Positions 1-62,525 of a DNA stretch of 62,525 bases are shown in pieces. The position numbers were made by a program, and so were the translations under genes. The number at the start of each line of letters is the position of its first letter. Positions within the stretch are counted from its first letter, which is position 1. The DNA comes from a virus. The stretch is from the IMG/VR virus record IMGVR_UViG_3300020172_002336, positions 1-62,525 of that record, one strand, 5' to 3'. The notes beneath the pieces were generated by a model. The model saw nothing but the letters and a program-made list of their open reading frames with translations, did no database searches and was not told the DNA's origin.

Positions 1-61
1 ACGGCAACGGCAACGGTGACGGCGACGGCAACGGTGACGGCGACGGTGACGGCAATGGCAA
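1..61 (+). repeat. 61-bp terminal direct repeat, also present internally
   Basis: Bases 1-61 are identical to 62465-62525 and to 183-243. The terminal copies look like the overlap left when a circular sequence was assembled. Because a third copy lies inside the next paralogous gene, the overlap could equally be a collapse or mis-join within a tandem array, so the number of paralogues is not certain. Confidence 0.85.
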
Positions 62-140
62 CGGCTACGGCTACGGCTACGGCCACGGCGATGCCGGCAA
101 CGGCTTATCAAAAGAAGACCCAGAACAATGGTGGGCGTGA
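1..140 (+). CDS. Gly-rich hexamer-repeat protein, 3' part (gene wraps around the contig ends)
   Basis: This is the downstream part of a gene that begins at 62383 and continues across the circular junction (the 61 bases shared by both ends must be counted once). The protein is made of alternating Gly with Asn, Asp, Tyr and His, encoded by GGC-NAC hexamers, and ends in a conserved tail of the form LSKEDPEQWWA. The TGA stop (138-140) overlaps the ATG of the next paralogue (140-142), suggesting translational coupling. Function unknown. The exact repeat number is uncertain because the assembly closes inside the repeat. Confidence 0.6.
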   Translation, partial: GNGNGDGDGNGDGDGDGNGNGYGYGYGHGDAGNGLSKEDPEQWWA

Positions 141-364
141 TGCTGTTCCGATACGGCTTCGGCTTCGGCGACGGCTACGGCTACGGCAACGGCAACGGTG
201 ACGGCGACGGCAACGGTGACGGCGACGGTGACGGCAATGGCAACGGCTACGGCTACGGCCACGGCGATGCCGGCAACGGCTACGGCGGCACCGCCAACGG
301 CAACGGCAACGGCAACGGCGATGGCGGCGACGGTTCCCCTAAAGATCAAGAACAGAGGTGGTGA
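140..364 (+). CDS. Gly-rich hexamer-repeat protein (74 aa)
   Basis: The protein opens with MLFRYG, continues as about 55 residues in which Gly alternates with Phe, Asp, Tyr, Asn or His, and ends SPKDQEQRW. The start was chosen because the three paralogues begin MLFRYS at the equivalent ATG, and because this ATG overlaps the upstream stop. It is the last of four tandem paralogues (61953 to 364 through the ends). Runs such as DGDGNGDGDG resemble the acidic DxDxDG loops of calcium-binding repeats, but this is only a resemblance. Low-complexity Gly/Tyr sequence could also mediate self-association. No function is recognised. Confidence 0.7.
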   Translation: MLFRYGFGFGDGYGYGNGNGDGDGNGDGDGDGNGNGYGYGHGDAGNGYGGTANGNGNGNGDGGDGSPKDQEQRW

Positions 365-365
365 A

Positions 366-641
366 ATGAAATACGACATGGCAATTGTAGTGCTCACCAA
401 TCGCTTCGTGTATGTGGGCGAAGTCGACGTGGTCGACAAAAAAGAACTCGGCACGTGGGTGCGTCTCACGGCTGCTCGTAACGTTCGCGTCTGGGGGACG
501 GATAAGGGTCTCGGTCAGTTGGCCGGGGGACCCACTTCCAAGACCGTGCTGGATGTATCCGGCACCGTTTGGGCACCGATGCTGGCTGTTGTCCACATCA
601 TCGAGTGCGACGCTGCCAAGTGGCGTGCCAAGCGCTCGTAA
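366..641 (+). CDS. Small conserved phage protein, DUF6948-like (91 aa)
   Basis: The ATG at 366 follows an AGGTGG ribosome binding site. The sequence has a pattern seen in a widespread phage family of unknown function: a hydrophobic strand (VVLTNRFVYVGEV), then LTAARNVRVWGTDKGLG, then GPTSKTVLD. I associate it with DUF6948-type proteins from memory, without a search. It starts 2 nt after the last Gly-rich gene and its TAA stop forms the left half of the palindrome that leads into the next gene. Confidence 0.6.
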   Translation: MKYDMAIVVLTNRFVYVGEVDVVDKKELGTWVRLTAARNVRVWGTDKGLGQLAGGPTSKTVLDVSGTVWAPMLAVVHIIECDAAKWRAKRS

Positions 642-656
642 CCCGTGGGGGTAACG

Positions 657-1112
657 ATGAGTTACACATCCTCGTGGTCGATCCAGTTCGAGGTGTCTGA
701 TCGACACTTCACACTACTCACCAACATGATAGACGCCATAAACGAGGTTGTCGGCGAAGCTACCGACGTTGATGGCGTATTGAAGGCACGCTATCCGACG
801 CTCGACTTAACCATCGAATGGCACACCATACTCTCGTACGAACGTATCGAGCGAGACATATTAATATACAACGACGACTGCGACGGCGGCTCAGACGAAG
901 GCGCCGAGATCGTGCGCGCGTTCTTGCGGCAACACGATCTACCGACGCGTGTCGGTTTTATCTGCGGGTGGACGGACAGGAACGAGGGCGGTGGCGCGGC
1001 TTACCACATCACCAAGCACGGCATCGCGTGGAAGAACCTCTACACCGTGCTCGATGAACTTTTTACAGCCAACGAGATCGACTGGCAAAACAATCCACAG
1101 ATACCTACTTGA
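657..1112 (+). CDS. Hypothetical protein (151 aa)
   Basis: I chose the ATG at 657 because it sits in the recurrent GGGGGTAACGATG start context, 15 nt after the upstream stop. The protein is acidic (DDCDGGSDEGAE) with a hydrophobic/aromatic N-terminal half (SYTSSWSIQFEV) that looks like a beta-rich fold. It is not recognised. It belongs to the block of small genes ahead of the AAA+ ATPase. Confidence 0.7.
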   Translation: MSYTSSWSIQFEVSDRHFTLLTNMIDAINEVVGEATDVDGVLKARYPTLDLTIEWHTILSYERIERDILIYNDDCDGGSDEGAEIVRAFLRQHDLPTRVGFICGWTDRNEGGGAAYHITKHGIAWKNLYTVLDELFTANEIDWQNNPQIPT

Positions 1113-1137
1113 CACCCGCAGGGTAATGGTCTACTAT
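1109..1137 (+). promoter_or_regulatory. Sigma70-type promoter with half-palindrome in spacer
   Basis: TTGACA at 1109-1114 and TACTAT at 1132-1137 are separated by 17 nt. The -35 is preceded by ATACCTAC, an extension shared with promoters at about 9230 and 16090. The spacer holds GGGTAATGG, a half-site of the dispersed palindrome. Transcription would enter the gene at 1166. Confidence 0.65.
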
Positions 1138-1165
1138 CACCAATGATAAATGGGGGAGTACCCTA

Positions 1166-1618
1166 ATGACTAACGCTCTGATCTTGCCGTTTACCTTCGA
1201 GGGTAAGTGGCGCGGGGGGCCGCTGCAGGTTCAGTGGGATCGCATCCCGGTAACCTACGCTGTACGCCACGAACCCACGCGCACGATCTATTTCGGATCC
1301 TCGGGCAACGCCGCGGTCGCGTTCTATAGCTGGTACCAGCGCCTGCGGGGCCTCAACACCCAGCCGCGCCTGAGTCCAGCCCTGCGCGCTGTCTACACCA
1401 AGCGCGACGACTTCATATTCATCGTGCTCAAGACGTGGGAGCGCGGCGAGTTGGCTCATGAGGCGGCACAGTTGGCGCTGGACTACATCAAGAAGCTCCG
1501 CGACATGCGCCCCGACAAGCTGCTCAACATGGACAGCACTGGCAAGGAGCGCGAGTTCTGGCTTGCCTGTACACCACCGGAGAACCTGCCCCCCGTTCAA
1601 CACGGTAAGTATCTATAA
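1166..1618 (+). CDS. Hypothetical protein, possibly a degenerate GIY-YIG-like fold (150 aa)
   Basis: The ATG follows GGGGGAG. The segment TIYFGSSGNAAVAFYSWYQR resembles the second strand and helix of GIY-YIG proteins (Y-x-G-S-S-x-N followed by an Arg-containing helix), and the following DDFIFIVLKTW would be the third strand. The first GIY strand is not obvious, so I would not call it a nuclease. It is the first gene after a strong promoter. An in-frame palindrome (1190-1207) encodes FTFEGK. Confidence 0.65.
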   Translation: MTNALILPFTFEGKWRGGPLQVQWDRIPVTYAVRHEPTRTIYFGSSGNAAVAFYSWYQRLRGLNTQPRLSPALRAVYTKRDDFIFIVLKTWERGELAHEAAQLALDYIKKLRDMRPDKLLNMDSTGKEREFWLACTPPENLPPVQHGKYL

Positions 1619-1631
1619 CGCGATATTGGGC

Positions 1632-1649
1632 GTTACCCGGAGGGGTAAC
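1632..1649. repeat. Palindrome copy in an intergenic gap
   Basis: A perfect 6+6 bp inverted repeat around CGGAGG lies in the 122-bp gap between the genes at 1166 and 1741. The rest of the gap shows no gene. Confidence 0.85.
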
Positions 1650-1740
1650 GGTCAGCAGTTTGTTTCCCCCAACGTAACTGTTGATGGGCGTGTCTGGAAA
1701 ATGGCACGCCCCCCAATCCCTGTTTAAAAGGACCCTAACG

Positions 1741-2136
1741 ATGGCTCTCGCTACTCCGATGTTCACTATGATCGGCCGCACGATTGTTGCGATCGAAGGT
1801 GGTTGTGTTGGTTCTGAGAGAATCATCTTCCGGTGCTCCGCGGGCGAAGTGTTCAGTTTGTCCCATACCCAAGACTGCTGCGAAAGTGTCGAGGTCAACG
1901 AGATCATCGGGGACATTGAAGATCTCATCGGCTCCCCGTTGGTTGAAGCCGAAGAAGTCTCAAATTACGAAGGCCCCGAAGTCGATGCCGAAAGCTACAC
2001 GTGGACGTTCTATAAGTTCGGCACGGCCAAGGGGTTCGTGACGATCCGTTGGCTGGGCCAGAGCAACGGCTACTACAGCGAGAGCGTGTCGTTCGATGTG
2101 GTCAATCTACAGCGCACCCCAATGGCATGGAGATAA
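1741..2136 (+). CDS. DUF7448-like phage protein (131 aa)
   Basis: The start was placed at the ATG after AAAAGGACCCTAACG. The core SLSHTQDCCESVEVNEIIGD followed by IEDLIGSPLVEAEE matches the signature I know from DUF7448, a family common in phages of many hosts: a twin Cys after SQD/TQD, then a GD-DLIGSP motif. Function is unknown. It shares strand and context with the surrounding small genes. Confidence 0.75.
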   Translation: MALATPMFTMIGRTIVAIEGGCVGSERIIFRCSAGEVFSLSHTQDCCESVEVNEIIGDIEDLIGSPLVEAEEVSNYEGPEVDAESYTWTFYKFGTAKGFVTIRWLGQSNGYYSESVSFDVVNLQRTPMAWR

Positions 2137-2138
2137 CT

Positions 2139-2594
2139 ATGGCCGATGTCGCCCTCCTCGAAGTGCTGCTGTCGTTGGCCGATAAACTGGCTGCTGACAG
2201 CGCGCCAGTGGACGGTAATGGGTGGGTCAAGTTCGACGCCGAGGGTAACGTCGTCACCGCTGATCTTGCGTGGTACGCCTGCGACGAGCCAGTGTTCCAA
2301 GCGCTGGGCTTGCGCAAGTACGTGCTGAACCACGCAGCCACCGGCAAGCCCGTGTGGGGCGAGCCGCGCATCGGCCCCAAACAAGGGTGGTGCCCTGTCG
2401 GCACGGGGGCGATGCAGACGCTGTTCAGTCTGACGCGCGACGAGGCCGAGTACATTTTCGGGGCCGACGACATGAAGATTTTGGAACTGGAAGGATGGGA
2501 GACGGTCGAGGGTGGTATATACCCCGACGTCGACTACTCGATCCGCGGAGTTACCGAACGCCTACGCCGGGTGATTGATGGCGGTATCGAGTAA
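2139..2594 (+). CDS. Hypothetical protein (151 aa)
   Basis: The ATG at 2139 has GGAG six bases upstream, formed by the last codons of the previous gene. The N-terminal third is helical; the middle has DLAWYACDEPVFQALGLRKYV and the C-terminal part ends RLRRVIDGGIE. It is not recognised. The TAA stop is the left end of a TAACC-N6-GGTAAT palindrome that supplies the ribosome binding site of the next gene. Confidence 0.7.
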   Translation: MADVALLEVLLSLADKLAADSAPVDGNGWVKFDAEGNVVTADLAWYACDEPVFQALGLRKYVLNHAATGKPVWGEPRIGPKQGWCPVGTGAMQTLFSLTRDEAEYIFGADDMKILELEGWETVEGGIYPDVDYSIRGVTERLRRVIDGGIE

Positions 2595-2608
2595 CCTAGA
2601 GAGGTAAT

Positions 2609-2800
2609 ATGGCAGAGTTTGCACGTATCAAACGGTTCGTCGCGCCGGGGGTGCTGCCCCGTGGCGTCGTTGCCGAGTTCGACAAGGACAAGAACCTGCT
2701 GCGCATTGACGAGCAGTTCTACAATAACGCTTCCAACAAACTTCAACACCAGATCTGGCGCACGGAAGCGTCGCTGGAGATCAAACCCAAGGGGCGGTGA
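2609..2800 (+). CDS. Small hypothetical protein (63 aa)
   Basis: It starts 14 nt after the previous stop within GAGAGGTAATATG. The protein is basic and mixed, with repeated short hydrophobic segments; the centre (GVVAEFDKDKNLLRIDEQFY) could be a beta hairpin. The TGA stop overlaps the next ATG as TGATG. Function unknown. Confidence 0.7.
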   Translation: MAEFARIKRFVAPGVLPRGVVAEFDKDKNLLRIDEQFYNNASNKLQHQIWRTEASLEIKPKGR

Positions 2801-2991
2801 TGGGCGCTCAAAAAACTTGGAACCCTAAAGCACGCTGGCAACCAGAGCGTGAAGGCCCGGTCTGGGAGGCGTTCCTGAAATGGTTCAAAAACACCAACAT
2901 AGAAGCACAGCGCCGCTCAGTTGCGTGGAAAGCGTTCCACGCTTCATGGGTGCTGTTCGGAAAGCAAGTACCCCCTAACCTGCCGGGGTAA
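2800..2991 (+). CDS. Small Trp-rich hypothetical protein (63 aa)
   Basis: The ATG overlaps the upstream stop. Six to seven Trp residues in 63 and many Lys/Arg residues suggest a small helical, perhaps nucleic-acid- or protein-binding, module. The TAA stop is the right arm of a TAACC-N6-GGTAA palindrome. Not recognised. Confidence 0.65.
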   Translation: MGAQKTWNPKARWQPEREGPVWEAFLKWFKNTNIEAQRRSVAWKAFHASWVLFGKQVPPNLPG

Positions 2992-3039
2992 TGGCAGTAA
3001 CCTACACCACACCAAAACATCAAGCTGTGAGAGGCGAAA

Positions 3040-4167
3040 ATGTACCTTAGTCAACTGCGCAAAGAGATCGAGACCTACTTCGACATCGGCCTGACGGTGG
3101 AACTCCAGAGTCCTCCGGGCGTTGGCAAGTCGGATTGGGTCGAGAACCTCGCTGCCGAACTGTCCGAACGTGACGGCTTCGAGTGGGGCTACGGCCGGGC
3201 GTTCCTCGGCACCTACACCCCGATCGACCTGATGGGCTACATGATCCCCGTCAAGCGAAAGGTCGTGGTCGACGGCGTCGAGACCGAGACCATGGTGTCG
3301 GAGTACACGCTCCCGCCGTGGTACTTCTCCGTCGACGGTCGCCCCCTGAACTCCTTCAAGAAGGCGATACTCCTGATGGACGAGTACGGTCAGGGCGAGC
3401 CGGACGTCAAGAAGACCGCTGCTGACCTGCGCCTGCACAAGCGCATCGGGCCGCACCAGTTGGCCGACAGCGTGAACATCATTTGCGCGTCCAACCGCGC
3501 CAAGGATCGCTCGGGCGTCACGAAGTCGTTCGACTTCGAGATCAACCGTGTCGCCTACCTGAACGTCGAGCCGGACTTCGGGTCGTGGGAAGCGTGGGCA
3601 TCGAAGCAGCGCATCGAGCCGATCTTCATTCTGTTCGCGCGCAAGTACCCTAACCTGATCTTCAACGGCGATGTGCCCAAGGATCAGGGACCGTTCTGCA
3701 CGCCGCGCTCGTACGTCGCCGCCATCAAGATGATCCGTGGCCGCGCCGAGATGATGAAGCGGCTCGGCATCACCTCTGCGGGTAACTACGGCTTCGCCGA
3801 CCAGAACGAGGGCGCCATCGTGCAGGAGCAACTCAACGGCATCATCGGTGAGGCTGCCAGCGTGCAGATGGCCGGGTGGATGCGCATGCGGCTGGAGACG
3901 CCCGACTACGCCGACATCGTCCTCAACCCCAAGACGGTCGACATGCCGTCGAAGCCCGACGCCAAGATGCTGGTCTGCTACGAGTGCGCCTACCACGTCA
4001 CGGCGGCTCAGATGGCCCCGGTCATCGAGTTCATCAAGCGCATGCCCCCGGAGTTCCACGTGACGTTCGCCAAGACGGCGGTCAAGCGTGACCACCGGCT
4101 GCTGATCCAGCAGGACATGCACGCTTTTATCAAGAACAATACCGCCTTGCTCAACGCCATCGGATAA
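3040..4167 (+). CDS. MoxR-like AAA+ ATPase (375 aa)
   Basis: Walker A is PPGVGKSD at residues 25-32 and Walker B is ILLMDEYGQG at about 110-119; IICASNRAKD near 150 fits sensor 1. The size and the long insert between Walker A and B fit the MoxR/RavA branch of AAA+ ATPases, which act as chaperone-like remodelling enzymes with a partner carrying a von Willebrand A domain. Such a partner is encoded at 5796. The start follows GAGAGG. Its phage role is unknown; virion maturation or host takeover are guesses. The two homing-type nuclease genes between ATPase and VWA gene look like later insertions into a two-gene unit. Confidence 0.85.
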   Translation: MYLSQLRKEIETYFDIGLTVELQSPPGVGKSDWVENLAAELSERDGFEWGYGRAFLGTYTPIDLMGYMIPVKRKVVVDGVETETMVSEYTLPPWYFSVDGRPLNSFKKAILLMDEYGQGEPDVKKTAADLRLHKRIGPHQLADSVNIICASNRAKDRSGVTKSFDFEINRVAYLNVEPDFGSWEAWASKQRIEPIFILFARKYPNLIFNGDVPKDQGPFCTPRSYVAAIKMIRGRAEMMKRLGITSAGNYGFADQNEGAIVQEQLNGIIGEAASVQMAGWMRMRLETPDYADIVLNPKTVDMPSKPDAKMLVCYECAYHVTAAQMAPVIEFIKRMPPEFHVTFAKTAVKRDHRLLIQQDMHAFIKNNTALLNAIG

Positions 4168-4212
4168 CATACCATGGGCAGTGTTGCCCATTAATATGTA
4201 ACCGAGGTCGTT

Positions 4213-4722
4213 ATGCCCCACATATCCCCTCTTAAACTAGACCTGCACGGGCGCATCGCCTTCATGACTGGAGAACGGTACGGCCCGCTGCAGTGTCTAT
4301 CGTGGCGGGGTGGAACCAAGGGTGACGCGCGGATCAACAACGCGTACCCCACTATCATGTTCAAAGGGCAATCCTACCGCGTTAGTCGAGTGGTGCTGGA
4401 ACGCAAGCTAGGCCGTCCAATGAGACCCGGGACGTTCGCCTGCCATACCTGCGATGACAGCATGTGTATCGCAATGGAGCACCTATACGAGGGCACGCCC
4501 CAACAAAACACCGCCGACATGCGGTCGCGCGGTCGGCACTTCGACAATCGTGGCGAGAAGCACCCTAACGCGAAACTGACTGCTGAGACCGCCGCAGAAA
4601 TTCGACGGTTGCGGGGCGTGGTATCGCATCGAAAACTAGCCGCCCAATTCGGGGTGTCTCCCGGCGCGGTAGCGAGTGTTCTTTACGGCAAAACGTGGCG
4701 AGTAACTAACCCTCAAAGGTAA
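4213..4722 (+). CDS. HNH homing endonuclease with C-terminal helix-turn-helix (169 aa)
   Basis: The central part has the HNH layout of free-standing phage homing enzymes: CHTCDDSMCIAMEHLYEGT followed by QQNTADM and RGR. The tail, GEKHPNAKLTAETAAEIR then SHRKLAAQFGVSPGAVASVL and GKTW, is the helix-turn-helix commonly fused to such HNH domains for target recognition. It would cleave phage DNA lacking the gene and spread by repair. It separates the ATPase from a small gene; its stop lies in a palindrome copy. Confidence 0.85.
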   Translation: MPHISPLKLDLHGRIAFMTGERYGPLQCLSWRGGTKGDARINNAYPTIMFKGQSYRVSRVVLERKLGRPMRPGTFACHTCDDSMCIAMEHLYEGTPQQNTADMRSRGRHFDNRGEKHPNAKLTAETAAEIRRLRGVVSHRKLAAQFGVSPGAVASVLYGKTWRVTNPQR

Positions 4723-4735
4723 TAAGGAGAGAAAG

Positions 4736-5002
4736 ATGGCACAGCGTGAGTTCACCCTGCAGATCAGGGTATCGTCCGACGACACGACGGTCTTCGACAC
4801 GGTCAAGCTGCTGATGATCCGGCAGTGTCAGGAATTGTTTGCGCACTGCCTGATCGTTGCGGGCAACTCGGCGCAGAAGCCCGACATCAAGCTGTTCAGC
4901 GACGACTGGATCGCCGGTCAGGAAGAAATCGAGCACGAGGCGTCCAAGATCGGCAATGCGCCCGCGCCGGGTGGCGACGACCCGGACGACAAGGTCCTCT
5001 AA
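4736..5002 (+). CDS. Hypothetical acidic protein (88 aa)
   Basis: AAGGAG lies eight bases before the ATG. The first half has alternating strands and helices (QREFTLQIRVSSDD); the tail is acidic and disordered (GGDDPDDKVL). Not recognised. The TAA stop begins a stop-to-start palindrome (5000-5015). Confidence 0.7.
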   Translation: MAQREFTLQIRVSSDDTTVFDTVKLLMIRQCQELFAHCLIVAGNSAQKPDIKLFSDDWIAGQEEIEHEASKIGNAPAPGGDDPDDKVL

Positions 5003-5017
5003 CCTCTCCGGGTAACG

Positions 5018-5335
5018 ATGGCCTATAAAGACCCACTGTACCGCACGGGGAGTTGGACTATCGACCCCGTGGGTCAGTATGCGGTGACGGCGTGGAAGAT
5101 GATCCACAACGTCCCCGGCTCATACGTGCTGCACGACATCATGTGCTGGCGGCAGACCTACAAGGAAGCCGTTGAATGGCGCACTGGCGTCGGGATGCGT
5201 ATGCTCGACACTGGAGAGAAAGGCAACGGCATCGTTTGGCTGAACGAACAGGCGGGGAACCTGATACTCATCAGGCGTTCCCCATTCTTCTCGCTACTCG
5301 GCCATATCGAGTGGCGCGGCGTCAACGTACTCTAA
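5018..5335 (+). CDS. Hypothetical protein (105 aa)
   Basis: It starts in CCGGGTAACGATG, 15 nt after the previous stop. The protein is rich in Trp/Tyr and hydrophobic strands near the end (NLILIRRSPFFSLLGHIEW). Not recognised. It is followed by a promoter and the endonuclease VII gene. Confidence 0.7.
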   Translation: MAYKDPLYRTGSWTIDPVGQYAVTAWKMIHNVPGSYVLHDIMCWRQTYKEAVEWRTGVGMRMLDTGEKGNGIVWLNEQAGNLILIRRSPFFSLLGHIEWRGVNVL

Positions 5336-5343
5336 CAACACGG

Positions 5344-5372
5344 TTGACACCTAGACCGTCGGGCTTTATCCA
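5344..5372 (+). promoter_or_regulatory. Candidate promoter before endonuclease VII gene
   Basis: TTGACA (5344-5349) is followed after 17 nt by TATCCA (5367-5372), a weak -10. A private promoter would fit an inserted homing-type gene. Confidence 0.4.
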
Positions 5373-5397
5373 TGACAGCGAAACATGGAGTAAGCCA

Positions 5398-5808
5398 GTG
5401 GCGCATAAAGACCCTGAAAAACGGCGCAAATATCATAGTGAATGGATGAAAAGACACCCCGGCTACGGGACTGCAGCAAGCAGGAAAAGCCGTGCAAAAA
5501 TGGGCGTCGAACAAGTGCGAGCCTACACACGACAGCAGACGCGTTCGTGGACGATCAGAGTGCGCCACGGCATGACTATAGAACAGTACCAAGCGTTGCT
5601 TACCCTACAAGGTAACGCCTGCGCCACGTGCAGTTCGGACAATCCGGGTAATGGTCGCGATTGGCGTATCGACCACTGCCACACAACAAAGAAGGTGCGC
5701 GGCCTACTCTGCCATGCGTGCAACGTCGCTCTGGGCCTTATCAAAGATAACAAAACTACTCTGCACAACATGCTCAACTATTTGGAGAGACCCCCATGGA
5801 CTTCGTAG
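5398..5808 (+). CDS. Endonuclease VII-like (recombination endonuclease VII) protein (136 aa)
   Basis: The GTG at 5398 has GGAG eight bases upstream and gives the expected N-terminus (AHKDPEKRRKYHSEWMKRHPG). The conserved core is CATC, then WRIDHCHTT, VRGLLCHACN and LG, which carries the two zinc-binding Cys pairs and the His-Cys-His active-site region of the T4 endonuclease VII family. In T4 this enzyme resolves branched DNA; small versions in phages are often homing-like. Its last 13 nt overlap the VWA gene. A palindrome copy in frame encodes TLQGN. Confidence 0.85.
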   Translation: MAHKDPEKRRKYHSEWMKRHPGYGTAASRKSRAKMGVEQVRAYTRQQTRSWTIRVRHGMTIEQYQALLTLQGNACATCSSDNPGNGRDWRIDHCHTTKKVRGLLCHACNVALGLIKDNKTTLHNMLNYLERPPWTS

Positions 5809-7088
5809 AAATCGAACTGGACGCTGTCCATCAGAAGGCATGGTATCAAACGAGATCGGCTCTGTTGTGGATGGCTCCCGGCTTCTCTCACGTATTCTAC
5901 GTGATGTTGAATAGCAAAGGTAACGAGACGATCGTCTACTTCACTCGTGACATCAAGACCATGGCCACCGACGGCGCGTGTATCATGGCCAACCCGGAGT
6001 TTTTCTTCGGATTGCCGCTGATGGAGCGCGTGTTCGGCCTCGCCCACGAAATCGGCCACGCCATCATGGATCACTGCGCGACCGGATACAAACTTCAACA
6101 GCAGGAGTATCTCGTTACCTCCAAGGGTAAGCGCCTCGCGTACGACGGCGAGACTGCCAATTGGGCGCAGGACTACATCATCAACGACCTCCTGATTAAG
6201 TCCAAGATCGGCAAGTTCAACCCGGACTGGCTGCACGACGAGAAGCTCGGCTCTTGCGACGAGGCGTGGCCCGACGTGTACGAGAAGATCTACGATCCCA
6301 AGAAGACCGGCAAGAAGGGGGGCCCCGGCTCGGGCAAGGGCACGCAGTTCGACCAGCACCTGCAGCCGGGCGCGGTGCAGGGCAAGGACCCGCAGACGGC
6401 CACGCAGCAGCGGTCGGCGCAGGCGTGGAAGAACGCCATCGCCGCGGCAGCGGCCATCCAGAAGGAAGCAGCCAAGGGACGCGGCGACGGCAGCGACGCC
6501 ATGTCGAAGTTCTTCGGGCAGTTCCTTGAGCCTTACGTGTCGTGGATGGACCAGATCACGGCCTCAATGGCGCGCAAGGTTGGCTCAGGCAGCTACGACT
6601 ACCGCCGTGCCGACCGGAGGCTCATCCTCAGGGACATCTTCGCGCCCTCAAGGTCGGGTCATGGTGCTGGTACTATCGTGGTGGCTGTCGATAGCTCGGG
6701 ATCCATCTACAGCGTGCCCAAGCTGATCGAGCGGTTCTTCGCCGAGACTTCGGGCGTGCTCGCTGACCTCAAGCCCCGCAAGATCTGGCTGCTGTGGTGC
6801 GACGCAGCGATCGCCCGCGTTGACGAAATCAACGACGAGATGGACCTGATGCACGCAGCCCGCAAGGGTGCCGCGGGTGGCGGCGGCACGCGCTTTGAGC
6901 CCGTCTTTGAGTGGATCGAGGAACAGGAGATCACCGACATCGACGCGGTGATCTACCTGACCGACGGTGAGGGGTCCTTCCCCAAGGAAGCCCCTGACTA
7001 TCACGTCATCTGGGGCGACGTGTCGGGCGGCAGCGTCAAGTATCCGTTCGGTGACGTCATCCAGATTCCCAACGACGGCACCGCCTAA
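5796..7088 (+). CDS. Metallopeptidase-like plus von Willebrand A protein, DUF2201-type (430 aa)
   Basis: An HEIGH zinc-binding motif lies at residues 84-88 within a helix, and the C-terminal third is a VWA domain with the MIDAS motif DSSGS at 299-303 and later TD near 390. This pairing is that of the VWA-like/putative metallopeptidase family (DUF2201). The middle (about 165-240) is a Gly/Lys/Gln-rich linker. Proteins of this type work with MoxR ATPases, here the gene at 3040. Whether it cleaves proteins is not known. GGAG precedes the ATG. Confidence 0.85.
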   Translation: MDFVEIELDAVHQKAWYQTRSALLWMAPGFSHVFYVMLNSKGNETIVYFTRDIKTMATDGACIMANPEFFFGLPLMERVFGLAHEIGHAIMDHCATGYKLQQQEYLVTSKGKRLAYDGETANWAQDYIINDLLIKSKIGKFNPDWLHDEKLGSCDEAWPDVYEKIYDPKKTGKKGGPGSGKGTQFDQHLQPGAVQGKDPQTATQQRSAQAWKNAIAAAAAIQKEAAKGRGDGSDAMSKFFGQFLEPYVSWMDQITASMARKVGSGSYDYRRADRRLILRDIFAPSRSGHGAGTIVVAVDSSGSIYSVPKLIERFFAETSGVLADLKPRKIWLLWCDAAIARVDEINDEMDLMHAARKGAAGGGGTRFEPVFEWIEEQEITDIDAVIYLTDGEGSFPKEAPDYHVIWGDVSGGSVKYPFGDVIQIPNDGTA

Positions 7089-7103
7089 CCTGCTGGGGTA
7101 ACG

Positions 7104-7343
7104 ATGTTCGCCACATGGGCGCTGCTCGCTTACGAAGACCACGGACTAGGAGTGTTCGCTGCGGTCGAGATGATTGAGCACGGGCGCACCCCTGCCGATC
7201 TTGCCCTACAGAAACGCGTAGTGCAGGGCCAGAAAAAACGCAAAGAACAAACTCTGCTCATCATGCGAGCGCCGTTCAAGAGACACATACACGCCATCGA
7301 GTGGCGCGCTGACTACAGCGTGGTCGTCAAACAACAGAGGTAA
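7104..7343 (+). CDS. Small hypothetical protein (79 aa)
   Basis: Start context GGGGTAACGATG, 15 nt after the VWA stop (stop-to-start palindrome 7086-7102). N-terminal half helical, C-terminal half basic. The TAA stop sits in GAGGTAACGATG, only 2 nt before the next start. Not recognised. Confidence 0.65.
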   Translation: MFATWALLAYEDHGLGVFAAVEMIEHGRTPADLALQKRVVQGQKKRKEQTLLIMRAPFKRHIHAIEWRADYSVVVKQQR

Positions 7344-7345
7344 CG

Positions 7346-8173
7346 ATGAGATCCAAAAACGAGAACAAGCGCCCCTTCAAGGTGTTCCGCGAGTTGAGCG
7401 ACCCGATCAAGGAGCAGTTCGGGTGGCTTGCCAACGTCACGGCTCGCAAGTTCAAGCCGGTCGGCATCGAGACCGAGCACGTGATCGACTTGTGCGTGAA
7501 CAAGTCCGATCAGGATTGCCTGCGAGCGGCGTGGGATATGTGCCAAAACCGAATAAGTCCTAAATGGCAGGAGGAGTGCAAGTGCATCGTCGCTGGCGAA
7601 GGTCTCGTGCAGCACGTTATCGCGTCTTTCCTCGTCTCCCGCGAGGGCCACTCCAACTACGTTCTGAACCCTGATTATGCAGTTGCCCCGCAAGCGCCTA
7701 TCGAGAGCGCCCCCGCCGAGTTATCCGCCAAGATGGCCGACGACATTAACCAGTGGCTCAACATCGTGCGCGACATCACTATGGCCAAGGAAGTGTTCAC
7801 GGCACTGGACGACCAGTACCCCATACGAAGCCGAGAGCAACTGCGGTATGTGTTTCCAGCCGTCGTGCCGCTGCTGCGTCGCGTCGCGACGTCGCCGGGG
7901 TACCAAGGCACGCCGATCGGCAAGGAAGCTGCTAAGTGGGCGGCCAACCTCGCCAACCCACTTCCGGCGCACCACTGGAGTCCAGACCCCTCGATGCGCG
8001 AGGCGCTGCAGCTTGCAAACTCAACCGTGGCAATGGTGTCACTCTACGATGACACGCCGTACGTCAAGCAACCGCATCAAGCCGACATTCGGCTTTTCGT
8101 TCGGGACGGCGCTACTATTTTTCATCCGCTGTGGCCGATGAAAGCGTTAACTATGTTGGGCCTTGCGCCGTAA
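7346..8173 (+). CDS. Hypothetical protein (275 aa)
   Basis: The ATG lies in GAGGTAACGATG directly after the previous stop, so translation is likely coupled. The N-terminus is basic; the middle is helical (ADDINQWLNIVRDITMAKEVF) with no motif I recognise; scattered Cys residues (LCVNKSDQDC, KCIVAG) do not form an obvious zinc site. It is conserved-looking by codon use and size but no function can be given. Confidence 0.7.
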   Translation: MRSKNENKRPFKVFRELSDPIKEQFGWLANVTARKFKPVGIETEHVIDLCVNKSDQDCLRAAWDMCQNRISPKWQEECKCIVAGEGLVQHVIASFLVSREGHSNYVLNPDYAVAPQAPIESAPAELSAKMADDINQWLNIVRDITMAKEVFTALDDQYPIRSREQLRYVFPAVVPLLRRVATSPGYQGTPIGKEAAKWAANLANPLPAHHWSPDPSMREALQLANSTVAMVSLYDDTPYVKQPHQADIRLFVRDGATIFHPLWPMKALTMLGLAP

Positions 8174-8174
8174 C

Positions 8175-8192
8175 CTTACCCTAGGAGGTAAC
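8175..8192. repeat. Palindrome copy acting as ribosome binding site
   Basis: CTTACC-CTAGGA-GGTAAC, placed between the stop at 8173 and the ATG at 8194. The sequence GGAGGTAACG provides the ribosome binding site, so folding of the palindrome would hide it. Confidence 0.8.
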
Positions 8193-8193
8193 G

Positions 8194-8463
8194 ATGGCGA
8201 GAATGTACGGCTCTGTTCAGGGCAATCGCGGCAACGCGCATCGGCTCGGGCACAACAAGATGACAACCTACTGCGCCACCACATCGGGCGCGATCAGGTG
8301 CGAAGCGTTCATCGGCCCCAAAGGCCAAGATTACGTGCTCGTGTCCATGGAGCCTTGGCAGGGGGCGGGCATGCACCGCACCATCTACCGCGGCCCCATC
8401 GGCAAGTTCACGAGGGCGACGTTCGGCGAAGAAGTTGAGTGGAAGGAAGGAGAGCAAGCATGA
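8194..8463 (+). CDS. Hypothetical protein (89 aa)
   Basis: Preceded by GGAGGTAACG. Beta-rich small protein (DYVLVSMEPW, HRTIYRGPIGKF). Its stop overlaps the next start as ATGA. Not recognised. Confidence 0.7.
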   Translation: MARMYGSVQGNRGNAHRLGHNKMTTYCATTSGAIRCEAFIGPKGQDYVLVSMEPWQGAGMHRTIYRGPIGKFTRATFGEEVEWKEGEQA

Positions 8464-8744
8464 CCACGATGGCAGAGGCACTGCAGATCATCAGCGGCGT
8501 GTCGTTCAGCGACATGTCGGCACCGCACGCCGAGAAGGTGGCGGCGTTCTTGGAGCGCGCTACGGCTGAAATCACCGACCGCGAAGCTGCCGTGACCAAG
8601 CGCGAGCGCGTCGTGAACGACCGCGAGGCTGCCGTCCAGCTTCGCGAGAACAACGCTGAGGCGCGGCTCAAGGCGCTGGACAGCTACACCCGCGTGCAGA
8701 ACGCCCTGCAGCCCCGGCAGAAGTCGTGGCTGCGTCGGGGTTGA
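8460..8744 (+). CDS. Coiled-coil protein (94 aa)
   Basis: The ATG overlaps the upstream stop. Residues about 30-80 form a long charged heptad region (EITDREAAVTKRERVVNDRE), predicted coiled coil. Not recognised; likely oligomeric or a partner of another phage protein. The stop overlaps a start at 8744. Confidence 0.65.
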   Translation: MTTMAEALQIISGVSFSDMSAPHAEKVAAFLERATAEITDREAAVTKRERVVNDREAAVQLRENNAEARLKALDSYTRVQNALQPRQKSWLRRG

Positions 8745-9013
8745 TGTGGGTACACGCGGCCTACGCATGGAGCGATGGCTGTTGGCACTTAATAAAGCCA
8801 ACCGCTACATTCGTGACTGTGTCTTCGGACGCCGACACACTTACCCACAATCCGCTCAGGCGGGTGTTCCCGTTCCCGTGCTACGTGACGTTGGAGTTCA
8901 AGTACAAGTTCGACCTGCCGGATCGAAGAACGGAGGTTCAATGGCGTACCACGGATGCGCCTACTGGCGACAAGACACCCGCACCCCCGGCGTCATTCGC
9001 TGGGAAGTTATAG
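8744..9013 (+). CDS. Hypothetical protein (89 aa)
   Basis: The ATG overlaps the upstream TGA. Sequence begins MWVHAAYAWSDGCWHLIKP and contains RVFPFPCYVTLEFKYKFDLP. It overlaps the next gene by 73 nt in another frame, more than other overlaps here, so one of the two reading frames may be shorter than drawn. Confidence 0.5.
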   Translation: MWVHAAYAWSDGCWHLIKPTATFVTVSSDADTLTHNPLRRVFPFPCYVTLEFKYKFDLPDRRTEVQWRTTDAPTGDKTPAPPASFAGKL

Positions 9014-9240
9014 GAAACACTCTCCGGACCTACCCTACGAGAGATCGGTGCTTGCATGAAGTTCGGCACGCGTTGTTGCGCGTCGCCATGGACGGCAGTT
9101 TGTATTTACTCGATAGCGTGTATAACAAAGGGCCTCCCGAAGACAACATTACCTTTGCGGGTCATCGGCCGTTGATCCTAGTGCGCCAGCAGCCGTTACC
9201 CACTACGTTTTTAGAATACGAATGGAAAATACCTAATTGA
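8941..9240 (+). CDS. Hypothetical protein (99 aa)
   Basis: Start chosen at the ATG with GGAGG five bases upstream. The longer frame from 8746 lacks a good ribosome binding site and overlaps the previous gene entirely. Sequence is beta-rich (GVIRWEVIGNTLRTY, RPLILVRQQPL). Not recognised. Confidence 0.6.
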   Translation: MAYHGCAYWRQDTRTPGVIRWEVIGNTLRTYPTRDRCLHEVRHALLRVAMDGSLYLLDSVYNKGPPEDNITFAGHRPLILVRQQPLPTTFLEYEWKIPN

Positions 9241-9265
9241 CATCGTAATGTCTAGAAGGTAGAAA
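9237..9265 (+). promoter_or_regulatory. Sigma70-type promoter before the replication block
   Basis: TTGACA at 9237-9242 and TAGAAA at 9260-9265 with 17-nt spacing; the -35 is preceded by ATACCTAA as in the promoter at 1109. A half-palindrome (CCATTACCCTC) lies just downstream at the likely transcript start. It would drive the gene at 9293 and the polymerase. Confidence 0.6.
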
Positions 9266-9292
9266 CCATTACCCTCAACACACGGAGCGAGT

Positions 9293-9535
9293 ATGTCCGG
9301 ACCCGGGCCAGATAAGCGACCCTTCAACTTCTACATCAGCCGTCAGCATCTGGCGATCGTCATCGCCGAGGCGAAGAAACAGAAGACCACGAAGACGGCG
9401 ATCCTCACCGAGCTTCTGGAGGTGCTTAAGGCGCGTCGTGAGCGGCGAGGCGACCCGATCCCGCGACCGGCCCCAAAATACAACGCGCCGTGGTTCGCTG
9501 AGAAGAAGGTCAAGCAGCCGAAGGCTAAGAGCTAG
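9293..9535 (+). CDS. Putative ribbon-helix-helix-type small protein (80 aa)
   Basis: Preceded by CGGAGCGAGT. Residues 11-45 (FNFYISRQHLAIVIAEAKKQ then TTKTAILTELLEVL) fit a short beta strand followed by two helices, the layout of ribbon-helix-helix DNA-binding proteins. The tail is very basic (about 12 Lys/Arg in the last 30). A regulator of the polymerase operon is possible; no conserved motif proves it. Confidence 0.55.
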   Translation: MSGPGPDKRPFNFYISRQHLAIVIAEAKKQKTTKTAILTELLEVLKARRERRGDPIPRPAPKYNAPWFAEKKVKQPKAKS

Positions 9536-9570
9536 CTCAAGCAGGGGTCACCCTGTCGGGAAGGTACGCT

Positions 9571-12500
9571 ATGGCGAGACGATTGATTGGACTCGACTTC
9601 GAGACCCACTACGACAGCAAGTTCTACACGCTGCGCAAGATGGACATTCCGTCATACATCTGCGACCCGCGTTTCGAAGCTACGCTCGTTGCCGTCAAGG
9701 AGGGCCACAATCCGGCGTTCATTGTCGACGGACCGGACATCCCCCGTTACCTGCAGGGGTTAGGCGATCCGAAGGACATTACCCTCTACGGGCACAATCT
9801 GATGTTCGACGCTTGCATCGCGTCGTGGATCTACGGCTGGCGTGCTGGGCTTAACATCTGCACGCTGGCGCTGGCCCGCCAAACGATCCAAGCCTACTGC
9901 AGGTCGTTGTCGTTGAAGTCCGTACTTGAGTATCTTCGCCTGCCAGCCAAGGGCGGGTTCCTGTCCATGGTGGATGGGATGCGCCGCGACGACATCATCG
10001 CTGCCGGGTTCTGGCAACAGTACTGTGAGTACGCGGTGGGCGACATCGACGGCGCGTACGGCATCTACCAGCAGCTAGCACCTCTGGTGCCGCCCGAGGA
10101 GCACGTCATCGCTGACATGGTGCTGCGCATGGCGACCGAACCGTCGTTCGATCTGGACCAGCCTCTGCTGCAGGCACATCTGGACGACGTCATCGAGAAG
10201 AAAGAGGAGATGCTGGCGTTCGCCATGATCGGCGGCTCGCTCCGCGGCAAGGAAGACCTCATGTCGAACGACAAGTTCGCTTTGGTCCTCCAGTCGCTGG
10301 GTGTCGACCCTCCCACCAAGATGTCGCCTGTCACCGGCAGGCAGGCGTGGGCGTTCGCCAAGTCCGACGAGGGTATGAAGGAGCTACAGGAGCATCCGGA
10401 CCCCGTTGTGCAGGCAGTTGTCGCGGCTCGGCTGGGGCACAAGACCACGCTGGAAGAAACCCGCACGGCTCGGTTTCTGAATTGCAGTACCCTAACGTTC
10501 CCGGCCTATGGCGTGGGTAAGTTCCCCGTACCCTTGAAGGTAAGCGGGGCGCATACTCATCGGTTGTGTCTGGTGGGTGAAACAATTATTTGCACTTTGC
10601 GGGATAACCGTGTAGTGTACGATCGTCTTGACTGCCTACGCGCTACTGATCTGGTGTGGGATGGCGAGGCGTTCGTGGCCCACGGGGGACTAGCCTATGC
10701 CGGACGAAAGCGAGTTATCACTCACGACGGTGTCACAGGGACGCCCGACCACCGGGTCTTTACCGGGAAAGGGCAACTCGCGCTGGCACTTGCAAAGGCG
10801 CAAGGCGAGGACATTACTCGTGGAGGAGTTCCTGATCCGGCACGGGTCGAAACGACTGTGCACAGGGGAGATCACGTATCATTCCAGAGTGGAATTCCAC
10901 TGCAGCAAGTGCGGGGCCGTTTGTCGGGCCATGTGGAAGGATCTAACGAACCGAGACCGGGTGTTGTGCAAGTCGTGCGCGATTACCGCGCGCATGGCGG
11001 GCGTGAAGCCCTCCACCAAGATGTTAGCCGCTTCGGCCAGACAGAACGTAGACGAAGCTGCCAAGGCGAGAGCGCGGCGGGTAGTGTTACCCTTGCAGGC
11101 AAGCCAGCCGCTGACACGGGAAACGACACGTTCGCAGGCGCGTCGTTTGTCGGTGAGTTGGAGCCCTTCGGATTGGAAGACCGCCTTGACGACGGCTACT
11201 CGTGTGTTCCAGCGATGCACCAACCCCCGCATATCGAGCTACCCGTACTACGGCGGCAGGGGGATCGAAGTCTGGTTTGCCTCGCCAGCGTTGATGGCGG
11301 ACTGGTTGCTGAAAAACTTAGGACCACGACCGCTGGGCCAGTCGCTCGATCGGATCATGTCCAACGGACATTACGAGCCGGGGAACTTACGTTGGGCGAC
11401 GAAGGAAGTGCAGATGAAAAACCGCAATTCATGGAAACATGGGACATAATCGACTGCGGACCTCGCAACCGCTTCATGGCTAATGGCCGCCTTGTTCATA
11501 ATAGCGGTGACTGGAAATATAACGCGCAGAACATGCGCCGCGGCGGCAAACTTCGTAAGTCTCTCAAGGCACCACCCGGCCACACGGTCGTGGTCGGCGA
11601 CGAAAAACAAATCGAAGCGCGCATGGCCGCCGAGTTCAGCGGGCAGGCCGACCTCGTCGAGCAGTTCCGACTGGGCGTGGACACCTACGCCGCGATGGCG
11701 ACCAAGATCTTCGGGTTCGTTGTCGATCGTAAGGTTCACGTGCCGCAGGGGTTCGTCGGTAAGACATGTCTCGGCGCTGACACTCTGGTGTTGACAGATA
11801 GTGGATGGAAGCCTATCCCATACATCTTGGCTTCCGACAAAGTATGGGACGGTATGGCGTGGGTGACGCATCAGGGATTGATCTACCAAGGGGTGAAGCC
11901 GGTACTGACGAAGTACGGCGTGACGGCAACTTCGGACCACGAGATCAGTTTGGGAAGTTCGTGGCTGGAGTGGAGCGCGGTATGCGCGGACCGCCGCCTT
12001 TTCCAGTCGGCAGTCGCGTCGGTTCGTTTACCGTGCTCGGCTACGTCAACCACAAACAAGGCTGGCACCCAATCTGCCAATGCGAGTGTGGGCGAGCGGG
12101 CCGCGTCGACCGGCACAACCTCAAAAGCGGCAAGTCAACTCGGTGCCGTAAATGTTTGGGCGCGAGGCACTCTAAGAACTTTGCACTGTACCGCGACATC
12201 CTGCCTGACGATGCTCACAGACGCCGTCTCGCCAACCGCATCAGGGCCTGCATTGACAGGTGCCACAACCCAAAGAACCGGGTTTACCGCGGCTACGGCG
12301 GGCGAGGCATACACGTCCACGAAGCATGGCGTACTAACATCGGCACGTTCTTGGCCTACGTGCAGTCGTGCGCGGGCTGGGATGACCCGGCTCTCCACAT
12401 GGATCGAACAGATAACGAGAAAGGTTACGAACCGGGCAACATTAGGTTCGTTACCATCACAGGAAACAACCAAAACCGAAGGGAGGTTTGGAAGCTGCAG

Positions 12501-13242
12501 CTTCGCATCGACGAACTTGAAGCCCGTCTACGACATTGCAAATGCGGGGCCGAGACATCGGTTCACGATCCTGACTGATGAAGGGCCGCTGGTTGTCAGC
12601 AACTGCGTGCTCTCGGGCATGTACGGTGTTGGGCCGCCGAAGTTTCGTAGCTCGGTTATTCATCTGTCCAAAGAACAGACCGGCACGAGGATCGACGTCG
12701 ACGTTGATCTGGGGCCGACCGTTACCTCGGAGACCATCATTGAAGCCTACCGTCGTGAGACGTGGGCGATCACTGAGATGCGGAAGCGGCTGAACAACTG
12801 CATCCCGCTGATGGCCCAGCCCGATTGTAACTTCTTCGTCGGGGCAGTGCAGTTCCTCTACCAGAAGATCAAGCTACCAAACGGCCATTACCTCTACTAC
12901 AATAAGCTACGTTTCGACGACACGTCAGGCAGTTGGATCTACGAGTACGCCGGACGCTGGAAACGCATCTACGGCGGTGCTCTTTTGGAGAACATCATTC
13001 AGGCGCTCGCGCGTATCGTGACCATGCACGCGGCGCTGCGCCTGCGCCCCGATCTGAGTAAGTACAACTGGAAGCTGGCACTGCAGGCGCACGATGAACT
13101 CGTCTTGATAGTTCCGAACGACCACGTGGACTGCGCCAAACAACGCCTCAAGGAAGAACTTACCCGGCAGGTAACATGGATGCCCAACCTGCCGGTCGAT
13201 GCTGATATTGGATCAGGCCCCACATACGGAGATGCGAAATGA
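9571..13242 (+). CDS. Family A DNA polymerase with 3'-5' exonuclease, interrupted by two inteins (1223 aa precursor)
   Basis: The precursor contains a DnaQ-type exonuclease domain (DFETH at residues 9-13, GHNLMFDACI near 77, YAVGDIDGAY near 155) and a polymerase domain: SGAHTHRL/SGDWK region, motif A VVVGDEKQIEAR at about 673-684, motif B in the GKT/CVLSGMYGVG region, and motif C AHDELV at 1173-1178. Intein 1 is residues 333-644 and intein 2 residues 733-1011; removal leaves 632 aa, a usual length for phage Pol A with exonuclease. The second intein splits the O-helix (motif B), so activity should require splicing. Start follows GGAAGG. The stop overlaps the next ATG. Confidence 0.92.
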   Translation: MARRLIGLDFETHYDSKFYTLRKMDIPSYICDPRFEATLVAVKEGHNPAFIVDGPDIPRYLQGLGDPKDITLYGHNLMFDACIASWIYGWRAGLNICTLALARQTIQAYCRSLSLKSVLEYLRLPAKGGFLSMVDGMRRDDIIAAGFWQQYCEYAVGDIDGAYGIYQQLAPLVPPEEHVIADMVLRMATEPSFDLDQPLLQAHLDDVIEKKEEMLAFAMIGGSLRGKEDLMSNDKFALVLQSLGVDPPTKMSPVTGRQAWAFAKSDEGMKELQEHPDPVVQAVVAARLGHKTTLEETRTARFLNCSTLTFPAYGVGKFPVPLKVSGAHTHRLCLVGETIICTLRDNRVVYDRLDCLRATDLVWDGEAFVAHGGLAYAGRKRVITHDGVTGTPDHRVFTGKGQLALALAKAQGEDITRGGVPDPARVETTVHRGDHVSFQSGIPLQQVRGRLSGHVEGSNEPRPGVVQVVRDYRAHGGREALHQDVSRFGQTERRRSCQGESAAGSVTLAGKPAADTGNDTFAGASFVGELEPFGLEDRLDDGYSCVPAMHQPPHIELPVLRRQGDRSLVCLASVDGGLVAEKLRTTTAGPVARSDHVQRTLRAGELTLGDEGSADEKPQFMETWDIIDCGPRNRFMANGRLVHNSGDWKYNAQNMRRGGKLRKSLKAPPGHTVVVGDEKQIEARMAAEFSGQADLVEQFRLGVDTYAAMATKIFGFVVDRKVHVPQGFVGKTCLGADTLVLTDSGWKPIPYILASDKVWDGMAWVTHQGLIYQGVKPVLTKYGVTATSDHEISLGSSWLEWSAVCADRRLFQSAVASVRLPCSATSTTNKAGTQSANASVGERAASTGTTSKAASQLGAVNVWARGTLRTLHCTATSCLTMLTDAVSPTASGPALTGATTQRTGFTAATAGEAYTSTKHGVLTSARSWPTCSRARAGMTRLSTWIEQITRKVTNRATLGSLPSQETTKTEGRFGSCSFASTNLKPVYDIANAGPRHRFTILTDEGPLVVSNCVLSGMYGVGPPKFRSSVIHLSKEQTGTRIDVDVDLGPTVTSETIIEAYRRETWAITEMRKRLNNCIPLMAQPDCNFFVGAVQFLYQKIKLPNGHYLYYNKLRFDDTSGSWIYEYAGRWKRIYGGALLENIIQALARIVTMHAALRLRPDLSKYNWKLALQAHDELVLIVPNDHVDCAKQRLKEELTRQVTWMPNLPVDADIGSGPTYGDAK
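10567..11502 (+). mobile_element. Intein 1 of the DNA polymerase (312 aa)
   Basis: It starts at Cys333 (CLVGETIICTLRD, block A), has block B as GVTGTPDHRVFT, and ends with block F WDIIDCGPRNRFMANG and block G RLVHN, followed by Ser as the first C-extein residue. The nucleophiles Cys1, His-Asn at the C-end and Ser+1 are all present, so splicing looks competent. Between blocks B and F about 665 nt remain open in the intein frame but give a featureless sequence without any in-frame endonuclease motif; an HNH endonuclease is encoded there in another frame. Confidence 0.88.
10697..11449 (+). CDS. HNH homing endonuclease nested out of frame inside intein 1 (up to 250 aa)
   Basis: This frame is +1 relative to the polymerase. 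It encodes a zinc ribbon (HCSKCG and LCKSC) and the HNH homing core of the type RCTNP, YYGGRGIEV, LDRIMSNGHYEPGNLRWATK, ending KNRN. The ATG at 10697 has GGGGGA eight bases upstream but would overlap block B; a GTG at 10820 after GCGAGG gives a shorter protein that starts beyond block B. It ends 53 nt before the intein end, inside block F. The likely role is cutting intein-less polymerase genes, doing in trans-frame what an in-frame intein endonuclease does. Confidence 0.85.
   Translation: MPDESELSLTTVSQGRPTTGSLPGKGNSRWHLQRRKARTLLVEEFLIRHGSKRLCTGEITYHSRVEFHCSKCGAVCRAMWKDLTNRDRVLCKSCAITARMAGVKPSTKMLAASARQNVDEAAKARARRVVLPLQASQPLTRETTRSQARRLSVSWSPSDWKTALTTATRVFQRCTNPRISSYPYYGGRGIEVWFASPALMADWLLKNLGPRPLGQSLDRIMSNGHYEPGNLRWATKEVQMKNRNSWKHGT
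11767..12603 (+). mobile_element. Intein 2 of the DNA polymerase (279 aa)
   Basis: It starts at Cys733 (CLGADTLVLTDSGWKPI, block A), has block B as GVTATSDHEIS, block F as VYDIANAGPRHRFTI and ends PLVVSN with Cys as +1 residue. The residue before the terminal Asn is Ser, not the usual His, so splicing may rely on other residues. The insertion point is within motif B of the polymerase. About 550 nt between blocks B and F are open in the intein frame but carry no endonuclease motif (Thr/Ala/Ser-rich); an HNH gene is read there in a different frame. Confidence 0.87.
11982..12578 (+). CDS. HNH homing endonuclease nested out of frame inside intein 2 (198 aa)
   Basis: This frame is +2 relative to the polymerase. 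The ATG at 11982 has GGAG six bases upstream and yields the typical N-terminus of phage HNH enzymes (PVGSRVGSFTVLGYV), followed by CQCECG and CRKC, then RCHNP, YGGRGIHV, LHMDRTDNEKGYEPGNIRFV and NQNRR. The open frame extends back to 11805 but without a good site. It starts just after block B and its last 20 or so codons are also read as intein block F, so that stretch is truly dual-coding. It ends 25 nt before the intein end. Confidence 0.88.
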   Translation: MRGPPPFPVGSRVGSFTVLGYVNHKQGWHPICQCECGRAGRVDRHNLKSGKSTRCRKCLGARHSKNFALYRDILPDDAHRRRLANRIRACIDRCHNPKNRVYRGYGGRGIHVHEAWRTNIGTFLAYVQSCAGWDDPALHMDRTDNEKGYEPGNIRFVTITGNNQNRREVWKLQLRIDELEARLRHCKCGAETSVHDPD

Positions 13243-13520
13243 CGAGCCAATCCGACACGACCGCGACGCCGAGCACTCTCAAGGTCCGCACGAAAGTGTC
13301 CGCCGCTGAGAAGCAAGCCAACTACGACCGCGCCTACGAGACGCAGGTCAAGCAGTTCTGCTTCCAGCAGGCAGCGGAGCACAGCCTGACAGACGGTGCG
13401 GCCAATCCGAAGGCCCCTCCGATGGAGGCGATCCTCCAGAACGCCGACCTCATGTTCAAGTGGTTCAAGAACGGCACCGTGCCCGCGGCCAGAGCCGCCA
13501 GCATCCACGCGCTCAACTAA
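13239..13520 (+). CDS. Hypothetical protein (93 aa)
   Basis: The ATG overlaps the polymerase stop as ATGA, so expression is coupled to the polymerase. Charged, helical, Ala-rich (NYDRAYETQVKQFCFQQAAE). Possibly a small accessory of replication; no known motif. Confidence 0.65.
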   Translation: MTSQSDTTATPSTLKVRTKVSAAEKQANYDRAYETQVKQFCFQQAAEHSLTDGAANPKAPPMEAILQNADLMFKWFKNGTVPAARAASIHALN

Positions 13521-13530
13521 CAGGTCCACC

Positions 13531-14259
13531 ATGGCGTTCGAAAGCACCACCGTTACCTTCGGGGGCAACACTTCGGCCAAACCAGCCAACGTGCCGATCA
13601 GCTATTCCAAGATCAAAAACTTCCGGTCGTGCCCCAAGCGACACTTCCACTACGACATCGCGAAGGACATCATCGAGGAACGGTCCGAGCAGTTGGACTA
13701 CGGTGACGCTGTCCATTTGGCCATGCAGAACCGCATCGCCAAGAACATCCCGCTACCTGCGCAGTTCGCGGACTACGAGCCGATCGTCCAGCGGTTCCTC
13801 AAAGGGGCCGACAAGCCCGGAGCGCAGATCTTGGTCGAGCAGAAGTTCGCCATCGACAGCAACTTCCAGCCCTGCAAGTTCTTCGACAACAAAGTGGTGA
13901 TGTATCGCGCCATCGCCGACGCGATCAAGATCATCGGACCAGTGGCGCTGAACAACGACTGGAAGACCGGCAAGGTCAAGGACGACCCGCTGCAGATCCT
14001 GACCGCGGCAGCCTGCATCTTCGCGTTCCATCCGCAGGTACAGGTCATCCGCAACGAGTACGTCTGGCTCGAAGCCAACCCCATCCAGATCACCACGGTC
14101 GACCTGCGCCGGGATCAACTTCCACAGCTTTGGGCGGACATCATGCCCGAGTTCGAGACGTATCGAGAGGCGATCCGCACGGGCACGTTCCCGCCCAAGA
14201 AGAACGGCCTCTGCCGGTCGTACTGCAACGTCACTAGCTGCCAGTTCCACGGCGGATAA
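13531..14259 (+). CDS. PD-(D/E)XK (RecB/Cas4-like) exonuclease (242 aa)
   Basis: PISYSKIKNFRSCPKRHFH is the N-terminal SxSxxxxxxxCP motif of RecB/Cas4-like nucleases; YGDAVHLAMQ gives the conserved His; LNNDWKTGK is the D-x-K catalytic segment; the C-terminus GLCRSYCNVTSCQFHGG supplies further Cys that, with the first, may hold an iron-sulfur cluster as in Cas4/AddB. A role in 5'-3' or end processing of replicating or recombining DNA is expected. It sits between polymerase and helicase genes. Confidence 0.8.
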   Translation: MAFESTTVTFGGNTSAKPANVPISYSKIKNFRSCPKRHFHYDIAKDIIEERSEQLDYGDAVHLAMQNRIAKNIPLPAQFADYEPIVQRFLKGADKPGAQILVEQKFAIDSNFQPCKFFDNKVVMYRAIADAIKIIGPVALNNDWKTGKVKDDPLQILTAAACIFAFHPQVQVIRNEYVWLEANPIQITTVDLRRDQLPQLWADIMPEFETYREAIRTGTFPPKKNGLCRSYCNVTSCQFHGG

Positions 14260-14260
14260 C

Positions 14261-14557
14261 GTGACCCCCGAAGGTAAGGTCAAGGCCAAGGTCAAGGCTC
14301 TGCTCAGCAGGTTGGGTGTCGAGTACGACATGCCGGTCCGGAACGGCTTCGGCAAGCAGCAGCTAGACTTCTGCCCTTGCTCGGTCGATGGGCATCTACT
14401 CATCATCGAGACCAAGGCACCGGGCGAGTGGCTCACGCCGCTGCAGAGGACAACAGCGCTGCGCTGGCTCAATACCGGAGCCAGCGTATTCGTCGTGTCT
14501 AACGAGGCCGGACTTAACGCATTGGCGTGGTTCATAGCACGCAGACGAGGACATTAA
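14261..14557 (+). CDS. VRR-NUC domain nuclease (98 aa)
   Basis: A GTG start gives a 98-residue protein with LDFCPCSVDGHLLIIETKAPG, the D...E-x-K core of stand-alone VRR-NUC (PD-(D/E)XK) nucleases, and a following Q-x-x-x-L-x-W helix. Phage versions commonly sit next to an SNF2-type helicase, as here, and may act as structure-specific nucleases or Holliday junction resolvases. The TAA stop overlaps the helicase ATG. Confidence 0.8.
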   Translation: MTPEGKVKAKVKALLSRLGVEYDMPVRNGFGKQQLDFCPCSVDGHLLIIETKAPGEWLTPLQRTTALRWLNTGASVFVVSNEAGLNALAWFIARRRGH

Positions 14558-16071
14558 TGACTGCACAACTGCACGTGCCGTGGCAACAAGCAGTCGCGAA
14601 CCTGTTCCCGGGCGCACCCGTACAGGACGGCAAGATCATCCTGCCGTACGGGGTAGCCGAGACGACGATCCTCAGGCGTCTTGGTATGCAGGTCGAAGCG
14701 CCTGTGTTGTCGCAATACAAGTTCACCGGCACGCGGCCGCCGTTCGGCGTGCAGCGCACCACCGTCGAAATGCTAACGATGAACACGCACTGCTACGTGT
14801 TGTCAGGCATGGGTGTCGGCAAGACGGCGTGCCCGCTGTGGGCGTTCGATTACCTGCGAGGGCAACAGATCGCCCGCAAGATGCTGGTGGTTGCCCCGCT
14901 GTCGACGCTCAGCTTCACATGGATGGCTGAGATCTTTCAGATCCAACTCGGGCGCACAGCGGTCGTGTTGCACGGCAGCCGTGCCAAACGTCTCAAGCTG
15001 TTGGCCGAGGACCACGACATCTACATCATTAACCACGACGGCATCGGCACGATCTATCCGGAGCTATGCGCGAAGTTTGGCAAGAAAGACATCCTCACCA
15101 TCGACGAGCTTGCGACCTACCGCAACCCCGGCCCGCGCACGAAGATGATGAAGAAATTCGCCGAGCATTTTGGTTGGGTATGGGGGATGACGGGTGCCCC
15201 TACTCCCAAGGAGCCTACCGACGTCTGGAACCAAGCGAACATCGTTACCCCGGCGCGCGTACCCAAATACTTTGGGCGCTTCCGTGAGGAACTGATGTAT
15301 AAGATCACCAACTTCAAGTGGCTTCCAAAGGAAGGCGCGGCGCAGAAGGCGTACGAGGCGATGCAGCCGAGCGTGAGGTTCACGCTGGAAGACGTGGGTG
15401 AGCTACCGCCGTACATATCTCGCCGCATCGACGTGGACCTTGGGGCCAAGCAGCGACACATCTACGAGGAGATCCGCAAGTCGTGCATGGCTATTGTCGG
15501 TGCCGACACGGTGACAGCAGCCAACGCTGGAGTGCTCTTGAGTAAGCTCCTCCAGATCAGTTTGGGTTACGTCTACTCCGAGAAGAAGGGCATCATCACC
15601 CTCGACAACCAGAACCGGCTTAACACGGTGGTCGACTTGCTCGGGTCCGGCTGCGGTAAGGCGTTGATCTTCACTTCGTTCAAGCACTCCCTGCAAGGCG
15701 TCGCCGACGCAGTTACCTCCGCGGGTTACCGCACGGCGATCGTCTCGGGAGATACACCAGCGGCAGAACGCAATCGTATCTTCGACGCGTTCCAAAATCG
15801 TGACGAACTCGACAACATCGTGGCGCATCCGCAGTGCATGGCGCACGGCATCACGATGACGGCAGCGGACACTGTGCTGTGGTTCGGCCCGCACACGTCG
15901 TTGGAGATTTACGATCAGGCCAACGCACGTATCCGCCGCACCGGCCAAAAGAAGAAGCAGCAGTTCCTCCATCTGCAGGCGACCCCCGCGGAGAAGAAGA
16001 TCTGGTCCATGCTCATCGCTCGTCAGGACGTGCAGAGCCAGTTGCTCAAGCTGTTCGAAGACGAAATGTAG
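14557..16071 (+). CDS. SNF2-family helicase (504 aa)
   Basis: The N-terminal RecA domain has the Walker A GMGVGKT at about 84-90 and Walker B ILTIDELATYRNP near 180, followed by WGMTGAPTP (motif III). The C-terminal RecA domain has KALIFTSFKHSL, IVSGDTPAAERNRIFDAFQ and the motif VI QANARIRRTGQ. This is the layout of phage SNF2/DEAD helicases that usually accompany VRR-NUC nucleases. It would act in DNA replication, repair or branch processing. Start chosen at the ATG overlapping the nuclease stop. Confidence 0.9.
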   Translation: MTAQLHVPWQQAVANLFPGAPVQDGKIILPYGVAETTILRRLGMQVEAPVLSQYKFTGTRPPFGVQRTTVEMLTMNTHCYVLSGMGVGKTACPLWAFDYLRGQQIARKMLVVAPLSTLSFTWMAEIFQIQLGRTAVVLHGSRAKRLKLLAEDHDIYIINHDGIGTIYPELCAKFGKKDILTIDELATYRNPGPRTKMMKKFAEHFGWVWGMTGAPTPKEPTDVWNQANIVTPARVPKYFGRFREELMYKITNFKWLPKEGAAQKAYEAMQPSVRFTLEDVGELPPYISRRIDVDLGAKQRHIYEEIRKSCMAIVGADTVTAANAGVLLSKLLQISLGYVYSEKKGIITLDNQNRLNTVVDLLGSGCGKALIFTSFKHSLQGVADAVTSAGYRTAIVSGDTPAAERNRIFDAFQNRDELDNIVAHPQCMAHGITMTAADTVLWFGPHTSLEIYDQANARIRRTGQKKKQQFLHLQATPAEKKIWSMLIARQDVQSQLLKLFEDEM

Positions 16072-16098
16072 TTACGAAAATAAACTACAAATACTTAC

Positions 16099-16129
16099 TT
16101 GACAATCCCATTACCCTGCTCTAGGGTAA
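16099..16129 (+). promoter_or_regulatory. Promoter overlapping a palindrome (operator-like)
   Basis: TTGACA (16099-16104) follows ATACTTAC; 17 nt later is TAGGGT (16122-16127), a poor -10. The spacer and -10 are covered by an inverted repeat ATTACCC...GGGTAAT (16109-16129), with another GGGTAATG just downstream. A protein bound to the palindrome would block this promoter; alternatively a phage factor there could compensate for the weak -10. Confidence 0.55.
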
Positions 16130-16154
16130 TGGTGGGTAATGAGAGGACCCTCAA

Positions 16155-16580
16155 ATGACCGATGTAGAAAATACTACAGCGCCTCCCGTTGACGTGGAGA
16201 AGCTGATCAGCAAGTACGTCAAGCTGCGCGACATCGTTAAGGCGAAGAACGACGCGCACTCCGCTGCCATGAAGCCGTACAGCGAGGCGATGGCGGGCGT
16301 GGAGAACATCCTGATGTCGGTGCTGGACGCCAACAGCCTGTCCAACATGAAAACCGCAGCGGGCACCGCTTCGATACTCGACAAATGGAGTGCGGTGGTG
16401 GATGATCCGCTGGCGTTCCGGACGTTCTGCATCGAGCACGATCAGTTGGATCTCGCCGACGTGAGAGCGAACGTGACCGCCGTCAGAGATTTCAACGAGG
16501 CCAACGGCGCGTTACCTCCCGGGGTTCGCCTGTCTTCTTTCCGGAAAGTCGGCGTTCGCAGGGCGGGCAGCACCGAGTAG
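16155..16580 (+). CDS. DUF7173-like phage protein (141 aa)
   Basis: Helical N-terminal half KYVKLRDIVKAKNDAHSAAM followed by PYSEAM and SNMKTAAGTAS fits a phage family I recall as DUF7173, usually located close to single-strand-binding or replication genes. The conserved M-K-T-x-x-G-T motif suggests a small beta element after the coiled region. Function unknown. GAGAGG precedes the ATG. Confidence 0.65.
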   Translation: MTDVENTTAPPVDVEKLISKYVKLRDIVKAKNDAHSAAMKPYSEAMAGVENILMSVLDANSLSNMKTAAGTASILDKWSAVVDDPLAFRTFCIEHDQLDLADVRANVTAVRDFNEANGALPPGVRLSSFRKVGVRRAGSTE

Positions 16581-16632
16581 GCCTGCCGCCAATCCCCTAC
16601 TACCAGTAGTTTCTAACGCAGCAGGAGTAAGT

Positions 16633-17874
16633 ATGTCCTCAGAGATGATGATCCCCGCGGGCTTCGGCCTTCCTTCCACGAAGCTGGCTGCTTCGCAGGT
16701 CTCCCCCAGCGACCTTGGTGCTGGCATCGGCGCGGCTTTCGCCGTCATCAGCTACAAGGGTAAGGTCTGGTCGATCAAGCACCGCGGCGACAGCAAGGCG
16801 CTCATGCGCGCCGACGGCACCGGCCCGCAGGGGACGATCGAGACCGTCATCGTCAAGGCGTCGCCTGTTATCAGCAAGATCTTCTACGCCAACGGCTTCA
16901 AGGAAGGCGATAACGCCGCCCCAGACTGCTGGTCGGTGAACGGCGCTAGCCCGGACCCGGCTTCGTCCGCCAAGCAGTCCACGACCTGCGCTGGCTGCCC
17001 GAAGCACGCATGGGGCTCTCGCATCACCGAGAGCGGCAAGTCCGGCAAGGCTTGCAGCGACAGCAAGCGCCTCGCGCTCGTCCCCGCTGCCGACATGAAC
17101 AACGAACTGTTCGGTGGGCCGATGCTCCTGCGTATCCCTGCAGCGTCGCTGCAAGGTCTCAGCCAGTACAGCGCCGCCCTGCAGGCGATGGGTCATGCGT
17201 ACTACGGCGTCGTGACCGAGATCGGCTTCGACTACAAGGAAGCCTTCCCGCTCCTGACGTTCAAGGCCAAGCGTGTCCTCACCGAGGCAGAGGTCGACGT
17301 TCTGCTTGCGCTCCAGAACAGCGAGGTCACCAACCGCATCATTAACGAGGCAGTCGACCATGTGCGGGCGGAAGTTGCCTCTCCGGGTAACGTCGCCGCT
17401 GTCGCTGGCGTGGCACCGGCTGTGCCCGCGACCGCTGCTCCTGCCCCAGTGGTGGCCACTCCGGTCGCTGCTCCTGCCCCAGTCGTGTCCGTGACCCCGG
17501 CCCCGGTTGTACCGACAAGCACGGCAGTCGCGCCCAACCCGTTTGGTGGGGTCGCTGCCCCGGTCGCTGCCCCGGTCGCTGCCCCGGTTGTTGTCGCCCC
17601 GGCAGTATCCGTACCGACCGAACTCACGCTGGAGCAGAAGTTGGCTGCCGCCGAGGCCAAGCTCGCGGCTATGGCGGCGGGCGCGGCTGCGCCGGGCAGG
17701 ACCCGCAGGGCGCGTACTCCTGCGCCGTCCCCGGCTCCCTCTGCCGACCCCAACGTCGTCGTAGCGGAGCCCGTCGTACCCCAGCAGGTAACCACGGCCC
17801 CGCTGCAGTCCCCCGTGAACCCGCAGGCGATCACGGATCTCGAAGCCCAACTGGACGCTCTCACTGGTGTCTAA
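16633..17874 (+). CDS. Cys-motif protein with Ala/Pro/Val linker, possible ssDNA-binding protein (413 aa)
   Basis: The N-terminal 250 residues contain a beta-rich region and a Cys set (PDCWS, TTCAGCPKHAWGS, KACSD) that could bind zinc. From about 255 to 335 is a disordered linker with VAAPVAAPVAAPVV repeats, and the C-terminus ends in a helical peptide (TDLEAQLDALTGV). A folded core plus long linker and short C-terminal peptide is the architecture of ssDNA-binding proteins, and the position between helicase and primase would suit that, but there is no specific motif. AGGAG precedes the ATG; a terminator follows. Confidence 0.6.
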   Translation: MSSEMMIPAGFGLPSTKLAASQVSPSDLGAGIGAAFAVISYKGKVWSIKHRGDSKALMRADGTGPQGTIETVIVKASPVISKIFYANGFKEGDNAAPDCWSVNGASPDPASSAKQSTTCAGCPKHAWGSRITESGKSGKACSDSKRLALVPAADMNNELFGGPMLLRIPAASLQGLSQYSAALQAMGHAYYGVVTEIGFDYKEAFPLLTFKAKRVLTEAEVDVLLALQNSEVTNRIINEAVDHVRAEVASPGNVAAVAGVAPAVPATAAPAPVVATPVAAPAPVVSVTPAPVVPTSTAVAPNPFGGVAAPVAAPVAAPVVVAPAVSVPTELTLEQKLAAAEAKLAAMAAGAAAPGRTRRARTPAPSPAPSADPNVVVAEPVVPQQVTTAPLQSPVNPQAITDLEAQLDALTGV

Positions 17875-17889
17875 CAGTTGAAGACTACT

Positions 17890-17912
17890 GGCCGGGGCAC
17901 CAAGCCCCGGCC
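17890..17912 (+). terminator. Hairpin terminator after the 413-aa gene
   Basis: Perfect 9-bp GC-only stem GGCCGGGGC / GCCCCGGCC with loop ACCAA. No long T run follows, so termination strength is uncertain; it may also protect the transcript end. Confidence 0.55.
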
Positions 17913-17936
17913 CACTTCAATTGTGGGGGGCGAGAC

Positions 17937-20900
17937 GTGGCAGGACCTGAGAGTGTACCAAACGCGGCAGAGTTCCTAGCGAGGGCTCTGCCGTGGCCTG
18001 TTGAGGGGGGACCGAAGTTCTTCGTCAACATCCATTATAGAACACCCAAAATCATCAACGGCGTGCCGATCCTCGGCAAGGACGGGCGTCCAGAGCAGTC
18101 GTACCCGGGCCGTGCGTGCCTTAATGTGCGCGAGGCGGCCGGGGTCACGGCGTGGGCTAACTCATTTGAGAACGGCGTCGGCACGGACATCTACGTGTGT
18201 ATGTCCGGCCAGTCGGCGGCCAAAGAGAAGGTCAGCAGCAATGGTCGAACCTACTACAACGCCATCCGAAACGCCGGGAACGCCGTCCTTCACAAGTCGT
18301 TCTATGTCGACGTCGACGTCAAGCCGGAAGCCGCGTCGAAAGGATATTCGAACACTGTTGAGGCTGCCCAAGAATTTGGACGTATTCGACGTGCCATCGG
18401 CCTCCCTGTACCCTCCATGGTTATCGCCAGCGGAAGCGGAGGTTTTCATGCGCACTGGCTGCTCGTGGAAGCTATCCCTACAGCTACGTGGGAGCCTATC
18501 GCCCACCAACTTGTGGCAGCGCTACTTGCTCAAGGGTTCAAAGGTGACACAGGCTGCACTATCGACGCGGCGCGTCTTCTCCGTGTACCCAACACTTTCA
18601 ATCACAAACAAGGCGGACGCAAACCAGTCCTGATCGGTAATAACTCTGGTCAGGACTATCTACTCGATGCGATAGCTAAGCCGCTTGAGCCGTTTAAAGG
18701 CGCGGCCAGTACGGTCATACGTACTTCGAATACTGCAGGTTTCCTCGGCAAGCCCCCGTCGAGGCTGGCCCTGTCGCAGGTCTCACCGGAAAGCCTCTCA
18801 GCCGGTGTAGCCCCTGCGGCGGGGCCTGTTCCTATCGCCGACCTAGCCGTCGTGTGCCCCTTCGTGGCGGCCAGCTTGGCCACTGGCGGCGCAGGGAACC
18901 CTAACCCCCTGTGGCTCGCAACCACCAACATCGCCACGTTCACCGCTGAGGGCCGCGACGCCGCTCACTGGATGGCGCAGGGCCATCCCGGCTACACGCA
19001 GGACAGCACGGACGAACTATGGCACCGTCAGTTGGCCACCAAGATGAACCGCAACTTCGGCTGGCCCAAGTGCCAGACGATCGCCGCCCAAGGCGCTGAG
19101 CAGTGCAAGGGCTGCCCTCACGTCGGCAGCGGCAAGAGCCCGTTCAACTTCGTCACTCCCAAGACATTGCCCCCGCAGGTAACCCCCGACGTAGCGCCCG
19201 CGGTAGAGGAAGACAGCGAGCCGCTGGCCCCCCTTCCCGACACGTATTCGCGCAACGCCAAGCAGCAGATACTCTACACGGTGACCGACGAGGAAGGCGT
19301 GCAGAGCAAGCAGTTGCTCACCCGCTTCCCTTTTGAGAAGCCGTGGCTGCGCTACGAACCGCCAGCGCTGATGTTCACGACAGTCACGGGCGGCGTCATC
19401 GGCATGAAGTCGGCACGCCGAGAACAGATATGCGTGCCGTTTGAACTGCTCTACGACGCTACACAGTTTCCCCGCGCTCTCGCCGTTCAGCGTATGGATA
19501 TAAAAACCCCAGAGATAACAGGAGTGATCGGCTTCATGCGTAGCTGGATCGAGGTCCTCAAAGAGGACACGGAAAACTTCGTCCACGCCGTGCCGTATGG
19601 TTGGTTCCGCAACGAGAACAACAATCGGATCAGCGGTTTCTCGTACGGCGGACAGGTGTGGTCCAAGGCTGACTACTCGCGCCCCGCGGCCAACCCCGAC
19701 ATGGTCCTCGATCGGCAGTACAAGCCGTCAGGAGACATAGCGCCGTGGCTGCTGGCGTCGAAGATGCTCACCGACCAGAAGCGCCCGGAGATCGACGCCA
19801 TCCTTGCAACGGCGTTCGCGTCTCCGCTTGTTACCCTCGTAGGTCAAACCGGCCTCCTCCTCTCGACGTACTCAGCCGAGAGCGGCATCGGCAAGACCAC
19901 GGCGCTGCGCATCGCGCAGTCTGTGTGGGGGCACCCGATCAAGGCGATCCAGTCGCTCACTGACACGATCAACTCGGTCGTAAAGAAGATGGGCGACCTC
20001 AAGAACCTGCCCATGTATTGGGACGAGTTGAAGACCGAGCACGACACGCAGCGGTTCGTGCAATTGGCGTTCCAGCTTTCGGGCGGTAAGGAGAAGTCGC
20101 GACTTAGCTCGGCGATCAAGTACCACGAGCCGGGCACTTGGGAGTTGCTCCTGTGCTCGACATCCAACGACAGCCTACTCAACCACATTACCGCGGCGAC
20201 CAAGACCACGAGCGCGGGCATGGCTCGCATCTTCGAGTTCGTCGTACCCCCGGGGGTAACCGGGCAGATCTCGCCGGGTCTGGCGCAGCAGGTGCTCGAC
20301 GGCGTCACCTACAACTACGGACATGCTGGCCTCGTGTACGCCAAGTTCCTAGGCGCGAACTACGACAAGGTCGAGGCCGAGGTGAAGGACAAGCTCTACG
20401 AGATCGAGAAGGCGCACTCGGCTACCGCTGAGGAGCGCTATTGGCTGGCCATGGTGACAGTGCTTGTTATGGGGGCCAAGTACGCCAACCAGTTGAAGCT
20501 CACGAACATCGACGAACAGGCGCTCTATAACTTCCTCGTGAGCGTCTACACCGCGATGCGGAAAGAGCGCAAAGAGAGCCCTGTGGATCTGTCCAATCCG
20601 ACGTCGATGCTGGGCCACGTCGCGCGTTACCTCAACGTCAAGCGCCCGCACAACAGCATCGTGACCAACCTTATCCACAATGGCAACGGTCGACCGCCCG
20701 TGGCAGGTACACCCGGCGCGATCGTCCAGCGGATGGATCCCAACCATCGGATCGACGAAGTGCAAGTTCAGTTCGCCACCGACACGAGCACGGTGCGCAT
20801 GCTCAGGGCACCATTCGTGGAGTGGTTGGCCGAGCAGAAGCTGAGCCAGCGGCTCGTGCTTCAACAATTGGAGAATACTTTCAACATCAAAGAGGTCCGC

Positions 20901-20999
20901 GGGCGTCTCGGCGCGGGCACACCACGCGTCACCATGCAGGAGGCTTGCCTTGAGTTTTGGTACGGAGATCCCGTTTTCAATGGTTACATCGAAGTCTAA
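17937..20999 (+). CDS. Primase-helicase fusion (AEP-type primase plus D5/DUF927-type helicase, 1020 aa)
   Basis: The GTG follows a G-rich ribosome binding site. The N-terminal domain has YVDVDVKP at about 122 and GSGGFHAHW near 165 followed by RLLRVPNTFNHK, the metal-binding and nucleotide-binding motifs of archaeo-eukaryotic primases. A Cys group (KCQT, CKGCPH) follows. The C-terminal half has Walker A ESGIGKTT near 648, MYWDELKT as Walker B-like and CSTSND as sensor, typical of phage superfamily 3/DUF927-like helicases. One protein would therefore prime and unwind at the phage fork, alongside the polymerase at 9571. Confidence 0.85.
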   Translation: MAGPESVPNAAEFLARALPWPVEGGPKFFVNIHYRTPKIINGVPILGKDGRPEQSYPGRACLNVREAAGVTAWANSFENGVGTDIYVCMSGQSAAKEKVSSNGRTYYNAIRNAGNAVLHKSFYVDVDVKPEAASKGYSNTVEAAQEFGRIRRAIGLPVPSMVIASGSGGFHAHWLLVEAIPTATWEPIAHQLVAALLAQGFKGDTGCTIDAARLLRVPNTFNHKQGGRKPVLIGNNSGQDYLLDAIAKPLEPFKGAASTVIRTSNTAGFLGKPPSRLALSQVSPESLSAGVAPAAGPVPIADLAVVCPFVAASLATGGAGNPNPLWLATTNIATFTAEGRDAAHWMAQGHPGYTQDSTDELWHRQLATKMNRNFGWPKCQTIAAQGAEQCKGCPHVGSGKSPFNFVTPKTLPPQVTPDVAPAVEEDSEPLAPLPDTYSRNAKQQILYTVTDEEGVQSKQLLTRFPFEKPWLRYEPPALMFTTVTGGVIGMKSARREQICVPFELLYDATQFPRALAVQRMDIKTPEITGVIGFMRSWIEVLKEDTENFVHAVPYGWFRNENNNRISGFSYGGQVWSKADYSRPAANPDMVLDRQYKPSGDIAPWLLASKMLTDQKRPEIDAILATAFASPLVTLVGQTGLLLSTYSAESGIGKTTALRIAQSVWGHPIKAIQSLTDTINSVVKKMGDLKNLPMYWDELKTEHDTQRFVQLAFQLSGGKEKSRLSSAIKYHEPGTWELLLCSTSNDSLLNHITAATKTTSAGMARIFEFVVPPGVTGQISPGLAQQVLDGVTYNYGHAGLVYAKFLGANYDKVEAEVKDKLYEIEKAHSATAEERYWLAMVTVLVMGAKYANQLKLTNIDEQALYNFLVSVYTAMRKERKESPVDLSNPTSMLGHVARYLNVKRPHNSIVTNLIHNGNGRPPVAGTPGAIVQRMDPNHRIDEVQVQFATDTSTVRMLRAPFVEWLAEQKLSQRLVLQQLENTFNIKEVRGRLGAGTPRVTMQEACLEFWYGDPVFNGYIEV

Positions 21000-21264
21000 G
21001 AAATGCTGTTGGTGCGGTAAGCTGGTGTACGGCCCTGTGTTGGTCCACGGACTTACCGCCGCAACCGTCCATCGGTATTGCGCCGTGCAGATCGGCATGC
21101 ACGCCTTCGTGCAGCGCGAAGACGGCGGTGCAGGGATGGCCCCGGCATACGCCGTTATCGAGCGCCCCAGTATTGAGTGGGCCGCCGCGGACGCGCCGAA
21201 GACCGAGGAAAAAATAAGCGTTACCCCCGAGGGTAATGAACCCGAGCAATTAAACCTTTTTTAA
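20980..21264 (+). CDS. Small zinc-finger protein with C-terminal sliding-clamp-binding motif (94 aa)
   Basis: KKCCWCGKLVYGPVLVHG followed by HRYC gives a likely four-ligand zinc site at residues about 7-35. The protein ends in EQLNLF, an almost exact match to the bacterial beta-clamp binding consensus QL(S/D)LF, at the extreme C-terminus after a disordered acidic segment. It overlaps the end of the primase-helicase gene by 20 nt. It could tether the phage replisome, or an inhibitor, to the host DnaN clamp. A palindrome copy (21220-21237) encodes VTPEGN in the linker. Confidence 0.7.
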   Translation: MVTSKSKKCCWCGKLVYGPVLVHGLTAATVHRYCAVQIGMHAFVQREDGGAGMAPAYAVIERPSIEWAAADAPKTEEKISVTPEGNEPEQLNLF

Positions 21265-21275
21265 CGGAGCCGCCA

Positions 21276-21605
21276 ATGTCTGTGGAGACAGTCAACCATA
21301 TAGACTTCCCTAAGCTCTTGGACTTAGGTCAAGCCGAAGTGTCTAGGACCGCTGCCGAGGCAGCGCACTTGTCGTTTCACGGCAGCCAGCACCCCAAGCT
21401 GGACCGGATCAAACGTCTCGGCGCGGCGCTGATCTCTGAGATGGAGAAGCTCCGCGACACGCCGCCGATCGTGGTGACCAGACCCGACGGAGAAACGATG
21501 ACCACGGCGCACCCCTGCGTGCGAGAGGCATCAATCGCCATTACCCAACTGCAGACTTCCGTCTTCTGGTGCGCGTCGGCAGTGATCTCCACCATCAAGG
21601 ATTGA
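21276..21605 (+). CDS. Acb2/Tad1-hairpin-like protein, anti-CBASS/anti-Thoeris candidate (109 aa)
   Basis: The C-terminal helix pair, REASIAITQLQTSVFWCASAVI, fits the signature of the Acb2_Tad1 hairpin family (DUF7681): R-E-x-S-x-A-x-T-x-L-x-x-x-x-x-W-x-x-x-A-I. Acb2 proteins are helical-hairpin sponges that bind cyclic di- and trinucleotides (and some cADPR isomers) and so block CBASS and Thoeris signalling. The N-terminal half (LDRIKRLGAALISEMEKL) would be the first helix. GGAG precedes the ATG. It is next to another widespread accessory gene at 21609. Assignment is by motif memory only. Confidence 0.65.
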   Translation: MSVETVNHIDFPKLLDLGQAEVSRTAAEAAHLSFHGSQHPKLDRIKRLGAALISEMEKLRDTPPIVVTRPDGETMTTAHPCVREASIAITQLQTSVFWCASAVISTIKD

Positions 21606-21608
21606 GCC

Positions 21609-21962
21609 ATGTCCGCTGTTAACCCGAAAGACATCGCGGGAGCGTCCAAGCCTCAGGTGGGGCTTATCCCGGTAGGAGCTATGAACAGCGTAGCGCGCGT
21701 GATGGAGTTGGGCGCGGCCAAATACGGCCCCTACAACTGGCGCTCGAAAAACATCTTGTTGATGGTCTATGCGCACGCCGCGCTGCGGCACATCTTTGCG
21801 TGGATCGGCGGCGAGAGTAACGACCGCGAGAGTGGCCAGTCGCATCTAGCGCACGCCGCGTCGTGCATGCTGATCGCGCTCGACGCGCTGGAGGCCGGCA
21901 ACGCGATCGACGATCGGGTGTGGTTACCCGCTGAGGTAACGGACCAGAAGGATAACACCTAA
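21609..21962 (+). CDS. dATP/dGTP pyrophosphohydrolase-like protein, DUF5664 (117 aa)
   Basis: The pattern ELGAAKYGPYNWR, then YAHAALRHIFAWIGGES, then GQSHLAHAASCMLIA matches the all-alpha NTP pyrophosphohydrolase family known as dATP/dGTP diphosphohydrolase N-terminal domain (DUF5664). It would adjust the dNTP pool. Related enzymes accompany PurZ in phages with diaminopurine DNA, but no PurZ is visible here. The last bases overlap convergently with the phosphoesterase gene on the other strand. Confidence 0.75.
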   Translation: MSAVNPKDIAGASKPQVGLIPVGAMNSVARVMELGAAKYGPYNWRSKNILLMVYAHAALRHIFAWIGGESNDRESGQSHLAHAASCMLIALDALEAGNAIDDRVWLPAEVTDQKDNT

Positions 21963-23206
21963 GAGTTATCGAACATGCCGGGGTTCACGACGTGCCTTGC
22001 CACCAGCCCGTGTTTGCGGTGGAACACGAGCGCCTGCATCTGGCGTCGACTGCGGTAGCCGTGGTTGGCGGCGTAAGCATCCGCCGACGCCAGCACGCCG
22101 AACATTTCAACGAACCCACCGGGATACTCGGTCCTGTCTTCGTGGTGCCCGTGCCCGATCATCATGAGGCGGTACTCGGTGCGCCCCCAGATCTCGGCTT
22201 GGTCAGTTGCCATCACGGCGAGCAGCTTATCTCTCTTGACCTTGTCGCCGTGGTGCGTAGCGATGAACACTTTCCCGAACTCGTAGTAGTGAAAGAACTT
22301 CGGCGAGCAGTCGATGCTCACGCGAGGCTCGTTCTCGTATAGATGCGAGAGGAACACCGTCACCGCCGCGGCAGTGGACGGGTCATGATTGCCCTTCTCG
22401 AATATCACGCGCACGCTCTGGTGCCGCTCAAGGGCCGCCGCGATCATGTGCCGGATCATGCGGACGCCTACGTCCACCATCTTCGGGTAACGTCCGTCGG
22501 CATCGAGTAGGTTTTTGTGGGTAGGTGTGACGCTGTCGTAGCTGTCGTAGTGGAAGAAGTCCCCAAGGAACGCGATCAAGGCTTGTTCGCAAGGCGGGCA
22601 GGTGTCAATCAGGCGACGGGAGGCATCCTGTAAAATCTGCTCAGCGGCCTTGAGGTCGTAGTTATCGCCGCCTGTCTCCTGATCCCAAGCCAGCATGCCG
22701 ACGTGATGATCGCCCACCGGGTAGACCGCCAGCAAGTCCATATGCGAGAAGCCCTTAGGTTTGGCGGCCGCTTTAACTGGTTTGATGTCGCCCGCGAGCT
22801 TCTCGGCGAATGTTATCCACAGCGCCTCGCGTTGTGCGTCCTCTGGCTTTTCAGAAACCCACTGCTGCGAGACCCGACCTTGCTGGTCGTATAGGGTGGA
22901 CAGCTTGGTGATCTTCTTGGGATCAGGAAGCTGCACCGCATCCTCTGGCTCCCTTCCCGCAAGTTTGGACTTGTCCCACCGGCCGATCTCATTGCCCTCT
23001 CGATCGTAGAGCGTGGACTGGCCTTTGATGACTAGTTTGGGCGGTATCGCGGAAGTAAATCCGCGCCGTCGCGCCTCTCTCAACCGACTATCGTAAGTCG
23101 ATCGGCTCAGACCCATCGAGTTACCCGCGGCGGTAATACCTCCATGTATCGCTAAGGCATCAACAGTGTCTTGGCATACTTTATCGCTAAGCGGGGCTGA
23201 CGACAT
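21959..23206 (-). CDS. Calcineurin-like metallophosphoesterase with N-terminal helix-turn-helix-like region (415 aa)
   Basis: Residues about 15-60 (ITAAGNSMGLSRSTYDSRLREARRRG) look like a helix-turn-helix. The catalytic domain carries the five metallophosphoesterase motifs: VGDHHVG, FLGDFFHYDS, EKGNHDP, THHGD and GHGHH. Such proteins occur in many podoviruses next to the virion genes; substrate unknown. It is the first - strand gene of the rightward block in map order and the last one transcribed. A palindrome copy encodes ITAAGN near the N-terminus. Confidence 0.85.
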   Translation of the reverse strand: MSSAPLSDKVCQDTVDALAIHGGITAAGNSMGLSRSTYDSRLREARRRGFTSAIPPKLVIKGQSTLYDREGNEIGRWDKSKLAGREPEDAVQLPDPKKITKLSTLYDQQGRVSQQWVSEKPEDAQREALWITFAEKLAGDIKPVKAAAKPKGFSHMDLLAVYPVGDHHVGMLAWDQETGGDNYDLKAAEQILQDASRRLIDTCPPCEQALIAFLGDFFHYDSYDSVTPTHKNLLDADGRYPKMVDVGVRMIRHMIAAALERHQSVRVIFEKGNHDPSTAAAVTVFLSHLYENEPRVSIDCSPKFFHYYEFGKVFIATHHGDKVKRDKLLAVMATDQAEIWGRTEYRLMMIGHGHHEDRTEYPGGFVEMFGVLASADAYAANHGYRSRRQMQALVFHRKHGLVARHVVNPGMFDNS

Positions 23207-23228
23207 TCAAACTCCTCAGGTGCTAACT

Positions 23229-23453
23229 CTAGAACGTCTTGTCGCCCCGGTTTTTCGACGCAGGACGGGCGCGCAGGTTCGATAGCGCGTTCGACCCGCC
23301 AGACTTAATCGACTTCTTATGGTCGATGTCGTGGCCCTTGGGCGGTTGCCCGTGAGCCTTGATCCACTTGCGACGGGCGGCCATGGCTTTCGCCGTGTCG
23401 TCCTTGTGAGCGCGAGCGTAGGCGTCGTATCGGTGGGGGCCAGTGCGGGGCAT
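23229..23453 (-). CDS. Small HNH-type nuclease-like protein (74 aa)
   Basis: GHDIDHKKSIKSGGSNALSN followed by LRARPASKNRGDKT matches the minimal HNH motif (D-H, then S/N-N-L-R, then N-R). The N-terminus is basic and helical. It starts in a palindrome-derived ribosome binding site (GAGGTAACTATG on the - strand). Functionally it could be a homing or packaging-associated nicking enzyme. Confidence 0.7.
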   Translation of the reverse strand: MPRTGPHRYDAYARAHKDDTAKAMAARRKWIKAHGQPPKGHDIDHKKSIKSGGSNALSNLRARPASKNRGDKTF

Positions 23454-23460
23454 AGTTACC

Positions 23461-26400
23461 TCAGCGGGTAATGGGGACGTTGTAGTAGTCGGTCGCTGCG
23501 CGCAGATGACGATCGCGCTTCGAGAAGTTCATACCATCCGCGCGGTCTGTGCTCAACTTCTCAAGATCCCGACGACGCTTCTGGTCCATCAGGTCGCCCA
23601 GTTTGATCTTCGCGTTGTCAGGCTGGTCGCTGTTCCACTTGGTGATCTCGCGCCACATGGCCGTCTTCTCGTCCGGCGAGGCGTTGATCCAGTCGTTAGA
23701 CAGCTTCTCCCGTGCCGCCTTGAACTGGCGCTGGTCGCCCTTGATGGCGAACGTCTTCTCGTTGCGCTCAGCGACGTCTCCGGGTGTAAAGCCCGCCGCC
23801 TTGATGATCGCGTCACCCATGCTGACAGGCTCCATCTGCTGGCGGCCAGAGGGACTTTTTCTACCTTCCGTGTGCCACTGGTACGCCTGCACGCTGTCGG
23901 CCCAGATTTTGAGCGGCAGGAGCAGCCGGCTCGCTTCCACGACGTCACCCTTAGCCAGCGCCTGAAAGCCCTGCACACCGTCAAACAACAGCGCGGTGGG
24001 AGCGCCCGCGAGGTTCTTCGCCAGCCACGCCCACAGGTCGTCAGACTTCATGCTCTTGGGATCCTGCCCCGAGGTCAGAAGACTGTTGAAGCTGACGCGC
24101 GAGGCGAGGTCGATGCCAGCCCACCGAGCGACACCGCGAGAGAAGATCTGACCGCCCTCGACGCCGAAGACGTTGGCCGCGCCAGCGCGGACGCCCTGCT
24201 CGAAGTCTTCGTACGTCTTGTCGGTAATGCCCAGCAGCCCGGCAGCCATGAGCCCGAGCCGGATCGGTTCCAGAGGCATGCCCAGCGCGCCTGCGGTCAC
24301 CATATGGGTGGCCATCAGGTAAGCGAACGTCTTCATGGCCTGCTTGTCGCCCCTGAACGAAGCGATCGCGGTCTTACCCAGCAGGTAATATGTGCCCTGC
24401 GCGTACTTCTTAAACTGCAGCGCCAAACGTCCAACAGGGTGATTGAAGATAGGCGGCGCGTTCCACGCTGCGTAATCCTTCATGGCGTCGTGGACCTGCT
24501 CGACGGCGTACTCCATCGCCTTGTCGTGGCTGGCACCCTTCTTACGCTCCATCTTATAGGCAGCCGTTGCCGTCACGGCACGGTTGACACTCTCGACGGC
24601 AGCCCCGACCTGACGCGCCATAAGGTCAGCACGGTCGATGGCACGGCCCGTGCGGGACGTGCTCATATCCGTGATGCGCGACAACTCCATGCCCGCGTCG
24701 CGGGACATGAGCCCGACATCGTGCAGGTGGTTGAACAGCTTGACCAGCCCATCACCATGCTCGGCGTCCTTCGCCACGCGCTGGGTGAGGGTCGACTGAT
24801 AGTCCGTAAGATCGGCGTTATGCCCGGACTTCCCTGCGCGATAAGTGTCCCGTAGACCGGCACCGACGATCGTCCTGCCGCCGATCAGATTGTACGCGCT
24901 TGACAGCGACTTGATGGTAGGCAGCATCCCGTGCCGTGCCGCCAACAGCGGCAGCGTGACCGTCCACGGCTCGGAACTGTTGATGACATGGAACGCCGGG
25001 CTCGCCAGCTTGTCGAGATACGACAACTGCAGGAGGCGGTTCGTGGCGCGATGGAACAACGTATCCACGTCCGTGTCGTTCATCGCGTGAGCGCGCTTGG
25101 TGAGTTCGTTCAACCGCTGACGACGTTCGGCCGGAAGGTACTCGTTGTTACCTGCGTGGGTCATGCGCTCGGTGTAGTCCGTCATCTTCTTGAGCGCAGC
25201 GTCCACCTCCGGGCGGTACCGCAGGCGCGCGAGATAGCCAGCCGTCGACGAGGCGTAGACGCCAGTGTTCTTGAGGATGTCGTCCGAGTACCCGAGTATG
25301 TTATTTCGCGGGAGACGGTGGCTCTGGGCACGCGTGCTGCCCATCGACGCGATACCAGCCTCACGAAGCTGCCGCACCAGTTCGTCCTGTGCGGTCTTAT
25401 CAAGCCTCTTGAACCCTTCCCGCTTCTGCAGGCCGTTCAGTAGGCGCTGCATCTGCAGCGGCATGAACGCGTCGTTCATCTGAGCCGGGTCGAGCTTCTT
25501 CACGTCGACGTGAGTGACGTCGCGCAGCCCCTTGTCGATCAGCCCTTGGCGGCTCTCCGCGGCGGCGCTGGCCTGCTCGTGGAACTCGACGTGCTTCGGC
25601 TCAATGGTCACCCGCCAGCGCGCCTCGGCGTTGGGCTCCTCCTTGATGCTGATCGGCTTCTTCTTACCTTCGGCATCGAGTCGGTAGTGGCTCTCGGTAA
25701 CCGGGTCGACGCCCACCTTGGAGACCTCAGTCGGGCGCAGGCCACGTTCAACGAGGGTCTTCTGCACGAAAGTCTTAGCAGCTTTCTCAGTCTTGAACTC
25801 GTAGGTGTTGCCCTTCGCGTCCGGCGCTTCCTCATCGTTGATGCGGCGAGCGCCAGCGGGCGCTTCCACTTCGTGCCGGGCCGTCACAACGAAGTCGCCG
25901 CGGCGCATGAAGGGCACGTAAGGTCCTTCGACGCGCGTCAGGGCGCCGGCCTTCTGGATGCTGGACAGCAGGCCGTCCTTGCCCAGCACGATCTTATCGG
26001 CGTCCGTGAGCTTCTTGTTGAAGATGCGCTGCGCCAGCGCCTCGGAGCCCCTGCCATCCGACGACGCCGCCTTGAGCGCGTTGCGGATCAGCCCCAGCGA
26101 CATCTGGTTCTGCGTCTCGCGGAAGTAAGCCGTCGCCTCGTGGAACAGGTCTTTCAGTTCCTGCGGCATCTTCTCGTAGCGAGCCGACAGGTCCTTATGA
26201 ATTTCCATCTGGTACCAGTTGCCGGGGCTATCCGTCTTGAACTGGTTGCTGACCACTTCGTCGGGATGCACACCGGCACGGCTGGCGTCGTGCGCCAACT
26301 CGGCAAAGTCCGTCCATTGCGATCGGCCGTTGGTACGCTGGTCGAACTTGCGCTGTGCTTGGCTCATGTTCTTGATGAGCGGCTCGGCCCTCTCACTGAG

Positions 26401-29400
26401 GATCTTGTTCTTCATCGTGGACATCTTGCCCATGGCCTCGGCCAACTGGCGGGCGGGACGGTCCGCTCCGAACAGGTGATCGGAGTTGTTGGTCATCTGC
26501 ACGACGCTAGCGAACTTATCGAGCACGCGCTGGCTGCGCAGCTTCCAGTCGATCTTCGCCGGGATGCGCGCTTCGAAATACTCACGTGGGCTCACGCGCA
26601 GGTTCGCGGAAGCGGCTGAAAGAGCGCGTATATCGTTTCGGATCTCGGCCGGTTTTTTAATGCTGCTGTCTATCGCCATTCCTTCGCCAACGGCACGCAT
26701 CGCCATTTCAAGGGAATTGAACTCGTGCATGCTCTTGAGGCCGAGCAGCTTGAACGTCATGTCAATGAGTTTATCCCACGCCGTGCGCGCGATACCCCAG
26801 CGGGTAACAACCGGCTTATCGAGGTTGACGCCACGCAGGATGTCTCGGAACTCTGGATTGGCTGCCGTCTCAGCTAGAAATTCGTGCTCGTTGTGGAAGC
26901 CGTATTCGCGGCGGAACTCCGGTATTTTTTCTAGGACATGATCCATCAACTTTCGCACGTCAGCGCGAAAACTCAGATCCAAATCAACCGCACGCGAAGT
27001 GATCTCATGGACGCCCTCATGGATCACAACCAATGGGTCGCGAGACCACCGCTTGGGTAGAATGATAATCCCGGGCTTGGCGGGATCGTTATTCCTGTAT
27101 TGAGCACCTCCAACATCCTCAAGGCCGTTCGCGTCCCACACGGCGTCAGGAACAATATGAACGATGCTGTCGCCGCCTTGGTCCAGCAGCTTACGTTTAA
27201 CAGCGGCGGCTAAGGCTTTATCCCCGGGGCCATCGCCCGGCGATCCCAACCCGTTTAGGTGTTCTTTAAGCGTGACTTTGGTTGAAGCCACGGTGCCAGC
27301 TTCAAGGTTTTTGCGCAGCGTGTCCATGTTCTGCCGCGTTTGGGCCGCTCGCTCAGAGGCCGTTAGGACCTTCGCGTTGCCCTCGTCGACGCGTTCTTTC
27401 ACGTCTACATCAGCGTCATCCTTGACTGCCAGATCGTCGAGCGCATCTCTCGCCGACACGACCTTTTCACCCGGCTTAATTTTGCGCGTAGCTGCAGTCT
27501 CCGCAGACGCGTCTTCGCCCTGCTCCGCGGCCAGCCTCTTAACCTCGGCCTCGATCTCGACTTTACCCTTGGGGGTAACGGTCTCCTTGGTGAGCGCATC
27601 GCGCCCTCCACGCATCTCGTGGTCGAGCGGCAGGAACTCAGTGAATGCTTCGTTGAGCCGACGCGCTTTCTCAGCGGGGTCCTTTTCGTTGAGGGCGCTC
27701 TTGACTTTCGCGTTGAATTTGTCGGCGTTGTAGAGGTACTTGCGCCACGGAGTGGTGTTGTTCGCCTCAGGCTGGTCGGTGCGGAACCCAGCCCGCGCGA
27801 TCTGGACGTGCTTCTGCGCAGCCACCACAAGCATGTTGTTGATACGATGTATGATGCTGCGTCGTGCGTCGCCGTCACCGCCGAGCGCCTTGCGCGCTTC
27901 GTCGGCGAGTTCCTTGTCACGCGGCTTATTGTTCTCGTCGGTCCACGTGTCGCGCGCCACCTCCTCGGCAGCAGTCTCGTTGTCGTCTTTCTGGATGTTG
28001 CGCTTTGTGCGCTTATTGTCAGCCTCATTCTCGCGATGCTGGGCGAGCGCATTGTCGACGTGGCGCTCCAGTCTCGCTTCGGGCGTCTCGGGAGGGAGTT
28101 CGGTGCGCTTGAACGTGCTCGGCTTACCAGACGCCTTCGCTTCGGCGCTCGCCTTAGCAGCGGCTTCGTCCTGCAACTTGGTGAGTTCGGCGAACGCCGC
28201 GGTTTCGCGCGCCATGTTCGTCTTGACGATAGTCGCTACCTTGCGCGCTGTCTCGTCGCTGCCTTCACCGGGTAGTTTAGCCTTGATGGCCGTGCGGACC
28301 TTGATGTCCTCGGCGGTTAGCGGGATCTTTTTACGAACAACCTTCGCGCCGGTCTTCGTCTCTCCCTCAACCTTCGGGGCGACCTTAGCCGTAAGCGTGC
28401 CAGCCTTCTTAGCTGCGCTCGCGGCTATCTTAGCTTTGACGTCTGAAACTTGCTTGACGGGCGCGGCGAGCGCGTCCGCGGCGGGTACTTCACCATGAAG
28501 GCTCTTGGGCGCGCGCTGCGTGTCCAGCTTGGTCGTCGGCGCGGTCTTTCCGGTCAGGGCTTCTCCAGCGGCAGTTATACGCGCGCTGCGATCCGCCACA
28601 CCTGCGTTCATCGTGTCAACGGCTTCACCGAGCGCCTTGACCGAACGCGCAAACTTCCCATTGGGATCGTTGATGCGCTTGTGGAAACCGGCAGCCCATG
28701 CCTCTGCGGCGTCGCGCCCCTGTGTTTCGGCGATAACATCGTACTTGGCGTTTACTTTGCGAGCGAACCCTGCGGCGAGCCTGCTCATACCAGCGACGCG
28801 CTCGTCGGAGTAAGGCTTGTTGACCGCGGCAGTCGTGGCTACTCCAGCGTTACCCTCGGGGGTAACGGGCACGGTGAGAGCAGCAGCGCTGGGCTGGTCG
28901 CCCGGCACGTTGGCCTTGGTCTCCACGGCCTCAGGCGACTTGATGACGTCGGCTACGCCAGCCGCAACGGCGCTTGGCTCGTCACCCGGCACGTTGACTT
29001 TGGTCTCGACCGGCGAGGGCGGCTTGGCAGCCTCAGTCGCCTCAGTGATCGGGGTGCGCACCAGCGGCGGTGTCTTGGCGACCTTGCGCTCAGTCTTGTA
29101 TCCGTTGGCCGTCCGCGTGAGTTCGCCGGACGTCCTCATGGCCGTGAGGATGCCCACGATCTCAGTCGGCGGTGGCGCGTCGTCACCGAGCAACACCTTG
29201 ACGGCGTCGTGGATCTCGGTTGCCCTCATGCGCTTGGTAGCGACAGTGTGGATCGCGTTGACCACTGCTTCGGACGGCCCAGCGGGCGGCGGCGTGGGTG
29301 TCGTCGCGGGCGGCGGCACGTTGGGGTCCGGCGCAGTCGCCGCGCCGGGCGGCTTGAGTGCGTCGGGTGAGCCAGTTGCGGCAGCGTCGATCTGCGTGTC

Positions 29401-30396
29401 GAGCGCAGTCGGTCCATCCGGGGTTAGCGCCGAAGTCTGTGCCGGGTCGGGCGCGACGCCGTCGACCGTCGCCTTCTGGGTCGCGTCTCGTGCCGTCTTC
29501 TCGTCCAGCCGCTTGGAAGCCCAGCCGCCAGCCGCGTCCCTAGCCTTGCCGAAGCCACCGCCAACGCCAGCCATGCCACCGGCAAACACACCGCCCTCCA
29601 GACCCGAGTTAGCCGCAGCACGAATAATCGGCACAGGGTCGTAGTCGACGCGCTTGCCGACGTTCATTTCGCCTTGTTGGTTGGAAACCTCCCGGCCCGC
29701 ACCTTCCAGCGCGCCGCCAAGTGCGCCTTCGCCCGTGCTGATACCAGCGCCCTTGATAACGCCGTGCTTCGCGCCCACGCCAATGGCGCGGCTAATGGGA
29801 ACGGCACCGGCAGCACCGCCAACGGCAGCGGGGACCATGCTGCCGGTGAGTATATCATCAACAAGCAGCTTGCGCGCGTACTCGACGGGGAGCCCGCGCT
29901 CCATGTATTCTGCGTACTTGGGAAAGTCCTTGAGAAGTTCTTCCTCGCTGGCCTTCTCGATACGTCCTTTCGTGTCGGAGATAAGAGAGCCAGCGCCAAG
30001 CGCGGCTCCGACGATGGGGGCTAGGGAGCCAGAAGCCACATAGGCAGCGACGGGTGCGGCAGAACTTGTCCCCTTCATCACTAAGCTGCTACCGAGGTTC
30101 TGGAATACGCTGCGTTGACCCGGCTCGGGGAAGAACGCCGCATCACGATCCTTGCGGCGTTCCTCTGGAATGTATGTGTCGATCTTGTCGCCGACATTGC
30201 GCGCCGTCTTGGCGATAGCTCCGACTATTCCATCGTCGCCGCCGACGGCTTCCCCGGCCACCTCGGCAGCGGGAGCGATGACACCACTGAATAGTCCGCT
30301 CCCAACAGCCAGCGCGGCGGATCCCGCCAAACTCCCACGGTCTACAGGCTTGTCGTCATCGGGACCGTAAAGTTGGCTGGGGATCAGAGCGGCCAT
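23461..30396 (-). CDS. Giant internal virion/ejection-type protein with Zn-peptidase-like motif (2311 aa)
   Basis: One 6.9-kb reading frame. Features: N-terminal 200 residues Gly/Ala-rich and hydrophobic, Pro/Thr-rich linkers at about 320-560, long charged coiled regions, an HEGVHE zinc-peptidase-like motif at 1126-1131, and a C-terminal helical region with HPVGRLALQFKKYAQGTYY that recalls the C-terminal domain of giant phage proteins annotated as PLxRFG. Proteins of this size in podoviruses are packed in the head and ejected into the host envelope. Three palindrome copies lie inside (24373, 27562, 28849). Confidence 0.75.
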   Translation of the reverse strand: MAALIPSQLYGPDDDKPVDRGSLAGSAALAVGSGLFSGVIAPAAEVAGEAVGGDDGIVGAIAKTARNVGDKIDTYIPEERRKDRDAAFFPEPGQRSVFQNLGSSLVMKGTSSAAPVAAYVASGSLAPIVGAALGAGSLISDTKGRIEKASEEELLKDFPKYAEYMERGLPVEYARKLLVDDILTGSMVPAAVGGAAGAVPISRAIGVGAKHGVIKGAGISTGEGALGGALEGAGREVSNQQGEMNVGKRVDYDPVPIIRAAANSGLEGGVFAGGMAGVGGGFGKARDAAGGWASKRLDEKTARDATQKATVDGVAPDPAQTSALTPDGPTALDTQIDAAATGSPDALKPPGAATAPDPNVPPPATTPTPPPAGPSEAVVNAIHTVATKRMRATEIHDAVKVLLGDDAPPPTEIVGILTAMRTSGELTRTANGYKTERKVAKTPPLVRTPITEATEAAKPPSPVETKVNVPGDEPSAVAAGVADVIKSPEAVETKANVPGDQPSAAALTVPVTPEGNAGVATTAAVNKPYSDERVAGMSRLAAGFARKVNAKYDVIAETQGRDAAEAWAAGFHKRINDPNGKFARSVKALGEAVDTMNAGVADRSARITAAGEALTGKTAPTTKLDTQRAPKSLHGEVPAADALAAPVKQVSDVKAKIAASAAKKAGTLTAKVAPKVEGETKTGAKVVRKKIPLTAEDIKVRTAIKAKLPGEGSDETARKVATIVKTNMARETAAFAELTKLQDEAAAKASAEAKASGKPSTFKRTELPPETPEARLERHVDNALAQHRENEADNKRTKRNIQKDDNETAAEEVARDTWTDENNKPRDKELADEARKALGGDGDARRSIIHRINNMLVVAAQKHVQIARAGFRTDQPEANNTTPWRKYLYNADKFNAKVKSALNEKDPAEKARRLNEAFTEFLPLDHEMRGGRDALTKETVTPKGKVEIEAEVKRLAAEQGEDASAETAATRKIKPGEKVVSARDALDDLAVKDDADVDVKERVDEGNAKVLTASERAAQTRQNMDTLRKNLEAGTVASTKVTLKEHLNGLGSPGDGPGDKALAAAVKRKLLDQGGDSIVHIVPDAVWDANGLEDVGGAQYRNNDPAKPGIIILPKRWSRDPLVVIHEGVHEITSRAVDLDLSFRADVRKLMDHVLEKIPEFRREYGFHNEHEFLAETAANPEFRDILRGVNLDKPVVTRWGIARTAWDKLIDMTFKLLGLKSMHEFNSLEMAMRAVGEGMAIDSSIKKPAEIRNDIRALSAASANLRVSPREYFEARIPAKIDWKLRSQRVLDKFASVVQMTNNSDHLFGADRPARQLAEAMGKMSTMKNKILSERAEPLIKNMSQAQRKFDQRTNGRSQWTDFAELAHDASRAGVHPDEVVSNQFKTDSPGNWYQMEIHKDLSARYEKMPQELKDLFHEATAYFRETQNQMSLGLIRNALKAASSDGRGSEALAQRIFNKKLTDADKIVLGKDGLLSSIQKAGALTRVEGPYVPFMRRGDFVVTARHEVEAPAGARRINDEEAPDAKGNTYEFKTEKAAKTFVQKTLVERGLRPTEVSKVGVDPVTESHYRLDAEGKKKPISIKEEPNAEARWRVTIEPKHVEFHEQASAAAESRQGLIDKGLRDVTHVDVKKLDPAQMNDAFMPLQMQRLLNGLQKREGFKRLDKTAQDELVRQLREAGIASMGSTRAQSHRLPRNNILGYSDDILKNTGVYASSTAGYLARLRYRPEVDAALKKMTDYTERMTHAGNNEYLPAERRQRLNELTKRAHAMNDTDVDTLFHRATNRLLQLSYLDKLASPAFHVINSSEPWTVTLPLLAARHGMLPTIKSLSSAYNLIGGRTIVGAGLRDTYRAGKSGHNADLTDYQSTLTQRVAKDAEHGDGLVKLFNHLHDVGLMSRDAGMELSRITDMSTSRTGRAIDRADLMARQVGAAVESVNRAVTATAAYKMERKKGASHDKAMEYAVEQVHDAMKDYAAWNAPPIFNHPVGRLALQFKKYAQGTYYLLGKTAIASFRGDKQAMKTFAYLMATHMVTAGALGMPLEPIRLGLMAAGLLGITDKTYEDFEQGVRAGAANVFGVEGGQIFSRGVARWAGIDLASRVSFNSLLTSGQDPKSMKSDDLWAWLAKNLAGAPTALLFDGVQGFQALAKGDVVEASRLLLPLKIWADSVQAYQWHTEGRKSPSGRQQMEPVSMGDAIIKAAGFTPGDVAERNEKTFAIKGDQRQFKAAREKLSNDWINASPDEKTAMWREITKWNSDQPDNAKIKLGDLMDQKRRRDLEKLSTDRADGMNFSKRDRHLRAATDYYNVPITR

Positions 30397-30416
30397 GGCG
30401 ATACTCTATACGAGTT

Positions 30417-33400
30417 TCACGGATTGTAATACCGATTAGGTTGTAGCGCGCGATTTCGTATCGCGTCCACTGCTCCGCTCGGTTCTCTCGCCTGCTGCTT
30501 GGCTTTCACCTTCTCGGACCAATTATCCACGCCCTTCAACACCCTGCCGGGGAATTGATTGATGGCCCCTTGAGCTCTGAAAAGGTCCATGGTGAAGCTA
30601 CCGTCCTCGACCTTTCCGGGGAGTTTACTGAGCGCATCACCCAGCGGTTTGACCGCGTCGCCCCATGTCCGTCCCGCAGGCTTGGTCTTCTCTTTAAGCA
30701 AATGGTCGCGGTACCGCTCAGTGATCCGGTTGATCTTGGTGTACGCGCCGGGGCGAATGTGGACCTCGACACTATCGTCGTTCTTGAGACGCACGACGAT
30801 GTTACCTGCGCGGTCACGGCCGACAGGCATGAACTGACGTTCCTTCTGTTCCGTGCCGGGCGTCGTCAACTCAGCGATCATGCGCGCCGTCATGGCCGGG
30901 GTCATGTTGCGGTTGCTGGTGAACAGGTTCGTAGCGAGTTCTTTCAGTTCCTCAGGCTTGGCGACTTCTTCGGGCGCGTTCCAAACCGACGGGCGCACGG
31001 TACCGTCCTTGGCTTTACTACCGCGTAGGGTCTCAGCGTGCACCGTGATTTCCGCAGGGAGTTCTTGAAGCTCACGCGTCGTCAGCGATCGGTCATAGAC
31101 GCGCTTCGCCTCGGCGGCACTAAGTGCCTGCTCGCGATTGAAGGCGTCGCGATGTTCTTTTTCGAACGACTTCTTACCAGTCTCCCACGCCTTGATCTGG
31201 TTATTGTACTCGCGCTCCATGCTCTGAACGCGGGCAAGTTCCTGCGGCCCGACCTTGTTCTTCGTATTGGCCGCGACCCACTTGCGGAAGCCCTCATCCT
31301 GCAGGACTTTCGAGTAAGGGTTACTCCCCTCAAACTTGGTGCCGACGAGCTTCGCACCGGGATGCGTTTCTTCGTATTTTGGCGGCTTGAACACGGGGGC
31401 GGATGTCCGCTTGCCGTCATGGACGAGTTCGTCCGGCACAGCCTCGTTATCCATGATGCTGTAGTACCGGCCGTCCTTACCCTTGAAGACCTGATAGCCA
31501 GCCTTGTTCTCGCCTTCGATTGTCTTGGCCCACGTTTCATGGCCGCGACCTTTAAAAAGCAGGCCAGAGTTCGGGTCGCGGGACGGCCAGTGGCCTGTCT
31601 CGTCAGGCTTCAAGCCAGCGGCTTTGGCGCTCTCGTAATCGTAATCCTTGCCGTCCGGGTCAAACTTCGCAGGCGCAGCGGGCTTACCCGCGGGGGTAAC
31701 AGGCTGCGGAGCGGAAGCTGGGGCGGACTTGTTAACCCGCAGGACGCTGTCAGGCGGCGGCCCGGACGACGTCGGCGCGGCGGCGGGGGTAGTCGCGGGC
31801 GTGTCGCCCGGCGTCGAGCCAGCCTGACGCGCGGTCGGCCGGTTGAGACGCATCGGGCTAGCAGGCGGCAACTGCGGACCGTCGCCGCCGCCCTCTTGGA
31901 CTTCGTCCGTCCCTTGCATGGCCGGGCTGACCGCGGCGGTCTGTACGTCGGGGTCCGGATCGCCGTCTGCAGTAGGTGCCTCGCTGACCTGTGCGGGCGA
32001 GGCGGGCTGGCTACCCTCCCCGCCCGGATTAGGGTTTGGAGGAGCAGTCCCTGTGGCCCGCTGTAGCTCGGAAAGGATGCCCGCGACGGGCGACACTGGG
32101 GCAGGCGCGGCCGGACCGCCCTTGCCGCCCATCTTCGCCTTCACGGCTTCGGTGCGGGCTTTGAGGTTCTCGATGCGCGCCTTGTCGAGTTCGGTCGGCT
32201 CTTTGGCCTTGTTCTTCCCAACCGAGTTGGCGCGCTGGTTCAGGATGTCCCAGAACAAGCTTTTGTTGCTCAAGCCGAGAGCGGCCTGCAGCAAGTTCTG
32301 CGGCGTGATCGTGTATTGGTCGACCGGCTTGCCGTCGTCACCGCGGATGATAGCCGTCTTGCCATCGGGCGAGATCACCATGTGGTTGCCGTCGGGGACC
32401 TGCGAGTAGGCGCGAGCCACGAGCCGTTTTGCGCCTTCGATGTCGCCAGCGGCGAGGGCTGCCTTGGCCTGCGTTCCGAACTCGCTCGACTTGACGGCCG
32501 AGTATTGGATGATTTCGAACGCGGCCTTGTTCGCCTTTTCCGTCTGGCCAGTCTGCACGAAGTGTTCGTAGACGAGGTTTAGACGACGTAGGGCGACGAT
32601 GCTGTCGCGCACGTTCGGATCCGCCGCGAGCAGCTTCTTATCAGGAGCCGTCTCGGCAGCGATCTTGTTGATTCCTTGCACGAGTTCTTCGGGGGCAGCG
32701 CCAGTCCCGTTAAGGAACGCCATGCGGCCACCAGCCGAGTGGGGATCCTCGGTACCGATGGCGTCGATCTTCGTGCCTTTGAGATGGAACGTGTCGTTGG
32801 CGTATTCCATCGCGCCGTTGATCGCCATCCGGATCATGTTGTCCGGATCGTCCTTGTCCAGCACAGGGTCGTACGCCTCGGTACGAGTCTGGTCGCGGAG
32901 CGCCTTGCGCTTGCCCTTCGTGCCGCCCGTCGAGTTACCTGCGGGGACAACGGCAGGCGCAGCTTCTGAGCGAGCCGGGACGGCACCGCGAGCTACGCTG
33001 GCCGGGGTGTCTCCAAAGGTCGGGACGCCTTCATAAGGCACGACGTTGGGATCACGTACGTCGAACCGTTCGATCGGCTCGACGGGCGTGGTTACAGCAG
33101 GGGCGGGCGGGGCGACAGGCGGTGCACCCGGAGCAACGGTCTGCACGTCAGCGGGCGGGGCCTCTATGGGCTCGACCGGAACGCTATACTGCGGCATCGG
33201 GGAATGGTCGGCCCCGAGTGCCCGCATGCGATCGACGACGCCACCTTCCTGATACCCCGGAACATTGTCTTCGGTTTCCGACGTTTCAGCCGCATACCTC
33301 GGCGGCTCGTCGAGGGTGCCAGTGTTCGGGTCGAGCGGCATCTGGTAAATAGTGCCGTCGCTCCTGCCACCGCCCGACGTGCCACCACCAATGCCAATGG

Positions 33401-33635
33401 CGTTACCGATACGCGCCAACATGCCGGGCGGCTTACCGAGCGGGGTCACACCGGGCGGGAGAGCGCCGTGCTTTTTCCTGTAGTTTTCGTCGATCACGGA
33501 TCCGCTAGGGGCACCGTTGCTGCCCTTGTTCCGAGCCATTTCTTCGTATGCGTTCGTGCGTCGGCGTTCGGTGTCGATGCGATTGATCGCGCCAAACGCA
33601 CCGATAGCTTCTTTGATTTCACGACCGAGCGACAT
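30417..33635 (-). CDS. Large internal virion protein (1072 aa)
   Basis: A long Ala/Pro/Lys-rich protein with low-complexity linkers (around 120-180 and 510-660) and a helical charged C-terminal part. Its start overlaps the stop of the upstream gene as TAATG. Together with its two large neighbours it resembles the set of three internal ejection proteins of podoviruses by position and size; no catalytic motif was found. Palindrome copies encode VTPAGK and VVPAGN. Confidence 0.65.
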   Translation of the reverse strand: MSLGREIKEAIGAFGAINRIDTERRRTNAYEEMARNKGSNGAPSGSVIDENYRKKHGALPPGVTPLGKPPGMLARIGNAIGIGGGTSGGGRSDGTIYQMPLDPNTGTLDEPPRYAAETSETEDNVPGYQEGGVVDRMRALGADHSPMPQYSVPVEPIEAPPADVQTVAPGAPPVAPPAPAVTTPVEPIERFDVRDPNVVPYEGVPTFGDTPASVARGAVPARSEAAPAVVPAGNSTGGTKGKRKALRDQTRTEAYDPVLDKDDPDNMIRMAINGAMEYANDTFHLKGTKIDAIGTEDPHSAGGRMAFLNGTGAAPEELVQGINKIAAETAPDKKLLAADPNVRDSIVALRRLNLVYEHFVQTGQTEKANKAAFEIIQYSAVKSSEFGTQAKAALAAGDIEGAKRLVARAYSQVPDGNHMVISPDGKTAIIRGDDGKPVDQYTITPQNLLQAALGLSNKSLFWDILNQRANSVGKNKAKEPTELDKARIENLKARTEAVKAKMGGKGGPAAPAPVSPVAGILSELQRATGTAPPNPNPGGEGSQPASPAQVSEAPTADGDPDPDVQTAAVSPAMQGTDEVQEGGGDGPQLPPASPMRLNRPTARQAGSTPGDTPATTPAAAPTSSGPPPDSVLRVNKSAPASAPQPVTPAGKPAAPAKFDPDGKDYDYESAKAAGLKPDETGHWPSRDPNSGLLFKGRGHETWAKTIEGENKAGYQVFKGKDGRYYSIMDNEAVPDELVHDGKRTSAPVFKPPKYEETHPGAKLVGTKFEGSNPYSKVLQDEGFRKWVAANTKNKVGPQELARVQSMEREYNNQIKAWETGKKSFEKEHRDAFNREQALSAAEAKRVYDRSLTTRELQELPAEITVHAETLRGSKAKDGTVRPSVWNAPEEVAKPEELKELATNLFTSNRNMTPAMTARMIAELTTPGTEQKERQFMPVGRDRAGNIVVRLKNDDSVEVHIRPGAYTKINRITERYRDHLLKEKTKPAGRTWGDAVKPLGDALSKLPGKVEDGSFTMDLFRAQGAINQFPGRVLKGVDNWSEKVKAKQQAREPSGAVDAIRNRALQPNRYYNP

Positions 33636-35014
33636 TACGCAGCCCTCCGCATCGAGTTCCCGAGGGCCATGGAGGCGTGGACCGGCACCGCGCCGTGCTG
33701 CATCGCGCCCGGCGACACGAACGTCGGTCGCTGGGCGTTGCCCGGCATCGGCTTGGACTTCGGCTTAGCCGGTGCGCCAGCGCGCTCCTCGTCCGCCTTG
33801 GCGATCATCTTCTGGAAGTGCTTCTCGCCGTGCCACTGCACCGCGCGCCTCGGAATGACCATCTCGCCGACCTCAAGAGCGGCAGGCACGGTGTCTCCCG
33901 TAGCGCGCGGGTTGATGCTGGCGTGGTGCGGCACCATCGAGCCGGGGGTCTGGCTCTGTCCGGCGCTGGGGAACGAGCGGCCGGGCACGGCCCCGCCCTC
34001 GGACATGTGCGGCACGGCCTTGTCGTAGTTGACCATCTTGTAGCCACTCGGGTGCGTGCGCACCGCCTCAGGATGCTTCTTCTCGACTTCCTGCGCGATG
34101 AGGCCCCGCATTTTGACCGGGTCACCCTTATAGTTGAACTCGTAGATGGTCTGGCCATCCTTGGTCTTACCCACCGGCTTGAGGTTCTCCTTGAGGCGCT
34201 TGTCGGAAAACGCCATCGAAGCCAAGCCAATGCCAGCGCCGATAATCGAGCCAACGCCCGAGGACGAGTTATCTTGCGCGCTCCAGCCAGCGAGACTGTC
34301 ACGGTAGCCCATGCTCGTGGTCTGGGCCGAGTTCATCAATGACTGGTTGCCCAGTCCTGCGTACCCGATGCCGTTGCCCAGAGCGGGCATGAACGTGCCC
34401 GTGGTCTGGTTGCCGACGCTAGAGCCGCCAGTGCCCGACTGGTTGGCCGTGCCGTACTGCTGCGCGACCTGACCCGGGTAACCGCGCCCGACATTGATCG
34501 CCTCAGACCGCAGGGCGTTGGCCTGTTGGTCGATGAGGACGTCGCTGTTGTTCTGAGCGCCAGCCATAGAGGCCGCACGCGCCAGCTTGGCACCGCGGTT
34601 GATCGCCCCCATGCGCAGATCGCTCGGGTTGACACCGAAGCCCTGTAGCTGACGAGTTGCCGCTGCATCGGCCGCGTCGAAGCCCTGCCCCACCGTAGCG
34701 GCGGCACGGGCGCGCATGACGCCCTTGCGCTCCTCACTGTCCCAGTTCTGGGCGCGCTCGGCCTGTTCCTGCTCGATCGGCTGGTAGATCTCCTCGTAGC
34801 GAGCCCGGTCTTTCTTCGCCGTGGCGGCGTTGGTCTCCATGTTATCGGCCATGGTCGCCATGACACGCTGGCTGTACGGTTTGATGTCGGCGTACTGTTC
34901 CTTGGCCCACGCCAACTGCTCGCGCGAAATCGCGTTCTGCTCGGCGGCAGCGGCGCGCTGCGCACTGGCGATGGGTTCGTAATTGGGGGCCGCTGGGGCG
35001 CTGGAACCGCTCAA
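33635..35014 (-). CDS. Virion protein with Peptidase_S74-like chaperone segment (459 aa)
   Basis: The start is a TTG overlapping the upstream TGA as TTGA, with GGGAG eight bases before it. The N-terminal 150 residues are coiled (EQNAISREQLAWAKEQYADI). From about 268, AFSDKRLKENLKPVGKT, then IYEFNYKG and GLIAQEVEKKHPEAV, match the intramolecular chaperone (S74) domain of tailspikes and fibres. Here it is followed by another 130 residues, which is atypical. It probably belongs to the internal/ejection protein set. Confidence 0.75.
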   Translation of the reverse strand: MSGSSAPAAPNYEPIASAQRAAAAEQNAISREQLAWAKEQYADIKPYSQRVMATMADNMETNAATAKKDRARYEEIYQPIEQEQAERAQNWDSEERKGVMRARAAATVGQGFDAADAAATRQLQGFGVNPSDLRMGAINRGAKLARAASMAGAQNNSDVLIDQQANALRSEAINVGRGYPGQVAQQYGTANQSGTGGSSVGNQTTGTFMPALGNGIGYAGLGNQSLMNSAQTTSMGYRDSLAGWSAQDNSSSGVGSIIGAGIGLASMAFSDKRLKENLKPVGKTKDGQTIYEFNYKGDPVKMRGLIAQEVEKKHPEAVRTHPSGYKMVNYDKAVPHMSEGGAVPGRSFPSAGQSQTPGSMVPHHASINPRATGDTVPAALEVGEMVIPRRAVQWHGEKHFQKMIAKADEERAGAPAKPKSKPMPGNAQRPTFVSPGAMQHGAVPVHASMALGNSMRRAA

Positions 35015-35475
35015 GATGTCGCTCCCGAAACGAAGGCTGGCTTCAAATTAAGCCAACGACAGTCTGCACGATACATCGAAAATATAATCAAGTCACCCCC
35101 TACTACTGCCCCGGGGAGACGGGTTTGTTCCTTGAACCCGATCTTTTTGTCGAACTTTATGGCCTTTTCGTTGGTGCTTTCGACCGGGCCGTAGATGACG
35201 TCGACCCCAAGCTGATTGAAGCAGTAGTCGAAAATGACCCACAAAAACGCTCGGGTGAGCCAGTCGGGCTCAAACGCGGCGACGTGCATCTGCACGGACC
35301 TGTGCAGAAAGCCGTCGATCATGACGCCCCCCAGCAGCTTACCCCCACGGGTAACGGCGATACACCGATCGAACCCCACCCTAAACGGCTGATCTGGATT
35401 GAGCGCCCGGCAAATCAGTTCGCCGTCCCAAGGATCGTCGAACCGGATCTCTTTTAGAAGTTCAGCTTCTGCCAT
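35011..35475 (-). CDS. GNAT-like acetyltransferase-fold protein (154 aa)
   Basis: TRGGKLLGGVMIDGF, a central hydrophobic strand and LGVDVIYGPVESTNEKAIKFDKKIGF are the strand-helix pattern of GNAT proteins, ending with the N-x-x-A-x-x-x-x-x-K-x-G-F signature. The ATG at 35475 is preferred over a TTG at 35490. GNAT-fold proteins occur among podovirus virion genes without known substrate. A palindrome copy encodes VTRGGK. Confidence 0.7.
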   Translation of the reverse strand: MAEAELLKEIRFDDPWDGELICRALNPDQPFRVGFDRCIAVTRGGKLLGGVMIDGFLHRSVQMHVAAFEPDWLTRAFLWVIFDYCFNQLGVDVIYGPVESTNEKAIKFDKKIGFKEQTRLPGAVVGGDLIIFSMYRADCRWLNLKPAFVSGATS

Positions 35476-35720
35476 GTGGTGCCGGTCCAAACACTCATTA
35501 CGTCAACCTCGCCCGCCAGCATGGCTGGTCGGGTCCATGTGTCGCCCACCTTGGACGCCACGGGGGCGTCGCGCTGGAAGAACATCTGGGTAGCCCATCC
35601 GTTCGGACCCGACTGCCCTATCAACGTCTCGACGGCGAGCTTCAACGCCGCGAACGCTTTCAGCATAGTCTCGGGATCCGTCGCCGGGTCAGGGAGGTCG
35701 GGGTATATCTGCCGCGCCAT
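35454..35720 (-). CDS. Hypothetical virion-region protein (88 aa)
   Basis: Begins MARQIYPDLPDPATDPET with start overlapping the nozzle gene stop (TGATG). Overlaps the GNAT gene by 22 nt. The C-terminal half (VGDTWTRP, MSVWTGTTWQKL) resembles the W-x-G-x-x-W ends of short tail-fibre-like modules. Not recognised. Confidence 0.65.
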   Translation of the reverse strand: MARQIYPDLPDPATDPETMLKAFAALKLAVETLIGQSGPNGWATQMFFQRDAPVASKVGDTWTRPAMLAGEVDVMSVWTGTTWQKLNF

Positions 35721-37453
35721 CAGGCTTCCTTGAGTTCTTTAGCGGTCGAAGCGAAGTGAGCCTGAGTGATGAGTTGATTACCCTCAAACTCGAATTGGTA
35801 GTTGTCGTACTGCGTCCCGACAGGGAGCCGGAACATCGTGCCCGAAGCGGGCAACGTCACCGTGTGGATCAGGTATCCTTCGGCGTAAACCCTCAGCACA
35901 GTCGACGGCGAGGCAACTCCATCAGGGGCCTCGTAGTACACTTTGCCCGCACCGAAGTTGGTCGGACGCTTCATCTGGTACACTTTGGAGCGCCAGATGT
36001 AAGTCCCGTGGGCTTGGTCAGAAGACAGGTCCAACTGGTAGACGCCGCGGTTCCGGATAATCAGAACTTCGTCGGACCACGAGTCCTTAAAGATGTTGTA
36101 CGTCGGCGTCGACTGCAGCAGGGTCGACACTGCAACCCGCGGGTCTTCGACGTCAATCATCACGCCGCCGAGTGTGGCCGACACGTAGACTACGTCAAAC
36201 GCAGTTGTTTCGAACGCCGTGGCTTCGAACGCACCAAGGCTCGCTCCAGCGTAGGCGATGTACGCTTTCTGGAGCATCGCCGCACTGACGTTCGCCAACA
36301 CAAGAAGTTCCTGCCAGCGCGTCTTGGAGATTATCTTGTACGTCGCAACGGATTGAGTGTTCGGGCCGATGAGCACCAACCCCGACTGGCTCGCGTAGTA
36401 CACGCCTTCTTGGGCAGACACGACGCTGCCCGCGGACACGCATGGCTCGGGCAAGCCGGACAGTCGCACCAGCGACATACTCGACGGATGCACGCCAGAG
36501 CACATGTACGGCACGCCGGTAGTGGCGATCACCGCTGTCTGGCCGTACACGCCGACACCAACGATATTAAACTCGGTGGAGATCTGGTAGCTGCTGGGCC
36601 ACGCGTGAGGCCGGTACGGCTCGCAGAACCAGAGCCGATTTTCCTCCCAACCGATAATCATGCCGTTTGGCATGTTCACGAACCCGACAAGGTTTGTGGG
36701 CGGCGGGTCGTACTCATGCGACGTGAGTTCTTCGTTGAGCACGACCACTGCCGACGACTGAGTATCGGCGTATACTAGCGTCGCGATAGGCAGTTCCGTC
36801 ACAAAGAAATACGTCGCGATGCCCTGATCCGACGTGATGGTCCTGTAGATGCGCGTCAGGGTCAGATTACGGTCGGTGGCGTCACTTCCAACGGCCGCCA
36901 CCGTTACCGTCCACGTATCGTCCACCCTGCCAGTGGTGACTATAGAAGGCTCGCTCGGGGGGCCTTCCTCTCCGAACGCCGAAACATGCGTGTAGACGTA
37001 CGCCCGCGTCTCCATCGTCGCTGACACGCCACCGGCAACGCCGATAGTAGGAGCAACGCTGGGAGAAGGGATCCCAAGCACGAGGTCCGTGGTAGCCACG
37101 GCTATACGGGAGCGGGAGTTGTATCTCGGCGGCGCGGTTCCGTTAGCCCAATAGTACAACGGATCGTTGGCGTTATTAACCGCGCCGTGGACGATTTTTG
37201 TATTGGGGTTGTCGAACTCGACCCAATAACTGTCGGCGATGTTGGTAGCGTCTCCGAGACGCCTCGGGACGCGATGCACCATGCGGGTGGATGAATTAAG
37301 CGAAGACCGCACAAGCAGGGGTGCTCGCATCCCCGTCAGCTTACCGTCGTAGACCCATGTGTTTTGCGCAAGCGCAGCATTCTGGTCCGGCAGGAGACGG
37401 TCGTCCACTGCCGGTACCATTCCGCCAAACGCTTTGATCGCAATAAGGGCCAT
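35720..37453 (-). CDS. Tail nozzle / tubular protein B-like (577 aa)
   Basis: A beta-rich protein starting KAFGGMVPAVDDRLLPDQNAALAQN, a pattern typical of podovirus tail nozzle proteins (P-x-x-x-x-x-L-L-P-x-x-x-A), with repeated beta-propeller-like strands later. Size (577 aa) and position between adaptor and internal protein genes agree. It starts downstream of a palindrome copy (near 37448) that supplies GGGGGTAACG. Confidence 0.65.
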   Translation of the reverse strand: MALIAIKAFGGMVPAVDDRLLPDQNAALAQNTWVYDGKLTGMRAPLLVRSSLNSSTRMVHRVPRRLGDATNIADSYWVEFDNPNTKIVHGAVNNANDPLYYWANGTAPPRYNSRSRIAVATTDLVLGIPSPSVAPTIGVAGGVSATMETRAYVYTHVSAFGEEGPPSEPSIVTTGRVDDTWTVTVAAVGSDATDRNLTLTRIYRTITSDQGIATYFFVTELPIATLVYADTQSSAVVVLNEELTSHEYDPPPTNLVGFVNMPNGMIIGWEENRLWFCEPYRPHAWPSSYQISTEFNIVGVGVYGQTAVIATTGVPYMCSGVHPSSMSLVRLSGLPEPCVSAGSVVSAQEGVYYASQSGLVLIGPNTQSVATYKIISKTRWQELLVLANVSAAMLQKAYIAYAGASLGAFEATAFETTAFDVVYVSATLGGVMIDVEDPRVAVSTLLQSTPTYNIFKDSWSDEVLIIRNRGVYQLDLSSDQAHGTYIWRSKVYQMKRPTNFGAGKVYYEAPDGVASPSTVLRVYAEGYLIHTVTLPASGTMFRLPVGTQYDNYQFEFEGNQLITQAHFASTAKELKEA

Positions 37454-37475
37454 ACAGCGTTACCCCCGCGGGTTA

Positions 37476-37964
37476 TTACCTGCCCTCAGTATAGGACAGA
37501 TCGTCCGCGGCCGCAGCACTTCCTTGGGCTTGCCGCTTGGCGTTCTCGCTGGCGGTGATCTCGCGGTTGCGAATGCTCTCCGCGGTGCGCCGGGCGACGC
37601 CTGCACGCCCAGCTTCCTGTTCGGCAAGGGTGCGCGCCAGCAGTGAATGCGAGATGCCCGCCTCGTTGGTGGCCGGGGCGATCGGCTCGGGCAGGGGATT
37701 GGCGGCGGGAGCGGGGGCGACGTCCACCAGCTTGCCCTGCGCTTCAAGCACCATGTCCTCGAAGCCGAGCGGCTTGTCGCTCGTCAGGGTGCGCGAGATG
37801 CTCTCGGTGGTCACTTCCGGCGCAAGCGTAATGTACTCTGCCTGAACAGGTTCCGCCATTGCACCGACAAGAGCCAACGGATCGGCCACGTCAGGAGCAG
37901 CAGGAACAGCAGGAGCAGGAGCATGAGAAAAAGGCGTAGCAGAACGCTTTTGGACACGGGACAT
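37476..37964 (-). CDS. Pro/Ala-rich hypothetical protein (162 aa)
   Basis: Ala/Pro-rich, largely disordered, with a helical C-terminal segment (RTAESIRNREITASENAKRQ). Start context GGAGGTAATATG within a palindrome near 37970. Not recognised; perhaps a scaffold-like or assembly factor. Confidence 0.6.
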   Translation of the reverse strand: MSRVQKRSATPFSHAPAPAVPAAPDVADPLALVGAMAEPVQAEYITLAPEVTTESISRTLTSDKPLGFEDMVLEAQGKLVDVAPAPAANPLPEPIAPATNEAGISHSLLARTLAEQEAGRAGVARRTAESIRNREITASENAKRQAQGSAAAADDLSYTEGR

Positions 37965-37983
37965 ATTACCTCCGGGGGTTATT

Positions 37984-38202
37984 TCACTTCAAACAGGCGC
38001 GTGCGCCTGCTCGTAGCTGTGCGTAGTCTGGCATGAAGTAGCCGCGGATCATACCGTCTTTCGGGAGGACCAACAACTCGTCGGCGGCACGGACTTGTTC
38101 AGCGTCCGTCCATTCTGTCACGCGTGGACAGGCGCTAGAACGTCCCGTCGCGCAAGCTGCGGTCAACAGCATCAGGAGTACGGGGAGCACGCTTTTGGGC
38201 AT
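37984..38202 (-). CDS. Rz1-like outer-membrane spanin lipoprotein (72 aa)
   Basis: N-terminal signal peptide with lipobox LTAAC (MPKSVLPVLLMLLTAAC), so the mature protein would be lipidated at Cys16 or so. Its 5' part overlaps the inner-membrane spanin gene in another frame by 68 nt, the arrangement of Rz/Rz1. It would fuse with the i-spanin partner to disrupt the outer membrane at lysis. Confidence 0.8.
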   Translation of the reverse strand: MPKSVLPVLLMLLTAACATGRSSACPRVTEWTDAEQVRAADELLVLPKDGMIRGYFMPDYAQLRAGARACLK

Positions 38203-38374
38203 CGTCGATCTTTCCCTGCGTTTCGATGGTAGCCTTGAAATCTTCGGTGATTACGTCGTTTGCACCAGCTTCATACACCGACGACGTGTACCACACGATG
38301 GCTGCCAAGCCAGCCGCGCACGCGACTACGATCAGGCCGTTGCGCGAGAATAAGAACGCCAAAAAAGCCGTCAT
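38135..38374 (-). CDS. Rz-like inner-membrane spanin (79 aa)
   Basis: One N-terminal membrane segment (LIVVACAAGLAAIVWYTSSVY) followed by a short charged periplasmic helix. It overlaps the lipoprotein gene at its 3' end. It is shorter than classical Rz, as in many podoviruses. Confidence 0.75.
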   Translation of the reverse strand: MTAFLAFLFSRNGLIVVACAAGLAAIVWYTSSVYEAGANDVITEDFKATIETQGKIDDAQKRAPRTPDAVDRSLRDGTF

Positions 38375-38661
38375 GGAAGTTTCTCGGCGGCGAGGGCAGC
38401 AGCCTTCGCGATCACTTCGTCCTTCTTCTGGCTGCCGCTACTACTCCCTGTCCAGTATGCGACCACGCCGATGAACGCCGTCAGCAGCCCGCCGAACAAC
38501 ACATTGGCCAGATCTTTCGATCCGGCCGGGATCTCAAAAAAGAACACAGCGATGCAGACGGCGGTGAAGCCGAGCACGACGATGAGGCTAATCAGTACAG
38601 CCCCAATGATCGCGATTCGGTCTCGCCAGTCAATCGGGACGCTCACCAGAACATCCACCAC
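38371..38661 (-). CDS. Holin-like membrane protein (96 aa)
   Basis: Two predicted membrane segments (AIIGAVLISLIVVLGFTAV and LFGGLLTAFIGVVAYWTG) and a charged, Lys/Ala-rich C-terminus. A GTG at 38646, overlapping the endolysin stop as GTGA, is an alternative start to the GTG at 38661. It sits between endolysin and spanin genes, which supports a holin role. Confidence 0.75.
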   Translation of the reverse strand: MVDVLVSVPIDWRDRIAIIGAVLISLIVVLGFTAVCIAVFFFEIPAGSKDLANVLFGGLLTAFIGVVAYWTGSSSGSQKKDEVIAKAAALAAEKLP

Positions 38662-39248
38662 GGCCGCTGCTTAGGGGCCGAAATAACCGGGGTCGGTAGC
38701 TCAGCCACAGGCAAGAGGCTCGTCGGCGGCTCGACCATTGGCTCCGTGACGCTGATGCGTCGTTCCACGTTCCGCACGCTGGCGAGCATAGCGTTAAGAC
38801 TAACCGCGTAGTTGGGGTCGGTGGCATAACCAGCCGCCTGTAGTTCGCGGAAATAGTCTTCGTCCGACATCTTGTCGTTGGGGTCAAACACACGCTTGTA
38901 TCGGCTGTTCGTCGACAGGAACGTGAAATGGTCGGCGAAACTCTCGGCCATACTGTCGTAGTCACGGAACCAATCCTGAATGGTCACGTACCGGCCGTTC
39001 ACAAACTCGCGCGTGGTGACAAGCTGTCTCTTGCCGGTCCACGACGGCCCTACCTTGATGCCGAACACGTTGTTGCCGATCGCCGACTTTCCCCAGCCGG
39101 TCTCCAGCGCCGCCTGCGCCACGACGGCCTGCGGCGAGCAGCCAATCAGTTTGGCCGTAGCTTCGGCAGCATCGAGCGCCTTCGCAGTCCACAGCGCAAT
39201 GCGCTGCATGTTGGGGTCGGTGTAAGGCTGAGTAACAACGCGCGTCAT
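38643..39248 (-). CDS. Endolysin, glucosaminidase (FlgJ-like) type (201 aa)
   Basis: The motif VVAQAALETGWGKS with GNNVFGIK is the catalytic signature of the Glucosaminidase/FlgJ family (Glu in ETGWG), and FNGRYVTIQDWFRDY-like and AGYATDPNYA segments complete the fold. It would cut peptidoglycan glycan strands. The start was set to the ATG that overlaps the upstream stop (ATGA). The C-terminus is a short linker ending PWWMFW. Confidence 0.88.
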   Translation of the reverse strand: MTRVVTQPYTDPNMQRIALWTAKALDAAEATAKLIGCSPQAVVAQAALETGWGKSAIGNNVFGIKVGPSWTGKRQLVTTREFVNGRYVTIQDWFRDYDSMAESFADHFTFLSTNSRYKRVFDPNDKMSDEDYFRELQAAGYATDPNYAVSLNAMLASVRNVERRISVTEPMVEPPTSLLPVAELPTPVISAPKQRPWWMFW

Positions 39249-39466
39249 AGGTGTTTCCCTACAAGTTTCTCGAAGAACCACGCCACAATCGCCAAAATAG
39301 ACACTAAGAAAGTGCCTTGTTTGAGTAGGAGCATCCACGCTCCTTTACCCATCTGGGCCGCGACTCGCAGTTCCTCTAGTTTGTGGTCAATAGAAGACAA
39401 TGATGCTTTCATGGACTCGAATTGCACCTCGATGGTGCGAAGTCGGTCTCGTTCTTCGGGGGTCAT
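39245..39466 (-). CDS. Small coiled-coil membrane protein of the lysis region (73 aa)
   Basis: Starts MTPEERDRLRTIEVQFESM, a coiled coil, followed by one membrane segment (GTFLVSILAIVAWFFEKLV). GGGAG lies eight bases upstream and the ATG overlaps the upstream stop. This layout resembles XhlA-type proteins; it may be an accessory holin or antiholin. Confidence 0.65.
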   Translation of the reverse strand: MTPEERDRLRTIEVQFESMKASLSSIDHKLEELRVAAQMGKGAWMLLLKQGTFLVSILAIVAWFFEKLVGKHL

Positions 39467-40272
39467 ACGCTCGCTCCCACCGCCGCCGCCCAAGCCTGCA
39501 CGGCGTTGTATTGAGCCGTCTCCTGCGCGTCAGTCAGCGGTGCCCCGATCGCCACGAAGCCAACCGTGGCGGCGCGAAAGGAGATTGGCGTGTTGTTGCT
39601 GTTGTAGCAACCGATCATAAGGGGCACTGCTGGTAGGGTAAGGTTGCCGAGCGTCAAGCCGGTAACATCGGTCAGGCGCACACCCCGGTCGTACGCAAGC
39701 ATAGTCGTGCCGCCAGCACGGCTGATCGCCTTCAACCCTCTTGAGTCAGCCGGACTTAGGGCGAACGTGGCAGAGGTAGTAATATTGTTCGCAATAGCAG
39801 TCATTGAACCGCCGCTTCGGGGAATGATGGCAATAGCCGGGCTCGTTGTTTGGCGGACGCCCGCCGTGTAAGCGTTAACGCTGAGGTCCACCCGCTCGTA
39901 AACGGCTAGGCGCTGGTTGTTACCTGTGTAGGCAACGGCGTGCGTGCTCGGGATGAAACCGGTGTTTATGTAGTTCGTGGCACCATCGAAAAGGTAGTCA
40001 CGGTCCACAGTAAATACCGGAGAGTTGACCGTCGTTGCCAGTCGACGTTGCTTCACGGATACCAAAGACTGAACCGAGTTCTCAGCCCACAAACCCCAAT
40101 AATCGTCGGTTAGCGCCCAATTACCCGCGGCTTTTTCGGCGCGGATAAAGGCGCTGATGGTTGAAACCCGCGCATTGGACACGGTGCCGCCATTCGCTAC
40201 GACGGCGGCAGCCCAAGCTCTCGCTTCGGCGGTTGTGCTGTTAAAGAGGATGTTGGCAACCGCCCTGAGCAT
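39463..40272 (-). CDS. Virion structural/adhesion-like protein (269 aa)
   Basis: Helical first 60 residues, then a beta-rich region with YLFDGATNYINTGFIP, which is the opening strand of LamG-like jelly-roll domains found in phage receptor-binding proteins. The ATG at 40272 overlaps the upstream stop. Likely a virion surface protein. Confidence 0.6.
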   Translation of the reverse strand: MLRAVANILFNSTTAEARAWAAAVVANGGTVSNARVSTISAFIRAEKAAGNWALTDDYWGLWAENSVQSLVSVKQRRLATTVNSPVFTVDRDYLFDGATNYINTGFIPSTHAVAYTGNNQRLAVYERVDLSVNAYTAGVRQTTSPAIAIIPRSGGSMTAIANNITTSATFALSPADSRGLKAISRAGGTTMLAYDRGVRLTDVTGLTLGNLTLPAVPLMIGCYNSNNTPISFRAATVGFVAIGAPLTDAQETAQYNAVQAWAAAVGASV

Positions 40273-40835
40273 CAGACGCCAACACTTTTCAGCGTAATCT
40301 TGAACACGGTCGACGCGGCCGGTGTCCACGTGCCGAGCGTCACGAGATAACCGAAAAGCGCCCCGCCAGACGGCACGGTGATTTGGTTGTTGACCTGCAA
40401 AGTCTGAACGTAAAGCGTGGACCCTAGATCGACGGGCGTCCCGAGGTCGATGTAATCGAGGAACGATGCGCGGTCACCGGAAGGGAGATCCCACGCAGCG
40501 TTGTCGCCCAACGCAGACGGTGGTGTCACGTTGTATAGATACAACCTGAAACTCGTCATGCCCGAGACGACTGCCGCAATGTCGATCTCAAGCAGCGCCT
40601 TGGTGATGATGACTTCGCCGCCAGCCGCAGGGGCGATACCGGAAAAGGTCAACGCCGCGGTGCTGCCGGTTGCCGCACCAATTACGTCGTTGGCCGCGTA
40701 CAGGTTCGTGTCGTTGGTACGGGTCAGAGACACCGCCGACCGAAAACCAGTACCACCAACCGGCACTGGATTGGTCGCTGACGCTACTGAGTCCGCGTCA
40801 ACGCCGTTGTCGAACTTGATCCGGTCATTACCCAT
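40272..40835 (-). CDS. Beta-rich structural protein (187 aa)
   Basis: The frame begins MGNDRIKFDNGVDADSVA and is a single beta-sandwich-like protein without charged helices. AGGGAGG precedes the ATG. Probably a decoration or tail protein; its beta pattern resembles that of the next upstream gene, so the two could be distant paralogues. Confidence 0.6.
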   Translation of the reverse strand: MGNDRIKFDNGVDADSVASATNPVPVGGTGFRSAVSLTRTNDTNLYAANDVIGAATGSTAALTFSGIAPAAGGEVIITKALLEIDIAAVVSGMTSFRLYLYNVTPPSALGDNAAWDLPSGDRASFLDYIDLGTPVDLGSTLYVQTLQVNNQITVPSGGALFGYLVTLGTWTPAASTVFKITLKSVGV

Positions 40836-40871
40836 GGATATGCCCTCCCTTTGTTACCCGCCAAGGTAACT

Positions 40872-41396
40872 TTAGTAGAGCCCGCCCATAGGGCCAACGC
40901 CAGCGGTGAACGTAGACACCGGAGTGATCGCCGTCGCCGTGCCGTAAACTTCGCCGGTCTTCTTGAACTGTGCGAAGTTGCCGATCGGATGAGTGTTCAC
41001 GCGGGCAGTGGTGTTGTTGACCTGCAGGCCGACGAAATACTGACCCGGACGCAGGTTGATCGGCGCGCTGAACGGGATGCGCTGGAAAGCATCCGTGCCA
41101 GACATCGCGGTCGACGCCGAAGAAGCGATGACCGTGCCGGCGCTGTTGTAAAGGATCACCTTCAAGTTGCCCGAAGCGACCGAGCCGTTGAAGTTGGCGA
41201 AGCCAGTGGCGCGGCAGCCGACAGCTACCTCGATCTCGGCGATATACGTCTCAGTGATGACGGGGGTCGTGTCCGTTCCGTCCGTGGACGCCTTGACCGG
41301 TACGTTGCCGGTACAAACAGCGCGCGGGGCACCGTTGAAAAAGCTGCTGGGGCCGTCCGCGCGGCCGCTGATCGGACCGCCAATATCGTTCGCCAT
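40872..41396 (-). CDS. Beta-rich structural protein (174 aa)
   Basis: Starts MANDIGGPISGRADGPSS; the centre (AEIEVAVGCRATGFANFNG, LKVILYNSAGTVIASS, GQYFVGLQVNN) is a beta sandwich. Likely a virion decoration or fibre-associated protein. Downstream lies a perfect palindrome copy at 40853-40870. Confidence 0.6.
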   Translation of the reverse strand: MANDIGGPISGRADGPSSFFNGAPRAVCTGNVPVKASTDGTDTTPVITETYIAEIEVAVGCRATGFANFNGSVASGNLKVILYNSAGTVIASSASTAMSGTDAFQRIPFSAPINLRPGQYFVGLQVNNTTARVNTHPIGNFAQFKKTGEVYGTATAITPVSTFTAGVGPMGGLY

Positions 41397-41476
41397 GGTT
41401 CTCTCCGTGGGTATCGGGTCAAGTTTAAGCCTGGACTACTTTATGCGCGTATCGGCAACGTGTCGAGCGTAATTTG

Positions 41477-41860
41477 TTAGTCGTAACTGTTGGCTAACCG
41501 AAACAGATCGTCGAGATCGTCCTCTGACCAGCCAGCGGCCTGCCCGACTAACGATACCAACGGGTCGTCTCTACGGAAAGCAGCGGCCCTTGCCCACAAT
41601 GTCTTTGCAAGCGGATCGTTTACAGCAGCTACTACATTATCAATCTGCGCGAGCATGTCTAACGTGTATAGGGCGCGCATCAATGCACCAGCCCCCACTT
41701 CCGTAGGAACGTCAGTTCGAGCGAGTTCCTTCTCAAAATCCTCTTTTGACGGTGGCACAAAACCCTGCGGCCAAATTATGCCTTCGAATGTGTTGTTGTT
41801 ATTAGTGGCTGGTAGCGCGCCAGTAAATTTCAGGAGCGCCTTGGTGAAATTCAGCGACAT
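41477..41860 (-). CDS. Hypothetical helical tail-region protein (127 aa)
   Basis: N-terminal FTKALLKFTGALP, then a helical region ending DDLDDLFRLANSYD. Not recognised; location among tail genes suggests a role in assembly. Confidence 0.6.
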   Translation of the reverse strand: MSLNFTKALLKFTGALPATNNNNTFEGIIWPQGFVPPSKEDFEKELARTDVPTEVGAGALMRALYTLDMLAQIDNVVAAVNDPLAKTLWARAAAFRRDDPLVSLVGQAAGWSEDDLDDLFRLANSYD

Positions 41861-41869
41861 CTTCGGCTC

Positions 41870-43414
41870 CTAGTAATACCACGTATAAGTCATACCGCAG
41901 GCGCTCTGTGTGCCGCCACCATAGATAGCGTTAGATCCCGTGTTGTAATTACAGTATTCAAGCGCCGCCATGTAGCCAAGACCGAACGGCAACGCCGATG
42001 CACCGCCGACAGATACCGCAAATCCAGAGCCTGAGTCCGTCGACCCGATAGTATTAAAACCAGTGTGGGTGGCGGTGTTGTTATAGCCCATGCCGATGAT
42101 GATTTGCCCAGAGCCAGTAGAGTTATAATAGTTATGTGCCGTGTTCGCCACCAAGGCATCACGCATACCTCCAGAGACAACGGTCACACGTTCGTTTGCT
42201 GCGCCGTTAACTGGACGCCACGCACTCGCGTTGTATGCCCATGAAGCCGCTGGGTCAGCGACGCTGCTACTTATCGCGACGCGATTGAATGCGTTCCAGA
42301 TACCGATGAAAGCAGCTGAACCTGATCCGCCATACCCTCCGATTTTAAAGTCGATCTGCGACGACGCGTTGAAGTACACCGACCCAACGTACGTGCCCTT
42401 AGTCGCAGCGGGGCCGTTCGTGATGTCGTACTTGTTGACATAAACGCCATTCAGAAGTTGTAGCTCAGTCGTCGCCGCACCCGTCCCGCGGACGCTGGTG
42501 TAGTTGAAGGCCGTGTGAACGCCAGATTGCGACCCGGACGTCGTGATATACGTGCCAGCAATCTGATCGGCCAGCGTCGTGCTCAATTTGTAGCTGTTGG
42601 CGTCAACTTTAGTCACGAAGTAGTCGATATTGGCCGAGAGACCAGTCGGCAGTGCGCCAGTGGTCGTAAAACGTACCGTCGCGCCGTCCCAGAGGCCGTG
42701 GCCAGTATGCGTGACCACGCCCGGCGTAGCGATGGTCACCGTAATGGTCGAACTCGCAGTCCATTTAGGGCCGCGAGTGAGCGTGTTCACGCCAGCGTTA
42801 TTCCACACGAAAAGGTCTTGGATCTGGTACGGCCCAGCTACGGCTGCGCCAGCGTTGCCCACCGCACTGGCCGTCGTGTCGTTGCTCAACTCGGAGAACG
42901 TAATCGCGCTCCAAGTCGTGCCGTCGTACGACGGGTATTGTGCGTACCCGACGCCAGCGGGCGTGTAATAGACGGTTGTCTTGCCCGTCTGATCCGTCGT
43001 CGACACAGGGACGCCAGTCTCCAGCGTAAGTCGGCCTGTCGGAGCGAACGCAGTCATGTACGCGGCGGCGTTCGTGAGCGGGCTGAGCCACCCCGTGCCG
43101 CTGTAGAACTCAAAAACGCTAGTCGTGGTGTTCCACCGCATCATGCCAGCAGTTGGTGCCGCGGGCCGTTCGACGGTCGACCCGGATGCACCAGTGATCG
43201 CCCCCGTCGTGAGTGGGAAGGTCACGTCCCAAGTAGCCGAAAACGCCATCGGCAGTTCCTGCACCGCGCCAGCGCCCGACGTGTCACGGCCCATGATCTT
43301 GCCAGCGGCCATCGTGATCGTGTGGCCGTCGTTCCAATCTGACGGCTGCACCACGGTGCTATCGGTGCCGTCCGCCTTAGGACTTACAAACGGATGGGTG
43401 ACTACGATAGCCAT
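41870..43414 (-). CDS. Tail fibre-like protein (514 aa)
   Basis: Begins MAIVVTHPFVSPKADGTDST with VQPSDWNDGHTI, a common opening of phage fibre and spike proteins, followed by PAAPTAGMMRWNTTTSVFEFYSG-type repeats (split here) and long Gly/Ser/Thr-rich beta sequence. The C-terminus (NTGSNAIYGGG) is beta-helical looking. Likely host recognition. Confidence 0.7.
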   Translation of the reverse strand: MAIVVTHPFVSPKADGTDSTVVQPSDWNDGHTITMAAGKIMGRDTSGAGAVQELPMAFSATWDVTFPLTTGAITGASGSTVERPAAPTAGMMRWNTTTSVFEFYSGTGWLSPLTNAAAYMTAFAPTGRLTLETGVPVSTTDQTGKTTVYYTPAGVGYAQYPSYDGTTWSAITFSELSNDTTASAVGNAGAAVAGPYQIQDLFVWNNAGVNTLTRGPKWTASSTITVTIATPGVVTHTGHGLWDGATVRFTTTGALPTGLSANIDYFVTKVDANSYKLSTTLADQIAGTYITTSGSQSGVHTAFNYTSVRGTGAATTELQLLNGVYVNKYDITNGPAATKGTYVGSVYFNASSQIDFKIGGYGGSGSAAFIGIWNAFNRVAISSSVADPAASWAYNASAWRPVNGAANERVTVVSGGMRDALVANTAHNYYNSTGSGQIIIGMGYNNTATHTGFNTIGSTDSGSGFAVSVGGASALPFGLGYMAALEYCNYNTGSNAIYGGGTQSACGMTYTWYY

Positions 43415-44031
43415 TATGCGCCCCTCTGCGAACCGACGGCGTAACTTGGGAACGTCCAGTTAGTCTGGCCGTACACGTTCGCCTTGATGGCTTCAACGCG
43501 CGCCTTGGATTTACCAGACCTGAACACCCGCATGTAGAAGTCAGCTTTTCTATTGTCGGTGTATGGTTTGCCGCCGTGAGCGAACATCTTTCCGAGCGTT
43601 CCTGCAAGCAAGATGTCGCCGTACTTGAGCATTACCCACGAAGGTAATACCGGGTATCCATCGCTGTCGACTGGATCCTTCACAGTCTTCGAAACCAGCG
43701 CCACCCAAGTCGCCGCTGTCGAAGGCGTGACCCCCAAGACGAGGTACCCGGGGATGTTCATAGAGCAGGGCGCGACCGGCTTCTTGTCGATGTCGGTGCT
43801 CTCGAACAACGTAAGCAGACGGATGATAGTTCCGTCAGCCAAAGGTGTGAGTGTGTAAGAACGATCGTTGGCCACGACCGGCACGGTGATTTCTTCGGTC
43901 CACACATTCGTGGCGTCGAAAAACTCGCGCGCAGCGGCGAACAACTCGGCTTGGATCGCACTGGTGATCGAGCCCGGAAGGTTAACGCGGGCGTCAGCTA
44001 CAAGCCGAAGGATCTCGCTGCTGGCGGTCAT
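43414..44031 (-). CDS. Tail tubular protein A / adaptor-like (205 aa)
   Basis: Start overlaps the stop of the adaptor-like gene upstream. Helix (AIQAELFAAAREFFDATNVW) then EEITVPVVANDRSYTLTP then VMLKYGDILLAGTLGKMFA match the helical/beta layout of podovirus adaptor proteins. Probably connects portal and nozzle. Confidence 0.6.
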   Translation of the reverse strand: MTASSEILRLVADARVNLPGSITSAIQAELFAAAREFFDATNVWTEEITVPVVANDRSYTLTPLADGTIIRLLTLFESTDIDKKPVAPCSMNIPGYLVLGVTPSTAATWVALVSKTVKDPVDSDGYPVLPSWVMLKYGDILLAGTLGKMFAHGGKPYTDNRKADFYMRVFRSGKSKARVEAIKANVYGQTNWTFPSYAVGSQRGA

Positions 44032-44420
44032 TAAGCACTCCCAACGGGTCCGGTCAGCTTCTTCGTGAAGGTGTTCAGCAGAGCGGCGGCGCGAGCGTCT
44101 TGATTGCCCTCGTCGTCTTCAAGCTCGCAGAGTCCAGCCACGTAAAAAACCAACGCCGGACGGTACTGTAGCTCGAAACTGATCGCCGTGCCACTGTCTG
44201 ACGTCGTGTACTGCGGAATGGTGTCAGGAGTAGCGCGCCACAAGTCCGGCCGAATGAACCGGCTCTCCAGCAGCCCCATATTCAGGTGTTGGTAAACGAC
44301 CGCGTCGGGCCACCGAACGCCACCCGTATCCTGCAGGAGGGCACGGACCGCGGTGACGATGTCACCGACAGTCGTGTATCCAGCAACAGTGGATACAGTG
44401 AAGAAATACGGGACTGGCAC
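44031..44420 (-). CDS. Head-tail adaptor-like protein, DUF6682-type (129 aa)
   Basis: GTG start within GGAGGTAACCGTG of a palindrome copy. VGDIVTAVRALLQDTGGVRWP, LNMGLLESRFIRPDL and PALVFYVAGLC fit the DUF6682 family of phage connector proteins (helix, W-P, then R-P-D). Function inferred from position only. Confidence 0.6.
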   Translation of the reverse strand: MPVPYFFTVSTVAGYTTVGDIVTAVRALLQDTGGVRWPDAVVYQHLNMGLLESRFIRPDLWRATPDTIPQYTTSDSGTAISFELQYRPALVFYVAGLCELEDDEGNQDARAAALLNTFTKKLTGPVGSA

Positions 44421-44440
44421 GGTTACCTCCGGGGGTAAGC

Positions 44441-44548
44441 TTACTTCTTCGGCTCTTCGCGCTTACTCATCATCTCACGCATGGCGTCGACCTGCTTCCG
44501 CAGGCTGGCGATCTCGTGCATCTTTTTAGTGAGTTCAGTCTCGTTCAC
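44441..44548 (-). CDS. 35-aa coiled-coil peptide
   Basis: A GTG start with AAGGAG eight bases upstream gives a 35-residue, heptad-like peptide ending MSKREEPKK. The same ending (KREEPKK) closes the 71-aa signal-peptide protein at 44947, so this may be a truncated duplicate without signal peptide. Confidence 0.55.
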   Translation of the reverse strand: MNETELTKKMHEIASLRKQVDAMREMMSKREEPKK

Positions 44549-44559
44549 GGCGCGGCTCC

Positions 44560-44790
44560 TTACGGCTTGGCGGGCGGCGGTGTCTTGGCCTTCGCCAACT
44601 CAGCGCGGGCTTCCTGTAGCTGCTTGCCCAGCTTCTGGACCTCAGCGGCCAGCTTGATCACCTGACCGCTGCGCTCGTTCAGAAGCTGCATCGCAACGTC
44701 CAGTTCTTCGTTGTGTGTCTGCTGTTGGGCCTGCGCGAAGGCGGGGGCCGACAGGAGCAGGGCGGCAACGATGGCGGCGATCTTCCTCAC
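44560..44790 (-). CDS. Exported coiled-coil protein (76 aa)
   Basis: The GTG start overlaps the upstream TAG. The N-terminus MRKIAAIVAALLLSAPAFAQ is a classical Sec signal peptide with cleavage after AFA or FAQ; the rest is a heptad-rich helix (ITKLAAEVQKLGKQLQ-like) with a Pro-rich end. A secreted or periplasmic small coiled coil inside a tail cluster is unusual. Confidence 0.7.
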   Translation of the reverse strand: MRKIAAIVAALLLSAPAFAQAQQQTHNEELDVAMQLLNERSGQVIKLAAEVQKLGKQLQEARAELAKAKTPPPAKP

Positions 44791-44900
44791 TACTTCATCC
44801 TTTTCTTGAGTTGCTCGATTTCGGCCTTGAGGTTGTCGTTGGCCGTCTTCAGTTCGCGAATGGCACCAGCAAAATACGGTGCCAGTTCTTGGTACTTGAC
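44790..44900 (-). pseudogene. Orphan S74-tail-like coiled-coil ORF without a normal start codon
   Basis: The frame reads KYQELAPYFAGAIRELKTAN then DNLKAEIEQLKKRMK and stops, resembling the C-terminal helix of intramolecular chaperone domains. AAGGAG is at the right distance, but the codon at the start position is GTC, where the neighbouring duplicate (44548) has GTG. Either it is inactivated or an unusual start is used. Confidence 0.5.
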
Positions 44901-44946
44901 GGCGCGTCTCCTTACGGCTTGGCGGTCAGACCATCGGGGCGCTGGC

Positions 44947-45162
44947 TCACTTCTTCGGCTCCTCTCGCTTCGGCAACTTCTCGCGCATCGTCTCCAGTTG
45001 CCCGCGCAGCAGGGCGATCTCGTCGAGCATGTCGGAGACCTTGGCCTCGGCTACCGCCAGTTGGCTGACGAGGTACTGCTTGCCAGTTGGGAGTTGTTCA
45101 GCGGGCTGTTGAGCAAACGCGAGGCTCGACAGGAAGATCAGAATCGCGGCAAGTTTCAGCAT
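44947..45162 (-). CDS. Exported coiled-coil protein (71 aa)
   Basis: MLKLAAILIFLSSLAFAQ is a Sec signal peptide; after it a coiled coil (VSQLAVAEAKVSDMLDEIAL) ends KREEPKK. It overlaps the end of the fibre-like gene by 7 nt. Likely paralogous in design to the protein at 44560. Function unknown. Confidence 0.7.
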   Translation of the reverse strand: MLKLAAILIFLSSLAFAQQPAEQLPTGKQYLVSQLAVAEAKVSDMLDEIALLRGQLETMREKLPKREEPKK

Positions 45163-47729
45163 GTTGTGATGATCCCTTTTGTTACGACGGCGGTGGCAGG
45201 ATTGAAGGTGCCGACCGTGCAGTTGACGCCCGGCGTACCGTTCGCCTGATAGGCGGTTGTGGCATTGATCGTGGCTCCGGTGATGGTACCGCTCGCCAGC
45301 ACCGATGCCAGCGATATGCCGCCCGCAATCGAGCCGATTGCGCCTGTTCCGAACCCCATGATCCCTGCGGATATTCTGGAGATTGCTGTATCGGCAGAAG
45401 CCAAGGAGGAGCCTGAAGAAAATCCGATGAGGCCATCCGACCGCCCTCGGATGGCACCGCTGAATTCCCAGCGAGGCACGGTAAGGGTCGCAAGACTGAT
45501 GATGGCGGCTGATCGCCTATAAAAGCCGGTGGTAGGCTCGGACGTGAACACCAGAGATGGCAGCGCCGACGTGCCGTCCGCGACTCCAAGGACACCTGTA
45601 AACGTCCCCGAAGTGGCCGTAATGGTACTCGGTGTCGTAGCGCCAATAGCTCCCGGTGACGCAAAGGTCGCTCCACTCAGGCTGCTGGCGTTGAGGTTGG
45701 CAACATTAGTTGTCGAGGCAACGACGAAAGGCGCTGTACCAGTGGCTAAAGTCGAAGTTATCTGTCCCGTAACGCTGGCCCCCGAACTCATAGAGACGAT
45801 GCCGCTGCCCGCCGGGGTGAGCGTAATGTTGCCCGACGCCAGCACCGCATTGATCGACGCGGTACCGGGCGTCGTTGACCAGCCCATACCATTCCCAGCC
45901 TGCGTGGAAATCAACAGCCCGTCGTCAAATTTCGAGAACGGGCTAGTGATGATGCCATGCGCCCACTGCCCGGAAATCTGCGTGTGGGCGTAGGGAACAT
46001 CGGTTGCGAAGAACAACGCCTGATCCGATCCACCACCAGATACTGTCGCCGCCGCCACACCGGCCCCGGTGATGTTAAAGGTGGTCGATGTCAGGCCGGA
46101 AATCGTGTACGAGCCAGCGCCGAACGTCACACCGCTGATGGTGTAGGACATCGGAAGGTAGATACTGTCGCCATTCGACCTGAAAGAAAGTCCAGCGACG
46201 CTGCCAGCCCCTGCCGTGACGGTGATGGTCGAAGTACCAATCGTCGTTCTGAACGGATTGGAACCTAGATAAGTATACGAGCCATAGTCGTCATGCCCCA
46301 CGCCGCCGTGGCTCGCCACAGTATCCTGCGGGCCGCCAACGAGGGAATTGGGCGATATGGCGAAGCAATGGTAGAAGCGCGTAGGAACCTGATGCCCGTT
46401 GCACGAGTATCCGAAATCGACGTGCGTTGGCGTGCCGCCGCCAGATGCACCAAGCAGGCTGTTGAACGCAACGATCTGATCAGCTTCCGTCAAGTTGGGA
46501 GTCGTGAAGCGCGTGGCGTAATAGCCCTTGTTCGCACCACGATTAACAACGTCCAACTCGCGGCCCGTCACCGCCCAATAGTTGAGCAGCGACGTGTCGG
46601 GCGGGGATACGCTGACGCTCCATTCGTTTTGATAGATCGGCCCCGCGCCGGGCATCGGAATGTAATTTCGAGGATTGGCATACTGAATGTTGCCTCTGTT
46701 CAGGTAGAAGCCGTCTGCTCCGCTCGTCCAGTTGATGGTAGCGCGGTTGTGGTACACTGCGAAGTCGGGTTCCACCGTCACGGCCGCACCACCGCCCGTG
46801 GCTGTGGAGGAAGCAGCACCGCTCGCCGTCACGGTGAAGGTGTTGTCATCTACGATGGACTGCACCTTGTACCACCCCGACAGCGTGATGCCGCCGACCG
46901 CCGTTGCGCCACCGATGTTTACATAGGTTGGATATGTGGTGACGTTGATCGAATTGTTAGCAGCCCCACAACATGTCGCCCACGTCACGGTGACCGTGGC
47001 GCTACCGTTCTGCGTCGAGATCGGATTGATCAGGAGCGTGCTTGTCGGCTGATTGCTGTTCGCAGGGCGGCGCTCATCGCCAATGATACCGCCCGGTATC
47101 GTGCCCCGGATGGCGCTAGAGTACATCGCGGGTATGGATGAAATATACAGACTGCCGTTGTTATACGGCCCGCTGCCACGCTCGCCGCGAAGAAGTGTGC
47201 CTTTGGAGGCCCCGGCGTCGGTGAAGCCAAAAATGAGGAAAGGCGAGCCCGTGTTGTTCCCCGTTTCGGCCGTGCTGAAGGCGCTCACAGTCCAGCGGCT
47301 GACACCGGCAGTATTAAACCCCAGCGTCCGGTTCGTTCCGGCAGCGCCGCTGATAAAGGCTTGAGTTGTGATAGTCAGATTGGAAGGCAGCGTCGTGGAG
47401 AACGCGGGCGTTCCCGTGGCGCCGCCGATCATCACACTGCTGACGGGGGATGTTTTCCCGACGGCAAGCGGCGTTGCCGCTCGCGTGTAGCAGACAGTCG
47501 TGCCAGCCGTCGGCTGCACTTGAAAGACATCGTCGGCTGCCGAGCAGGCTCCGCTCGACAGGTTAAAGATGCCGGGGTTCGCGTCGAGAACCTGCACGAC
47601 GCCAGGGCGCGCGATCGTCATCGCCTTGAGCGCCGCAATGGTCGATACTGTGAATAAGTCCTGTTTGGTCTGGGCGAGAGCCGGGGAGGCAATGACCAGC
47701 GAGAGGAGCGTAAGAAGCAGCTTTTTCAT
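45156..47729 (-). CDS. Large tail fibre/spike-like protein with Sec signal peptide (857 aa)
   Basis: The ATG at 47729 overlaps the upstream stop (ATGA) and gives MKKLLLTLLSLVIASPALAQ, a textbook signal peptide. The remaining 835 residues are Gly/Ser/Thr/Ala-rich with repeats such as TTGFYRRSAAIISL and TSTTFNITGAG, typical of fibre shafts and beta helices. A virion protein normally stays in the cytoplasm, so the signal peptide is odd; it could be a secreted adhesin-like or depolymerase-type protein. Confidence 0.7.
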   Translation of the reverse strand: MKKLLLTLLSLVIASPALAQTKQDLFTVSTIAALKAMTIARPGVVQVLDANPGIFNLSSGACSAADDVFQVQPTAGTTVCYTRAATPLAVGKTSPVSSVMIGGATGTPAFSTTLPSNLTITTQAFISGAAGTNRTLGFNTAGVSRWTVSAFSTAETGNNTGSPFLIFGFTDAGASKGTLLRGERGSGPYNNGSLYISSIPAMYSSAIRGTIPGGIIGDERRPANSNQPTSTLLINPISTQNGSATVTVTWATCCGAANNSINVTTYPTYVNIGGATAVGGITLSGWYKVQSIVDDNTFTVTASGAASSTATGGGAAVTVEPDFAVYHNRATINWTSGADGFYLNRGNIQYANPRNYIPMPGAGPIYQNEWSVSVSPPDTSLLNYWAVTGRELDVVNRGANKGYYATRFTTPNLTEADQIVAFNSLLGASGGGTPTHVDFGYSCNGHQVPTRFYHCFAISPNSLVGGPQDTVASHGGVGHDDYGSYTYLGSNPFRTTIGTSTITVTAGAGSVAGLSFRSNGDSIYLPMSYTISGVTFGAGSYTISGLTSTTFNITGAGVAAATVSGGGSDQALFFATDVPYAHTQISGQWAHGIITSPFSKFDDGLLISTQAGNGMGWSTTPGTASINAVLASGNITLTPAGSGIVSMSSGASVTGQITSTLATGTAPFVVASTTNVANLNASSLSGATFASPGAIGATTPSTITATSGTFTGVLGVADGTSALPSLVFTSEPTTGFYRRSAAIISLATLTVPRWEFSGAIRGRSDGLIGFSSGSSLASADTAISRISAGIMGFGTGAIGSIAGGISLASVLASGTITGATINATTAYQANGTPGVNCTVGTFNPATAVVTKGIITTC

Positions 47730-48136
47730 GCGACTGACCATGTTCCTGATACTGTTTGAACAACCCAGACGGTGGACGATCGGCATTTAAAGTAGACGTA
47801 TGAGCCGACCGAACTAGAAGTTAGCGAGCCACCCGAGGACGACGGCACCGTACCCATATACACGAACGACCCGCCGGGGGCTTGTATAATGAGATTATAG
47901 GCAGCCATGACGGCGAAGCCAAATACTAAACCGACCGCCGGGGTTGGCAGAGTGAATGTGACAGTTCCGGCAGCGCCGATATTGTCAAACTCTGTGAACG
48001 TGTCGGCGGCGAGAACACTGTAGTTGGCCGTCTTGGACGCGTACACAGCGAGGGCCGACGGCGTTAGTGCCGCAAAATTAGCGTTCAAGGCGTCAACGAA
48101 CGCCTGAGAAGCTCCTGTTACCGGGAAGTCCGTCAT
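47726..48136 (-). CDS. Small beta-rich virion-region protein (136 aa)
   Basis: AGGAG precedes the ATG. It starts MTDFPVTGASQAFVDALNAN then has YSVLAADTFTEFDN, GTVTFTLPTP and a Ser-rich end, a pattern of small beta-sandwich decoration or fibre-base modules. Its stop overlaps the next start. Confidence 0.6.
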   Translation of the reverse strand: MTDFPVTGASQAFVDALNANFAALTPSALAVYASKTANYSVLAADTFTEFDNIGAAGTVTFTLPTPAVGLVFGFAVMAAYNLIIQAPGGSFVYMGTVPSSSGGSLTSSSVGSYVYFKCRSSTVWVVQTVSGTWSVA

Positions 48137-48158
48137 GTGTAGCTCCTGTCATCAGGTG

Positions 48159-48200
48159 GAAAAAAGACGGGGGAGGTTACCCTTTCAGGTAACACCCCCC
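48159..48200 (-). terminator. Rho-independent terminator after the capsid gene, built on a palindrome copy
   Basis: On the - strand a stem of GGGGG plus GTTACC pairs with GGTAAC plus CCCCC around TGAAAG (palindrome 48176-48193), followed directly by GTCTTTTTT. It would end or attenuate transcription from portal/capsid genes before the fibre genes. Confidence 0.75.
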
Positions 48201-48231
48201 CGCTCCAGCCCCCCGGCAAGGGAGTTGTGGT

Positions 48232-49218
48232 TTACCCGGCGAGGACGATGGCCTGAGCCAGCGCAGTACCGTCAACCACCTTGTAGCCGTAGACCTGCAG
48301 GCCGCGCAGAATCTGACCGAAGGTGCGCTCCGAGCGAAGCGTCTCCATGTTCGTCATCTGCGACGCGAAGGTCAGGCCGTGGGCGTGACCGGCGTAGACC
48401 GCGTACTCGCCAGCGGCGAGGCCACCAGCCACACCATTCGGAAGCAGGTTGGACACGTAGACCGTAAAGCGGTCGACCATGCCGATGCGGCCGTTGCGGA
48501 TCATCGTGACGCCATCGCCAGACATGTAAGCCTGACGGAGTTCCGACTTCTTGATGAGCGTGCTCATCCACGTCGGGATGACGACCCAGCGGCCCGCTTC
48601 GGGGATGTTGCGCTCGTCCAGCACCTGACCGAGGCGCAGGAGGACATCGAGGACGTCGACCTGACCCGCAGCCGGGCTGTTCGCCACGACGGTCAGGGGG
48701 GTGCCCGTCACGCCGAGGTTGATGTTGGCCGAGTAGAAGCCCGCCGTCGCGCCGCGATTGGTGGTGGCAGTGGCACCGTTGAGGATGCCGAGCAGGACCG
48801 CGGAGTCGATCGTGATCTTCATCTGCTGAGCGGCGTCGTCGGACCACAGGGACATGTTGTTCACGTCCGACTGGATCTTCATCACGTCGTCGAGCATCGT
48901 GTTGAAGTACTTGCCTTGGTCGATGTTCAGCACGACCACGGTACCGACCGGACGTTCGACCGTCAGATCGCCGCCCGCGAGGTAGTCGCGGATGGTCACG
49001 GTCGGCTTGGTGCGAATGTTCACCTTGTCGCCGTGGGCCTTGATCTCGCCCTCGTAGTCGGTGTTGCTGATCGCAGCCAGCACGGTGGCGGCGTAGAACT
49101 TCTCGATCAGCTTGCCAGACCAAATCTCCGGGATGAACACACCCGTCATGGTCGGCATCGAGGTGCCAGAAGGATATACTGCGGGGGTAGTGCCGCCCGT
49201 TGCAAGACCGAAAGCCAT
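48232..49218 (-). CDS. Major capsid protein (328 aa)
   Basis: AGGAGG precedes the ATG. GVFIPEIWSGKLIEKFYAAT, then the long strand NIRTKPTVTIRDY and helical segments ending GYKVVDGTALAQAIVLAG match coat proteins of the HK97 fold in N4/P22-like podoviruses. It lies directly downstream of the scaffold gene, and a terminator follows it, the usual arrangement for the most abundant virion protein. Confidence 0.82.
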   Translation of the reverse strand: MAFGLATGGTTPAVYPSGTSMPTMTGVFIPEIWSGKLIEKFYAATVLAAISNTDYEGEIKAHGDKVNIRTKPTVTIRDYLAGGDLTVERPVGTVVVLNIDQGKYFNTMLDDVMKIQSDVNNMSLWSDDAAQQMKITIDSAVLLGILNGATATTNRGATAGFYSANINLGVTGTPLTVVANSPAAGQVDVLDVLLRLGQVLDERNIPEAGRWVVIPTWMSTLIKKSELRQAYMSGDGVTMIRNGRIGMVDRFTVYVSNLLPNGVAGGLAAGEYAVYAGHAHGLTFASQMTNMETLRSERTFGQILRGLQVYGYKVVDGTALAQAIVLAG

Positions 49219-49267
49219 GGTAGCCTCCTAATTACCGGGGGATACCATGGTGGTCGGCCCCCGTCGG

Positions 49268-50314
49268 TTAAATGATGCGGTTTTCAGTGCCAGCCAAGAT
49301 GATCTCGGCTTCGTACCCGGCTGCTTCGGCTTCCCTGCCACGATAGAACCCACGGTTCTTCGCGTCGTAGAAAGCTTTGACATCGGCTCGGGTGTAGATG
49401 GGTTTCTGGGGCGACGGCGTAACCGGCGTCTGTACGCGAGCGCGTCCCGGTGCTGCGAGGCTTTCCAGTGGGACCTTCGGCTGCCGCGGGGCCTGCGGAG
49501 CAGGGGGAGCGGTAGGGTCGGTCTCAGGCTGTGTGCCCGTGCTTCCGGGGTTCTCAGCGAGGAACCCGTTGCAGATTGCGAGGACCCGGGGGCCGTCGAT
49601 CGACAGCCAAGCCGTTTCCAGCAGTTCCTGACGAATAGCACCACTAATCGGATCGCGCAAGTGGAGCCACGCCTTAAAATCGTCAGAGACGTTCACCGCC
49701 TCAAAGTCAATCTGCGTGTTGAGCCAGTTGCGCATGTTGGTTTCGCGCTCGATGGCGATGTTTTCCGCAGTTGCGTTGACCACGGGGGCGACCGTCTGCA
49801 GCGCCTTCGCTGCCTTGGCTTCGGCGATGCGGGCGATTGTCGCGGTGAGGTCCGGACCCCACGCTTCGAGTTCTTCCGCGGTAAACCCGTCGTCCACGTT
49901 CGAGGCAACCGGCGTGGGTTGCGGCGTCGGCGCGGCGCGGCGAGCCGTCAACTCTGCGGTGAGGTCGGCGATCATCTTCTGATCTTTGGCCTGTTGGATC
50001 TTAAAACGACCCTGCAAGGACTTGTACGAGTGCTCCCACTTCGCCTCGGGGGTGCCCGGCGTCGCGGGAGGCGGCAGTTCATCGTCACCCTGAGGGGTAA
50101 CAATAGCTACTGGCGTCGCGTTCGGGTCGACGACCGTCTGCGGATCCACCACTGGAACGGGTGGAGCGTTCGGATCCACTGGCGCAAGAGACGCGATGTA
50201 CTCGGCTTGGATGCGATCGGCTTCACTGCCCGCGGTGCGGACGGCGGCGGGAGCGTATTCAGGCGTCGGGGCGACAACTGCGGGGGTCTCAGACACTTGC
50301 GGGGCGGGCGACAT
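49268..50314 (-). CDS. Scaffolding protein (348 aa)
   Basis: Acidic, Pro/Ala-rich N-terminus, a long coiled coil at about 100-190 (LQGRFKIQQAKDQKMIADLT) and a basic C-terminal helix region (RADVKAFYDAKNRGFYRGRE), the organisation of phage scaffolds, placed just before the capsid gene. AGGAG precedes the ATG. It overlaps the previous gene by 26 nt. A palindrome-like site encodes VTPQGD. Confidence 0.75.
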   Translation of the reverse strand: MSPAPQVSETPAVVAPTPEYAPAAVRTAGSEADRIQAEYIASLAPVDPNAPPVPVVDPQTVVDPNATPVAIVTPQGDDELPPPATPGTPEAKWEHSYKSLQGRFKIQQAKDQKMIADLTAELTARRAAPTPQPTPVASNVDDGFTAEELEAWGPDLTATIARIAEAKAAKALQTVAPVVNATAENIAIERETNMRNWLNTQIDFEAVNVSDDFKAWLHLRDPISGAIRQELLETAWLSIDGPRVLAICNGFLAENPGSTGTQPETDPTAPPAPQAPRQPKVPLESLAAPGRARVQTPVTPSPQKPIYTRADVKAFYDAKNRGFYRGREAEAAGYEAEIILAGTENRII

Positions 50315-50579
50315 TCATTTTCTCCTCGTATTGCCGGGTTTTGGTGGAACTTTCGACCAGCAGAACCATCAGTTCGTGCATGATCTGGGCTCGGCCCTGT
50401 TGATTTAGGATCTTGCCTTCCGGGGCCGTGACGGTAAGCATTATTTCACGGCTTTCCCAAGCACCGATGACGTTCAAAAACGCCGAAAATTCGCTGGGAG
50501 CAGCCGTTTTGAGGTAGTGCATCGCCATCGACAACCCAACTTTGGGGTCTTTGACGTCTTGGTTGGCCGGGGGAGCCAT
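50289..50579 (-). CDS. Hypothetical protein upstream of the scaffold gene (96 aa)
   Basis: Helical protein (SMAMHYLKTAAPSEFSAFLN, then RAQIMHELMVLLVESSTKT). Not recognised. Location between portal and scaffold suggests a head assembly accessory. Confidence 0.65.
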   Translation of the reverse strand: MAPPANQDVKDPKVGLSMAMHYLKTAAPSEFSAFLNVIGAWESREIMLTVTAPEGKILNQQGRAQIMHELMVLLVESSTKTRQYEEKMNVARPASV

Positions 50580-50593
50580 GCGGAGGGTCCTTA

Positions 50594-50869
50594 TTACTCG
50601 ATCTTGATGCCCTTCGTACCCATCGCCTCGATGTCGGCGTAGGTGGTGAGCGCACCAGCGCCGGAAGGGGTCGCTTTTGCGTACATGCTCATGGTCCGGT
50701 CCGCAGGAGACCCACCCGTGAGCTTGGAAAGGGCGTGGCGGTTGGGCAGCATTTCTTGACGCGAGCCTTTACCAGTCGCCACAAAGTTCTTTTTCCCGCT
50801 GTGTTGACCCAGCGCGTTCTTATTGCCCCAACCACCGCCCATTTTCATGGGCTTTGTACGCATAGCCAT
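50594..50869 (-). CDS. Basic Gly/Lys-rich hypothetical protein (91 aa)
   Basis: Its ATG overlaps the stop of the next upstream gene (TAATG). Basic, Gly-rich N-terminus (MKMGGGWGNKNALGQHSGKK). Probably a small head protein that may contact DNA. Not recognised. Confidence 0.65.
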   Translation of the reverse strand: MAMRTKPMKMGGGWGNKNALGQHSGKKNFVATGKGSRQEMLPNRHALSKLTGGSPADRTMSMYAKATPSGAGALTTYADIEAMGTKGIKIE

Positions 50870-51177
50870 TAGCTGGCCGCGGAGTTACCCGGGCGCGCGG
50901 CGCGCGAGCCGGTGAAGCCGTGCATCGAGGTCTTGCCCCCCGACGCGAACTGGGCACCCTTGCCGCGGGCGTCGTTGCTCGTTGAACCAGCGACAGCCGG
51001 ATTCGCGCCGCCCGGCCCAAACATGTGGCCGGATCCACCCTTGGCGTACTTGCCTTCGCTGGAACCTTCCTGCGAAGACCCACCGGGAACCTGCGTGCCG
51101 CCACCGTTCTGCTTGATGGAGCCGCTGCCGCCGCCATGAGCCCACGCGGGGCTCGACTTCGAAATGCTCTTAGCCAT
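50869..51177 (-). CDS. Gly/Ser-rich low-complexity protein (102 aa)
   Basis: About one third Gly plus many Ser (GGGSGSIKQNGGGTQVPGGS), no aromatic core, so likely disordered. AGGAG lies six bases upstream. Located between portal and the small head proteins. Function unknown. Confidence 0.65.
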   Translation of the reverse strand: MAKSISKSSPAWAHGGGSGSIKQNGGGTQVPGGSSQEGSSEGKYAKGGSGHMFGPGGANPAVAGSTSNDARGKGAQFASGGKTSMHGFTGSRAARPGNSAAS

Positions 51178-51218
51178 GATTTTCTCCTTACCCCGAAAAT
51201 GTAGCCGTCAGGCTACCA

Positions 51219-53354
51219 TTATCCAACACCGCCCGCAATGCGCTGCTGCGAGTTCTCACGAGGCCCCATGTCCTGCGTGGCCTGAGGAGGCGTCTGCCCC
51301 GGGACCTGCCCACCCGACCCATCTTCCGGATGGGGCGCACCCATGCCCGCGGAGCCGGGGACGCCTTGGTTAGCGGCAAGCTGCTCGGCCTGTCGCTGTT
51401 GTTCCTCGATCTGGTCGGACGTCGGCACGATGTCCGCGCCCTGCATGCCGAGGGTCTCGGCCACCGACCGGAGCACCGCGGCGCGTCCCTTCGGACCCAT
51501 GATCTGGGTGTCGATCGGGTTGCCCGTGATCTGGAGGAACTCCAACTGGCGGCTGCGCTGCGTCTCGCGCTGCATGGCGACCGCGACACCCTTCACGACG
51601 AGACGCTCGGTCCCGTCAAGAATGTCAGTGGTATCGGTCAGGAGCACCATGTCGAGCAGCCCGTGAAGCAACGGATCCATCACGTCGCGGTCGATATTCG
51701 CCGCCACCGTCTGGAGGATCTTGGACGCGTTGCCCATGAGCATGGCGAGGCCGGACGCTGTACGCCCAGCGCCACCACCGGGAGAGTTACCCTGCAGGTA
51801 ACGTGGGATGGCAGAGACGTCGTCGCCCATGTCGATCAGGGCTTTGAAGACGTTCAACAGGTTCGCGGAGTTATCCTGCGGTTGGAAAAAGTCGATCGGC
51901 TTGTTGGACGTGCTCGACCCGCCGAGCGGATCGCTCGTGACGTGCCAGCGTTTCCACGGGTAAAGCTCGTCGCCCGTCTCGATACCCGAGAGTCGGTCGT
52001 CGTTGACCACCACCTGCGGACCCGAGGAGATCGCGATGTTGTTCATCAGCGATCTGTAGACCGAGTTCGCCGCTTCCTGAATGTCCGCGAGGATGTCGGG
52101 GAGCGCGTTGCCCACGACGGTGCCCGGGACCTTCTCGAAAGAGGTAATAAAATACGGATGTCGACGACGCGGGCTCGGTGCCATCTGCACCTTGATGACG
52201 TAGCTGCCGATCATCCACGCCTCGATGGCGTAGTCCCTCAGTGGGTCAGGCACTTCCTCCGACGTCATGCCGTACTGCAGGAGCATCATACCCTGCACGT
52301 TGCCGTGGTATTCGAGTGCCGTAATCAGGCGTGATTGGTTGTATATTGGGTTTTCTTTGCTCTCCAGCGACGCGCGAGAGCTATCCGTCGTGTCCCACTC
52401 CATGTTCAGGCCGCCCTGACCGTACTCACGGAGGACGTTCTTGATGGCTTCGTGGTTGTAGCCGGGTAGATCGAGAAGCTGGTTGAGTTCCGCTCGGGAG
52501 AACCGGATCCGCTCAATGACCGCGGCGTCCTCGATGTCGCTCACACCCGGCGTGAACCAGATGTCGAACGGCGAAATGCGGCTGTACGTGAGCCGCGGGC
52601 GGCTGACTTGGATGGGCTTGCCTCCCTGCCAGTCGATCTCGTTGAAGATCTTGACGGTCGGACCCTTGATGCACGCGAACGGAAACAGCGGCAGGTCGAC
52701 GATAAACTCAGCCAGAGCCTTATAAAACCCACCCTGCTGGAGGAGGTCATCGAGTTTGTCTTCCGCGACGTTGGTGCGGTCGACGGCCTTGCGCTTGAGA
52801 CCTTGTTTGACGCTGTTCAACAGCGCCATCGTGCGGTCTCGGATCGTGTCGGGGTCGACGGGCTGGCCGCTCTCGGCGCTGTCCCGCATCTCGATCTCGA
52901 CCTTGCCCACGACCGCCCGCAGCGCTTCGACGGAGATGTCCGGCTCGCCCGGTGGCGCAAACCCCCAAGGCCGGTCGGCGTTCAGATACACATCTCGCAA
53001 GAGCGAACTCGCGCCACGGCACTTCATGGCGATGATGCGGGCGTAGATCTGGGAGCCGCCGAATTTAGCGATTTCAGCGATCTTATCGGGCTCGTACTGA
53101 CCGTTGAAGGCACGCAGCGCAGACAACAGGCGGTTCGACCAACCGGACTGACCGTTGTCGCGGTGTCGTTTGAAGACGTCCCATTCCGACCTGATATACC
53201 CGGACAGACCCGTCGCCACCTGATCCGACACCGGGTTCGATGCAGCCTGCTGCGCCCGCACTTCTGCCTGCGCCGCGTCTAGCTGCTCGTTGTTCAGTAC
53301 CGGGATCATCCCCGCGCTAGCGGGAACTGGAGGTAACACGGCCGTCTCAGCCAT
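51219..53354 (-). CDS. Portal protein (711 aa)
   Basis: The ATG at 53354 is preferred to the longer frame because GAGGA precedes it. LISPxx-less N-terminus, then GGFYKALAEFIVDLPLFPFA, the strand-rich clip/stem region (SPFDIWFTPGVSDIEDA), LNMEWDTTD and a Gln-rich C-terminal tail (IEEQQRQAEQLAANQG) fit podovirus portal proteins of about 700 residues. It would form the dodecameric ring for DNA packaging, together with the terminase encoded divergently. Confidence 0.8.
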   Translation of the reverse strand: MAETAVLPPVPASAGMIPVLNNEQLDAAQAEVRAQQAASNPVSDQVATGLSGYIRSEWDVFKRHRDNGQSGWSNRLLSALRAFNGQYEPDKIAEIAKFGGSQIYARIIAMKCRGASSLLRDVYLNADRPWGFAPPGEPDISVEALRAVVGKVEIEMRDSAESGQPVDPDTIRDRTMALLNSVKQGLKRKAVDRTNVAEDKLDDLLQQGGFYKALAEFIVDLPLFPFACIKGPTVKIFNEIDWQGGKPIQVSRPRLTYSRISPFDIWFTPGVSDIEDAAVIERIRFSRAELNQLLDLPGYNHEAIKNVLREYGQGGLNMEWDTTDSSRASLESKENPIYNQSRLITALEYHGNVQGMMLLQYGMTSEEVPDPLRDYAIEAWMIGSYVIKVQMAPSPRRRHPYFITSFEKVPGTVVGNALPDILADIQEAANSVYRSLMNNIAISSGPQVVVNDDRLSGIETGDELYPWKRWHVTSDPLGGSSTSNKPIDFFQPQDNSANLLNVFKALIDMGDDVSAIPRYLQGNSPGGGAGRTASGLAMLMGNASKILQTVAANIDRDVMDPLLHGLLDMVLLTDTTDILDGTERLVVKGVAVAMQRETQRSRQLEFLQITGNPIDTQIMGPKGRAAVLRSVAETLGMQGADIVPTSDQIEEQQRQAEQLAANQGVPGSAGMGAPHPEDGSGGQVPGQTPPQATQDMGPRENSQQRIAGGVG

Positions 53355-53432
53355 TACTGGTCTTTCCTCGACTATGGGCCGGGGTTCGGCATATAGTACC
53401 ATTAAGCCACCAATCCCCGGAGAAATCAAACA
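53355..53432. promoter_or_regulatory. Divergent intergenic region between portal and terminase genes
   Basis: Only 78 bp separate the divergent portal and small-terminase genes, so promoters for both directions must lie here or inside the genes. I see no good -35/-10 pair on either strand; TATAGTACC near 53391 might be a -10. Confidence 0.3.
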
Positions 53433-54104
53433 GTGGTTACACCGTCCCCCGCTTTCGGCAATGCCAGCGCAACACAGGCCGACCCCTGCGCACAACTCCT
53501 GTTGGATGAGACCATGCTGCAGCGGCTCGCCAACGAGCTAGCCCGCGGCCTGTACGAGCCCGAGGACGTGCTTCGGATGTACGGCCTGACCCCCGAGTTG
53601 TTCAACGAGCGGGTCAAGGACAACAAGTCCTTCATGACGTTCTACGCCGAGGGGTACGCGATCTGGAACGCCTCGTCGAACTCCAAGGAGCGCACCCGCT
53701 CCAAGGCCGGTGTCATCTACGAACAGTGGATGCGCGAGGCCAACCGCCTTCTGCACGACCCCGCCAACCCGATGGCCGCCAAGGTCGAACTGGCCAAGCA
53801 CTTCGCCAAGCTCGCCGATCTGGAGCCGGTGCGCGAGGCCGACGCTGGCCCGAGCAACGGCGTCCACGTCACAATCAATCTGGACCACGCCCGGATCCAC
53901 CCACAGACGATCACCATCGACAAGGTTATAGATGCACAGGCGGTCGAAGTGGCTTCCGCGTTACCCTCACAGGTAACGCCACCGGAGGCTGCTCCGACTG
54001 CCAGTGCGCCGGTCGCTAGTGCACCGGAGCACGCCGCGTCGCTTGACGCGTTCAGACCGTCGCAGCAGACGGCCTCGGTAATTTGGCCGGGCGCTACCCG
54101 ATGA
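53433..54104 (+). CDS. Terminase small subunit-like protein (223 aa)
   Basis: GTG start with CCGGAG ten bases upstream. A helical N-terminal part with a helix-turn-helix-like stretch (LLDETMLQRLANELARGL, VLRMYGLTPELF) and coiled middle (TRSKAGVIYEQWMREANR), then a disordered Pro/Ala-rich end. Directly upstream of and overlapping (ATGA) the large subunit gene. It should recognise phage DNA for packaging. Palindrome copy at 53960-53977. Confidence 0.75.
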   Translation: MVTPSPAFGNASATQADPCAQLLLDETMLQRLANELARGLYEPEDVLRMYGLTPELFNERVKDNKSFMTFYAEGYAIWNASSNSKERTRSKAGVIYEQWMREANRLLHDPANPMAAKVELAKHFAKLADLEPVREADAGPSNGVHVTINLDHARIHPQTITIDKVIDAQAVEVASALPSQVTPPEAAPTASAPVASAPEHAASLDAFRPSQQTASVIWPGATR

Positions 54105-55543
54105 GTACGCGCGAGATCAAGTTCACGCCGCCGCAGACCGTCGCCGACTTCATGGTCTCGGAGGCGTTCTTCCGGCTTATCGCAGGTCCCGTGGGCTCGG
54201 CCAAGACGACCGGCTGCATCTTCGAACTCTACCGCCGCGCCGCGGAGCAGAAGCCAGCACCGGACGGTTATCGCTACACGCGCTTCGCCATCGTGCGGCA
54301 GACCCTGCAGCAGATGAAGGCCACGATCCTCAAGGACATCCTGCAGTGGCTGCCCGGCATGGCCCATTGGAAGGTGTCAGACAGCACGATCTACATCGAG
54401 TGCGGTGACATCCGGAGCGAGTGGCTGCTTATCCCGCTGGAGAACATCCAAGATCAGGACCGCCTGCTGTCGTCCCAGTTGACCGGCTGCTGGATCTCGG
54501 AGTGCATCGAGATCGACGCCGATCTGGTCCCCGCGATCGCAGGGCGCTGCAACCGTTATCCGAACGCGCTCATGGGCGGCTGCACGTGGTCGGGCATCAT
54601 CGCCGACACCAACATGCCCGAGGAGGGCGGCCGCTGGCACTATCTCATGGAGGTCGACACGCCCGCGGACTGGCAGGTCTTCACTCAGCCCGGAGGTCTC
54701 ACCGACGAAGCTGAAAATCTGGAGTGGCTCAATCAGACGCCTGAAACTTTGGCGCTCCCCGAAAAGGACCCGGTACGCCGGGCACGCGGGCGCATGTACT
54801 ACGAGCGGCTGGCCCGCAATCCTTCCCCTGCTTGGGTACGACGCTACGTTCATGCTCAGTATGGTATTGATCCCAGCGGTTCGGCAGTCTTTGCGTCTAC
54901 CTTCCGCCGAGACCAGCACGTCGTCGAACGGATCGACTACGTCGCCCCGGGGCGTCTGTTGATCGTCGGACAGGACTTCGGCCGAGACCCGTGCTCGGTC
55001 ATCCTGCAGCCTAACGACCGCGGACAGTTGATGGTTCTGGAGGAGGTAATGGCCGACGACATCGGCCTGCAGCTTCATCTCCAGAACAACCTGCGCCCCC
55101 GCCTCATGGACCCTCGGTATCTGGGCTGCCCGGTGGTCGTCATCGGTGACCCGGCAGGCGTCGCCAAGGACAGCCTCTACGAGATCACGTCGTTCGATAT
55201 GCTGCGCTCCAACGGCTTCACAGCGTATCCAGCACCGACAAACGATCTGGATCCACGTATTCGGGCCGTCGAATACTGGCTCATGATAAACGGGCCGGGT
55301 TTGGTTATCGACGGCTCACGTTGCCCCAATCTCGTGCTTGCGCTCAACGGTGGGTATAGGTTCAAGAAAGACAAGATGCAGGAGAACGCAGCCAAGCCGA
55401 TGAAGAACAACTTCTCGCACGTCTCGGACGCCCTGCAGTACGGTTGCATGGGCGCGATGTCGGGGACGATGGGGATGATCCAGCGACAATTGTTCAAGCG
55501 GCCGTCGCAGGCACCCCGGTTTACCGCGGCGGCGTGGACCTAA
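54101..55543 (+). CDS. terL: Terminase large subunit (480 aa)
   Basis: Walker A-like AGPVGSAKTT at 28-37, Walker B region TGCWISECIEID near 130, and the C-terminal nuclease motifs VGQDFGRDP, VVIGDPAG and HVSDALQY. This is the ATP-driven packaging motor and headful or site-specific nuclease. Start chosen at the ATG overlapping the small-subunit stop. It ends convergently against the gene at 55540 with a 4-nt overlap. Confidence 0.93.
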   Translation: MSTREIKFTPPQTVADFMVSEAFFRLIAGPVGSAKTTGCIFELYRRAAEQKPAPDGYRYTRFAIVRQTLQQMKATILKDILQWLPGMAHWKVSDSTIYIECGDIRSEWLLIPLENIQDQDRLLSSQLTGCWISECIEIDADLVPAIAGRCNRYPNALMGGCTWSGIIADTNMPEEGGRWHYLMEVDTPADWQVFTQPGGLTDEAENLEWLNQTPETLALPEKDPVRRARGRMYYERLARNPSPAWVRRYVHAQYGIDPSGSAVFASTFRRDQHVVERIDYVAPGRLLIVGQDFGRDPCSVILQPNDRGQLMVLEEVMADDIGLQLHLQNNLRPRLMDPRYLGCPVVVIGDPAGVAKDSLYEITSFDMLRSNGFTAYPAPTNDLDPRIRAVEYWLMINGPGLVIDGSRCPNLVLALNGGYRFKKDKMQENAAKPMKNNFSHVSDALQYGCMGAMSGTMGMIQRQLFKRPSQAPRFTAAAWT

Positions 55544-55926
55544 CCCGGCCCGTTGTACTTATCGTGCATCGACCACTTGAGGTGCTCGACGGCACCGAGG
55601 CAGGCGCACCAACTTCCTGTCGATGCGTAGAACGCCCGTGTCATCGTGCCGTCCTGATGTAACAGGAACGCTCCTACACCGATGACTTTGTTGGGACCTG
55701 ACGACTTGGCGATCTCCATCACCTGATCGAGCACGCCCTGTACTTCCGGATCCATGGGGGCGTCGACGTCGACAGCCTGCTTGTCGAAGATCCCGACGAC
55801 TTTAGGTATACGCGGCACGTGCGGCACGGGGGCGATCACTTCCGCGGCCTTGCGCTCATTGGCTTCCTTGACCGCCGCATCCAGCGTCGCGCACACGGCG
55901 TCCATATCGACCTTGTCGTTGCTCAT
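55540..55926 (-). CDS. Hypothetical protein (128 aa)
   Basis: The ATG at 55926 overlaps the upstream stop and has GGTGGAG five bases before it. Acidic N-terminal helix, then DKQAVDVDAPMDPEVQ and a beta-rich end with VIGVGAFLLHQDGTMTRAFYA. Last gene of a five-gene - strand operon. Not recognised. Confidence 0.65.
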   Translation of the reverse strand: MSNDKVDMDAVCATLDAAVKEANERKAAEVIAPVPHVPRIPKVVGIFDKQAVDVDAPMDPEVQGVLDQVMEIAKSSGPNKVIGVGAFLLHQDGTMTRAFYASTGSWCACLGAVEHLKWSMHDKYNGPG

Positions 55927-56063
55927 ATGCTCCACCTTCGGAAAGTCATATACCCGTAGGACCTGCTAACCCTCGACGGGGTGTTGTTCCAGATACGCAT
56001 CCTGATCTCAGCGCGCAGCCAAGACCAGTCTATTTTTGATTGTCGGATTTGTTTGTCGGTCAT
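55923..56063 (-). CDS. Small basic hypothetical protein (46 aa)
   Basis: A short reading frame, MTDKQIRQSKIDWSWLRAEI followed by a basic, aromatic tail. Its ATG overlaps the stop of the GIY-YIG-like gene and its TGA overlaps the next ATG, so it is embedded in a perfectly overlapping operon, which supports that it is real despite its size. Confidence 0.65.
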   Translation of the reverse strand: MTDKQIRQSKIDWSWLRAEIRMRIWNNTPSRVSRSYGYMTFRRWSI

Positions 56064-56491
56064 GGCTTGAACACCTCCTCTAGATCCTTACCGCGACGCC
56101 AGCGAGCGTACGCTTTTTCGTAGGGCACTCCCGCATCGCGAGCGTGCTCGGCGAGCGTCTGGTCCTTACCTTTGTAGGTAATGGTCCCACGGTGGCGCGT
56201 CGCTTTGTTCAAGATCCGGTACCCGTCAGACACGAGGGCGTCGCGCACCTGCGTCTCGTCGGCCGCGCTCCACGCCGTGTACGCCCAACCGTCCAAGGGG
56301 AATTTGTCCATACCCCGCACGGGGAGCTTGAAGCCAGCGCCGGCAGCCGCTCGCTTGAAGTTGTAGACCCAGATGCTCGCGCGGTGGCGCAGGTCGCTGG
56401 ACGTCCCCACGAACGCTACTTTTTCGGGTTCGTCGCGGGCCAGCACGAACACCCCGGCAGTGTGTGGCGGGTCACCTCTTACTTGCAGCAT
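56060..56491 (-). CDS. GIY-YIG-like endonuclease family protein (143 aa)
   Basis: AGVFVLARDEPEKVAFVGTS followed by DLRHRASIW resembles the GIY-YIG strand pair and helix, although the canonical Tyr residues are replaced. The C-terminus (YKGKDQTLAEHARDAGVPYE, AYARWRRGKDLEEVF) is the helix-turn-helix of phage homing proteins. Activity is doubtful because of the motif changes. A palindrome copy encodes ITYKGK. Confidence 0.6.
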   Translation of the reverse strand: MLQVRGDPPHTAGVFVLARDEPEKVAFVGTSSDLRHRASIWVYNFKRAAAGAGFKLPVRGMDKFPLDGWAYTAWSAADETQVRDALVSDGYRILNKATRHRGTITYKGKDQTLAEHARDAGVPYEKAYARWRRGKDLEEVFKP

Positions 56492-56946
56492 CAGGTCCTC
56501 TCCGGGATGTCTGCCTCGTCGAGCATCTTCTGCATCCTCGCCATGCTCGCCCCGATGGAAGTGTCTTCGGGCGACACGGGCGGCGTGAACGTCCGCACCT
56601 CGATGTGCCTGTCGAGCACGCTCATGTCCGGTGGCTCAAGCGTCTGCCCCTTGGGGTAAGTGCCCTCGATGGCCGCCTTGAGTGCCTGCAGAAAGTCTAC
56701 ATACAACCTACCATGTCTCGAATGGTGCACGTGGCAGATCGCCTGCGCAGTCATCACAGCCATCGCACCCAGCAGTGTGCGCTGCTCGACGTTCCGACCG
56801 ATTGCCTTGGCGATGCGCGCACAGAGCAGTTGCAACCTGACCGCGTCGGCCTCGCGCCGTTGGCGCTGTCTAACTTCTTCCTCAAGCGCAGCCTGCAGGT
56901 CGATCTTCTCGCCTCGCAGGATCTTGTCGGCGATGTCGTTGCTCAT
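56491..56946 (-). CDS. Hypothetical helical protein (151 aa)
   Basis: ATG at 56946 with AAGGAG eight bases upstream. Begins MSNDIADKILRGEKIDLQAA with a charged helix, then VMTAQAICHVHHSRHGRLYV. Overlaps both neighbours (stop/start). Not recognised. Confidence 0.65.
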   Translation of the reverse strand: MSNDIADKILRGEKIDLQAALEEEVRQRQRREADAVRLQLLCARIAKAIGRNVEQRTLLGAMAVMTAQAICHVHHSRHGRLYVDFLQALKAAIEGTYPKGQTLEPPDMSVLDRHIEVRTFTPPVSPEDTSIGASMARMQKMLDEADIPERT

Positions 56947-57149
56947 CGGGTGGCTCCTTGCTGCCAGTCTATCGGGTTCAAGTAGTGGATGTTGCTGCGT
57001 GTGCTGGACCGGAACGTGTGCGCGGTCAGGTAAGAGCGGGTGTGGCACGATCTGCACCACGCAAAGACCGTTAGTTCGGTCTGGCTATCATGAATATCGT
57101 TTTCGGAGATGTTGCGGCCGCACTGGCAACGGATGAAGCGGTCTTTCAT
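56943..57149 (-). CDS. Zinc-ribbon-like protein (68 aa)
   Basis: RCQCGRNISENDIHDSQTEL and FAWCRSCHTRSY give two Cys pairs (CxC and CxxC) suitable for a zinc ribbon. First gene of the operon; it has no obvious ribosome binding site and lies immediately after a promoter, so it may be leaderless. Function unknown. Confidence 0.6.
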   Translation of the reverse strand: MKDRFIRCQCGRNISENDIHDSQTELTVFAWCRSCHTRSYLTAHTFRSSTRSNIHYLNPIDWQQGATR

Positions 57150-57155
57150 GCGAAT

Positions 57156-57184
57156 AACCTAGCATTACAGTAAGTAGATGTAAA
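57156..57184 (-). promoter_or_regulatory. Promoter of the five-gene - strand operon
   Basis: On the - strand TTTACA (57184-57179), preceded by ATACCTAC like the other phage promoters, and TAGGTT (57161-57156), spacing 17. The predicted transcript start falls at or next to the ATG at 57149. Confidence 0.5.
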
Positions 57185-57446
57185 GTAGGTATATTTGCTT
57201 TTTTCATAATCTCTATCAGGAACACCTAAGCCAGACCTGCGGCCCCCCACCCCCTGTCCAGTTACCCTCGGGGGTCCAAAAGGTGGACACGCAAACATGG
57301 GCAGAGGGTGCGCCGCTTGCTCTGCGGTTTCTTACGACCCTTAGATAATCCGGGCGCTGCAAGCCCGGCCCGTGACAGAACGGGCGGACCTCTAAGGCGG
57401 GGCCGATAAAAGGGGACTAGAATACCCCATGTGGCAGATAAGGTGA

Positions 57447-57493
57447 CTTGGCGCTTTTAGCGCTCGCCGGGGGTAATACCCCGTAGCGCCAAG
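57447..57493. ncRNA. Candidate structured RNA or nested hairpin
   Basis: CTTGGCGCT (57447-57455) pairs with AGCGCCAAG (57485-57493), enclosing CGGGG...CCCCG (57468-57483), so the inner loop is closed by a second stem. Strand cannot be assigned. Confidence 0.4.
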
Positions 57494-57775
57494 GGACACA
57501 AACTCTGACTCTCTCGTCACCAAATCCACGTAACAAATGCTCCGGCCATGGGCGGGCGGCTTACCTAACAAGGTAACGCGTGCCAGACGTAATGCTCCCT
57601 CGCTGCCATTTGCTCTACGAAAAGCCATGATAGGTATGGATTTGGTCGGACAACACCGCGAGGTAGAGGGAGAACAAGCGCACGAACGGCGAACCCGTTG
57701 CGATGCGCACCGCTGGACCGGTAAATACGGGATCAGCGGAAAGCGGGAAGGGAGCCGTTCAACGGCTCCCGTTCC

Positions 57776-57850
57776 CCAAGCCTATCGCACATTGGCGGTC
57801 ACATGGTCACACATATCGCATGGCTCGAACGGATGCGCGGTAGGCTTTGG
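57776..57850 (+). ncRNA. Candidate structured leader
   Basis: CCAAGCCTA at 57776-57784 pairs with TAGGCTTTGG at 57841-57850 (one bulge), closing about 55 nt. It ends 22 bases before the ATG at 57873, so it could be a 5' leader element. It contains GGCTCGAAC, reminiscent of a tRNA T-loop, but no anticodon arm can be drawn. Confidence 0.35.
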
Positions 57851-57872
57851 GAACGTAACCCCGGAGGTAATG

Positions 57873-58070
57873 ATGTCCGCGCCTGCTATCTTGGGACTGC
57901 GTAGCTCAACGCGCCAGTGGCCCAATGCAATACCCTCGAAGCTCGGCCGTCAGGCCAAGGGCGTCTTGGTCTGGGCCACGCCCGACCCCATCAAGCGCGT
58001 GCGCACCACGCGTGGCGGCCACAAGATACTCGTGAACCGTGGCGAGGTGGTGCTGCGCGGCTCGCGCTAG
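57873..58070 (+). CDS. Small basic hypothetical protein (65 aa)
   Basis: ATG after GGAGGTAATG (palindrome-type start). Basic (about 14 Arg/Lys), with LVWATPDPIKRVRTTRGGHK and ending NRGEVVLRGSR. Possibly nucleic-acid binding. A longer frame upstream has no ribosome binding site. Confidence 0.65.
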   Translation: MSAPAILGLRSSTRQWPNAIPSKLGRQAKGVLVWATPDPIKRVRTTRGGHKILVNRGEVVLRGSR

Positions 58071-58123
58071 GTTGTCAGGTGGGCTAGGCGACTAGCCTAC
58101 CGCATAACCTAACGGAGAGTGTA

Positions 58124-58198
58124 ATGGCAAAGAAGGTGGGCGGGATTTGGTTTCTGCGCATGTGGCGGTTCCGCGTGTCGTTCTGCGTGGTGCGCTAG
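58124..58198 (+). CDS. 24-aa basic peptide
   Basis: ATG preceded by GGAGAG; MAKKVGGIWFLRMWRFRVSF plus four residues. Basic and Trp/Phe-rich. Very short, so possibly not real, but the ribosome binding site and flanking hairpins argue for it. Confidence 0.4.
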   Translation: MAKKVGGIWFLRMWRFRVSFCVVR

Positions 58199-58204
58199 GT
58201 TTGA

Positions 58205-58232
58205 GAGTGGCGGTACCCTAACGCCGCCACTC
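58205..58232 (+). terminator. Hairpin between two small genes
   Basis: GAGTGGCGG pairs with CCGCCACTC around TACCCTAACG. The loop sequence TACCCTAACG recurs in other hairpins of this arm (near 58799 and 60609), so it may be a recognised loop rather than a simple terminator. Confidence 0.5.
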
Positions 58233-58253
58233 GACTAACCTAACGAGGTAACA

Positions 58254-58535
58254 ATGGGTAGCCGCAAAAGCCCCATGAAGGCTAAGGTCTTTATGGCGAA
58301 CACGCGCGAGTTCAGGATCTACACGCGTGAACTGCGCGACGACGGCATGCAGCGTAGGCTCAACAGCGAACCTACGTCGTCGGCGGACCTGCGCGAGCAA
58401 TCGCGCGAGCGCAAGCCGTTCGTGTCGCGTGGCGAGTTGGTCCGGGTCGAATTGTTCCGGCGTGCGCGCATGACGGCAGAACAACGAGCCGTGCGCGCGC
58501 AATTCGTCGGCACCGCACGTCAAGCGGCCAAGTAG
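58254..58535 (+). CDS. Basic hypothetical protein (93 aa)
   Basis: Start in GAGGTAACAATGG. Very basic, helical, with repeated short charged motifs (TREFRIYTRELRDD, RERKPFVSRGELVR, RARMTAEQRAVRAQF). Could bind nucleic acid; located directly next to the origin candidate. Confidence 0.65.
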   Translation: MGSRKSPMKAKVFMANTREFRIYTRELRDDGMQRRLNSEPTSSADLREQSRERKPFVSRGELVRVELFRRARMTAEQRAVRAQFVGTARQAAK

Positions 58536-59045
58536 GTACGGCAACGCGTGATAAACACGCGTGATAAATTAAAGAAACGGATTCTTAATTGTGGCCGTTT
58601 CAAGGCATGCTTATAATAAACGCATGATATACGCGTGATAAAAAAGCGCGTTCGTTCGTGCGATTGTTTTTTGGCGCGCGATAAACGTCGGCAGTGGTGG
58701 TTTTTATCTATATCTAATCTAATTAATAATAAGAAAATGAAAAAAGAGAGGTAAAAATGTAGGTGTCAAGTAGGTATAGGCTGCCAGCGCCGTGCCGGTA
58801 CCCTAACGCGTGCCGACGTGCGCAACCTATACCTTCTTGACACTTAGTCCCTCTGCGACCGGACCCTCTCTTTTAAAAACCCGGATTCTTTACTCGTAAA
58901 CCTATATCACCTTTGTTTGGTGTGTTTATCACATGCAGAAAAACAAATAAGCGATACTCGTGATAAACTTAATGATAAACACCTAAGCCCTTGCGCGGTA
59001 AGGATAAACGCATCATGCTTCTTTATCGCAATAGAGGACAAGCCT
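58536..59045. other. AT-rich intergenic region with iteron-like repeats (origin candidate)
   Basis: CGTGATAAA occurs at 58547, 58560, 58634 and 58959; three of these are longer, ACGCGTGATAAA (58544-58555, 58557-58568, 58631-58642). Related or inverted copies (GCGCGATAAA 58676, GTTTATCAC 58924, ATGATAAA 58972) lie between. The block 58700-58765 is strongly AT-rich in an otherwise GC-rich genome, as expected for a DNA unwinding element. No gene is visible here. Confidence 0.55.
58763..58843. repeat. 18-bp inverted repeat carrying outward-facing TTGACA boxes
   Basis: GTGTCAAGTAGGTATAGG (58763-58780) and CCTATACCTTCTTGACAC (58826-58843) are complementary except at one position, with 45 nt between. 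Each arm contains the ATACCTACTTGACA element of the phage promoters, pointing outwards, so this could be a divergent promoter pair or a large hairpin. Confidence 0.65.
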
Positions 59046-59411
59046 ATGCCATTAGCCAAGCGCGTCGATTATTGGATGCTCGTACATCCAGAAGCGCCTG
59101 ACCTAGCATGGGGAGCGCGAGGCTGGACGGCGTTCGCCGCGGCCACCGTGTTTTCTAACGTCGGTCGGGATATGTTCAAAGTCCGGCGCAAGGTGCGTGG
59201 ACGATGGATGCGTTACCCGGACGTGCTGACCATGCCGCCAGCGCCGCGGTGGGTCGACGTGAATCGCGCGGTGCCGACGCTCGACAGCGAACACAACGTG
59301 GATAACCCCACTGATCGTGTGGTTGCTCGCAAGCGCAATAGGTTGCAGCGTGAGGCTCGTGCCAGAGCGCTACGCGAGGCTGATCCGTTACCTAGAGGGG
59401 TAAAGTCATGA
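59046..59411 (+). CDS. Hypothetical protein (121 aa)
   Basis: ATG at 59046 after AGAGGA; the longer frame from 58917 runs through the repeat region and is unlikely. Contains VDYWMLVHPEAPDLAWGARG and a basic C-terminus (ARKRNRLQREARARALREAD). A palindrome copy (59387-59404) spans the end. Not recognised. Confidence 0.65.
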   Translation: MPLAKRVDYWMLVHPEAPDLAWGARGWTAFAAATVFSNVGRDMFKVRRKVRGRWMRYPDVLTMPPAPRWVDVNRAVPTLDSEHNVDNPTDRVVARKRNRLQREARARALREADPLPRGVKS

Positions 59412-59545
59412 CGTTCCCTAATTACCTGATCTATCTGCACACCGTGTTCGATCTTTACGCCTGCATCGCCGTCGCCCTGACCGGGCTGGTCGGTGCTGGC
59501 ATGGTCGGTGCCGGTGTCATGCTCGCGTTCAACAAGCGGAGGTGA
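59408..59545 (+). CDS. Small membrane protein (45 aa)
   Basis: ATG overlaps the upstream stop (ATGA). One membrane segment (CIAVALTGLVGAGMVGAGVM) followed by a positively charged end (FNKRR), so the C-terminus should face the cytoplasm. Function unknown; small phage membrane proteins often act on the host envelope. Confidence 0.65.
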   Translation: MTFPNYLIYLHTVFDLYACIAVALTGLVGAGMVGAGVMLAFNKRR

Positions 59546-59733
59546 CACCGCGTTTGGCGCGCGGACGGCCCGTCATACCCGACATACGAGCGGGCAGACG
59601 ATAGGTGCTCTGCGAAGGTGAGCCGACCACTCAGCACCAGCCCCAAGTACCATATTGGATGCCCGTACCTGCTCGGGTAACCCATCGTGCCGTGGCCTAC
59701 GACAGTGGTCATAAATTATGAGAGGTGATAACT

Positions 59734-60534
59734 ATGGACTTCAACAACGTCCTACGCGAGATGGTGGCCAGCACCAATGGCTCGCAACAGGAGACCGAGG
59801 TGGTCGAGACCGGCAACCAGCCGAACGCCGCCGCTACCCGCGACGCGTTCCTCAAGCAGGTGCGTTCGTTCGGCCGCGACGAGGGCAACGGCGTGTCCGC
59901 GCGTCTCAAGCTGGCCGGTCAGTTGACCGAGGCATCGCACTTGGGTGCGGTCATGGAGGACGACGTCGACGCGATTTACGAGCAGTATGCGAAGGGTGTC
60001 GCGCAGGCCAAGGGGCTGGCCGTGGTCAAGTCCGGCAGCGAGACGCAGCAGAAGTCCAAGCTGCGCACGTTCATCAAGCTGGGCGCACTCGCGTCGATCG
60101 ACGGCCGCAAGACCTTCGAGAAGACGCGCGACGCCTACAAGGAAGCGGTCGTGCAGAACGGCAACAAGCCGCTGACCAAGTCGCCCTTCGACGCGCTCCT
60201 CGCCGCGGCGCGCATGCAGATCCAGTATCCGGACGAGATCCTGCCGGACGACTTCATTCTCACGTGCGTCTACCCCAAGACCAAGGACGAGAAGCTCGAA
60301 GTCGACAAGCTGGGCGCGATCGTCGACAGCATGGACCGGCTGCGCGTGAACGAGGAGACGCCGTGCTCGGAGGACACCGAGGTGGTGCTCCAGAACGCCA
60401 TCGACGCGCTCATGCAGCGCATCAAGGACATGGGCGGCACGTCGGCCATGAAGAAGGCCGAGGAGAAGCTCAAGGCGCAGCAGGCCAAGGCCGAGCAGGT
60501 CGTGGCTGAACTCAAGGCGCGACGCGCCTACTAA
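59734..60534 (+). CDS. Hypothetical helical protein (266 aa)
   Basis: GAGGTG lies six bases before the ATG. Mostly charged helices, with a C-terminal coiled coil (MKKAEEKLKAQQAKAEQVVA). Strong GC-rich codon use suggests high expression. Not recognised. It is followed by a palindrome (60542-60559) and a hairpin. Confidence 0.7.
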   Translation: MDFNNVLREMVASTNGSQQETEVVETGNQPNAAATRDAFLKQVRSFGRDEGNGVSARLKLAGQLTEASHLGAVMEDDVDAIYEQYAKGVAQAKGLAVVKSGSETQQKSKLRTFIKLGALASIDGRKTFEKTRDAYKEAVVQNGNKPLTKSPFDALLAAARMQIQYPDEILPDDFILTCVYPKTKDEKLEVDKLGAIVDSMDRLRVNEETPCSEDTEVVLQNAIDALMQRIKDMGGTSAMKKAEEKLKAQQAKAEQVVAELKARRAY

Positions 60535-60930
60535 CGGGGCCGTTACCTGACGGGGTAACGATCTGAGAAGGGCGACGGCGAGGGGTCTCGTTCCCTCGCG
60601 GGGTCTCGTACCCTAACGCCGTCGCCCTTCGACTGATCGGTGCAGAGATGATACCGGGCGGGGTGCGCACGTCAAAGCGACAGCGTGCGTTCAAAGCACC
60701 GATCAACCTAGGCGACACAGCCATCCGTAGTAGCAACCGACAGTCCTAACTACAGCTTCGGCCAACAGTTCAGGAGTGATCGTGCGTGATGCAGCTCAAT
60801 GTGGCTGATTGATGGGGAAGCTGAGGTCGACACGCGGGCGGCAGGTGGTGCGGTGTTCAACGTCAGGCTCTCGTACCTGACGGGTCCGATCGTAGTCACC
60901 TGCCGTTGCCGCTTACCCGAGGAGATAATG
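60535..60930 (+). other. Intergenic region with palindrome and long hairpin
   Basis: No gene seen. A palindrome (60542-60559) is followed by a perfect 14-bp stem (60567-60580 with 60617-60630) whose loop holds two copies of GGGGTCTCGT (60582, 60600) and TACCCTAACG. This may be a terminator or processed RNA element. Confidence 0.5.
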
Positions 60931-61164
60931 ATGGCACACGAGAACGTCGGTAAGTGGGCTGGGTCCAAGTGGACCGGCAGGTACTGGGAGGGTGGCTGCA
61001 CCTGCGGCAGCGGCAAGGAGGGACGCGAACTCCAAGACGGTCGCGGCATCTACTGCGGCATCACATGTGACGTCTGCAAGCGTGAGGACACCTACCGCAA
61101 GGTCGTGATGGATACGCACTACAACGAGTACGACGTCGATGAGCGGATCGAGGAAGACTACTGA
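60931..61164 (+). CDS. Cys-rich small protein (77 aa)
   Basis: Preceded by GAGGAGATAATG. GGCTCGSGKEGREL and YCGITCDVCKRED give four Cys residues placed like a zinc finger. The acidic C-terminus ends DERIEEDY. The stop overlaps the next start (TGATG). Function unknown. Confidence 0.65.
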   Translation: MAHENVGKWAGSKWTGRYWEGGCTCGSGKEGRELQDGRGIYCGITCDVCKREDTYRKVVMDTHYNEYDVDERIEEDY

Positions 61165-61397
61165 TGTGCTCGCGCCAGAACTTATACCCCAACGCGCATG
61201 TACTCACCTACTACCTCTCAAAGTGGGAGGCGGCTGGGCTATTGGAACTGCGTACGCGCGGTGCCGAGCGCGCCCTCCACCACAGCAACGCCAACTACTG
61301 GGGCCAGACATACGTCAACGAGTGGCACGGCACCGAGGGTTCGTTTGTCGAGCTTGAGACGAACTCAGTCACTGACCAAACTCACCCGCGAGGGTAA
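61164..61397 (+). CDS. Hypothetical protein (77 aa)
   Basis: ATG overlaps the upstream TGA. Contains LTYYLSKWEAAGLLELRTRG. The TAA stop lies in CGAGGGTAACGATG, two bases before the next ATG. Not recognised. Confidence 0.6.
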   Translation: MCSRQNLYPNAHVLTYYLSKWEAAGLLELRTRGAERALHHSNANYWGQTYVNEWHGTEGSFVELETNSVTDQTHPRG

Positions 61398-61399
61398 CG

Positions 61400-61537
61400 A
61401 TGGACATCGTCATCGCGTTGTTTGTGTTGGCATGCGTGTTCGTTGCCGTGCCGGGTCCGTGGGCGTGGTTCGCCAGCTTCTGGGCCGCAATCTACTTCTT
61501 GTCTGAGGCAGTGGCTTACTTTGGAGGGCAGTTATGA
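61400..61537 (+). CDS. Small membrane protein (45 aa)
   Basis: Start in GGGTAACGATG. Almost entirely hydrophobic: MDIVIALFVLACVFVAVPG, then WAWFASFWAAIYFLSEAV, giving two closely spaced membrane helices. Similar in size to the gene at 59408. Function unknown. Confidence 0.65.
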   Translation: MDIVIALFVLACVFVAVPGPWAWFASFWAAIYFLSEAVAYFGGQL

Positions 61538-61695
61538 ACTGGATGATCCGGCACCGCGACGATCGCGGCGCGTGGTGGCACATCAACTTCGGGTGGACAA
61601 CCTACGAAAAAGCGACGGTCTTCAACGCACGCGAGAAGGAGGCATACCATGGCGACGCTCCCCGCTCTGGCATCTGGAAAATCCGCCGTGCCTAG
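61534..61695 (+). CDS. Small Trp-rich hypothetical protein (53 aa)
   Basis: ATG overlaps the upstream stop with GGAGG six bases before it. MNWMIRHRDDRGAWWHINFG then a basic end. Overlaps the following gene by 47 nt. Not recognised. Confidence 0.6.
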   Translation: MNWMIRHRDDRGAWWHINFGWTTYEKATVFNAREKEAYHGDAPRSGIWKIRRA

Positions 61696-61948
61696 TTTCC
61701 GCGTTGGATGGCGCGACCGCTTGGATGGGCAGGGCTTCCCTCGTGCATACGAAACGTGGACCTACCGCCAGCAGGTCGCCTATGAGGAGGGGCGGCGCGT
61801 CGCTGCTCTAGTGCAGGCCATGCCGTACCCTAACAAGCTGGCCACGCGCCGCCCCCAACCAAAGAGATTCCCCGCCCTGTTGCGCGTCGACGTAAGAGAC
61901 GAACGCGCCGTCACCCGCCAAGCCGGTAGTCGTTACCCCAAGAGGTAA
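61649..61948 (+). CDS. Basic hypothetical protein (99 aa)
   Basis: AAGGAGG precedes the ATG. Basic throughout, with YETWTYRQQVAYEEGRRVAA and Arg/Pro-rich tail. Last gene before the Gly-rich array; the array's first start lies in the palindrome that overlaps its stop. Confidence 0.65.
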   Translation: MATLPALASGKSAVPSFRVGWRDRLDGQGFPRAYETWTYRQQVAYEEGRRVAALVQAMPYPNKLATRRPQPKRFPALLRVDVRDERAVTRQAGSRYPKR

Positions 61949-61952
61949 TGCG

Positions 61953-62111
61953 ATGTTGTTCCGGTATAGCGACGACGGCCACGGCTGTGGCGATGGCTAT
62001 GGCGATGGCTACGGCGGCGACGGCGACGGTTACGGCGACGGCTACGGCAGCTATAACTACGGCAACGGCTACGGTTCGTCAAAAAGAGACCCAGAACAAC
62101 GGTGGACGTGA
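61953..62111 (+). CDS. Gly-rich hexamer-repeat protein, first paralogue (52 aa)
   Basis: MLFRYSDDGHGCGDGYGDGY and further Gly-Asp/Tyr/Asn repeats, ending SKRDPEQRWT. The ribosome binding site is GAGGTAATGCG from a palindrome. The TGA overlaps the next ATG. Confidence 0.7.
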   Translation: MLFRYSDDGHGCGDGYGDGYGGDGDGYGDGYGSYNYGNGYGSSKRDPEQRWT

Positions 62112-62383
62112 TGCTGTTCCGGTATAGCGGCATCTACGACGGCTACGGCTACGGCTACGGCTACGGCGACGTCGACGGCGACGGCGACGGCTACGGCTAC
62201 GGCTACGGCGACGGCGACGGCGACGGCAACGGCTACGGCGACGGCAGCGGCAGCGGCTACGGCTTCGGCTACGGCGACGGCGACGGCAGCGGCTACGGCG
62301 ACGGCAGCGGCTACGGCTACAGATACGGCAACGGTGACGGCGACGGCTTATCAAAAGAAGACCCAGAACAACGGTGGACGTAA
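62111..62383 (+). CDS. Gly-rich hexamer-repeat protein, second paralogue (90 aa)
   Basis: Begins MLFRYSGIYDGYGYGYGYGD and continues with Gly-Asp, Gly-Asn, Gly-Ser and Gly-Tyr units, ending SKEDPEQRWT. Starts and stops overlap both neighbours (TGATG, TAATG). Confidence 0.75.
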   Translation: MLFRYSGIYDGYGYGYGYGDVDGDGDGYGYGYGDGDGDGNGYGDGSGSGYGFGYGDGDGSGYGDGSGYGYRYGNGDGDGLSKEDPEQRWT

Positions 62384-62525
62384 TGCTGTTCCGGTATAGC
62401 GGCGTCTACGACGGCTACGGCTACGGCCACGGCGATGCCGGCAACGGCTACGGCGGCACCGCCAACGGCAACGGCAACGGTGACGGCGACGGCAACGGTG
62501 ACGGCGACGGTGACGGCAATGGCAA
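62383..62525 (+). CDS. Gly-rich hexamer-repeat protein, third paralogue, 5' part (continues at position 62 of the circle)
   Basis: MLFRYSGVYDGYGYGHGDAG, then GYGGTANGNGNGDGDGNGD-type repeats; it shares long identical blocks with the paralogue at 140. With the 61-base end overlap counted once, the frame runs on to the TGA at 138-140. Confidence 0.65.
   Translation, partial: MLFRYSGVYDGYGYGHGDAGNGYGGTANGNGNGDGDGNGDGDGDGNG

Follow-up and report, generated by a model that had tools for sequence, protein, structure and literature searches.

The source record is a virus contig of 62,525 bases from IMG/VR, and the window analysed here is the whole of it. It carries a precursor ORF for a family A DNA polymerase that runs for 1223 codons without a stop and contains two inteins (Table 1). 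The ORF was matched to the PHROG 17 DNA polymerase (8e-47) and to Pfam DNA_pol_A (2e-15), and the polymerase is 43% identical to a Rhizobium phage RHph polymerase. Deletion of both inteins leaves a polymerase of 632 aa that is gap-free at both junctions against the 636-residue polymerase of Rhizobium phage RHph_TM3_14A, which is without either intein. Each intein is overlapped by an HNH endonuclease gene in a shifted frame, HNH1 in intein 1 and HNH2 in intein 2.

Table 1. Features of the polymerase locus in the window.
Feature	Position	Strand	Remarks
Family A DNA polymerase precursor ORF	9571..13242	+	two inteins inside
Polymerase exteins	9571-10566, 11503-11766, 12604-13239	+	
Intein 1, polymerase frame	10567..11502	+	Cys1 CLVGET to MANGRLVHN, +1 Ser
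GGGGGA, possible ribosome-binding site of HNH1	10684..10689	+	7 nt 5′ of ATG 10697; weak, inferred from sequence
HNH1, HNH endonuclease gene, +1 frame	10697..11449	+	250 aa from ATG 10697; alternative start GTG 10820
Intein 1 block B (GVTGTPDHRVFT region)	10729..10764	+	T59, H62 invariant, alignment A10
HNH1 zinc ribbon (C69, C72, C91, C94), +1 frame	10901..10978	+	four cysteines invariant in A11
HNH1 core RC..YYGGRGIEV..LDRI..NGHYEPGNLRWAT..Q..N, +1 frame	11213..11431	+	invariant columns in A3, A5, A11
Intein 1 blocks F, G (WDIIDCGPRNRF ... GRLVHN)	11440..11502	+	intein C-terminal profile match
Intein 2, polymerase frame	11767..12603	+	CLGADT ... GPLVVSN, +1 Cys; intein profiles, collinearity after removal
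GGGACGG, Shine-Dalgarno-like sequence of HNH2	11846..11852	+	written by intein codons Trp-Asp-Gly
HNH2, HNH endonuclease gene, -1 frame	11859..12578	+	239 aa from GTG 11859; start from stop profile, 74 loci

The first-pass annotation had placed intein 1 at 10567-11502 and had read splicing blocks A, B, F and G from the frame of the polymerase. Both statements are right: the intein runs from Cys at 10567 to Asn at 11502, with Ser next, and the blocks are complete. The nucleophile at residue 1 is Cys in both inteins and is invariant in alignment A10, and the T..H of block B is TPDH in intein 1 and TSDH in intein 2. At the C-terminal junction of intein 1 (LVHN/S, the slash marking the junction) Asn, the penultimate His and the following Ser are all present, whilst that of intein 2 (VVSN/C) has Asn and Cys with Ser replacing the usual penultimate His. 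The N-terminal half (IntN) of intein 1 shares 47% identity with its counterpart in L104, a split intein with the same insertion site. An AlphaFold model of intein 1 built with 32 homologues has pLDDT values of 92-98 at residues 1-90 and 82-97 at residues 281-312; residues 100-280 are predicted to be disordered (pLDDT 32-57). Fold comparison with crystal structures matched the model to the Mtu RecA intein (Z 16.9, 123 residues, rmsd 2.5) and to the gp41-1 split intein (Z 16.1), and 74 chains reached Z >= 8, the rows shown being nearly all inteins or Hint relatives. The top Foldseek match was gp41-1, with an E-value of only 5e-3. The polymerase-frame stretch between blocks B and F gave no family match, which, together with its low pLDDT, upholds the earlier statement that it encodes nothing recognisable in that frame. 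In the polymerase frame, intein 1 is thus predicted to form a Hint domain whose two parts are joined by a disordered linker.

Neither intein and neither HNH was recognised by Pfam or NCBIfam at useful E-values, and we therefore relied on PHROGs, home-made profiles and fold comparison. In the +1 frame of intein 1, where an HNH endonuclease with a zinc ribbon had been proposed, HNH1 matched the PHROG HNH families phrog_374 (1.8e-19) and phrog_3377 (1.8e-18), and the cysteines and core residues proved invariant. HNH1 was also matched by a profile of the HNHs from split relatives of intein 1. The core of the HNH1 model has a pLDDT of ~96 and the zinc ribbon is also confident. Structure comparison gave the PacI HNH enzyme as its weak top row (Z 5.5, 82 residues, rmsd 3.8), and Foldseek with the same model returned no useful match. 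The start of HNH1 is uncertain, and may be ATG 10697, with GGGGGA upstream, or GTG 10820. The C terminus lacks an extension found in the split-intein relatives and is ~60 residues shorter, so that specificity or activity may be reduced or lost.

Intein 2 is inserted at polymerase motif B (GFVGKT/C) and has the same two-frame design with the opposite shifted frame (-1), which had not been reported as such. HNH2 matched phrog_374 (2.2e-33); a PDB sequence search with its profile as query gave no match. The Shine-Dalgarno-like GGGACGG has a duplex energy of about -7.7 kcal/mol and its position is conserved among relatives. Two other starts were considered. ATG 11982, with a good GGAG upstream, was rejected because relatives avoid HNH-frame stops from +92 on (counted from the first base of the intein), and a conserved candidate at +194 was rejected as a by-product of a second conserved Trp codon.

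To judge chance, codons were shuffled among synonyms in one frame and stops were counted in the other. Shuffling the HNH1 codons gave an expectation of 4.6 polymerase-frame stops with 0 seen (P 0.003), and shuffling the polymerase-frame codons over HNH1 gave 5.0 expected HNH-frame stops, again with 0 seen (P 0.0004). The third frame at HNH1 contains 13 stops versus 12.4 expected. For HNH2 there were 0 stops versus 4.1 expected (P 0.003) and 0 versus 6.1 in the reverse shuffle. The two-frame arrangement is neither chance nor sequencing error.

A protein search with HNH2 found the same gene within the annotated DNA polymerases of Guernseyvirinae phages (SETP3, fPoEco01); among the 155 Salmonella phages hit, a large share carry the gene inside the polymerase. 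Pseudomonas phage MR14, EBPR siphovirus 2 and Vibrio phage 97.13 were found by the same search. Five relatives were read in detail, and all five have intein halves in the polymerase frame and the HNH in the -1 frame. Scans of IMG/VR with single window proteins gave three distant HNHs (P0003) or nothing (P0001 and P0002), and alignments were needed. A six-row alignment (A1) recovered 298 relatives of HNH2, and in all of the best 80 of these 298 the gene is nested, at a constant offset, in one stop-free ORF with both intein halves. Only the HNH frame was used to retrieve these relatives, so that the search did not favour loci with an open intein frame. Elsewhere, Pseudomonas phage Rollin (L007, 5136-5777) has a free-standing HNH2 relative directly 3′ of an intein-less polymerase.

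For a set of 76 unique loci, made up of L093, L096 and 74 loci of the -1 type, synonymous shuffling led us to expect ~332 intein-frame stops, and 0 were found, with 1265 versus 1225 expected in the third frame. Clustering of the -1 type at 50% aa identity leaves 8 clusters, with 0 stops versus 25 expected. In the HNH frame of the 74 loci, stops between -600 and +89 are as frequent as chance predicts or more so; from +92 to +240 there are 0 versus ~110 expected. Every examined -1 locus has ATG, GTG or TTG near +92 (+92 to +104), a minority of them slightly downstream. This codon is written by the base before a conserved Trp codon, and a Shine-Dalgarno-like stretch 5′ of it by Trp-Asp-Gly codons, with duplex energies mostly of -6 to -8 kcal/mol. 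Moreover, the Glu codon before the conserved Trp is GAA, which makes ATG, rather than GAG in 29/43 cases versus 17.6 expected from each locus's own polymerase codons. Stop avoidance that begins at a conserved start codon, together with the GAA preference, is strong comparative evidence that the HNH of the -1 type is translated from its own start codon.

Substitution rates by codon position were compared in 49 pairs of related loci. In block B the fastest base is position 3 of the intein codon (0.227 vs 0.12 and 0.10), and in the HNH core it is position 3 of the HNH codon, which is position 2 of the intein codon (0.381 vs 0.147 and 0.092). Beyond the HNH core the fastest-changing position is mixed. 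The ends are thus controlled by the intein frame and the middle by the HNH frame, and in the middle the intein frame retains only the absence of stops.

The +1 set, comprising loci from HNH1 profiles, two phage records and the window, holds 68 unique contiguous inteins, 9 split inteins, one frameshifted intein (L266) and many free-standing HNHs. The 68 contiguous loci have 0 intein-frame stops versus 767 expected, whereas in the 9 split relatives the constraint is gone (146 versus 125 expected). Clustering at 50% aa identity gives the same result, with 0 versus 217 in 21 +1 clusters and 88 versus 75 in 5 split clusters. As an open intein frame is part of what defines 'contiguous', it is the bimodality that is informative: loci either have 0 stops, or are split and have roughly as many as chance predicts. 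Inteins of the +1 type sit in polymerase motif B, at other polymerase sites and in helicases, among other hosts. Among these relatives we found AAGGAGGT and then ATG; in Javan104, Gardnerella AB1, L162 and L104 the GGAGG-type ribosome sites are written by Lys-Glu-Val and the ATG by Tyr-Asp.

Several further inserts were seen alongside. In APSE-1 (L320, 2931-3353) and Caulobacter phage RW (L322, 2685-3341) a third polymerase site (YGGK..C / N/CEN) holds an intein whose HNH is in the +1 frame, and L260, L279, L274, L285, L290 and L309 are +1 two-frame inteins at host sites other than the examined polymerase and helicase sites. Moraxella phage Mcat20 (L097, 2231-3163) has a short ThyX-like ORF with a mini-intein like intein 1 (CFVAET ... 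MANGKLVHN/S).

At the window's own intein 1 site, no contiguous orthologue was found among the relatives, only split ones (L103, L104/L105, L109/L110, L117, L185-L187, L311 and L313). In these the polymerase is on two ORFs with the intein halves, and between them lies an HNH gene of the same family as HNH1, its frame shifted by +1 from that of the N half, just as in the window. The split junction of L104 is the same as in the window; in the others it is two codons further. No such architecture, with halves on separate ORFs, occurs in the window, where a single ORF holds both. Because an overlapped linker need only lack stops, one nonsense or frameshift mutation together with an internal start would turn a two-frame intein into a split one, and we therefore favour a direction of change from two-frame to split.

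Taken together, the claim that one DNA segment has two jobs is supported well beyond the window: both frames are constrained, and the intein frame is kept stop-free in 80/80 relatives of HNH2 and, in the +1 type, in 68 contiguous loci set against 9 split and 1 frameshifted. The search of phage genomes that the first-pass annotation had proposed thus yields ~150 virus records sharing the double-coding design, and the two-frame feature is general. The first-pass annotation had also held that homologues with a broken HNH frame and an intact intein frame would refute double coding. Such homologues do occur. Streptococcus phage Javan422 (L094, 2438-2941) has lost ~420 bases of its +1-frame HNH in frame, giving a 168-residue intein that still shows a recognisable HNH start. 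At the same site as in Javan422, Ruminococcus phage NatCom_29429 carries an intein with no HNH. In L071 a nonsense codon interrupts the HNH, whilst the intein frame is unbroken. However, broken HNHs are few among ~150 intact ones and do not refute the design, since a homing cycle predicts loss of the dispensable endonuclease with the splicing frame kept.

The same broken genes, and the short C terminus of HNH1, would also fit a dead passenger, namely an HNH gene that landed in the linker of a mini-intein and persists untranslated as a residual open frame. This we consider improbable, though it is the best placed of the alternatives. The HNH frame is stop-free in ~150 loci with HNH third positions the most variable, stop avoidance sets in sharply at the start codon, and the catalytic and zinc residues are invariant; within the window the passenger reading remains for HNH1 only. 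Somewhat less probable still is programmed frameshifting, by which ribosomes would make an IntN-HNH fusion with no independent HNH start. Phages do use frameshifting, and the HNH frame could be reached by a +1 or -1 shift, but all examined -1 loci place ATG, GTG or TTG at +92 to +104 after a Shine-Dalgarno-like stretch, exactly where stop avoidance starts, and +1 relatives have an ATG after AAGGAGGT.

We regard as very unlikely an RNA-level group I or II intron with an HNH ORF, in which the open polymerase frame would be incidental. Phage group I introns typically carry HNH endonucleases, and the Sodalis phage SO-1 relative is annotated as such an intron; against this, the Hint fold and splicing residues are present, and the polymerase frame is free of stops although an intron removed as RNA would not have to be open. 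An Rfam intron search of 9500-13300 with E up to 1 gave no match. Lastly, sequencing or assembly indels masking an ordinary in-frame endonuclease, which the first-pass annotation had named as a possible refutation and for which the single frameshift in L266 is a parallel, are excluded because the same offsets recur in ~150 records, isolate genomes SETP3, MR14, Javan104 and APSE-1 included, and no in-frame HNH was seen in any contiguous intein of this set.

Very probably, therefore, each insert combines a cis-splicing intein with a homing endonuclease gene that overlaps the intein out of frame and is translated separately by internal initiation. Ribosomes in the polymerase frame would make the whole precursor, in which the HNH region would act as an unstructured, stop-free linker between the Hint halves, and self-excision of the intein would give active polymerase. 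Other ribosomes would initiate within the intein coding sequence, near +92 for HNH2 at a codon created by a Trp codon, and for HNH1 and the rest of the +1 type roughly between +130 and +190, often after AAGGAGGT from Lys-Glu-Val codons. The product would be a free HNH endonuclease with a zinc ribbon that cuts or nicks intein-less polymerase alleles, repair then copying the whole insert. The analysis establishes the anatomy of the inserts, their frames, the constraint on both frames, the predicted Hint fold and, by comparison among loci, the start codon of HNH2; from these we infer protein splicing, HNH translation, DNA cleavage and homing alike.

A broader proposal, to which we give even chances, is that two-frame inteins make up a class that is widespread in phages but has largely gone unrecognised. 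They would have arisen at least twice (+1 and -1), with conserved codons of the splicing domain also serving as the ribosome-binding site and start codon of the endonuclease, and would form an evolutionary bridge from mobile inteins to natural split inteins with free-standing endonucleases. Intein searches and classification assume an in-frame endonuclease; if the two-frame reading is right, many so-called mini-inteins are complete mobile elements. The system moreover offers a clean example from nature of constraint on two proteins encoded in overlapping frames, for which the split relatives serve as a built-in control. Since the same polymerase site exists both split and contiguous, the origin of natural split inteins becomes directly testable. 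Two-frame inteins may also serve as tools, with ~180 residues of arbitrary linker tolerated.

Like canonical large inteins, which carry a LAGLIDADG or HNH endonuclease in frame, the window inserts join intein and homing endonuclease in one mobile element; theirs, however, lies within the spliced-out polypeptide, whereas in the window it has an overlapping gene of its own. In group I introns with HNH ORFs, too, the endonuclease gene is independent of the splicing device, but in the window splicing would be by protein and the endonuclease DNA is also read through in the host frame. The 'fractured genes' of Dassa et al. (2009) reportedly comprise split inteins with a free-standing endonuclease gene between the intein halves. 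The intein 1 model resembles gp41-1 and split relatives at its site carry the same HNH family, but the window halves are still one ORF with the HNH overlapping in another frame. Close parallels exist in annotated genomes. In APSE-1 (NC_000935.1) P46 is nested in the polymerase P45 at an offset of +1, with the intein halves confirmed here, and in Sodalis phage SO-1 gp38 and gp39 are nested ORFs at an offset of -1; these are annotated as an overlapping 'HNH endonuclease' and a 'type I self-splicing intron', not as a two-frame intein. SO-1 gp39 (L319, 2578-3336) is the -1-frame HNH of a polymerase intein, and its intron annotation looks wrong. The expert annotation of Salmonella phage Ent3 describes the polymerase intein as 'encoding splicing domains' only.

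Our literature searches found no paper that describes an out-of-frame endonuclease in a Hint intein; a directly relevant preprint on a 'non-canonical architecture' (Gosselin et al. 2025, 10.1101/2025.01.02.630785) lay outside their coverage, and priority for two-frame inteins may lie elsewhere. The view of the first-pass annotation that known inteins usually carry the endonuclease in frame, unless they are mini-inteins, is the assumption in the literature covered. The Felix O1 paper, for example, ruled out inteins on the ground that its HNH genes lay in a different frame (PMC3185647). Insertions that have an HNH out of frame but no splicing domain are, however, published. These are two insertions in actinophage DNA methylases, the ShiLan domain and Pacc40, which are stop-free with an out-of-frame HNH, and in which neither an intein splicing domain nor a Shine-Dalgarno sequence was found (Arsenault et al. 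2025, PMC11855218). Their sporadic distribution was read as homing and the insert is thought to remain in the methylase (PMC11855218). The ShiLan domain is the nearest published precedent: the window inserts are also stop-free with an out-of-frame HNH, but differ in having a full Hint domain and visible initiation signals.

Follow-up and report, generated by a model that had tools for sequence, protein, structure and literature searches.

Can a phage DNA polymerase gene really keep its reading frame open through an intein that also encodes an HNH endonuclease in another frame, and if so, what kind of element is this? The question is raised by a 62,525-nucleotide viral sequence (IMG/VR record IMGVR_UViG_3300020172_002336, positions 1 to 62,525), hereafter called the window. 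The window features described below lie on its plus strand. The gene at 9571..13242 encodes a 1223-aa family A DNA polymerase (PolA; Pfam DNA_pol_A, 2e-15; PHROG 17, 8e-47) containing two inteins, and its reading frame is uninterrupted by stops across both. An earlier sequence-only reading of the window had claimed that the second intein carries an independently nested, out-of-frame HNH gene. Our analysis confirmed this arrangement: the intein frame is open, and a +2 open reading frame (ORF) within it matches PHROG 374 (2.5e-32).

Anatomy of intein 2 and its nested HNH gene

Intein 2 (11767..12603, 279 aa) is inserted in the O-helix motif of PolA, at GFVGKT^C...SN^CVLSGMYG. It contains a position 1 nucleophile (C1), a block B-like TATSDH (T55..H58), block F VYDIANAGPRHRF (12526-12564), the terminal N279 and a +1 Cys, and these motif residues are invariant or almost so in an alignment of 41 relatives. 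The final Asn is preceded by Ser in place of the usual His (12598-12603), a substitution shared, among the inteins seen, with locus L038 only, which may affect Asn cyclisation. Pfam gave no match for the Hint domain of the window copy, and in a profile search the intein 2 profile matched the Mtu RecA intein (2e-4). An AF2 model built with the 41 inteins contained a confident Hint domain (pLDDT ~97) composed of residues 1-92 (11767..12042) and 250-279 (12514..12603, including block F and SN|C), with disorder in between. The top Foldseek matches of this model were the inteins gp41-1, DnaX, DnaB and NpuDnaE, at E-values of ~0.01 because the Hint domain is split by the loop.

The nested HNH gene (11982..12578, 198 aa) lies in the +2 frame relative to PolA, between block B and block F. 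Its ORF runs from stop to stop over 11802-12575, with an ATG at 11982, a GGAG six bases 5' of it (11972-11975) and a stop codon at 12576-12578, 8 codons short of the end of intein 2. The ORF extends beyond block F, so block F lies entirely within the overlap. The window copy has the conserved HNH residues D141 R142, N153 and N162 and the zinc-finger Cys residues, all invariant in the alignment, and a profile comparison with the class II/D3 HNH alignment gave a 99.6% match. The PHROG 374 match and the motif residues place the protein in the HNH endonuclease family by sequence. Pfam and NCBIfam recognised neither of the two nested HNH proteins of the window, and single-protein scans with P0002 and P0005 gave no usable relatives, so that alignments were required. 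The AF2 model of the HNH frame was ordered (pLDDT 89.6). Its matches in the PDB were weak, with PacI (3ldy) at Z 5.3 over 86 residues standing among unrelated rows; for this model, VIA-align failed to set HNH folds apart from unrelated rows, and searching PDB sequences with the HNH profile yielded chance zinc-finger matches only. The HNH assignment is therefore based on sequence families.

The +2 nesting is conserved in relatives

Using the intein frame as a tblastn query, we retrieved 190 phage records, mostly polymerases of Salmonella Jerseyvirus. As a tblastn query, the HNH frame hit these genes as well, at a point 233 bases inside the intein, and where the offset was checked it was again +2. 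Scanning viral contigs with a profile provided 307 relatives of this HNH (class I hereafter), and the frame of nesting was examined in the best 80 of them: the HNH was within the open PolA frame and always at +2 (80/80), while the third frame contained 4-23 stops. The +2 nesting was also present in 8 prophage/MAG loci and in the inspected PolA inteins of Jerseyvirus, Kagunavirus and Dhillonvirus. In the relatives, the boundaries with their splicing motifs fall at three adjacent O-helix positions (GKT^C, GKVA^C, and GK...ELA^C or GKTTILG^C). An HNH in frame with the intein, which the sequence-only reading had named as counter-evidence, was found in none of the homologues, comprising the best 80 of the 307 viral-contig relatives and the nested relatives of other classes. 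Separately, a Bacteroidota assembly contains a Taishania pollutisoli contig (L196) with sequence near-identical to Jerseyvirus SETP3, which is probably phage contamination and not a prophage.

It is next to impossible that sequencing or assembly frameshifts displaced an HNH that is truly in frame, as in ordinary large inteins: the HNH does lie between blocks B and F, the usual place of in-frame endonuclease domains, but the Hint motifs on either side of it share one frame, and two matched indels, always giving one frame, would be required in each of the best 80 of the 307 viral contigs and in isolates from many laboratories, so that, judged on these sequences, the relatives already refute this explanation. 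The earlier view that an assembly error is unlikely is supported. The overlap recurs in hundreds of phages, and we therefore take it to be a genuine type of mobile element that has evolved repeatedly.

It is very improbable that the insertion is an RNA intron that splices itself and carries an HNH gene. The corresponding insertion of Sodalis phage SO-1 (gp38/gp39) is annotated in GenBank in this way, as a group I intron, but neither the window nor any of the loci of SO-1, SETP3, APSE-1, Javan255 and Gardnerella contained an Rfam intron reaching the gathering score, and no stop interrupts the polymerase frame, which has intein motifs and a Hint fold. A group I intron was accordingly rejected for intein 2 on the Rfam result. 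In the SO-1 locus itself (L010), the frame is open, intein motifs are present and no Rfam intron was detected, and the self-splicing intron annotation is therefore likely a misannotation.

Both frames are under selection, and chance does not explain the overlap

Substitutions were scored as synonymous or not in each frame over 22 independent close pairs. Purifying selection acts on the HNH frame, and the intein frame is near neutral beneath the HNH core save for the avoidance of stops: in the core, the HNH frame scored 0.21 (0.17-0.24) and the intein frame 0.77 (0.68-0.85), and HNH-silent changes that create intein stops were suppressed (0.089 vs 0.473). The latter agrees with the earlier proposal that an HNH gene is tolerated only if the intein frame stays open. 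Clear constraint on the intein frame only was found in the N-terminal Hint part (0.34-0.35) and in the C-terminal Hint part past the HNH stop (0.14). At the two junctions, where the sequence-only reading had called for a check of frame conservation, both frames are constrained. The left junction (11961..12008, ~18 codons), which combines the Hint residues past W66 with the HNH N-terminus, scored 0.41 and 0.57, and the right junction (12492..12578, left edge approximate), where the HNH C-terminal tail runs over block F, scored 0.38 and 0.41. Both junctions are true dual coding, including the last HNH codons over block F for which this had been claimed. The two-frame pattern was seen again in two further HNH classes (II and III, described below), from fewer and more distant pairs.

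To what extent the intein frame might be open by chance was scored by permuting the HNH codons synonymously. It was open in 0.11 of permutations for intein 2 and 0.0037 (0.4%) for intein 1, in 2% and 0.04%, respectively, with the gene's codon usage, and in <0.00005 for Streptococcus Javan255, in which 15 stops are expected. Being open in 11% of shuffles, intein 2 is weak evidence by itself; it is the conserved nesting in relatives that makes chance untenable. The earlier dismissal of chance therefore stands through the relatives and not on the window intein alone. The same 11%, together with the known decayed copies in L063 and Javan422, could be taken to mean that the nested HNH is a decayed relic and that sequence composition accounts for the openness of the +2 frame. 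This is improbable, as purifying selection on the HNH frame is class-wide (0.21) and the window copy keeps the conserved zinc-finger and HNH residues.

The HNH is probably translated from an internal start

How the HNH is produced is the least secure part of this account. The ATG at 11982 with its GGAG, put forward by the sequence-only reading as the HNH start, exists and is a plausible candidate, but it is not conserved in relatives, which point to an NTG formed by a Trp codon (TGG), either W66 (GTG 11961 in the window) or W32 (GTG 11859 in the window). Class I members never have a C immediately before W32 (0/61, 9.0 expected) and rarely have one before W66 (5/61, 22.7 expected), and an extein control showed little bias (275 vs 297.5). 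This avoidance of C indicates that an NTG is retained in the HNH frame. However, some depletion is seen at W66 and W27 in classes II and III too. Selection on the HNH frame is clear only past W66, which favours an internal start from W66 to ATG 11982; we give this interval moderate preference, with W32 as the alternative. Selected ribosome-site strength at W32 was considered and rejected, because the strength is forced by the amino acids WDGEEW, and no selection on ribosome-site strength was found at the HNH start.

Alternatively, ribosomes translating the polymerase could undergo programmed frameshifting and produce the HNH as a fusion. This would fit two observations: most class I members have an open HNH frame over ~50 codons upstream of the core, and no single start codon is conserved. 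However, slippery heptamers occur in only 16/58 members and their place is not conserved, a -1 shift would be needed in class I and a +1 shift in classes II and III, and class II frames open immediately upstream of a start codon that has a good ribosome-binding site. We therefore consider frameshifting unlikely, and internal initiation is retained as the explanation of HNH synthesis.

Relatives of intein 2 show the marks of homing

At the class III site, three states were found: a mini-intein without HNH in Ruminococcus phages, a full nested HNH in Javan255 and Gardnerella, and a partly deleted HNH within an intact intein in Javan422. L063 has a premature HNH stop and an open intein frame. Within the SETP3 group, the intein is present in 165/363 records having the polymerase N-part (~45% occupancy), and the empty polymerase alleles retain RQIGKACELGLGYEGG. 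Examples of polA lacking the intein are those of ER14 and Kenya-K14. Between SETP3 and Kagunavirus, the inteins are 97-98% identical and the N-exteins 77%, with identity dropping on both sides away from the intein; the Dhillonvirus comparison gave 83% vs 65-66%. Such identity peaks centred on the intein are the pattern expected from homing with co-conversion, in data that come from relatives and not from the window phage. It is likewise in the relatives, and not in the window phage, that empty and occupied alleles and inter-genus transfer with flanking co-conversion were found. Together, the HNH-less mini-inteins, the decayed HNHs, the empty polymerases and the intein-centred inter-genus peaks support homing, presumably through cleavage by the HNH.

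The nested arrangement arose more than once

Two more HNH classes occur in PolA inteins, both in the +1 frame. Class II comprises APSE-1, Caulobacter RW, Shewanella SFCi1 and 15 viral contigs, mostly at the site ...YGGK^...HN^CENI.QA, with L125, L127 and L128 elsewhere. Class III comprises Streptococcus Javan255, a Gardnerella phage and Firmicute and other prophages, at the site ELA^CGYGG. The class II scan also returned ~65 free-standing homologues, which are a natural control for the nested genes: they have stops in the other frames, the exceptions being one open in +1 and one open in +2, over the gene alone. In the HNH tree, classes I, II and III are each strongly supported as a single clade. 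Class I is sister to class III although their frames differ, and class II lies among free-standing genes. This topology argues for at least two captures, and for three or more provided that a frame change is taken to require a new insertion. From the branching of class II among free-standing homologues, a free-standing HNH gene likely entered a mini-intein in that class.

Intein 1 of the window (10567..11502, 312 aa) occupies another PolA site, HTHRL^C...HN^SGDWKYN. Its nested HNH gene (10697..11449; PHROG 374, 1.8e-19) is in the +1 frame, so the claim that one gene holds two inteins with HNH genes in two different frames proved correct. No similarity is seen between the two inteins at the DNA level, and their HNHs share 33% identity over 81 aa, so neither intein is a recent copy of the other. 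The differences in site, frame and sequence suggest a separate origin of intein 1, whose HNH is a long branch without placement in the tree. The sequence-only reading had further proposed a repeated route, in which free-standing HNH genes insert into mini-inteins. This proposal is supported in part. The three HNH classes with their frames of +2, +1 and +1 speak for repeated origin, whereas the HNH of intein 2 is neither a recent insertion nor one peculiar to this phage: it belongs to a composite element of long standing, which is transferred as a whole.

Three further loci were noted. In L007, a free-standing-type HNH (2884-3381), branching with L006, is out of frame in a long non-polymerase ORF (726-4559, 1278 aa) and may be a nested gene without an intein, like the ShiLan element discussed below. 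Staphylococcus phage records H190-H193 have an HNH-like match beneath a gene annotated as dUTPase, which could be a further nested or fused case. Moraxella phage Mcat20 (L022, 2731-3663) encodes a 310-aa protein in which a start resembling ThyX appears to be fused to a PolA-like motif and to a mini-intein relative of window intein 1, possibly a gene remnant or chimera.

Discussion

We observed the anatomy of the element in the window, and its conserved frame, selection in two frames, mosaic presence and inter-genus transfer in relatives. Intein 2 is very likely a selfish element of two parts, a splicing intein and, enclosed by it, a separately translated +2 HNH homing endonuclease. In the PolA frame, the two intein ends would fold as one Hint domain, excise and restore PolA, and the ~150 residues between the Hint halves would form a disordered loop with almost no sequence demand beyond the absence of stops. 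In the +2 frame, the HNH would be translated separately from a start within the polymerase message and would cut intein-free polA alleles at the insertion site, and repair of the cut polA would copy intein and HNH into the empty allele. By this division of labour, the intein would render insertion in an essential gene harmless and the HNH would drive its spread, the whole having presumably originated by capture of a free-standing HNH gene. More broadly, intein 2 likely represents a widespread, unrecognised intein type, in which the HNH is overprinted in another frame and translated separately, with a stop-free disordered loop beneath it, and which arose independently in phage PolA at least twice and probably at least three times.

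Nested HNH endonucleases of this kind are missed by phage annotation, and PolA inteins described with splicing domains only may still be mobile. The arrangement also offers a system of overlapping genes that nature has replicated, in which free-standing homologues and HNH-less inteins serve as internal controls, and it is present in well-known, laboratory-testable Salmonella phages. Among open-access papers, we found no description of an intein with its endonuclease in another frame and no literature on overprinting with inteins.

The ShiLan element of an actinobacteriophage methylase is an out-of-frame HNH without a splicing domain (PMC11855218, 2025). It resembles intein 2 in having a zinc-finger HNH that overlaps an open host gene out of frame and a disjunct distribution, but its start has no ribosome site and the host protein retains the insert, whereas the window HNH is enclosed by a full intein. 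A ShiLan-type element was rejected for intein 2, whose HNH is out of frame yet accompanied by a Hint domain. In GenBank, the arrangement of intein 2 is partly annotated in APSE-1 (P46 nested in P45), SO-1 (gp39 in gp38) and vB_SenS-Ent1 (gp37 intein, with splicing domains only), as a nested HNH, a nested ORF or an intein, but none of these records names the intein and its out-of-frame HNH together. Large inteins with an in-frame endonuclease likewise combine a Hint domain with an endonuclease between blocks B and F and with homing. In contrast to intein 2, where the HNH is predicted to be a separate protein, their intein and endonuclease form one polypeptide; this type was rejected, because the HNH is at +2 in intein 2 and none of the nested relatives has it in frame. 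Group I introns with homing endonuclease genes (I-HmuI type) pair a self-removing element with a separately translated HNH gene. There, removal takes place at the RNA level, whereas intein 2 is predicted to be removed at the protein level, which forces the host frame to stay open. Intein 2 and its relatives would represent a second way for an intein to carry an endonuclease, one that parallels the design of intron plus endonuclease gene and adds to it a strict open-frame rule.

What the first reader, a model, noticed from the sequence alone, without database searches (positions are those of the whole stretch)
10567..12603. Different frame offsets (+1 and +2) of the two nested endonucleases
If the genes were inserted by the same event or copied from each other, the same offset would be expected. 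The proteins share the same domain plan (CxxC zinc ribbon, GRGI, EPGN) but differ much in sequence. This argues for two separate insertions and for selection on keeping a stop-free intein frame through 550-670 nt. In both cases the intein-frame product is Thr/Ala/Gly-rich filler.
Basis: inference. Interest (0 to 1): 0.75.

Follow-up and report, generated by a model that had tools for sequence, protein, structure and literature searches.

The report
Inteins hiding out-of-frame endonuclease genes

Summary
The polA ORF (9571-13242) carries two inteins (10567-11502; 11767-12603). HNH1 is overprinted in the +1 frame and HNH2 in the +2 frame, with no stop in the intein frame. This is a large phage intein class, not a local oddity. 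HNH2 relatives have the same +2 layout in 83 of 84 loci and form one clade. HNH1 sits in a separate +1 clade. A third set is +1 in 77 of 77 loci where an intein was detected. No HNH was in frame with its intein in 171, 77 or 11 rows.

Stop-freedom is selected. The intein frame had 0 stops where 5.5-9.0 per locus were expected, while the third frame had about 10-12. Of 69 related HNH genes outside detectable inteins, 1 had an open alternative frame. The filler is otherwise unconstrained and predicted disordered.

New: window intein 1 nests among split inteins with an HNH gene between the halves, so overprinted and split inteins appear to interconvert. Offsets mark two lineages, but each intein-HNH pair is old. 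An out-of-frame HNH is published in a non-intein phage insert (PMC11855218); a cited preprint on non-canonical intein architecture could not be read.

The parts
9571..13242 (+). polA (family A DNA polymerase) precursor ORF, 1223 aa, holding both inteins in frame
   Evidence: ORF list; Pfam DNA_pol_A E 2e-15; intein-free homologue in Rhizobium phage RHph_TM3_14A, L005
10567..11502 (+). intein 1 (polA site a, AHTHRL|S), contiguous, 312 aa; IntN 10567-10794, filler 10795-11433, IntC 11434-11502
   Evidence: junctions against intein-free L005; homologous to intein 2; IntN and IntC profile hits
10820..11449 (+). HNH1, overprinted in the +1 frame; likely start GTG 10820 with Shine-Dalgarno-like GAGGA at 10807-10811; the longest ORF starts ATG 10697
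   Evidence: PHROG 374 HNH endonuclease E 1e-19; start and SD scan
11767..12603 (+). intein 2 (polA motif B site, GKT|C), contiguous, 279 aa; IntN 11767-11982, filler 11983-12525, IntC 12526-12603
   Evidence: alignment A2; AlphaFold2 pLDDT 91-97 for residues 1-90 and 96-97 from about 251, 32-51 between; VIA-align Z 14.7 to the Mtu RecA intein
11805..12578 (+). HNH2, overprinted in the +2 frame; candidate starts ATG 11844, GTG 11859, GTG 11961, ATG 11982 (the last with GGAG upstream)
   Evidence: PHROG 374 E 4.7e-33; 46.6% identity to the out-of-frame HNH of Vibrio phage 97.13; start analysis
12970..12993 (+). unoccupied third polA site (YGGALLEN): most of the 77 intein-bearing relatives carry a +1 overprinted intein around this motif
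15535..15561 (+). unoccupied helicase site LLSKLLQIS in the window's own helicase-like ORF; L162/L164 and L263-L266 carry a +1 overprinted intein at LLQIS|C or LLQIC|C

Best explanation
The region holds two members of a widespread phage intein class in which the homing endonuclease is not a domain of the intein but a separate HNH gene overprinted on it in another reading frame. The ribosome reads the whole polA ORF. The two ends of each intein fold into an ordinary HINT splicing domain and cut out a disordered linker (the filler), leaving intact polymerase. The same mRNA is also read in the HNH frame, most likely from an internal start inside the intein, giving a free HNH nuclease that recognises intein-less polA alleles and drives homing of the whole unit. 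The intein frame must stay stop-free to reach IntC; the HNH frame must stay functional for mobility. The offset (+2 for the motif-B lineage, +1 for the others) was fixed when each HNH gene was captured and is inherited. When stops accumulate in the intein frame and IntC gains its own start, the unit becomes a split intein with an HNH gene between its halves. Shown: dual coding, conservation, stop avoidance, clades, exact empty sites in relatives of intein 2. Inferred: splicing, HNH translation and cleavage, homing, direction of the split/contiguous change.
For: Same layout in 83 of 84 HNH2-family loci (the 84th, L073, is cut by its contig end), including Vibrio phage 97.13, EBPR siphovirus 2, Pseudomonas phage MR14 and Salmonella phage FSL SP-101, GC 0.43-0.66. 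In a search by intein N block alone, every HNH found was out of frame. Third set: 77 of 80 loci with an intein found, all +1, 76 of 77 open. Bacterial contigs: 11 of 11 HNH in inteins open, against 1 of 69 not in a detectable intein. Stops: 0 observed against 9.0 (19 rows, +1) and 5.5 (88 rows, +2) expected; third frame 9.7 and 11.9, never 0. HNH-frame substitutions concentrate at codon position 3 and HNH identity exceeds filler identity, which equals the third frame. HINT core confidently modelled, filler not. Exact absence of the 897-nt intein in Escherichia phage vB_Eco_Hrm2 and Salmonella phage Shelanagig. HNH frame broken while the intein frame stays open in L042/L160, L284 and L331. In the +2 class the +2-frame ATG at the EWV codons is favoured: A in 46 of 71 against 26.8 expected; not in +1 (4 of 9, expected 4.0).
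Against: No activity was measured. Window HNH1 has Met where split relatives have Asp (42 of 43 distinct rows) and lacks about 45 C-terminal residues, so it may be inactive. Window intein 2 ends Ser-Asn rather than His-Asn. Shine-Dalgarno evidence in the +2 class is ambiguous. The row class 'contiguous' was defined by absence of an early intein-frame stop, so its zero counts are partly by construction; the unbiased form is that of 101 rows with HNH and IntC in the frame of IntN, 100 have no stop. Rows include near-identical contigs. The HNH fold comparison was weak (PacI best, Z 5.2).
Confidence: 0.8

Rival explanations
1. The HNH is made not from an internal start but by programmed ribosomal frameshifting out of the intein frame (-1 for the +2 class, +1 for the +1 class), giving a PolA-N/IntN/HNH fusion.
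For: In the +2 class the likely start codons often lack a good Shine-Dalgarno. The HNH frame opens inside IntN in several loci, so a shift there would work.
Against: No common slippery motif was noticed in the printed start regions (not searched systematically). Two offsets would need two kinds of shift. ATG is favoured in the +2 frame of the +2 class only, and window HNH1 has a GAGGA-GTG start.
Confidence: 0.15
2. The open frames are a by-product of high GC and codon bias; the HNH genes just happen to leave the intein frame open.
For: At GC 0.66 one of 69 HNH genes not in a detectable intein has an open second frame (L227). For window intein 2 alone the chance is 2.2%.
Against: Zero stops at GC as low as 0.39 (L190) and 0.42; third frame and split relatives are full of stops.
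Confidence: 0.01
3. The HNH was once an in-frame domain of the intein and was thrown out of frame by indels; the layout is decay.
For: Conventional in-frame HNH inteins exist in phages, for example cyanophage CL131 dCTP deaminase (PMC6293099, passages read). Window HNH1 shows signs of decay.
Against: 0 in-frame cases in 171, 77 and 11 rows with an HNH. HNH frames are conserved and intact in most loci and the offset is uniform within clades.
Confidence: 0.04
4. Window intein 1 was always contiguous and the split relatives arose from contiguous ancestors several times, rather than intein 1 being a re-fused split intein.
For: Splitting is mechanistically easy; L333 is a split form among 76 contiguous relatives with IntC still in the old frame; L137 likewise has IntC in frame 0.
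Against: In concatenated trees window and L087 nest inside split loci (7-row set 100/97; monophyly of split rows rejected, p-AU 0.028), though the single-part tests did not reject (0.17 and 0.09). Of 44 split rows with an HNH and a located IntC, 43 have IntC in +2, which suggests one shared split.
Confidence: 0.45

Closest known systems
[quoted passage not shown] parts 1-4 of 6 read)
   Same: HNH gene in an alternative frame, host frame stop-free, patchy distribution, translation route unknown
   Different: The authors found no splicing domain, so the filler stays in the methylase. Here the host frame encodes IntN and IntC with a HINT fold and exact intein junctions
Fractured genes with split inteins and a free-standing endonuclease (Dassa et al. 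2009, NAR; title seen in a reference list; content recalled, not read)
   Same: Relatives such as L107 and L109 have polA-IntN, an HNH gene and IntC-polA as separate frames; the closest Foldseek match of intein 2 is gp41-1
   Different: The window inteins are contiguous and the HNH overlaps the intein instead of lying between two genes
Conventional bifunctional inteins (in-frame homing endonuclease; for example the CL131 dCTP deaminase intein with HNH_3, PMC6293099, passages read)
   Same: HINT splicing domain, endonuclease sequence between the N and C splicing blocks
   Different: Endonuclease here is in another frame and would be a separate protein
Jerseyvirus polA intein, annotated in Salmonella phage vB_SenS-Ent1 as 'intein, encoding splicing domains' (HE775250)
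   Same: Same intein family and insertion site as window intein 2; 897 nt
   Different: The record does not annotate the out-of-frame HNH, which is present

Membership tests
Intein (HINT protein-splicing element) | N-terminal Cys, block-B TxxH, C-terminal Asn followed by Cys/Ser/Thr | tested here: met
   Intein 1 C...GTPDH...HN|S; intein 2 C...ATSDH...SN|C. Intein 2 has Ser instead of the usual penultimate His
Intein (HINT protein-splicing element) | HINT fold | tested here: met
   Intein 2 model: VIA-align Z 14.7, rmsd 2.3 over 112 residues to the Mtu RecA intein. Intein 1 not modelled
Intein (HINT protein-splicing element) | splices | not testable with these tools
   needs expression
Conventional bifunctional intein | endonuclease domain in the frame of the intein | tested here: not met
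   HNH1 +1, HNH2 +2
HNH homing endonuclease | HNH family sequence | tested here: met
   PHROG 374 E 1e-19 and 4.7e-33; no Pfam or NCBIfam HNH hit
HNH homing endonuclease | HNH nuclease fold | tested here: inconclusive
   Best VIA-align match to HNH2 is PacI, Z 5.2, rmsd 4.0 over 87 residues
HNH homing endonuclease | element present or absent at one exact site in close relatives | tested here: met
   For the intein-2 family: L179 and L180 lack exactly the 897-nt element. Not tested for the window phage itself
HNH homing endonuclease | cleaves the empty allele | not testable with these tools
   needs purified protein
Out-of-frame HNH insertion (ShiLan type) | HNH in an alternative frame with a stop-free host frame | tested here: met
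Out-of-frame HNH insertion (ShiLan type) | no splicing domain in the host frame | tested here: not met
   IntN and IntC present
Split intein / fractured gene | IntN and IntC on separate ORFs | tested here: not met
   Window inteins contiguous; met in relatives such as L107, L109, L333
Group I/II intron | intron RNA family match | tested here: not met
   No Rfam match at E up to 1 in window 9500-13500

The most novel reading that the evidence does not exclude
Overprinted inteins are the missing link to natural split inteins: an HNH gene captured out of frame makes a dual-coding intein whose continuity depends only on absence of stops, so the same element can slide between cis-splicing (contiguous, frame kept open) and trans-splicing (fractured gene with the HNH between the halves). 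Window intein 1, contiguous but nested among split polA inteins, and L333, split among 76 contiguous relatives, would be the two directions of that change.
Probability: 0.5. Interest if true: 0.85.

Novelty: new variant of a known kind. Interest (0 to 1): 0.73.

Why it matters
It shows a large, overlooked set of phage inteins whose mobility gene is invisible to annotation because it shares DNA with the intein in another frame (the Jerseyvirus record lists splicing domains only). It gives a natural dual-coding system with a clean readout (stops, identity by frame), an untested translation route, and a concrete, testable origin for split inteins, which are widely used protein-engineering tools.

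Tried and rejected
Chance or GC content: rejected with three controls (synonymous recoding, third frame, HNH genes not in detectable inteins). Group I/II intron: no Rfam match. Decay of an in-frame HNH domain: no in-frame relative found. Assembly or sequencing error: the same frames recur in many independent records. A depletion of C before the Trp codon of the SWK motif, first read as selection for a start codon, was dropped because the same depletion appears before other Trp codons. A search with window HNH1 alone found no viral contigs relatives; a search with a wrong-frame slice of HNH2 (my mistake) gave no locus. The HNH2 Foldseek search gave mostly unrelated small folds. PDB sequence search with the HNH2 profile gave only hits that look like chance; the intein N profile found solved inteins at E 0.002-0.02. 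Rows left out of the stop statistics: L042 and L160 (HNH frame stop), L090 and L159 (short). In one search, 3 of 80 loci had no IntN and were not classified. In one search, 88 of 177 intein rows, and, 62 of 174 HNH rows, were dropped as near copies before the tree; for I thinned the split rows further by hand.

The claim that this design was not found in print rests on searches in an open-licence library; the most relevant item, the preprint 10.1101/2025.01.02.630785 on actinobacteriophage inteins with 'non-canonical architecture', and Dassa et al. 2009 were not held. The preprint may already describe part of this.

Full report
What is in the window. The ORF 9571-13242 is a family A DNA polymerase (Pfam DNA_pol_A) that reads through two insertions with intein ends. 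Against the intein-free polymerase of Rhizobium phage RHph_TM3_14A intein 1 splits AHTHRL|SGDW and intein 2 splits the motif-B segment GKx|C (motif names recalled). Each intein contains a second ORF in another frame that matches PHROG 374 HNH endonucleases (E 1e-19 and 4.7e-33): HNH1 at +1, HNH2 at +2. The two inteins are homologous to each other (41% over 71 aa); the two HNH proteins are only distantly alike (33% over 81 aa).

The layout is a family trait. HNH2 relatives were found out of frame inside polA of Vibrio phage 97.13, EBPR siphovirus 2, Pseudomonas phage MR14 and Salmonella phage FSL SP-101. A profile search of IMG/VR reported 296 relatives and kept 80. Of 84 loci (80 plus the 4 named phages), 83 have IntN and IntC in one frame, no stop between them, and the HNH at +2; L073 starts inside the HNH. 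A search by the intein N block alone (80 kept of 386) gave three further kinds: contiguous inteins with HNH at +1; inteins without HNH (L116, L131); and split inteins in which polA-IntN ends at a stop about 300-380 nt into the intein, an HNH follows in +1 and IntC-polA lies in a third frame. Several contigs carry both a split +1 intein at site a and a contiguous +2 intein at motif B in the same polA (L100, L108, L109, L135, L160), the two-site pattern of the window. Across the 182 rows, 171 have an HNH; none is in frame with its intein. A search with a third HNH group (115 relatives, 80 kept) gave 77 loci with IntN, all +1, 76 of 77 open, mostly in polA near YGG..EN and in a few cases in a SNF2-type helicase. 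Bacterial genome contigs add 8 +2 and 3 +1 inteins, 11 of 11 open.

Is the open frame selected? Recoding each HNH with synonymous codons drawn from its polA predicts 9.0 stops per locus in the intein frame for 19 contiguous +1 rows and 5.5 for 88 contiguous +2 rows; observed is 0 in all; the third frame has 9.7 and 11.9 and is never empty. The 60 split rows have 934 stops in the same frame. Because 'contiguous' was defined by lack of an early stop, the fairer count is that of 101 rows with an HNH and IntC in the frame of IntN, 100 have no stop (the exception is L137). Among 69 homologous HNH genes not in a detectable intein, one (GC 0.66) has an open alternative frame. For the window alone the probabilities are 0.002 and 0.022.

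Which frame carries the information? Between pairs at 75-85% nucleotide identity in the +2 class the HNH is 85% identical, the filler 56% and the unused third frame 55%; the other identity bins show the same pattern. So the filler is kept free of stops but not conserved as protein. AlphaFold2 gives mean pLDDT 91-97 for the first 90 residues of intein 2, 96-97 for about the last 29 and 32-51 for the 150 or so between; the folded ends match solved inteins (Z 14.7).

Mobility. In Escherichia phage vB_Eco_Hrm2 and Salmonella phage Shelanagig the polA gene aligns on both sides of the site and lacks exactly the 897-nt element of FSL SP-101. In L042/L160, L284 and L331 the HNH frame has a stop while the intein frame is open, as expected if the nuclease decays first and splicing is needed. 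L159 keeps only a remnant HNH in a 606-nt intein.

Expression of the HNH. HNH1 has a GTG at 10820 with GAGGA upstream; HNH2 has an ATG at 11982 with GGAG upstream and other NTG candidates. Across the +2 class, the codon before the Trp of the EWV motif ends in A in 46 of 71 cases against 26.8 expected, making ATG in the HNH frame; the +1 class shows no such bias (4 of 9, expected 4.0). Rows are related, so these values are nominal. Frameshifting is not excluded.

Offsets and origins. In the HNH tree (112 rows after removing near copies) all 57 contiguous +2 rows form one side of a branch (SH-aLRT 100); the +1 rows fall in at least two groups, one of them among free-standing phage HNH genes. The intein-block tree also puts its 53 +2 rows on one side of a branch (support 90). 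Thus different offsets do mark different lineages, but equal offset does not show common origin.

Split and contiguous forms. Window intein 1 and L087 (both contiguous) nest inside split loci in trees of HNH, of intein blocks and of both (7-row set with support 100/97). Monophyly of the split rows is not rejected by either part alone (p-AU 0.17, 0.09) but is by both together (0.028). The window and L087 HNHs also lack about 45 C-terminal residues that most split relatives have. L333 shows the reverse: a split intein, IntC with its own ATG and still in the old frame, among 76 contiguous relatives. The simplest reading is that one kind of element moves between the two states; which way intein 1 moved is open.

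Known precedents. An out-of-frame HNH with a stop-free host frame is published for a mycobacteriophage methylase, but there no splicing domain was found (PMC11855218, parts 1-4 of 6 read). Fractured genes with split inteins are known (Dassa 2009, recalled; only its title seen). The combination found here, an HNH overprinted on a working-looking intein across many phages and its link to split inteins, was not found in the nine literature searches listed under Tried and rejected; a preprint that may cover part of it was not held.

Noticed in passing
window 10820-11449: HNH1 has Met in place of an Asp kept in 42 of 43 distinct split relatives and lacks their C-terminal ~45 residues; it may be decaying.
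   Followed up: partly
window 15535-15561 and 12970-12993: Two further sites that carry overprinted inteins in relatives (helicase LLQIS, polA YGG..EN) are empty in this phage.
   Followed up: partly
L333:2251-3195: Split intein at the polA YGG..EN site with an HNH between the halves, among 76 contiguous relatives.
   Followed up: partly
L124:3001-3407: Split polA intein whose halves lie close together with no HNH between them.
   Followed up: no
L150:3001-4059 and L150:4252-4695: Two inteins in one polA, one with an HNH at +1 after DSSQIE and a short one without a detected HNH at motif B.
   Followed up: no
L072 and L079: Intein of 1092 nt in both, with extra sequence between IntN and the HNH.
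   Followed up: no
L178 (Salmonella phage vB_SenS-Ent1): Record annotates the polA intein as splicing domains only; an HNH is present in another frame.
   Followed up: yes
L162:883-4407: Helicase ORF with a weak LAGLIDADG_3 match (E 0.0016) at residues 330-378, upstream of the overprinted intein; possibly a second insertion.
   Followed up: no

Follow-up and report, generated by a model that had tools for sequence, protein, structure and literature searches.

A phage protein with a predicted Sm/LSm fold and its glycine-repeat (Gly-X) partner

The repetitive genes found at the two ends of the phage contig analysed here are the amplified half of an apparently undescribed two-gene cassette that is found in many phages, and which pairs a small protein with a predicted RNA-binding-type (Sm/LSm) fold with a flexible, acidic, tyrosine-rich glycine-repeat protein. 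The two are sometimes joined as one protein, which suggests that phages use an Hfq-like protein with a detachable low-complexity tail, a reading to which a probability of about 0.6 is given. The window is the whole 62,525-base virus record IMGVR_UViG_3300020172_002336, and within it the constant partner of the repeat genes is encoded immediately downstream of the array at 366-641 (+).

On the circle, the ends of the record sharing an exact 61-base overlap inside the repeat, four Gly-X genes lie head to tail on the plus strand. Gene 1 (61953-62111, 52 aa) begins MLFRYSDDG and ends SKRDPEQRWT, gene 2 (62111-62383, 90 aa) begins MLFRYSGIY and ends SKEDPEQRWT, gene 3 (62383-62525, continued at 1-140, 73 aa in all) ends SKEDPEQWWA, and gene 4 (140-364, 74 aa) begins MLFRYGFGF and ends SPKDQEQRW, with junctions of TGATG, TAATG and TGATG. 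The observation of an earlier note, that four overlapping genes all starting MLFRY and ending in a DPEQRW motif form a tandem array here, is therefore confirmed, although the tail motif is looser than the note stated in genes 3 and 4. Of the Gly codons in the array 96 are GGC and 10 GGT with none GGA or GGG, against 313:147:78:116 (GGC:GGT:GGA:GGG) in six long genes of the same genome, which is far from chance and a sign of homogenisation. The 61-mer at the contig ends occurs three times (1-61, 183-243 and 62465-62525), thus the closure that makes the record look circular may be an assembly effect, and whilst genes 1, 2 and 4 are complete inside the contig, gene 3 and the exact copy number remain provisional. 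Genes 3 and 4 also share a 77-base exact block.

The interpretation put forward in that note was only partly supported. The suggestion of constant ends with a variable core that changes by repeat turnover is upheld, as is the absence of any description of such a family in the literature searched, and the formation of condensates remains plausible as an inference from composition. Calcium binding through DxDxDG-like stretches is not supported as the function of the family, as only 47 of 201 cores contain DGDGDG and the order of X is nearly random. What the note missed is that the array is one half of a cassette, the other half being the Sm-like gene directly downstream, and that the family is widespread in phages rather than peculiar to this one.

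PHROGs and Pfam matches in the genome show an SU10-type portal, a major head protein, an internal virion protein, a family A DNA polymerase, a primase-type protein, an SNF2 helicase, a MoxR-type ATPase and a VWA-like protein, with no tRNA and no Rfam family found in the window. Scans with the DNA polymerase gave nothing and with the MoxR ATPase one relative, so no close relative of this phage was found, and blastn of window 60500-62150 against phages gave no match. The closest genomes found are Rhizobium phage RHph_TM3_14A and a 62,560-base IMG/VR contig (G001), with 34-46% identity in the shared ATPase and VWA proteins. The pattern GGCNACGGCNACGGCNACGGC is absent from G001, no Gly-X ORF is found in the 41.9-kb stretch of the Rhizobium phage that was examined, and DUF6948 is absent from both records, although the same search also misses the divergent window gene and absence of the window subfamily is less certain. 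G001 keeps an ortholog of the gene upstream of the array and of the ATPase. This is consistent with the gain or loss of the cassette as a unit, but with relatives this distant it does not date the event.

An exact DNA pattern for the DPEQRW-MLFRY junction found nothing in viral contigs, and a search with the Gly-X protein confirmed only 4 loci of 599 candidates, low-complexity filtering being the likely cause. The four contigs found in this way carry Gly-X genes with other N-terminal heads, mostly in tandem arrays. Three of them have, beside the array, a gene matching Pfam DUF6948 (PF22253, a domain of unknown function) at E 1.3e-19 to 1.8e-32, and the fourth, a 457-kb phage (G005), has a single DUF6948 at 22249-22509. 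The window gene at 366-641 (91 aa), which starts 1 base after the stop of Gly-X gene 4, is a divergent relative that scores 21.1 bits (E 3.5e-4) against the curated Pfam cut-off of 27 bits, with a six-frame search of the record also giving no match, and it is thus called DUF6948-like here. It is nevertheless 53% identical over 88% of its length to a protein of Rhodobacter phage RcapNL and aligns over the whole domain with DUF6948 proteins, with G18, W43, L49, A53 and G55 invariant in 11 sequences of both subfamilies. It belongs to a separate subfamily with a WGTxKGLGELA motif, but canonical members of DUF6948 sit beside Gly-X genes too.

It is apparent that DUF6948 and Gly-X genes form a near-obligate pair. 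All 11 phage records retrieved through the partner gene had a Gly-X stretch beside it, an example of such a pair being genes 47 and 46 of Rhodobacter phage RcapNL. Scans of viral contigs with the two partner subfamilies and of cellular genomes with one gave 213 loci, in which a Gly-X ORF lies within 300 bp in 75 of 80, 78 of 80 and 44 of 53, a total of 197. A control scan with a single YqaJ-type nuclease returned only its own contig, so other ORFs of the same loci served as control anchors, and these predict 14.0 instead of 197. Seven of the 16 exceptions end within 280 bases downstream of the match. In the other direction, 80 loci chosen by a Gly-X DNA pattern alone contained DUF6948 within 1.5 kb in 66 cases, and in 11 of the other 14 the pattern lies within about 520 bases of a locus end. 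As the loci are not independent, counts rather than probabilities are given. Other neighbours are diverse, with the commonest cluster occurring in 21 loci and, judged by eye, YqaJ-, VRR-NUC-, ERF- and HNH-like proteins among them, whilst annotated phage records show Erf, RecE, Bet and SSB genes nearby.

The spacing of the two ORFs points to coupled translation. In 153 of 178 pairs a possible Gly-X start codon overlaps the DUF6948 stop, most often at -13 or -4, and in 22 more it lies within 20 bases, although starts were chosen nearest the stop, which favours overlap. In the window the order is reversed, with the Gly-X genes first. In two contigs, L242 and L069, both parts form one ORF. A different fusion is seen in gut Bacteroidales and Clostridia contigs (L199, L201, L202, L204-L207 and L209-L211), in which the Gly-X stretch carries a conserved C-terminal domain of about 150 residues (FAHG...WHxxLTGSC...GR) that folds confidently in AlphaFold but has no Pfam or NCBIfam match and no convincing PDB match, the Gly-X stretch of that model having a pLDDT of around 22-27, which is predicted disorder.

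The fold of the partner was predicted by AlphaFold with 73 sequences, giving a pLDDT of 94.6 and pTM of 0.85, with five strands and a helix between strands 3 and 4. The Foldseek list is dominated by Sm/LSm chains (best E 4.5e-3), with the LSM14 domain 6f9w at rank 24, and all 50 listed PDB rows of a second structural alignment are Sm/LSm-type (Z 8.7 to 7.3, the best over 65 residues at 2.2 A), the NatC row being an Sm-like subunit. No listed row of another fold competes, although a Z of 7-9 on a small barrel is moderate. A sequence-profile search of PDB finds no Sm protein, so the link is structural only, and at the sequence level there is a weak Pfam LSM14 match (E 0.0024) to one relative, the DUF6948 protein of locus L004. 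No Hfq match was found among the Pfam hits of the window protein or three relatives. The most conserved residues of the window subfamily (W43-L53, G55 and P56) lie between strands 3 and 4 and not in the two loops that bind RNA in known Sm proteins, so RNA binding at the usual site is not supported by conservation, and the conserved face may instead bind the Gly-X chain or a host protein.

Across 272 Gly-X ORFs, a few of which are other reading frames or unrelated Gly-rich proteins, X is Tyr 29.5%, Ser 22.3%, Asp 21.4% and Asn 8.9%, with 8 to 74 units per ORF. In 201 filtered cores 188 have at least 10% Tyr in X, five lack Asp, D+E is 12.2% and K+R 0.5%, and the order of X is close to random within each protein, with one of 16 neighbour pairs departing by more than 3 standard deviations. 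The mix depends on the partner subfamily at matched GC: over all loci canonical DUF6948 goes with Ser 30%, Tyr 28% and Asn 5%, and the window type with Ser 9%, Tyr 42% and Asn 13%, which hints at co-evolution but is not corrected for phylogeny. Within a gene the third base of Gly codons is nearly invariant (median entropy 0.00 bits) while bases 1 and 2 of the X codons vary (1.23 and 0.99), yet the dominant codon type differs between phages (GGC-NNC, GGC-NNT, GGT-NNC, GGG-NNC). The simplest account is rapid turnover of hexamer units by slippage or recombination, which wipes out silent differences, with selection on the composition of X. Searches of Pfam, PHROGs and NCBIfam give only composition-type matches to Gly-X proteins. 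Most loci carry one gene, with one plus-strand Gly-X ORF in 158 of the 197 paired loci, whilst the window has about four, record G002 has 11, and in G005 68 tandem ORFs with several recurrent N-terminal heads fill most of 21.5 kb (L358, 13-21541) behind one DUF6948 gene.

The best explanation is that the Gly-X protein is the detachable, disordered, acidic Tyr/Gly-rich tail of an early phage Sm-like protein, probably acting on RNA or an RNA-processing ring and possibly condensing. What the analysis itself establishes is the adjacency in both directions, the ORF spacing, the natural fusions, the predicted fold, the conserved composition of X with its nearly random order, and the frequent presence of recombination and replication genes nearby. 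The remainder is inference, including expression and any direct contact between the two proteins: that the Sm-like protein forms a ring and binds RNA or an RNA-processing host ring, while the acidic chains attach to it and supply weak multivalent (sticker-spacer) contacts, so that the pair would concentrate, shield or release RNA early in infection, as the Gly-rich or acidic tails of Hfq and Sm proteins may do in cis. It is likewise inferred that tandem copies and longer repeats raise the dose and valency of the tail, and that hexamer slippage and unequal recombination scramble the order and homogenise silent sites while selection acts on composition. A bolder version, doubtful on present evidence although not excluded, is that phages encode a ribonucleoprotein-condensate system, in which an Sm-type ring with a separate, dose-adjustable, disordered tail protein gathers RNA into a compartment early in infection, a viral counterpart of eukaryotic Sm proteins with low-complexity tails.

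The nearest rival, though an unlikely one, is that the Sm-like protein is a host-takeover inhibitor that docks on a host ring protein (Rho, Hfq or an RNase), as the cellular Sm-like protein Rof does with Rho (PMC11018626), with the acidic Gly-X chains acting as nucleic-acid mimics that block it, for example for antitermination of early phage operons. The predicted fold, the acidic chains and the position among early-type genes would fit, but no host target is known, the presence of the cassette in hosts of many phyla would need a very conserved target, Rof itself did not appear among the listed structural rows, and the conserved Tyr content is not explained. A structural or extracellular role, in which Gly-X proteins form silk-like or amyloid fibres or bind calcium through DGDGDG loops, is considerably less likely; the strict alternation does resemble silk-type repeats, but three quarters of cores lack DGDGDG, the order is near random, the neighbours are recombination and replication genes and not virion genes, and the Sm-like partner is left unexplained.

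It is also improbable that the repeat matters as DNA or RNA, as a recombination, packaging or replication signal, with the reading frame incidental. Silent sites are nearly uniform within each gene and the repeat lies at the contig ends here, yet the amino-acid pattern is kept while the dominant codon type changes between phages, the start and stop codons overlap, the repeat is fused to protein domains, and as the 61-mer is internal too the ends probably reflect a failed assembly. Least likely is targeted diversification of X codons by a diversity-generating retroelement, for although variation is concentrated at positions 1 and 2 of the X codons, the X spectrum is narrow (Y, S, D and N are 82%) and no reverse transcriptase (RVT_1) was found in this record or in records G002-G005, whilst the same search detected it in 3 of 14 control genomes.

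Sm-type proteins with a Gly-rich tail in one chain have precedent in the Hfq of Moraxellaceae, with the repetitive glycine-rich C-terminus of Acinetobacter Hfq being an example (PMC5663733), and the fusions in L242 and L069 have this layout. In Hfq the tail is in cis on a host protein, whereas here it is usually a separate, overlapping phage gene with strict Gly-X alternation, sometimes in tandem copies. Eukaryotic Sm/LSm proteins with RG or Gly-rich low-complexity tails, LSM14 included, share the predicted fold and the association with a low-complexity chain, but the cassette is phage-encoded, its chain is acidic Tyr/Gly rather than Arg/Gly and is a separate gene, and its ring and RNA binding are inferred. 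Rof (YaeO), an inhibitor of Rho, is a small cellular protein of bacteria with an Sm-like fold that acts on an RNA-binding ring, and no Gly-X partner appears in the account of it that was consulted (PMC11018626). The Gly-X chains are Gly-, Tyr- and Ser-rich, composition-driven and, from the model of a fused relative, predicted to be disordered, as in the low-complexity domains (LARKS) of FUS/hnRNP type (PMC8551513), but they have strict alternation, are acidic and contain no Gln, and phase separation would be an extrapolation from composition. The acidic charge also recalls tails that compete with nucleic acid.

No paper was found on DUF6948, none printing the repeat GYGDGYG and none on the combination, in a search that did not cover most subscription papers or any bioRxiv preprints, and in the family libraries searched only the DUF label covers any part of the pair. 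The cassette appears to be new in kind as a system, while the predicted fold of its Sm-like half is a known one. It is carried by phages of many environments and found on contigs binned with several bacterial and two archaeal groups, yet one half is labelled only as of unknown function and the other is hidden from standard searches by low-complexity filters, and it is the predicted fold and the natural fusions that turn it into a concrete hypothesis. Since composition is conserved while order is nearly random, with natural variants of 8 to 74 units and 1 to 68 genes, it would also be a natural experiment on how composition and valency of disordered chains set function.

Two further genes of the window are of note. 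The family A DNA polymerase (9571-13242, 1223 aa) aligns to the 636-aa polymerase of RHph_TM3_14A in three blocks, and the two inserts, at about residues 333-644 (starting C and ending HN before S) and 770-1006 (starting C and ending SN before C), look like two inteins in one polymerase, although Pfam gave no intein domain. On the minus strand at 23461-30396 a 2311-aa protein matches PHROG families of unknown function and, more weakly, one annotated as DarB-like antirestriction.
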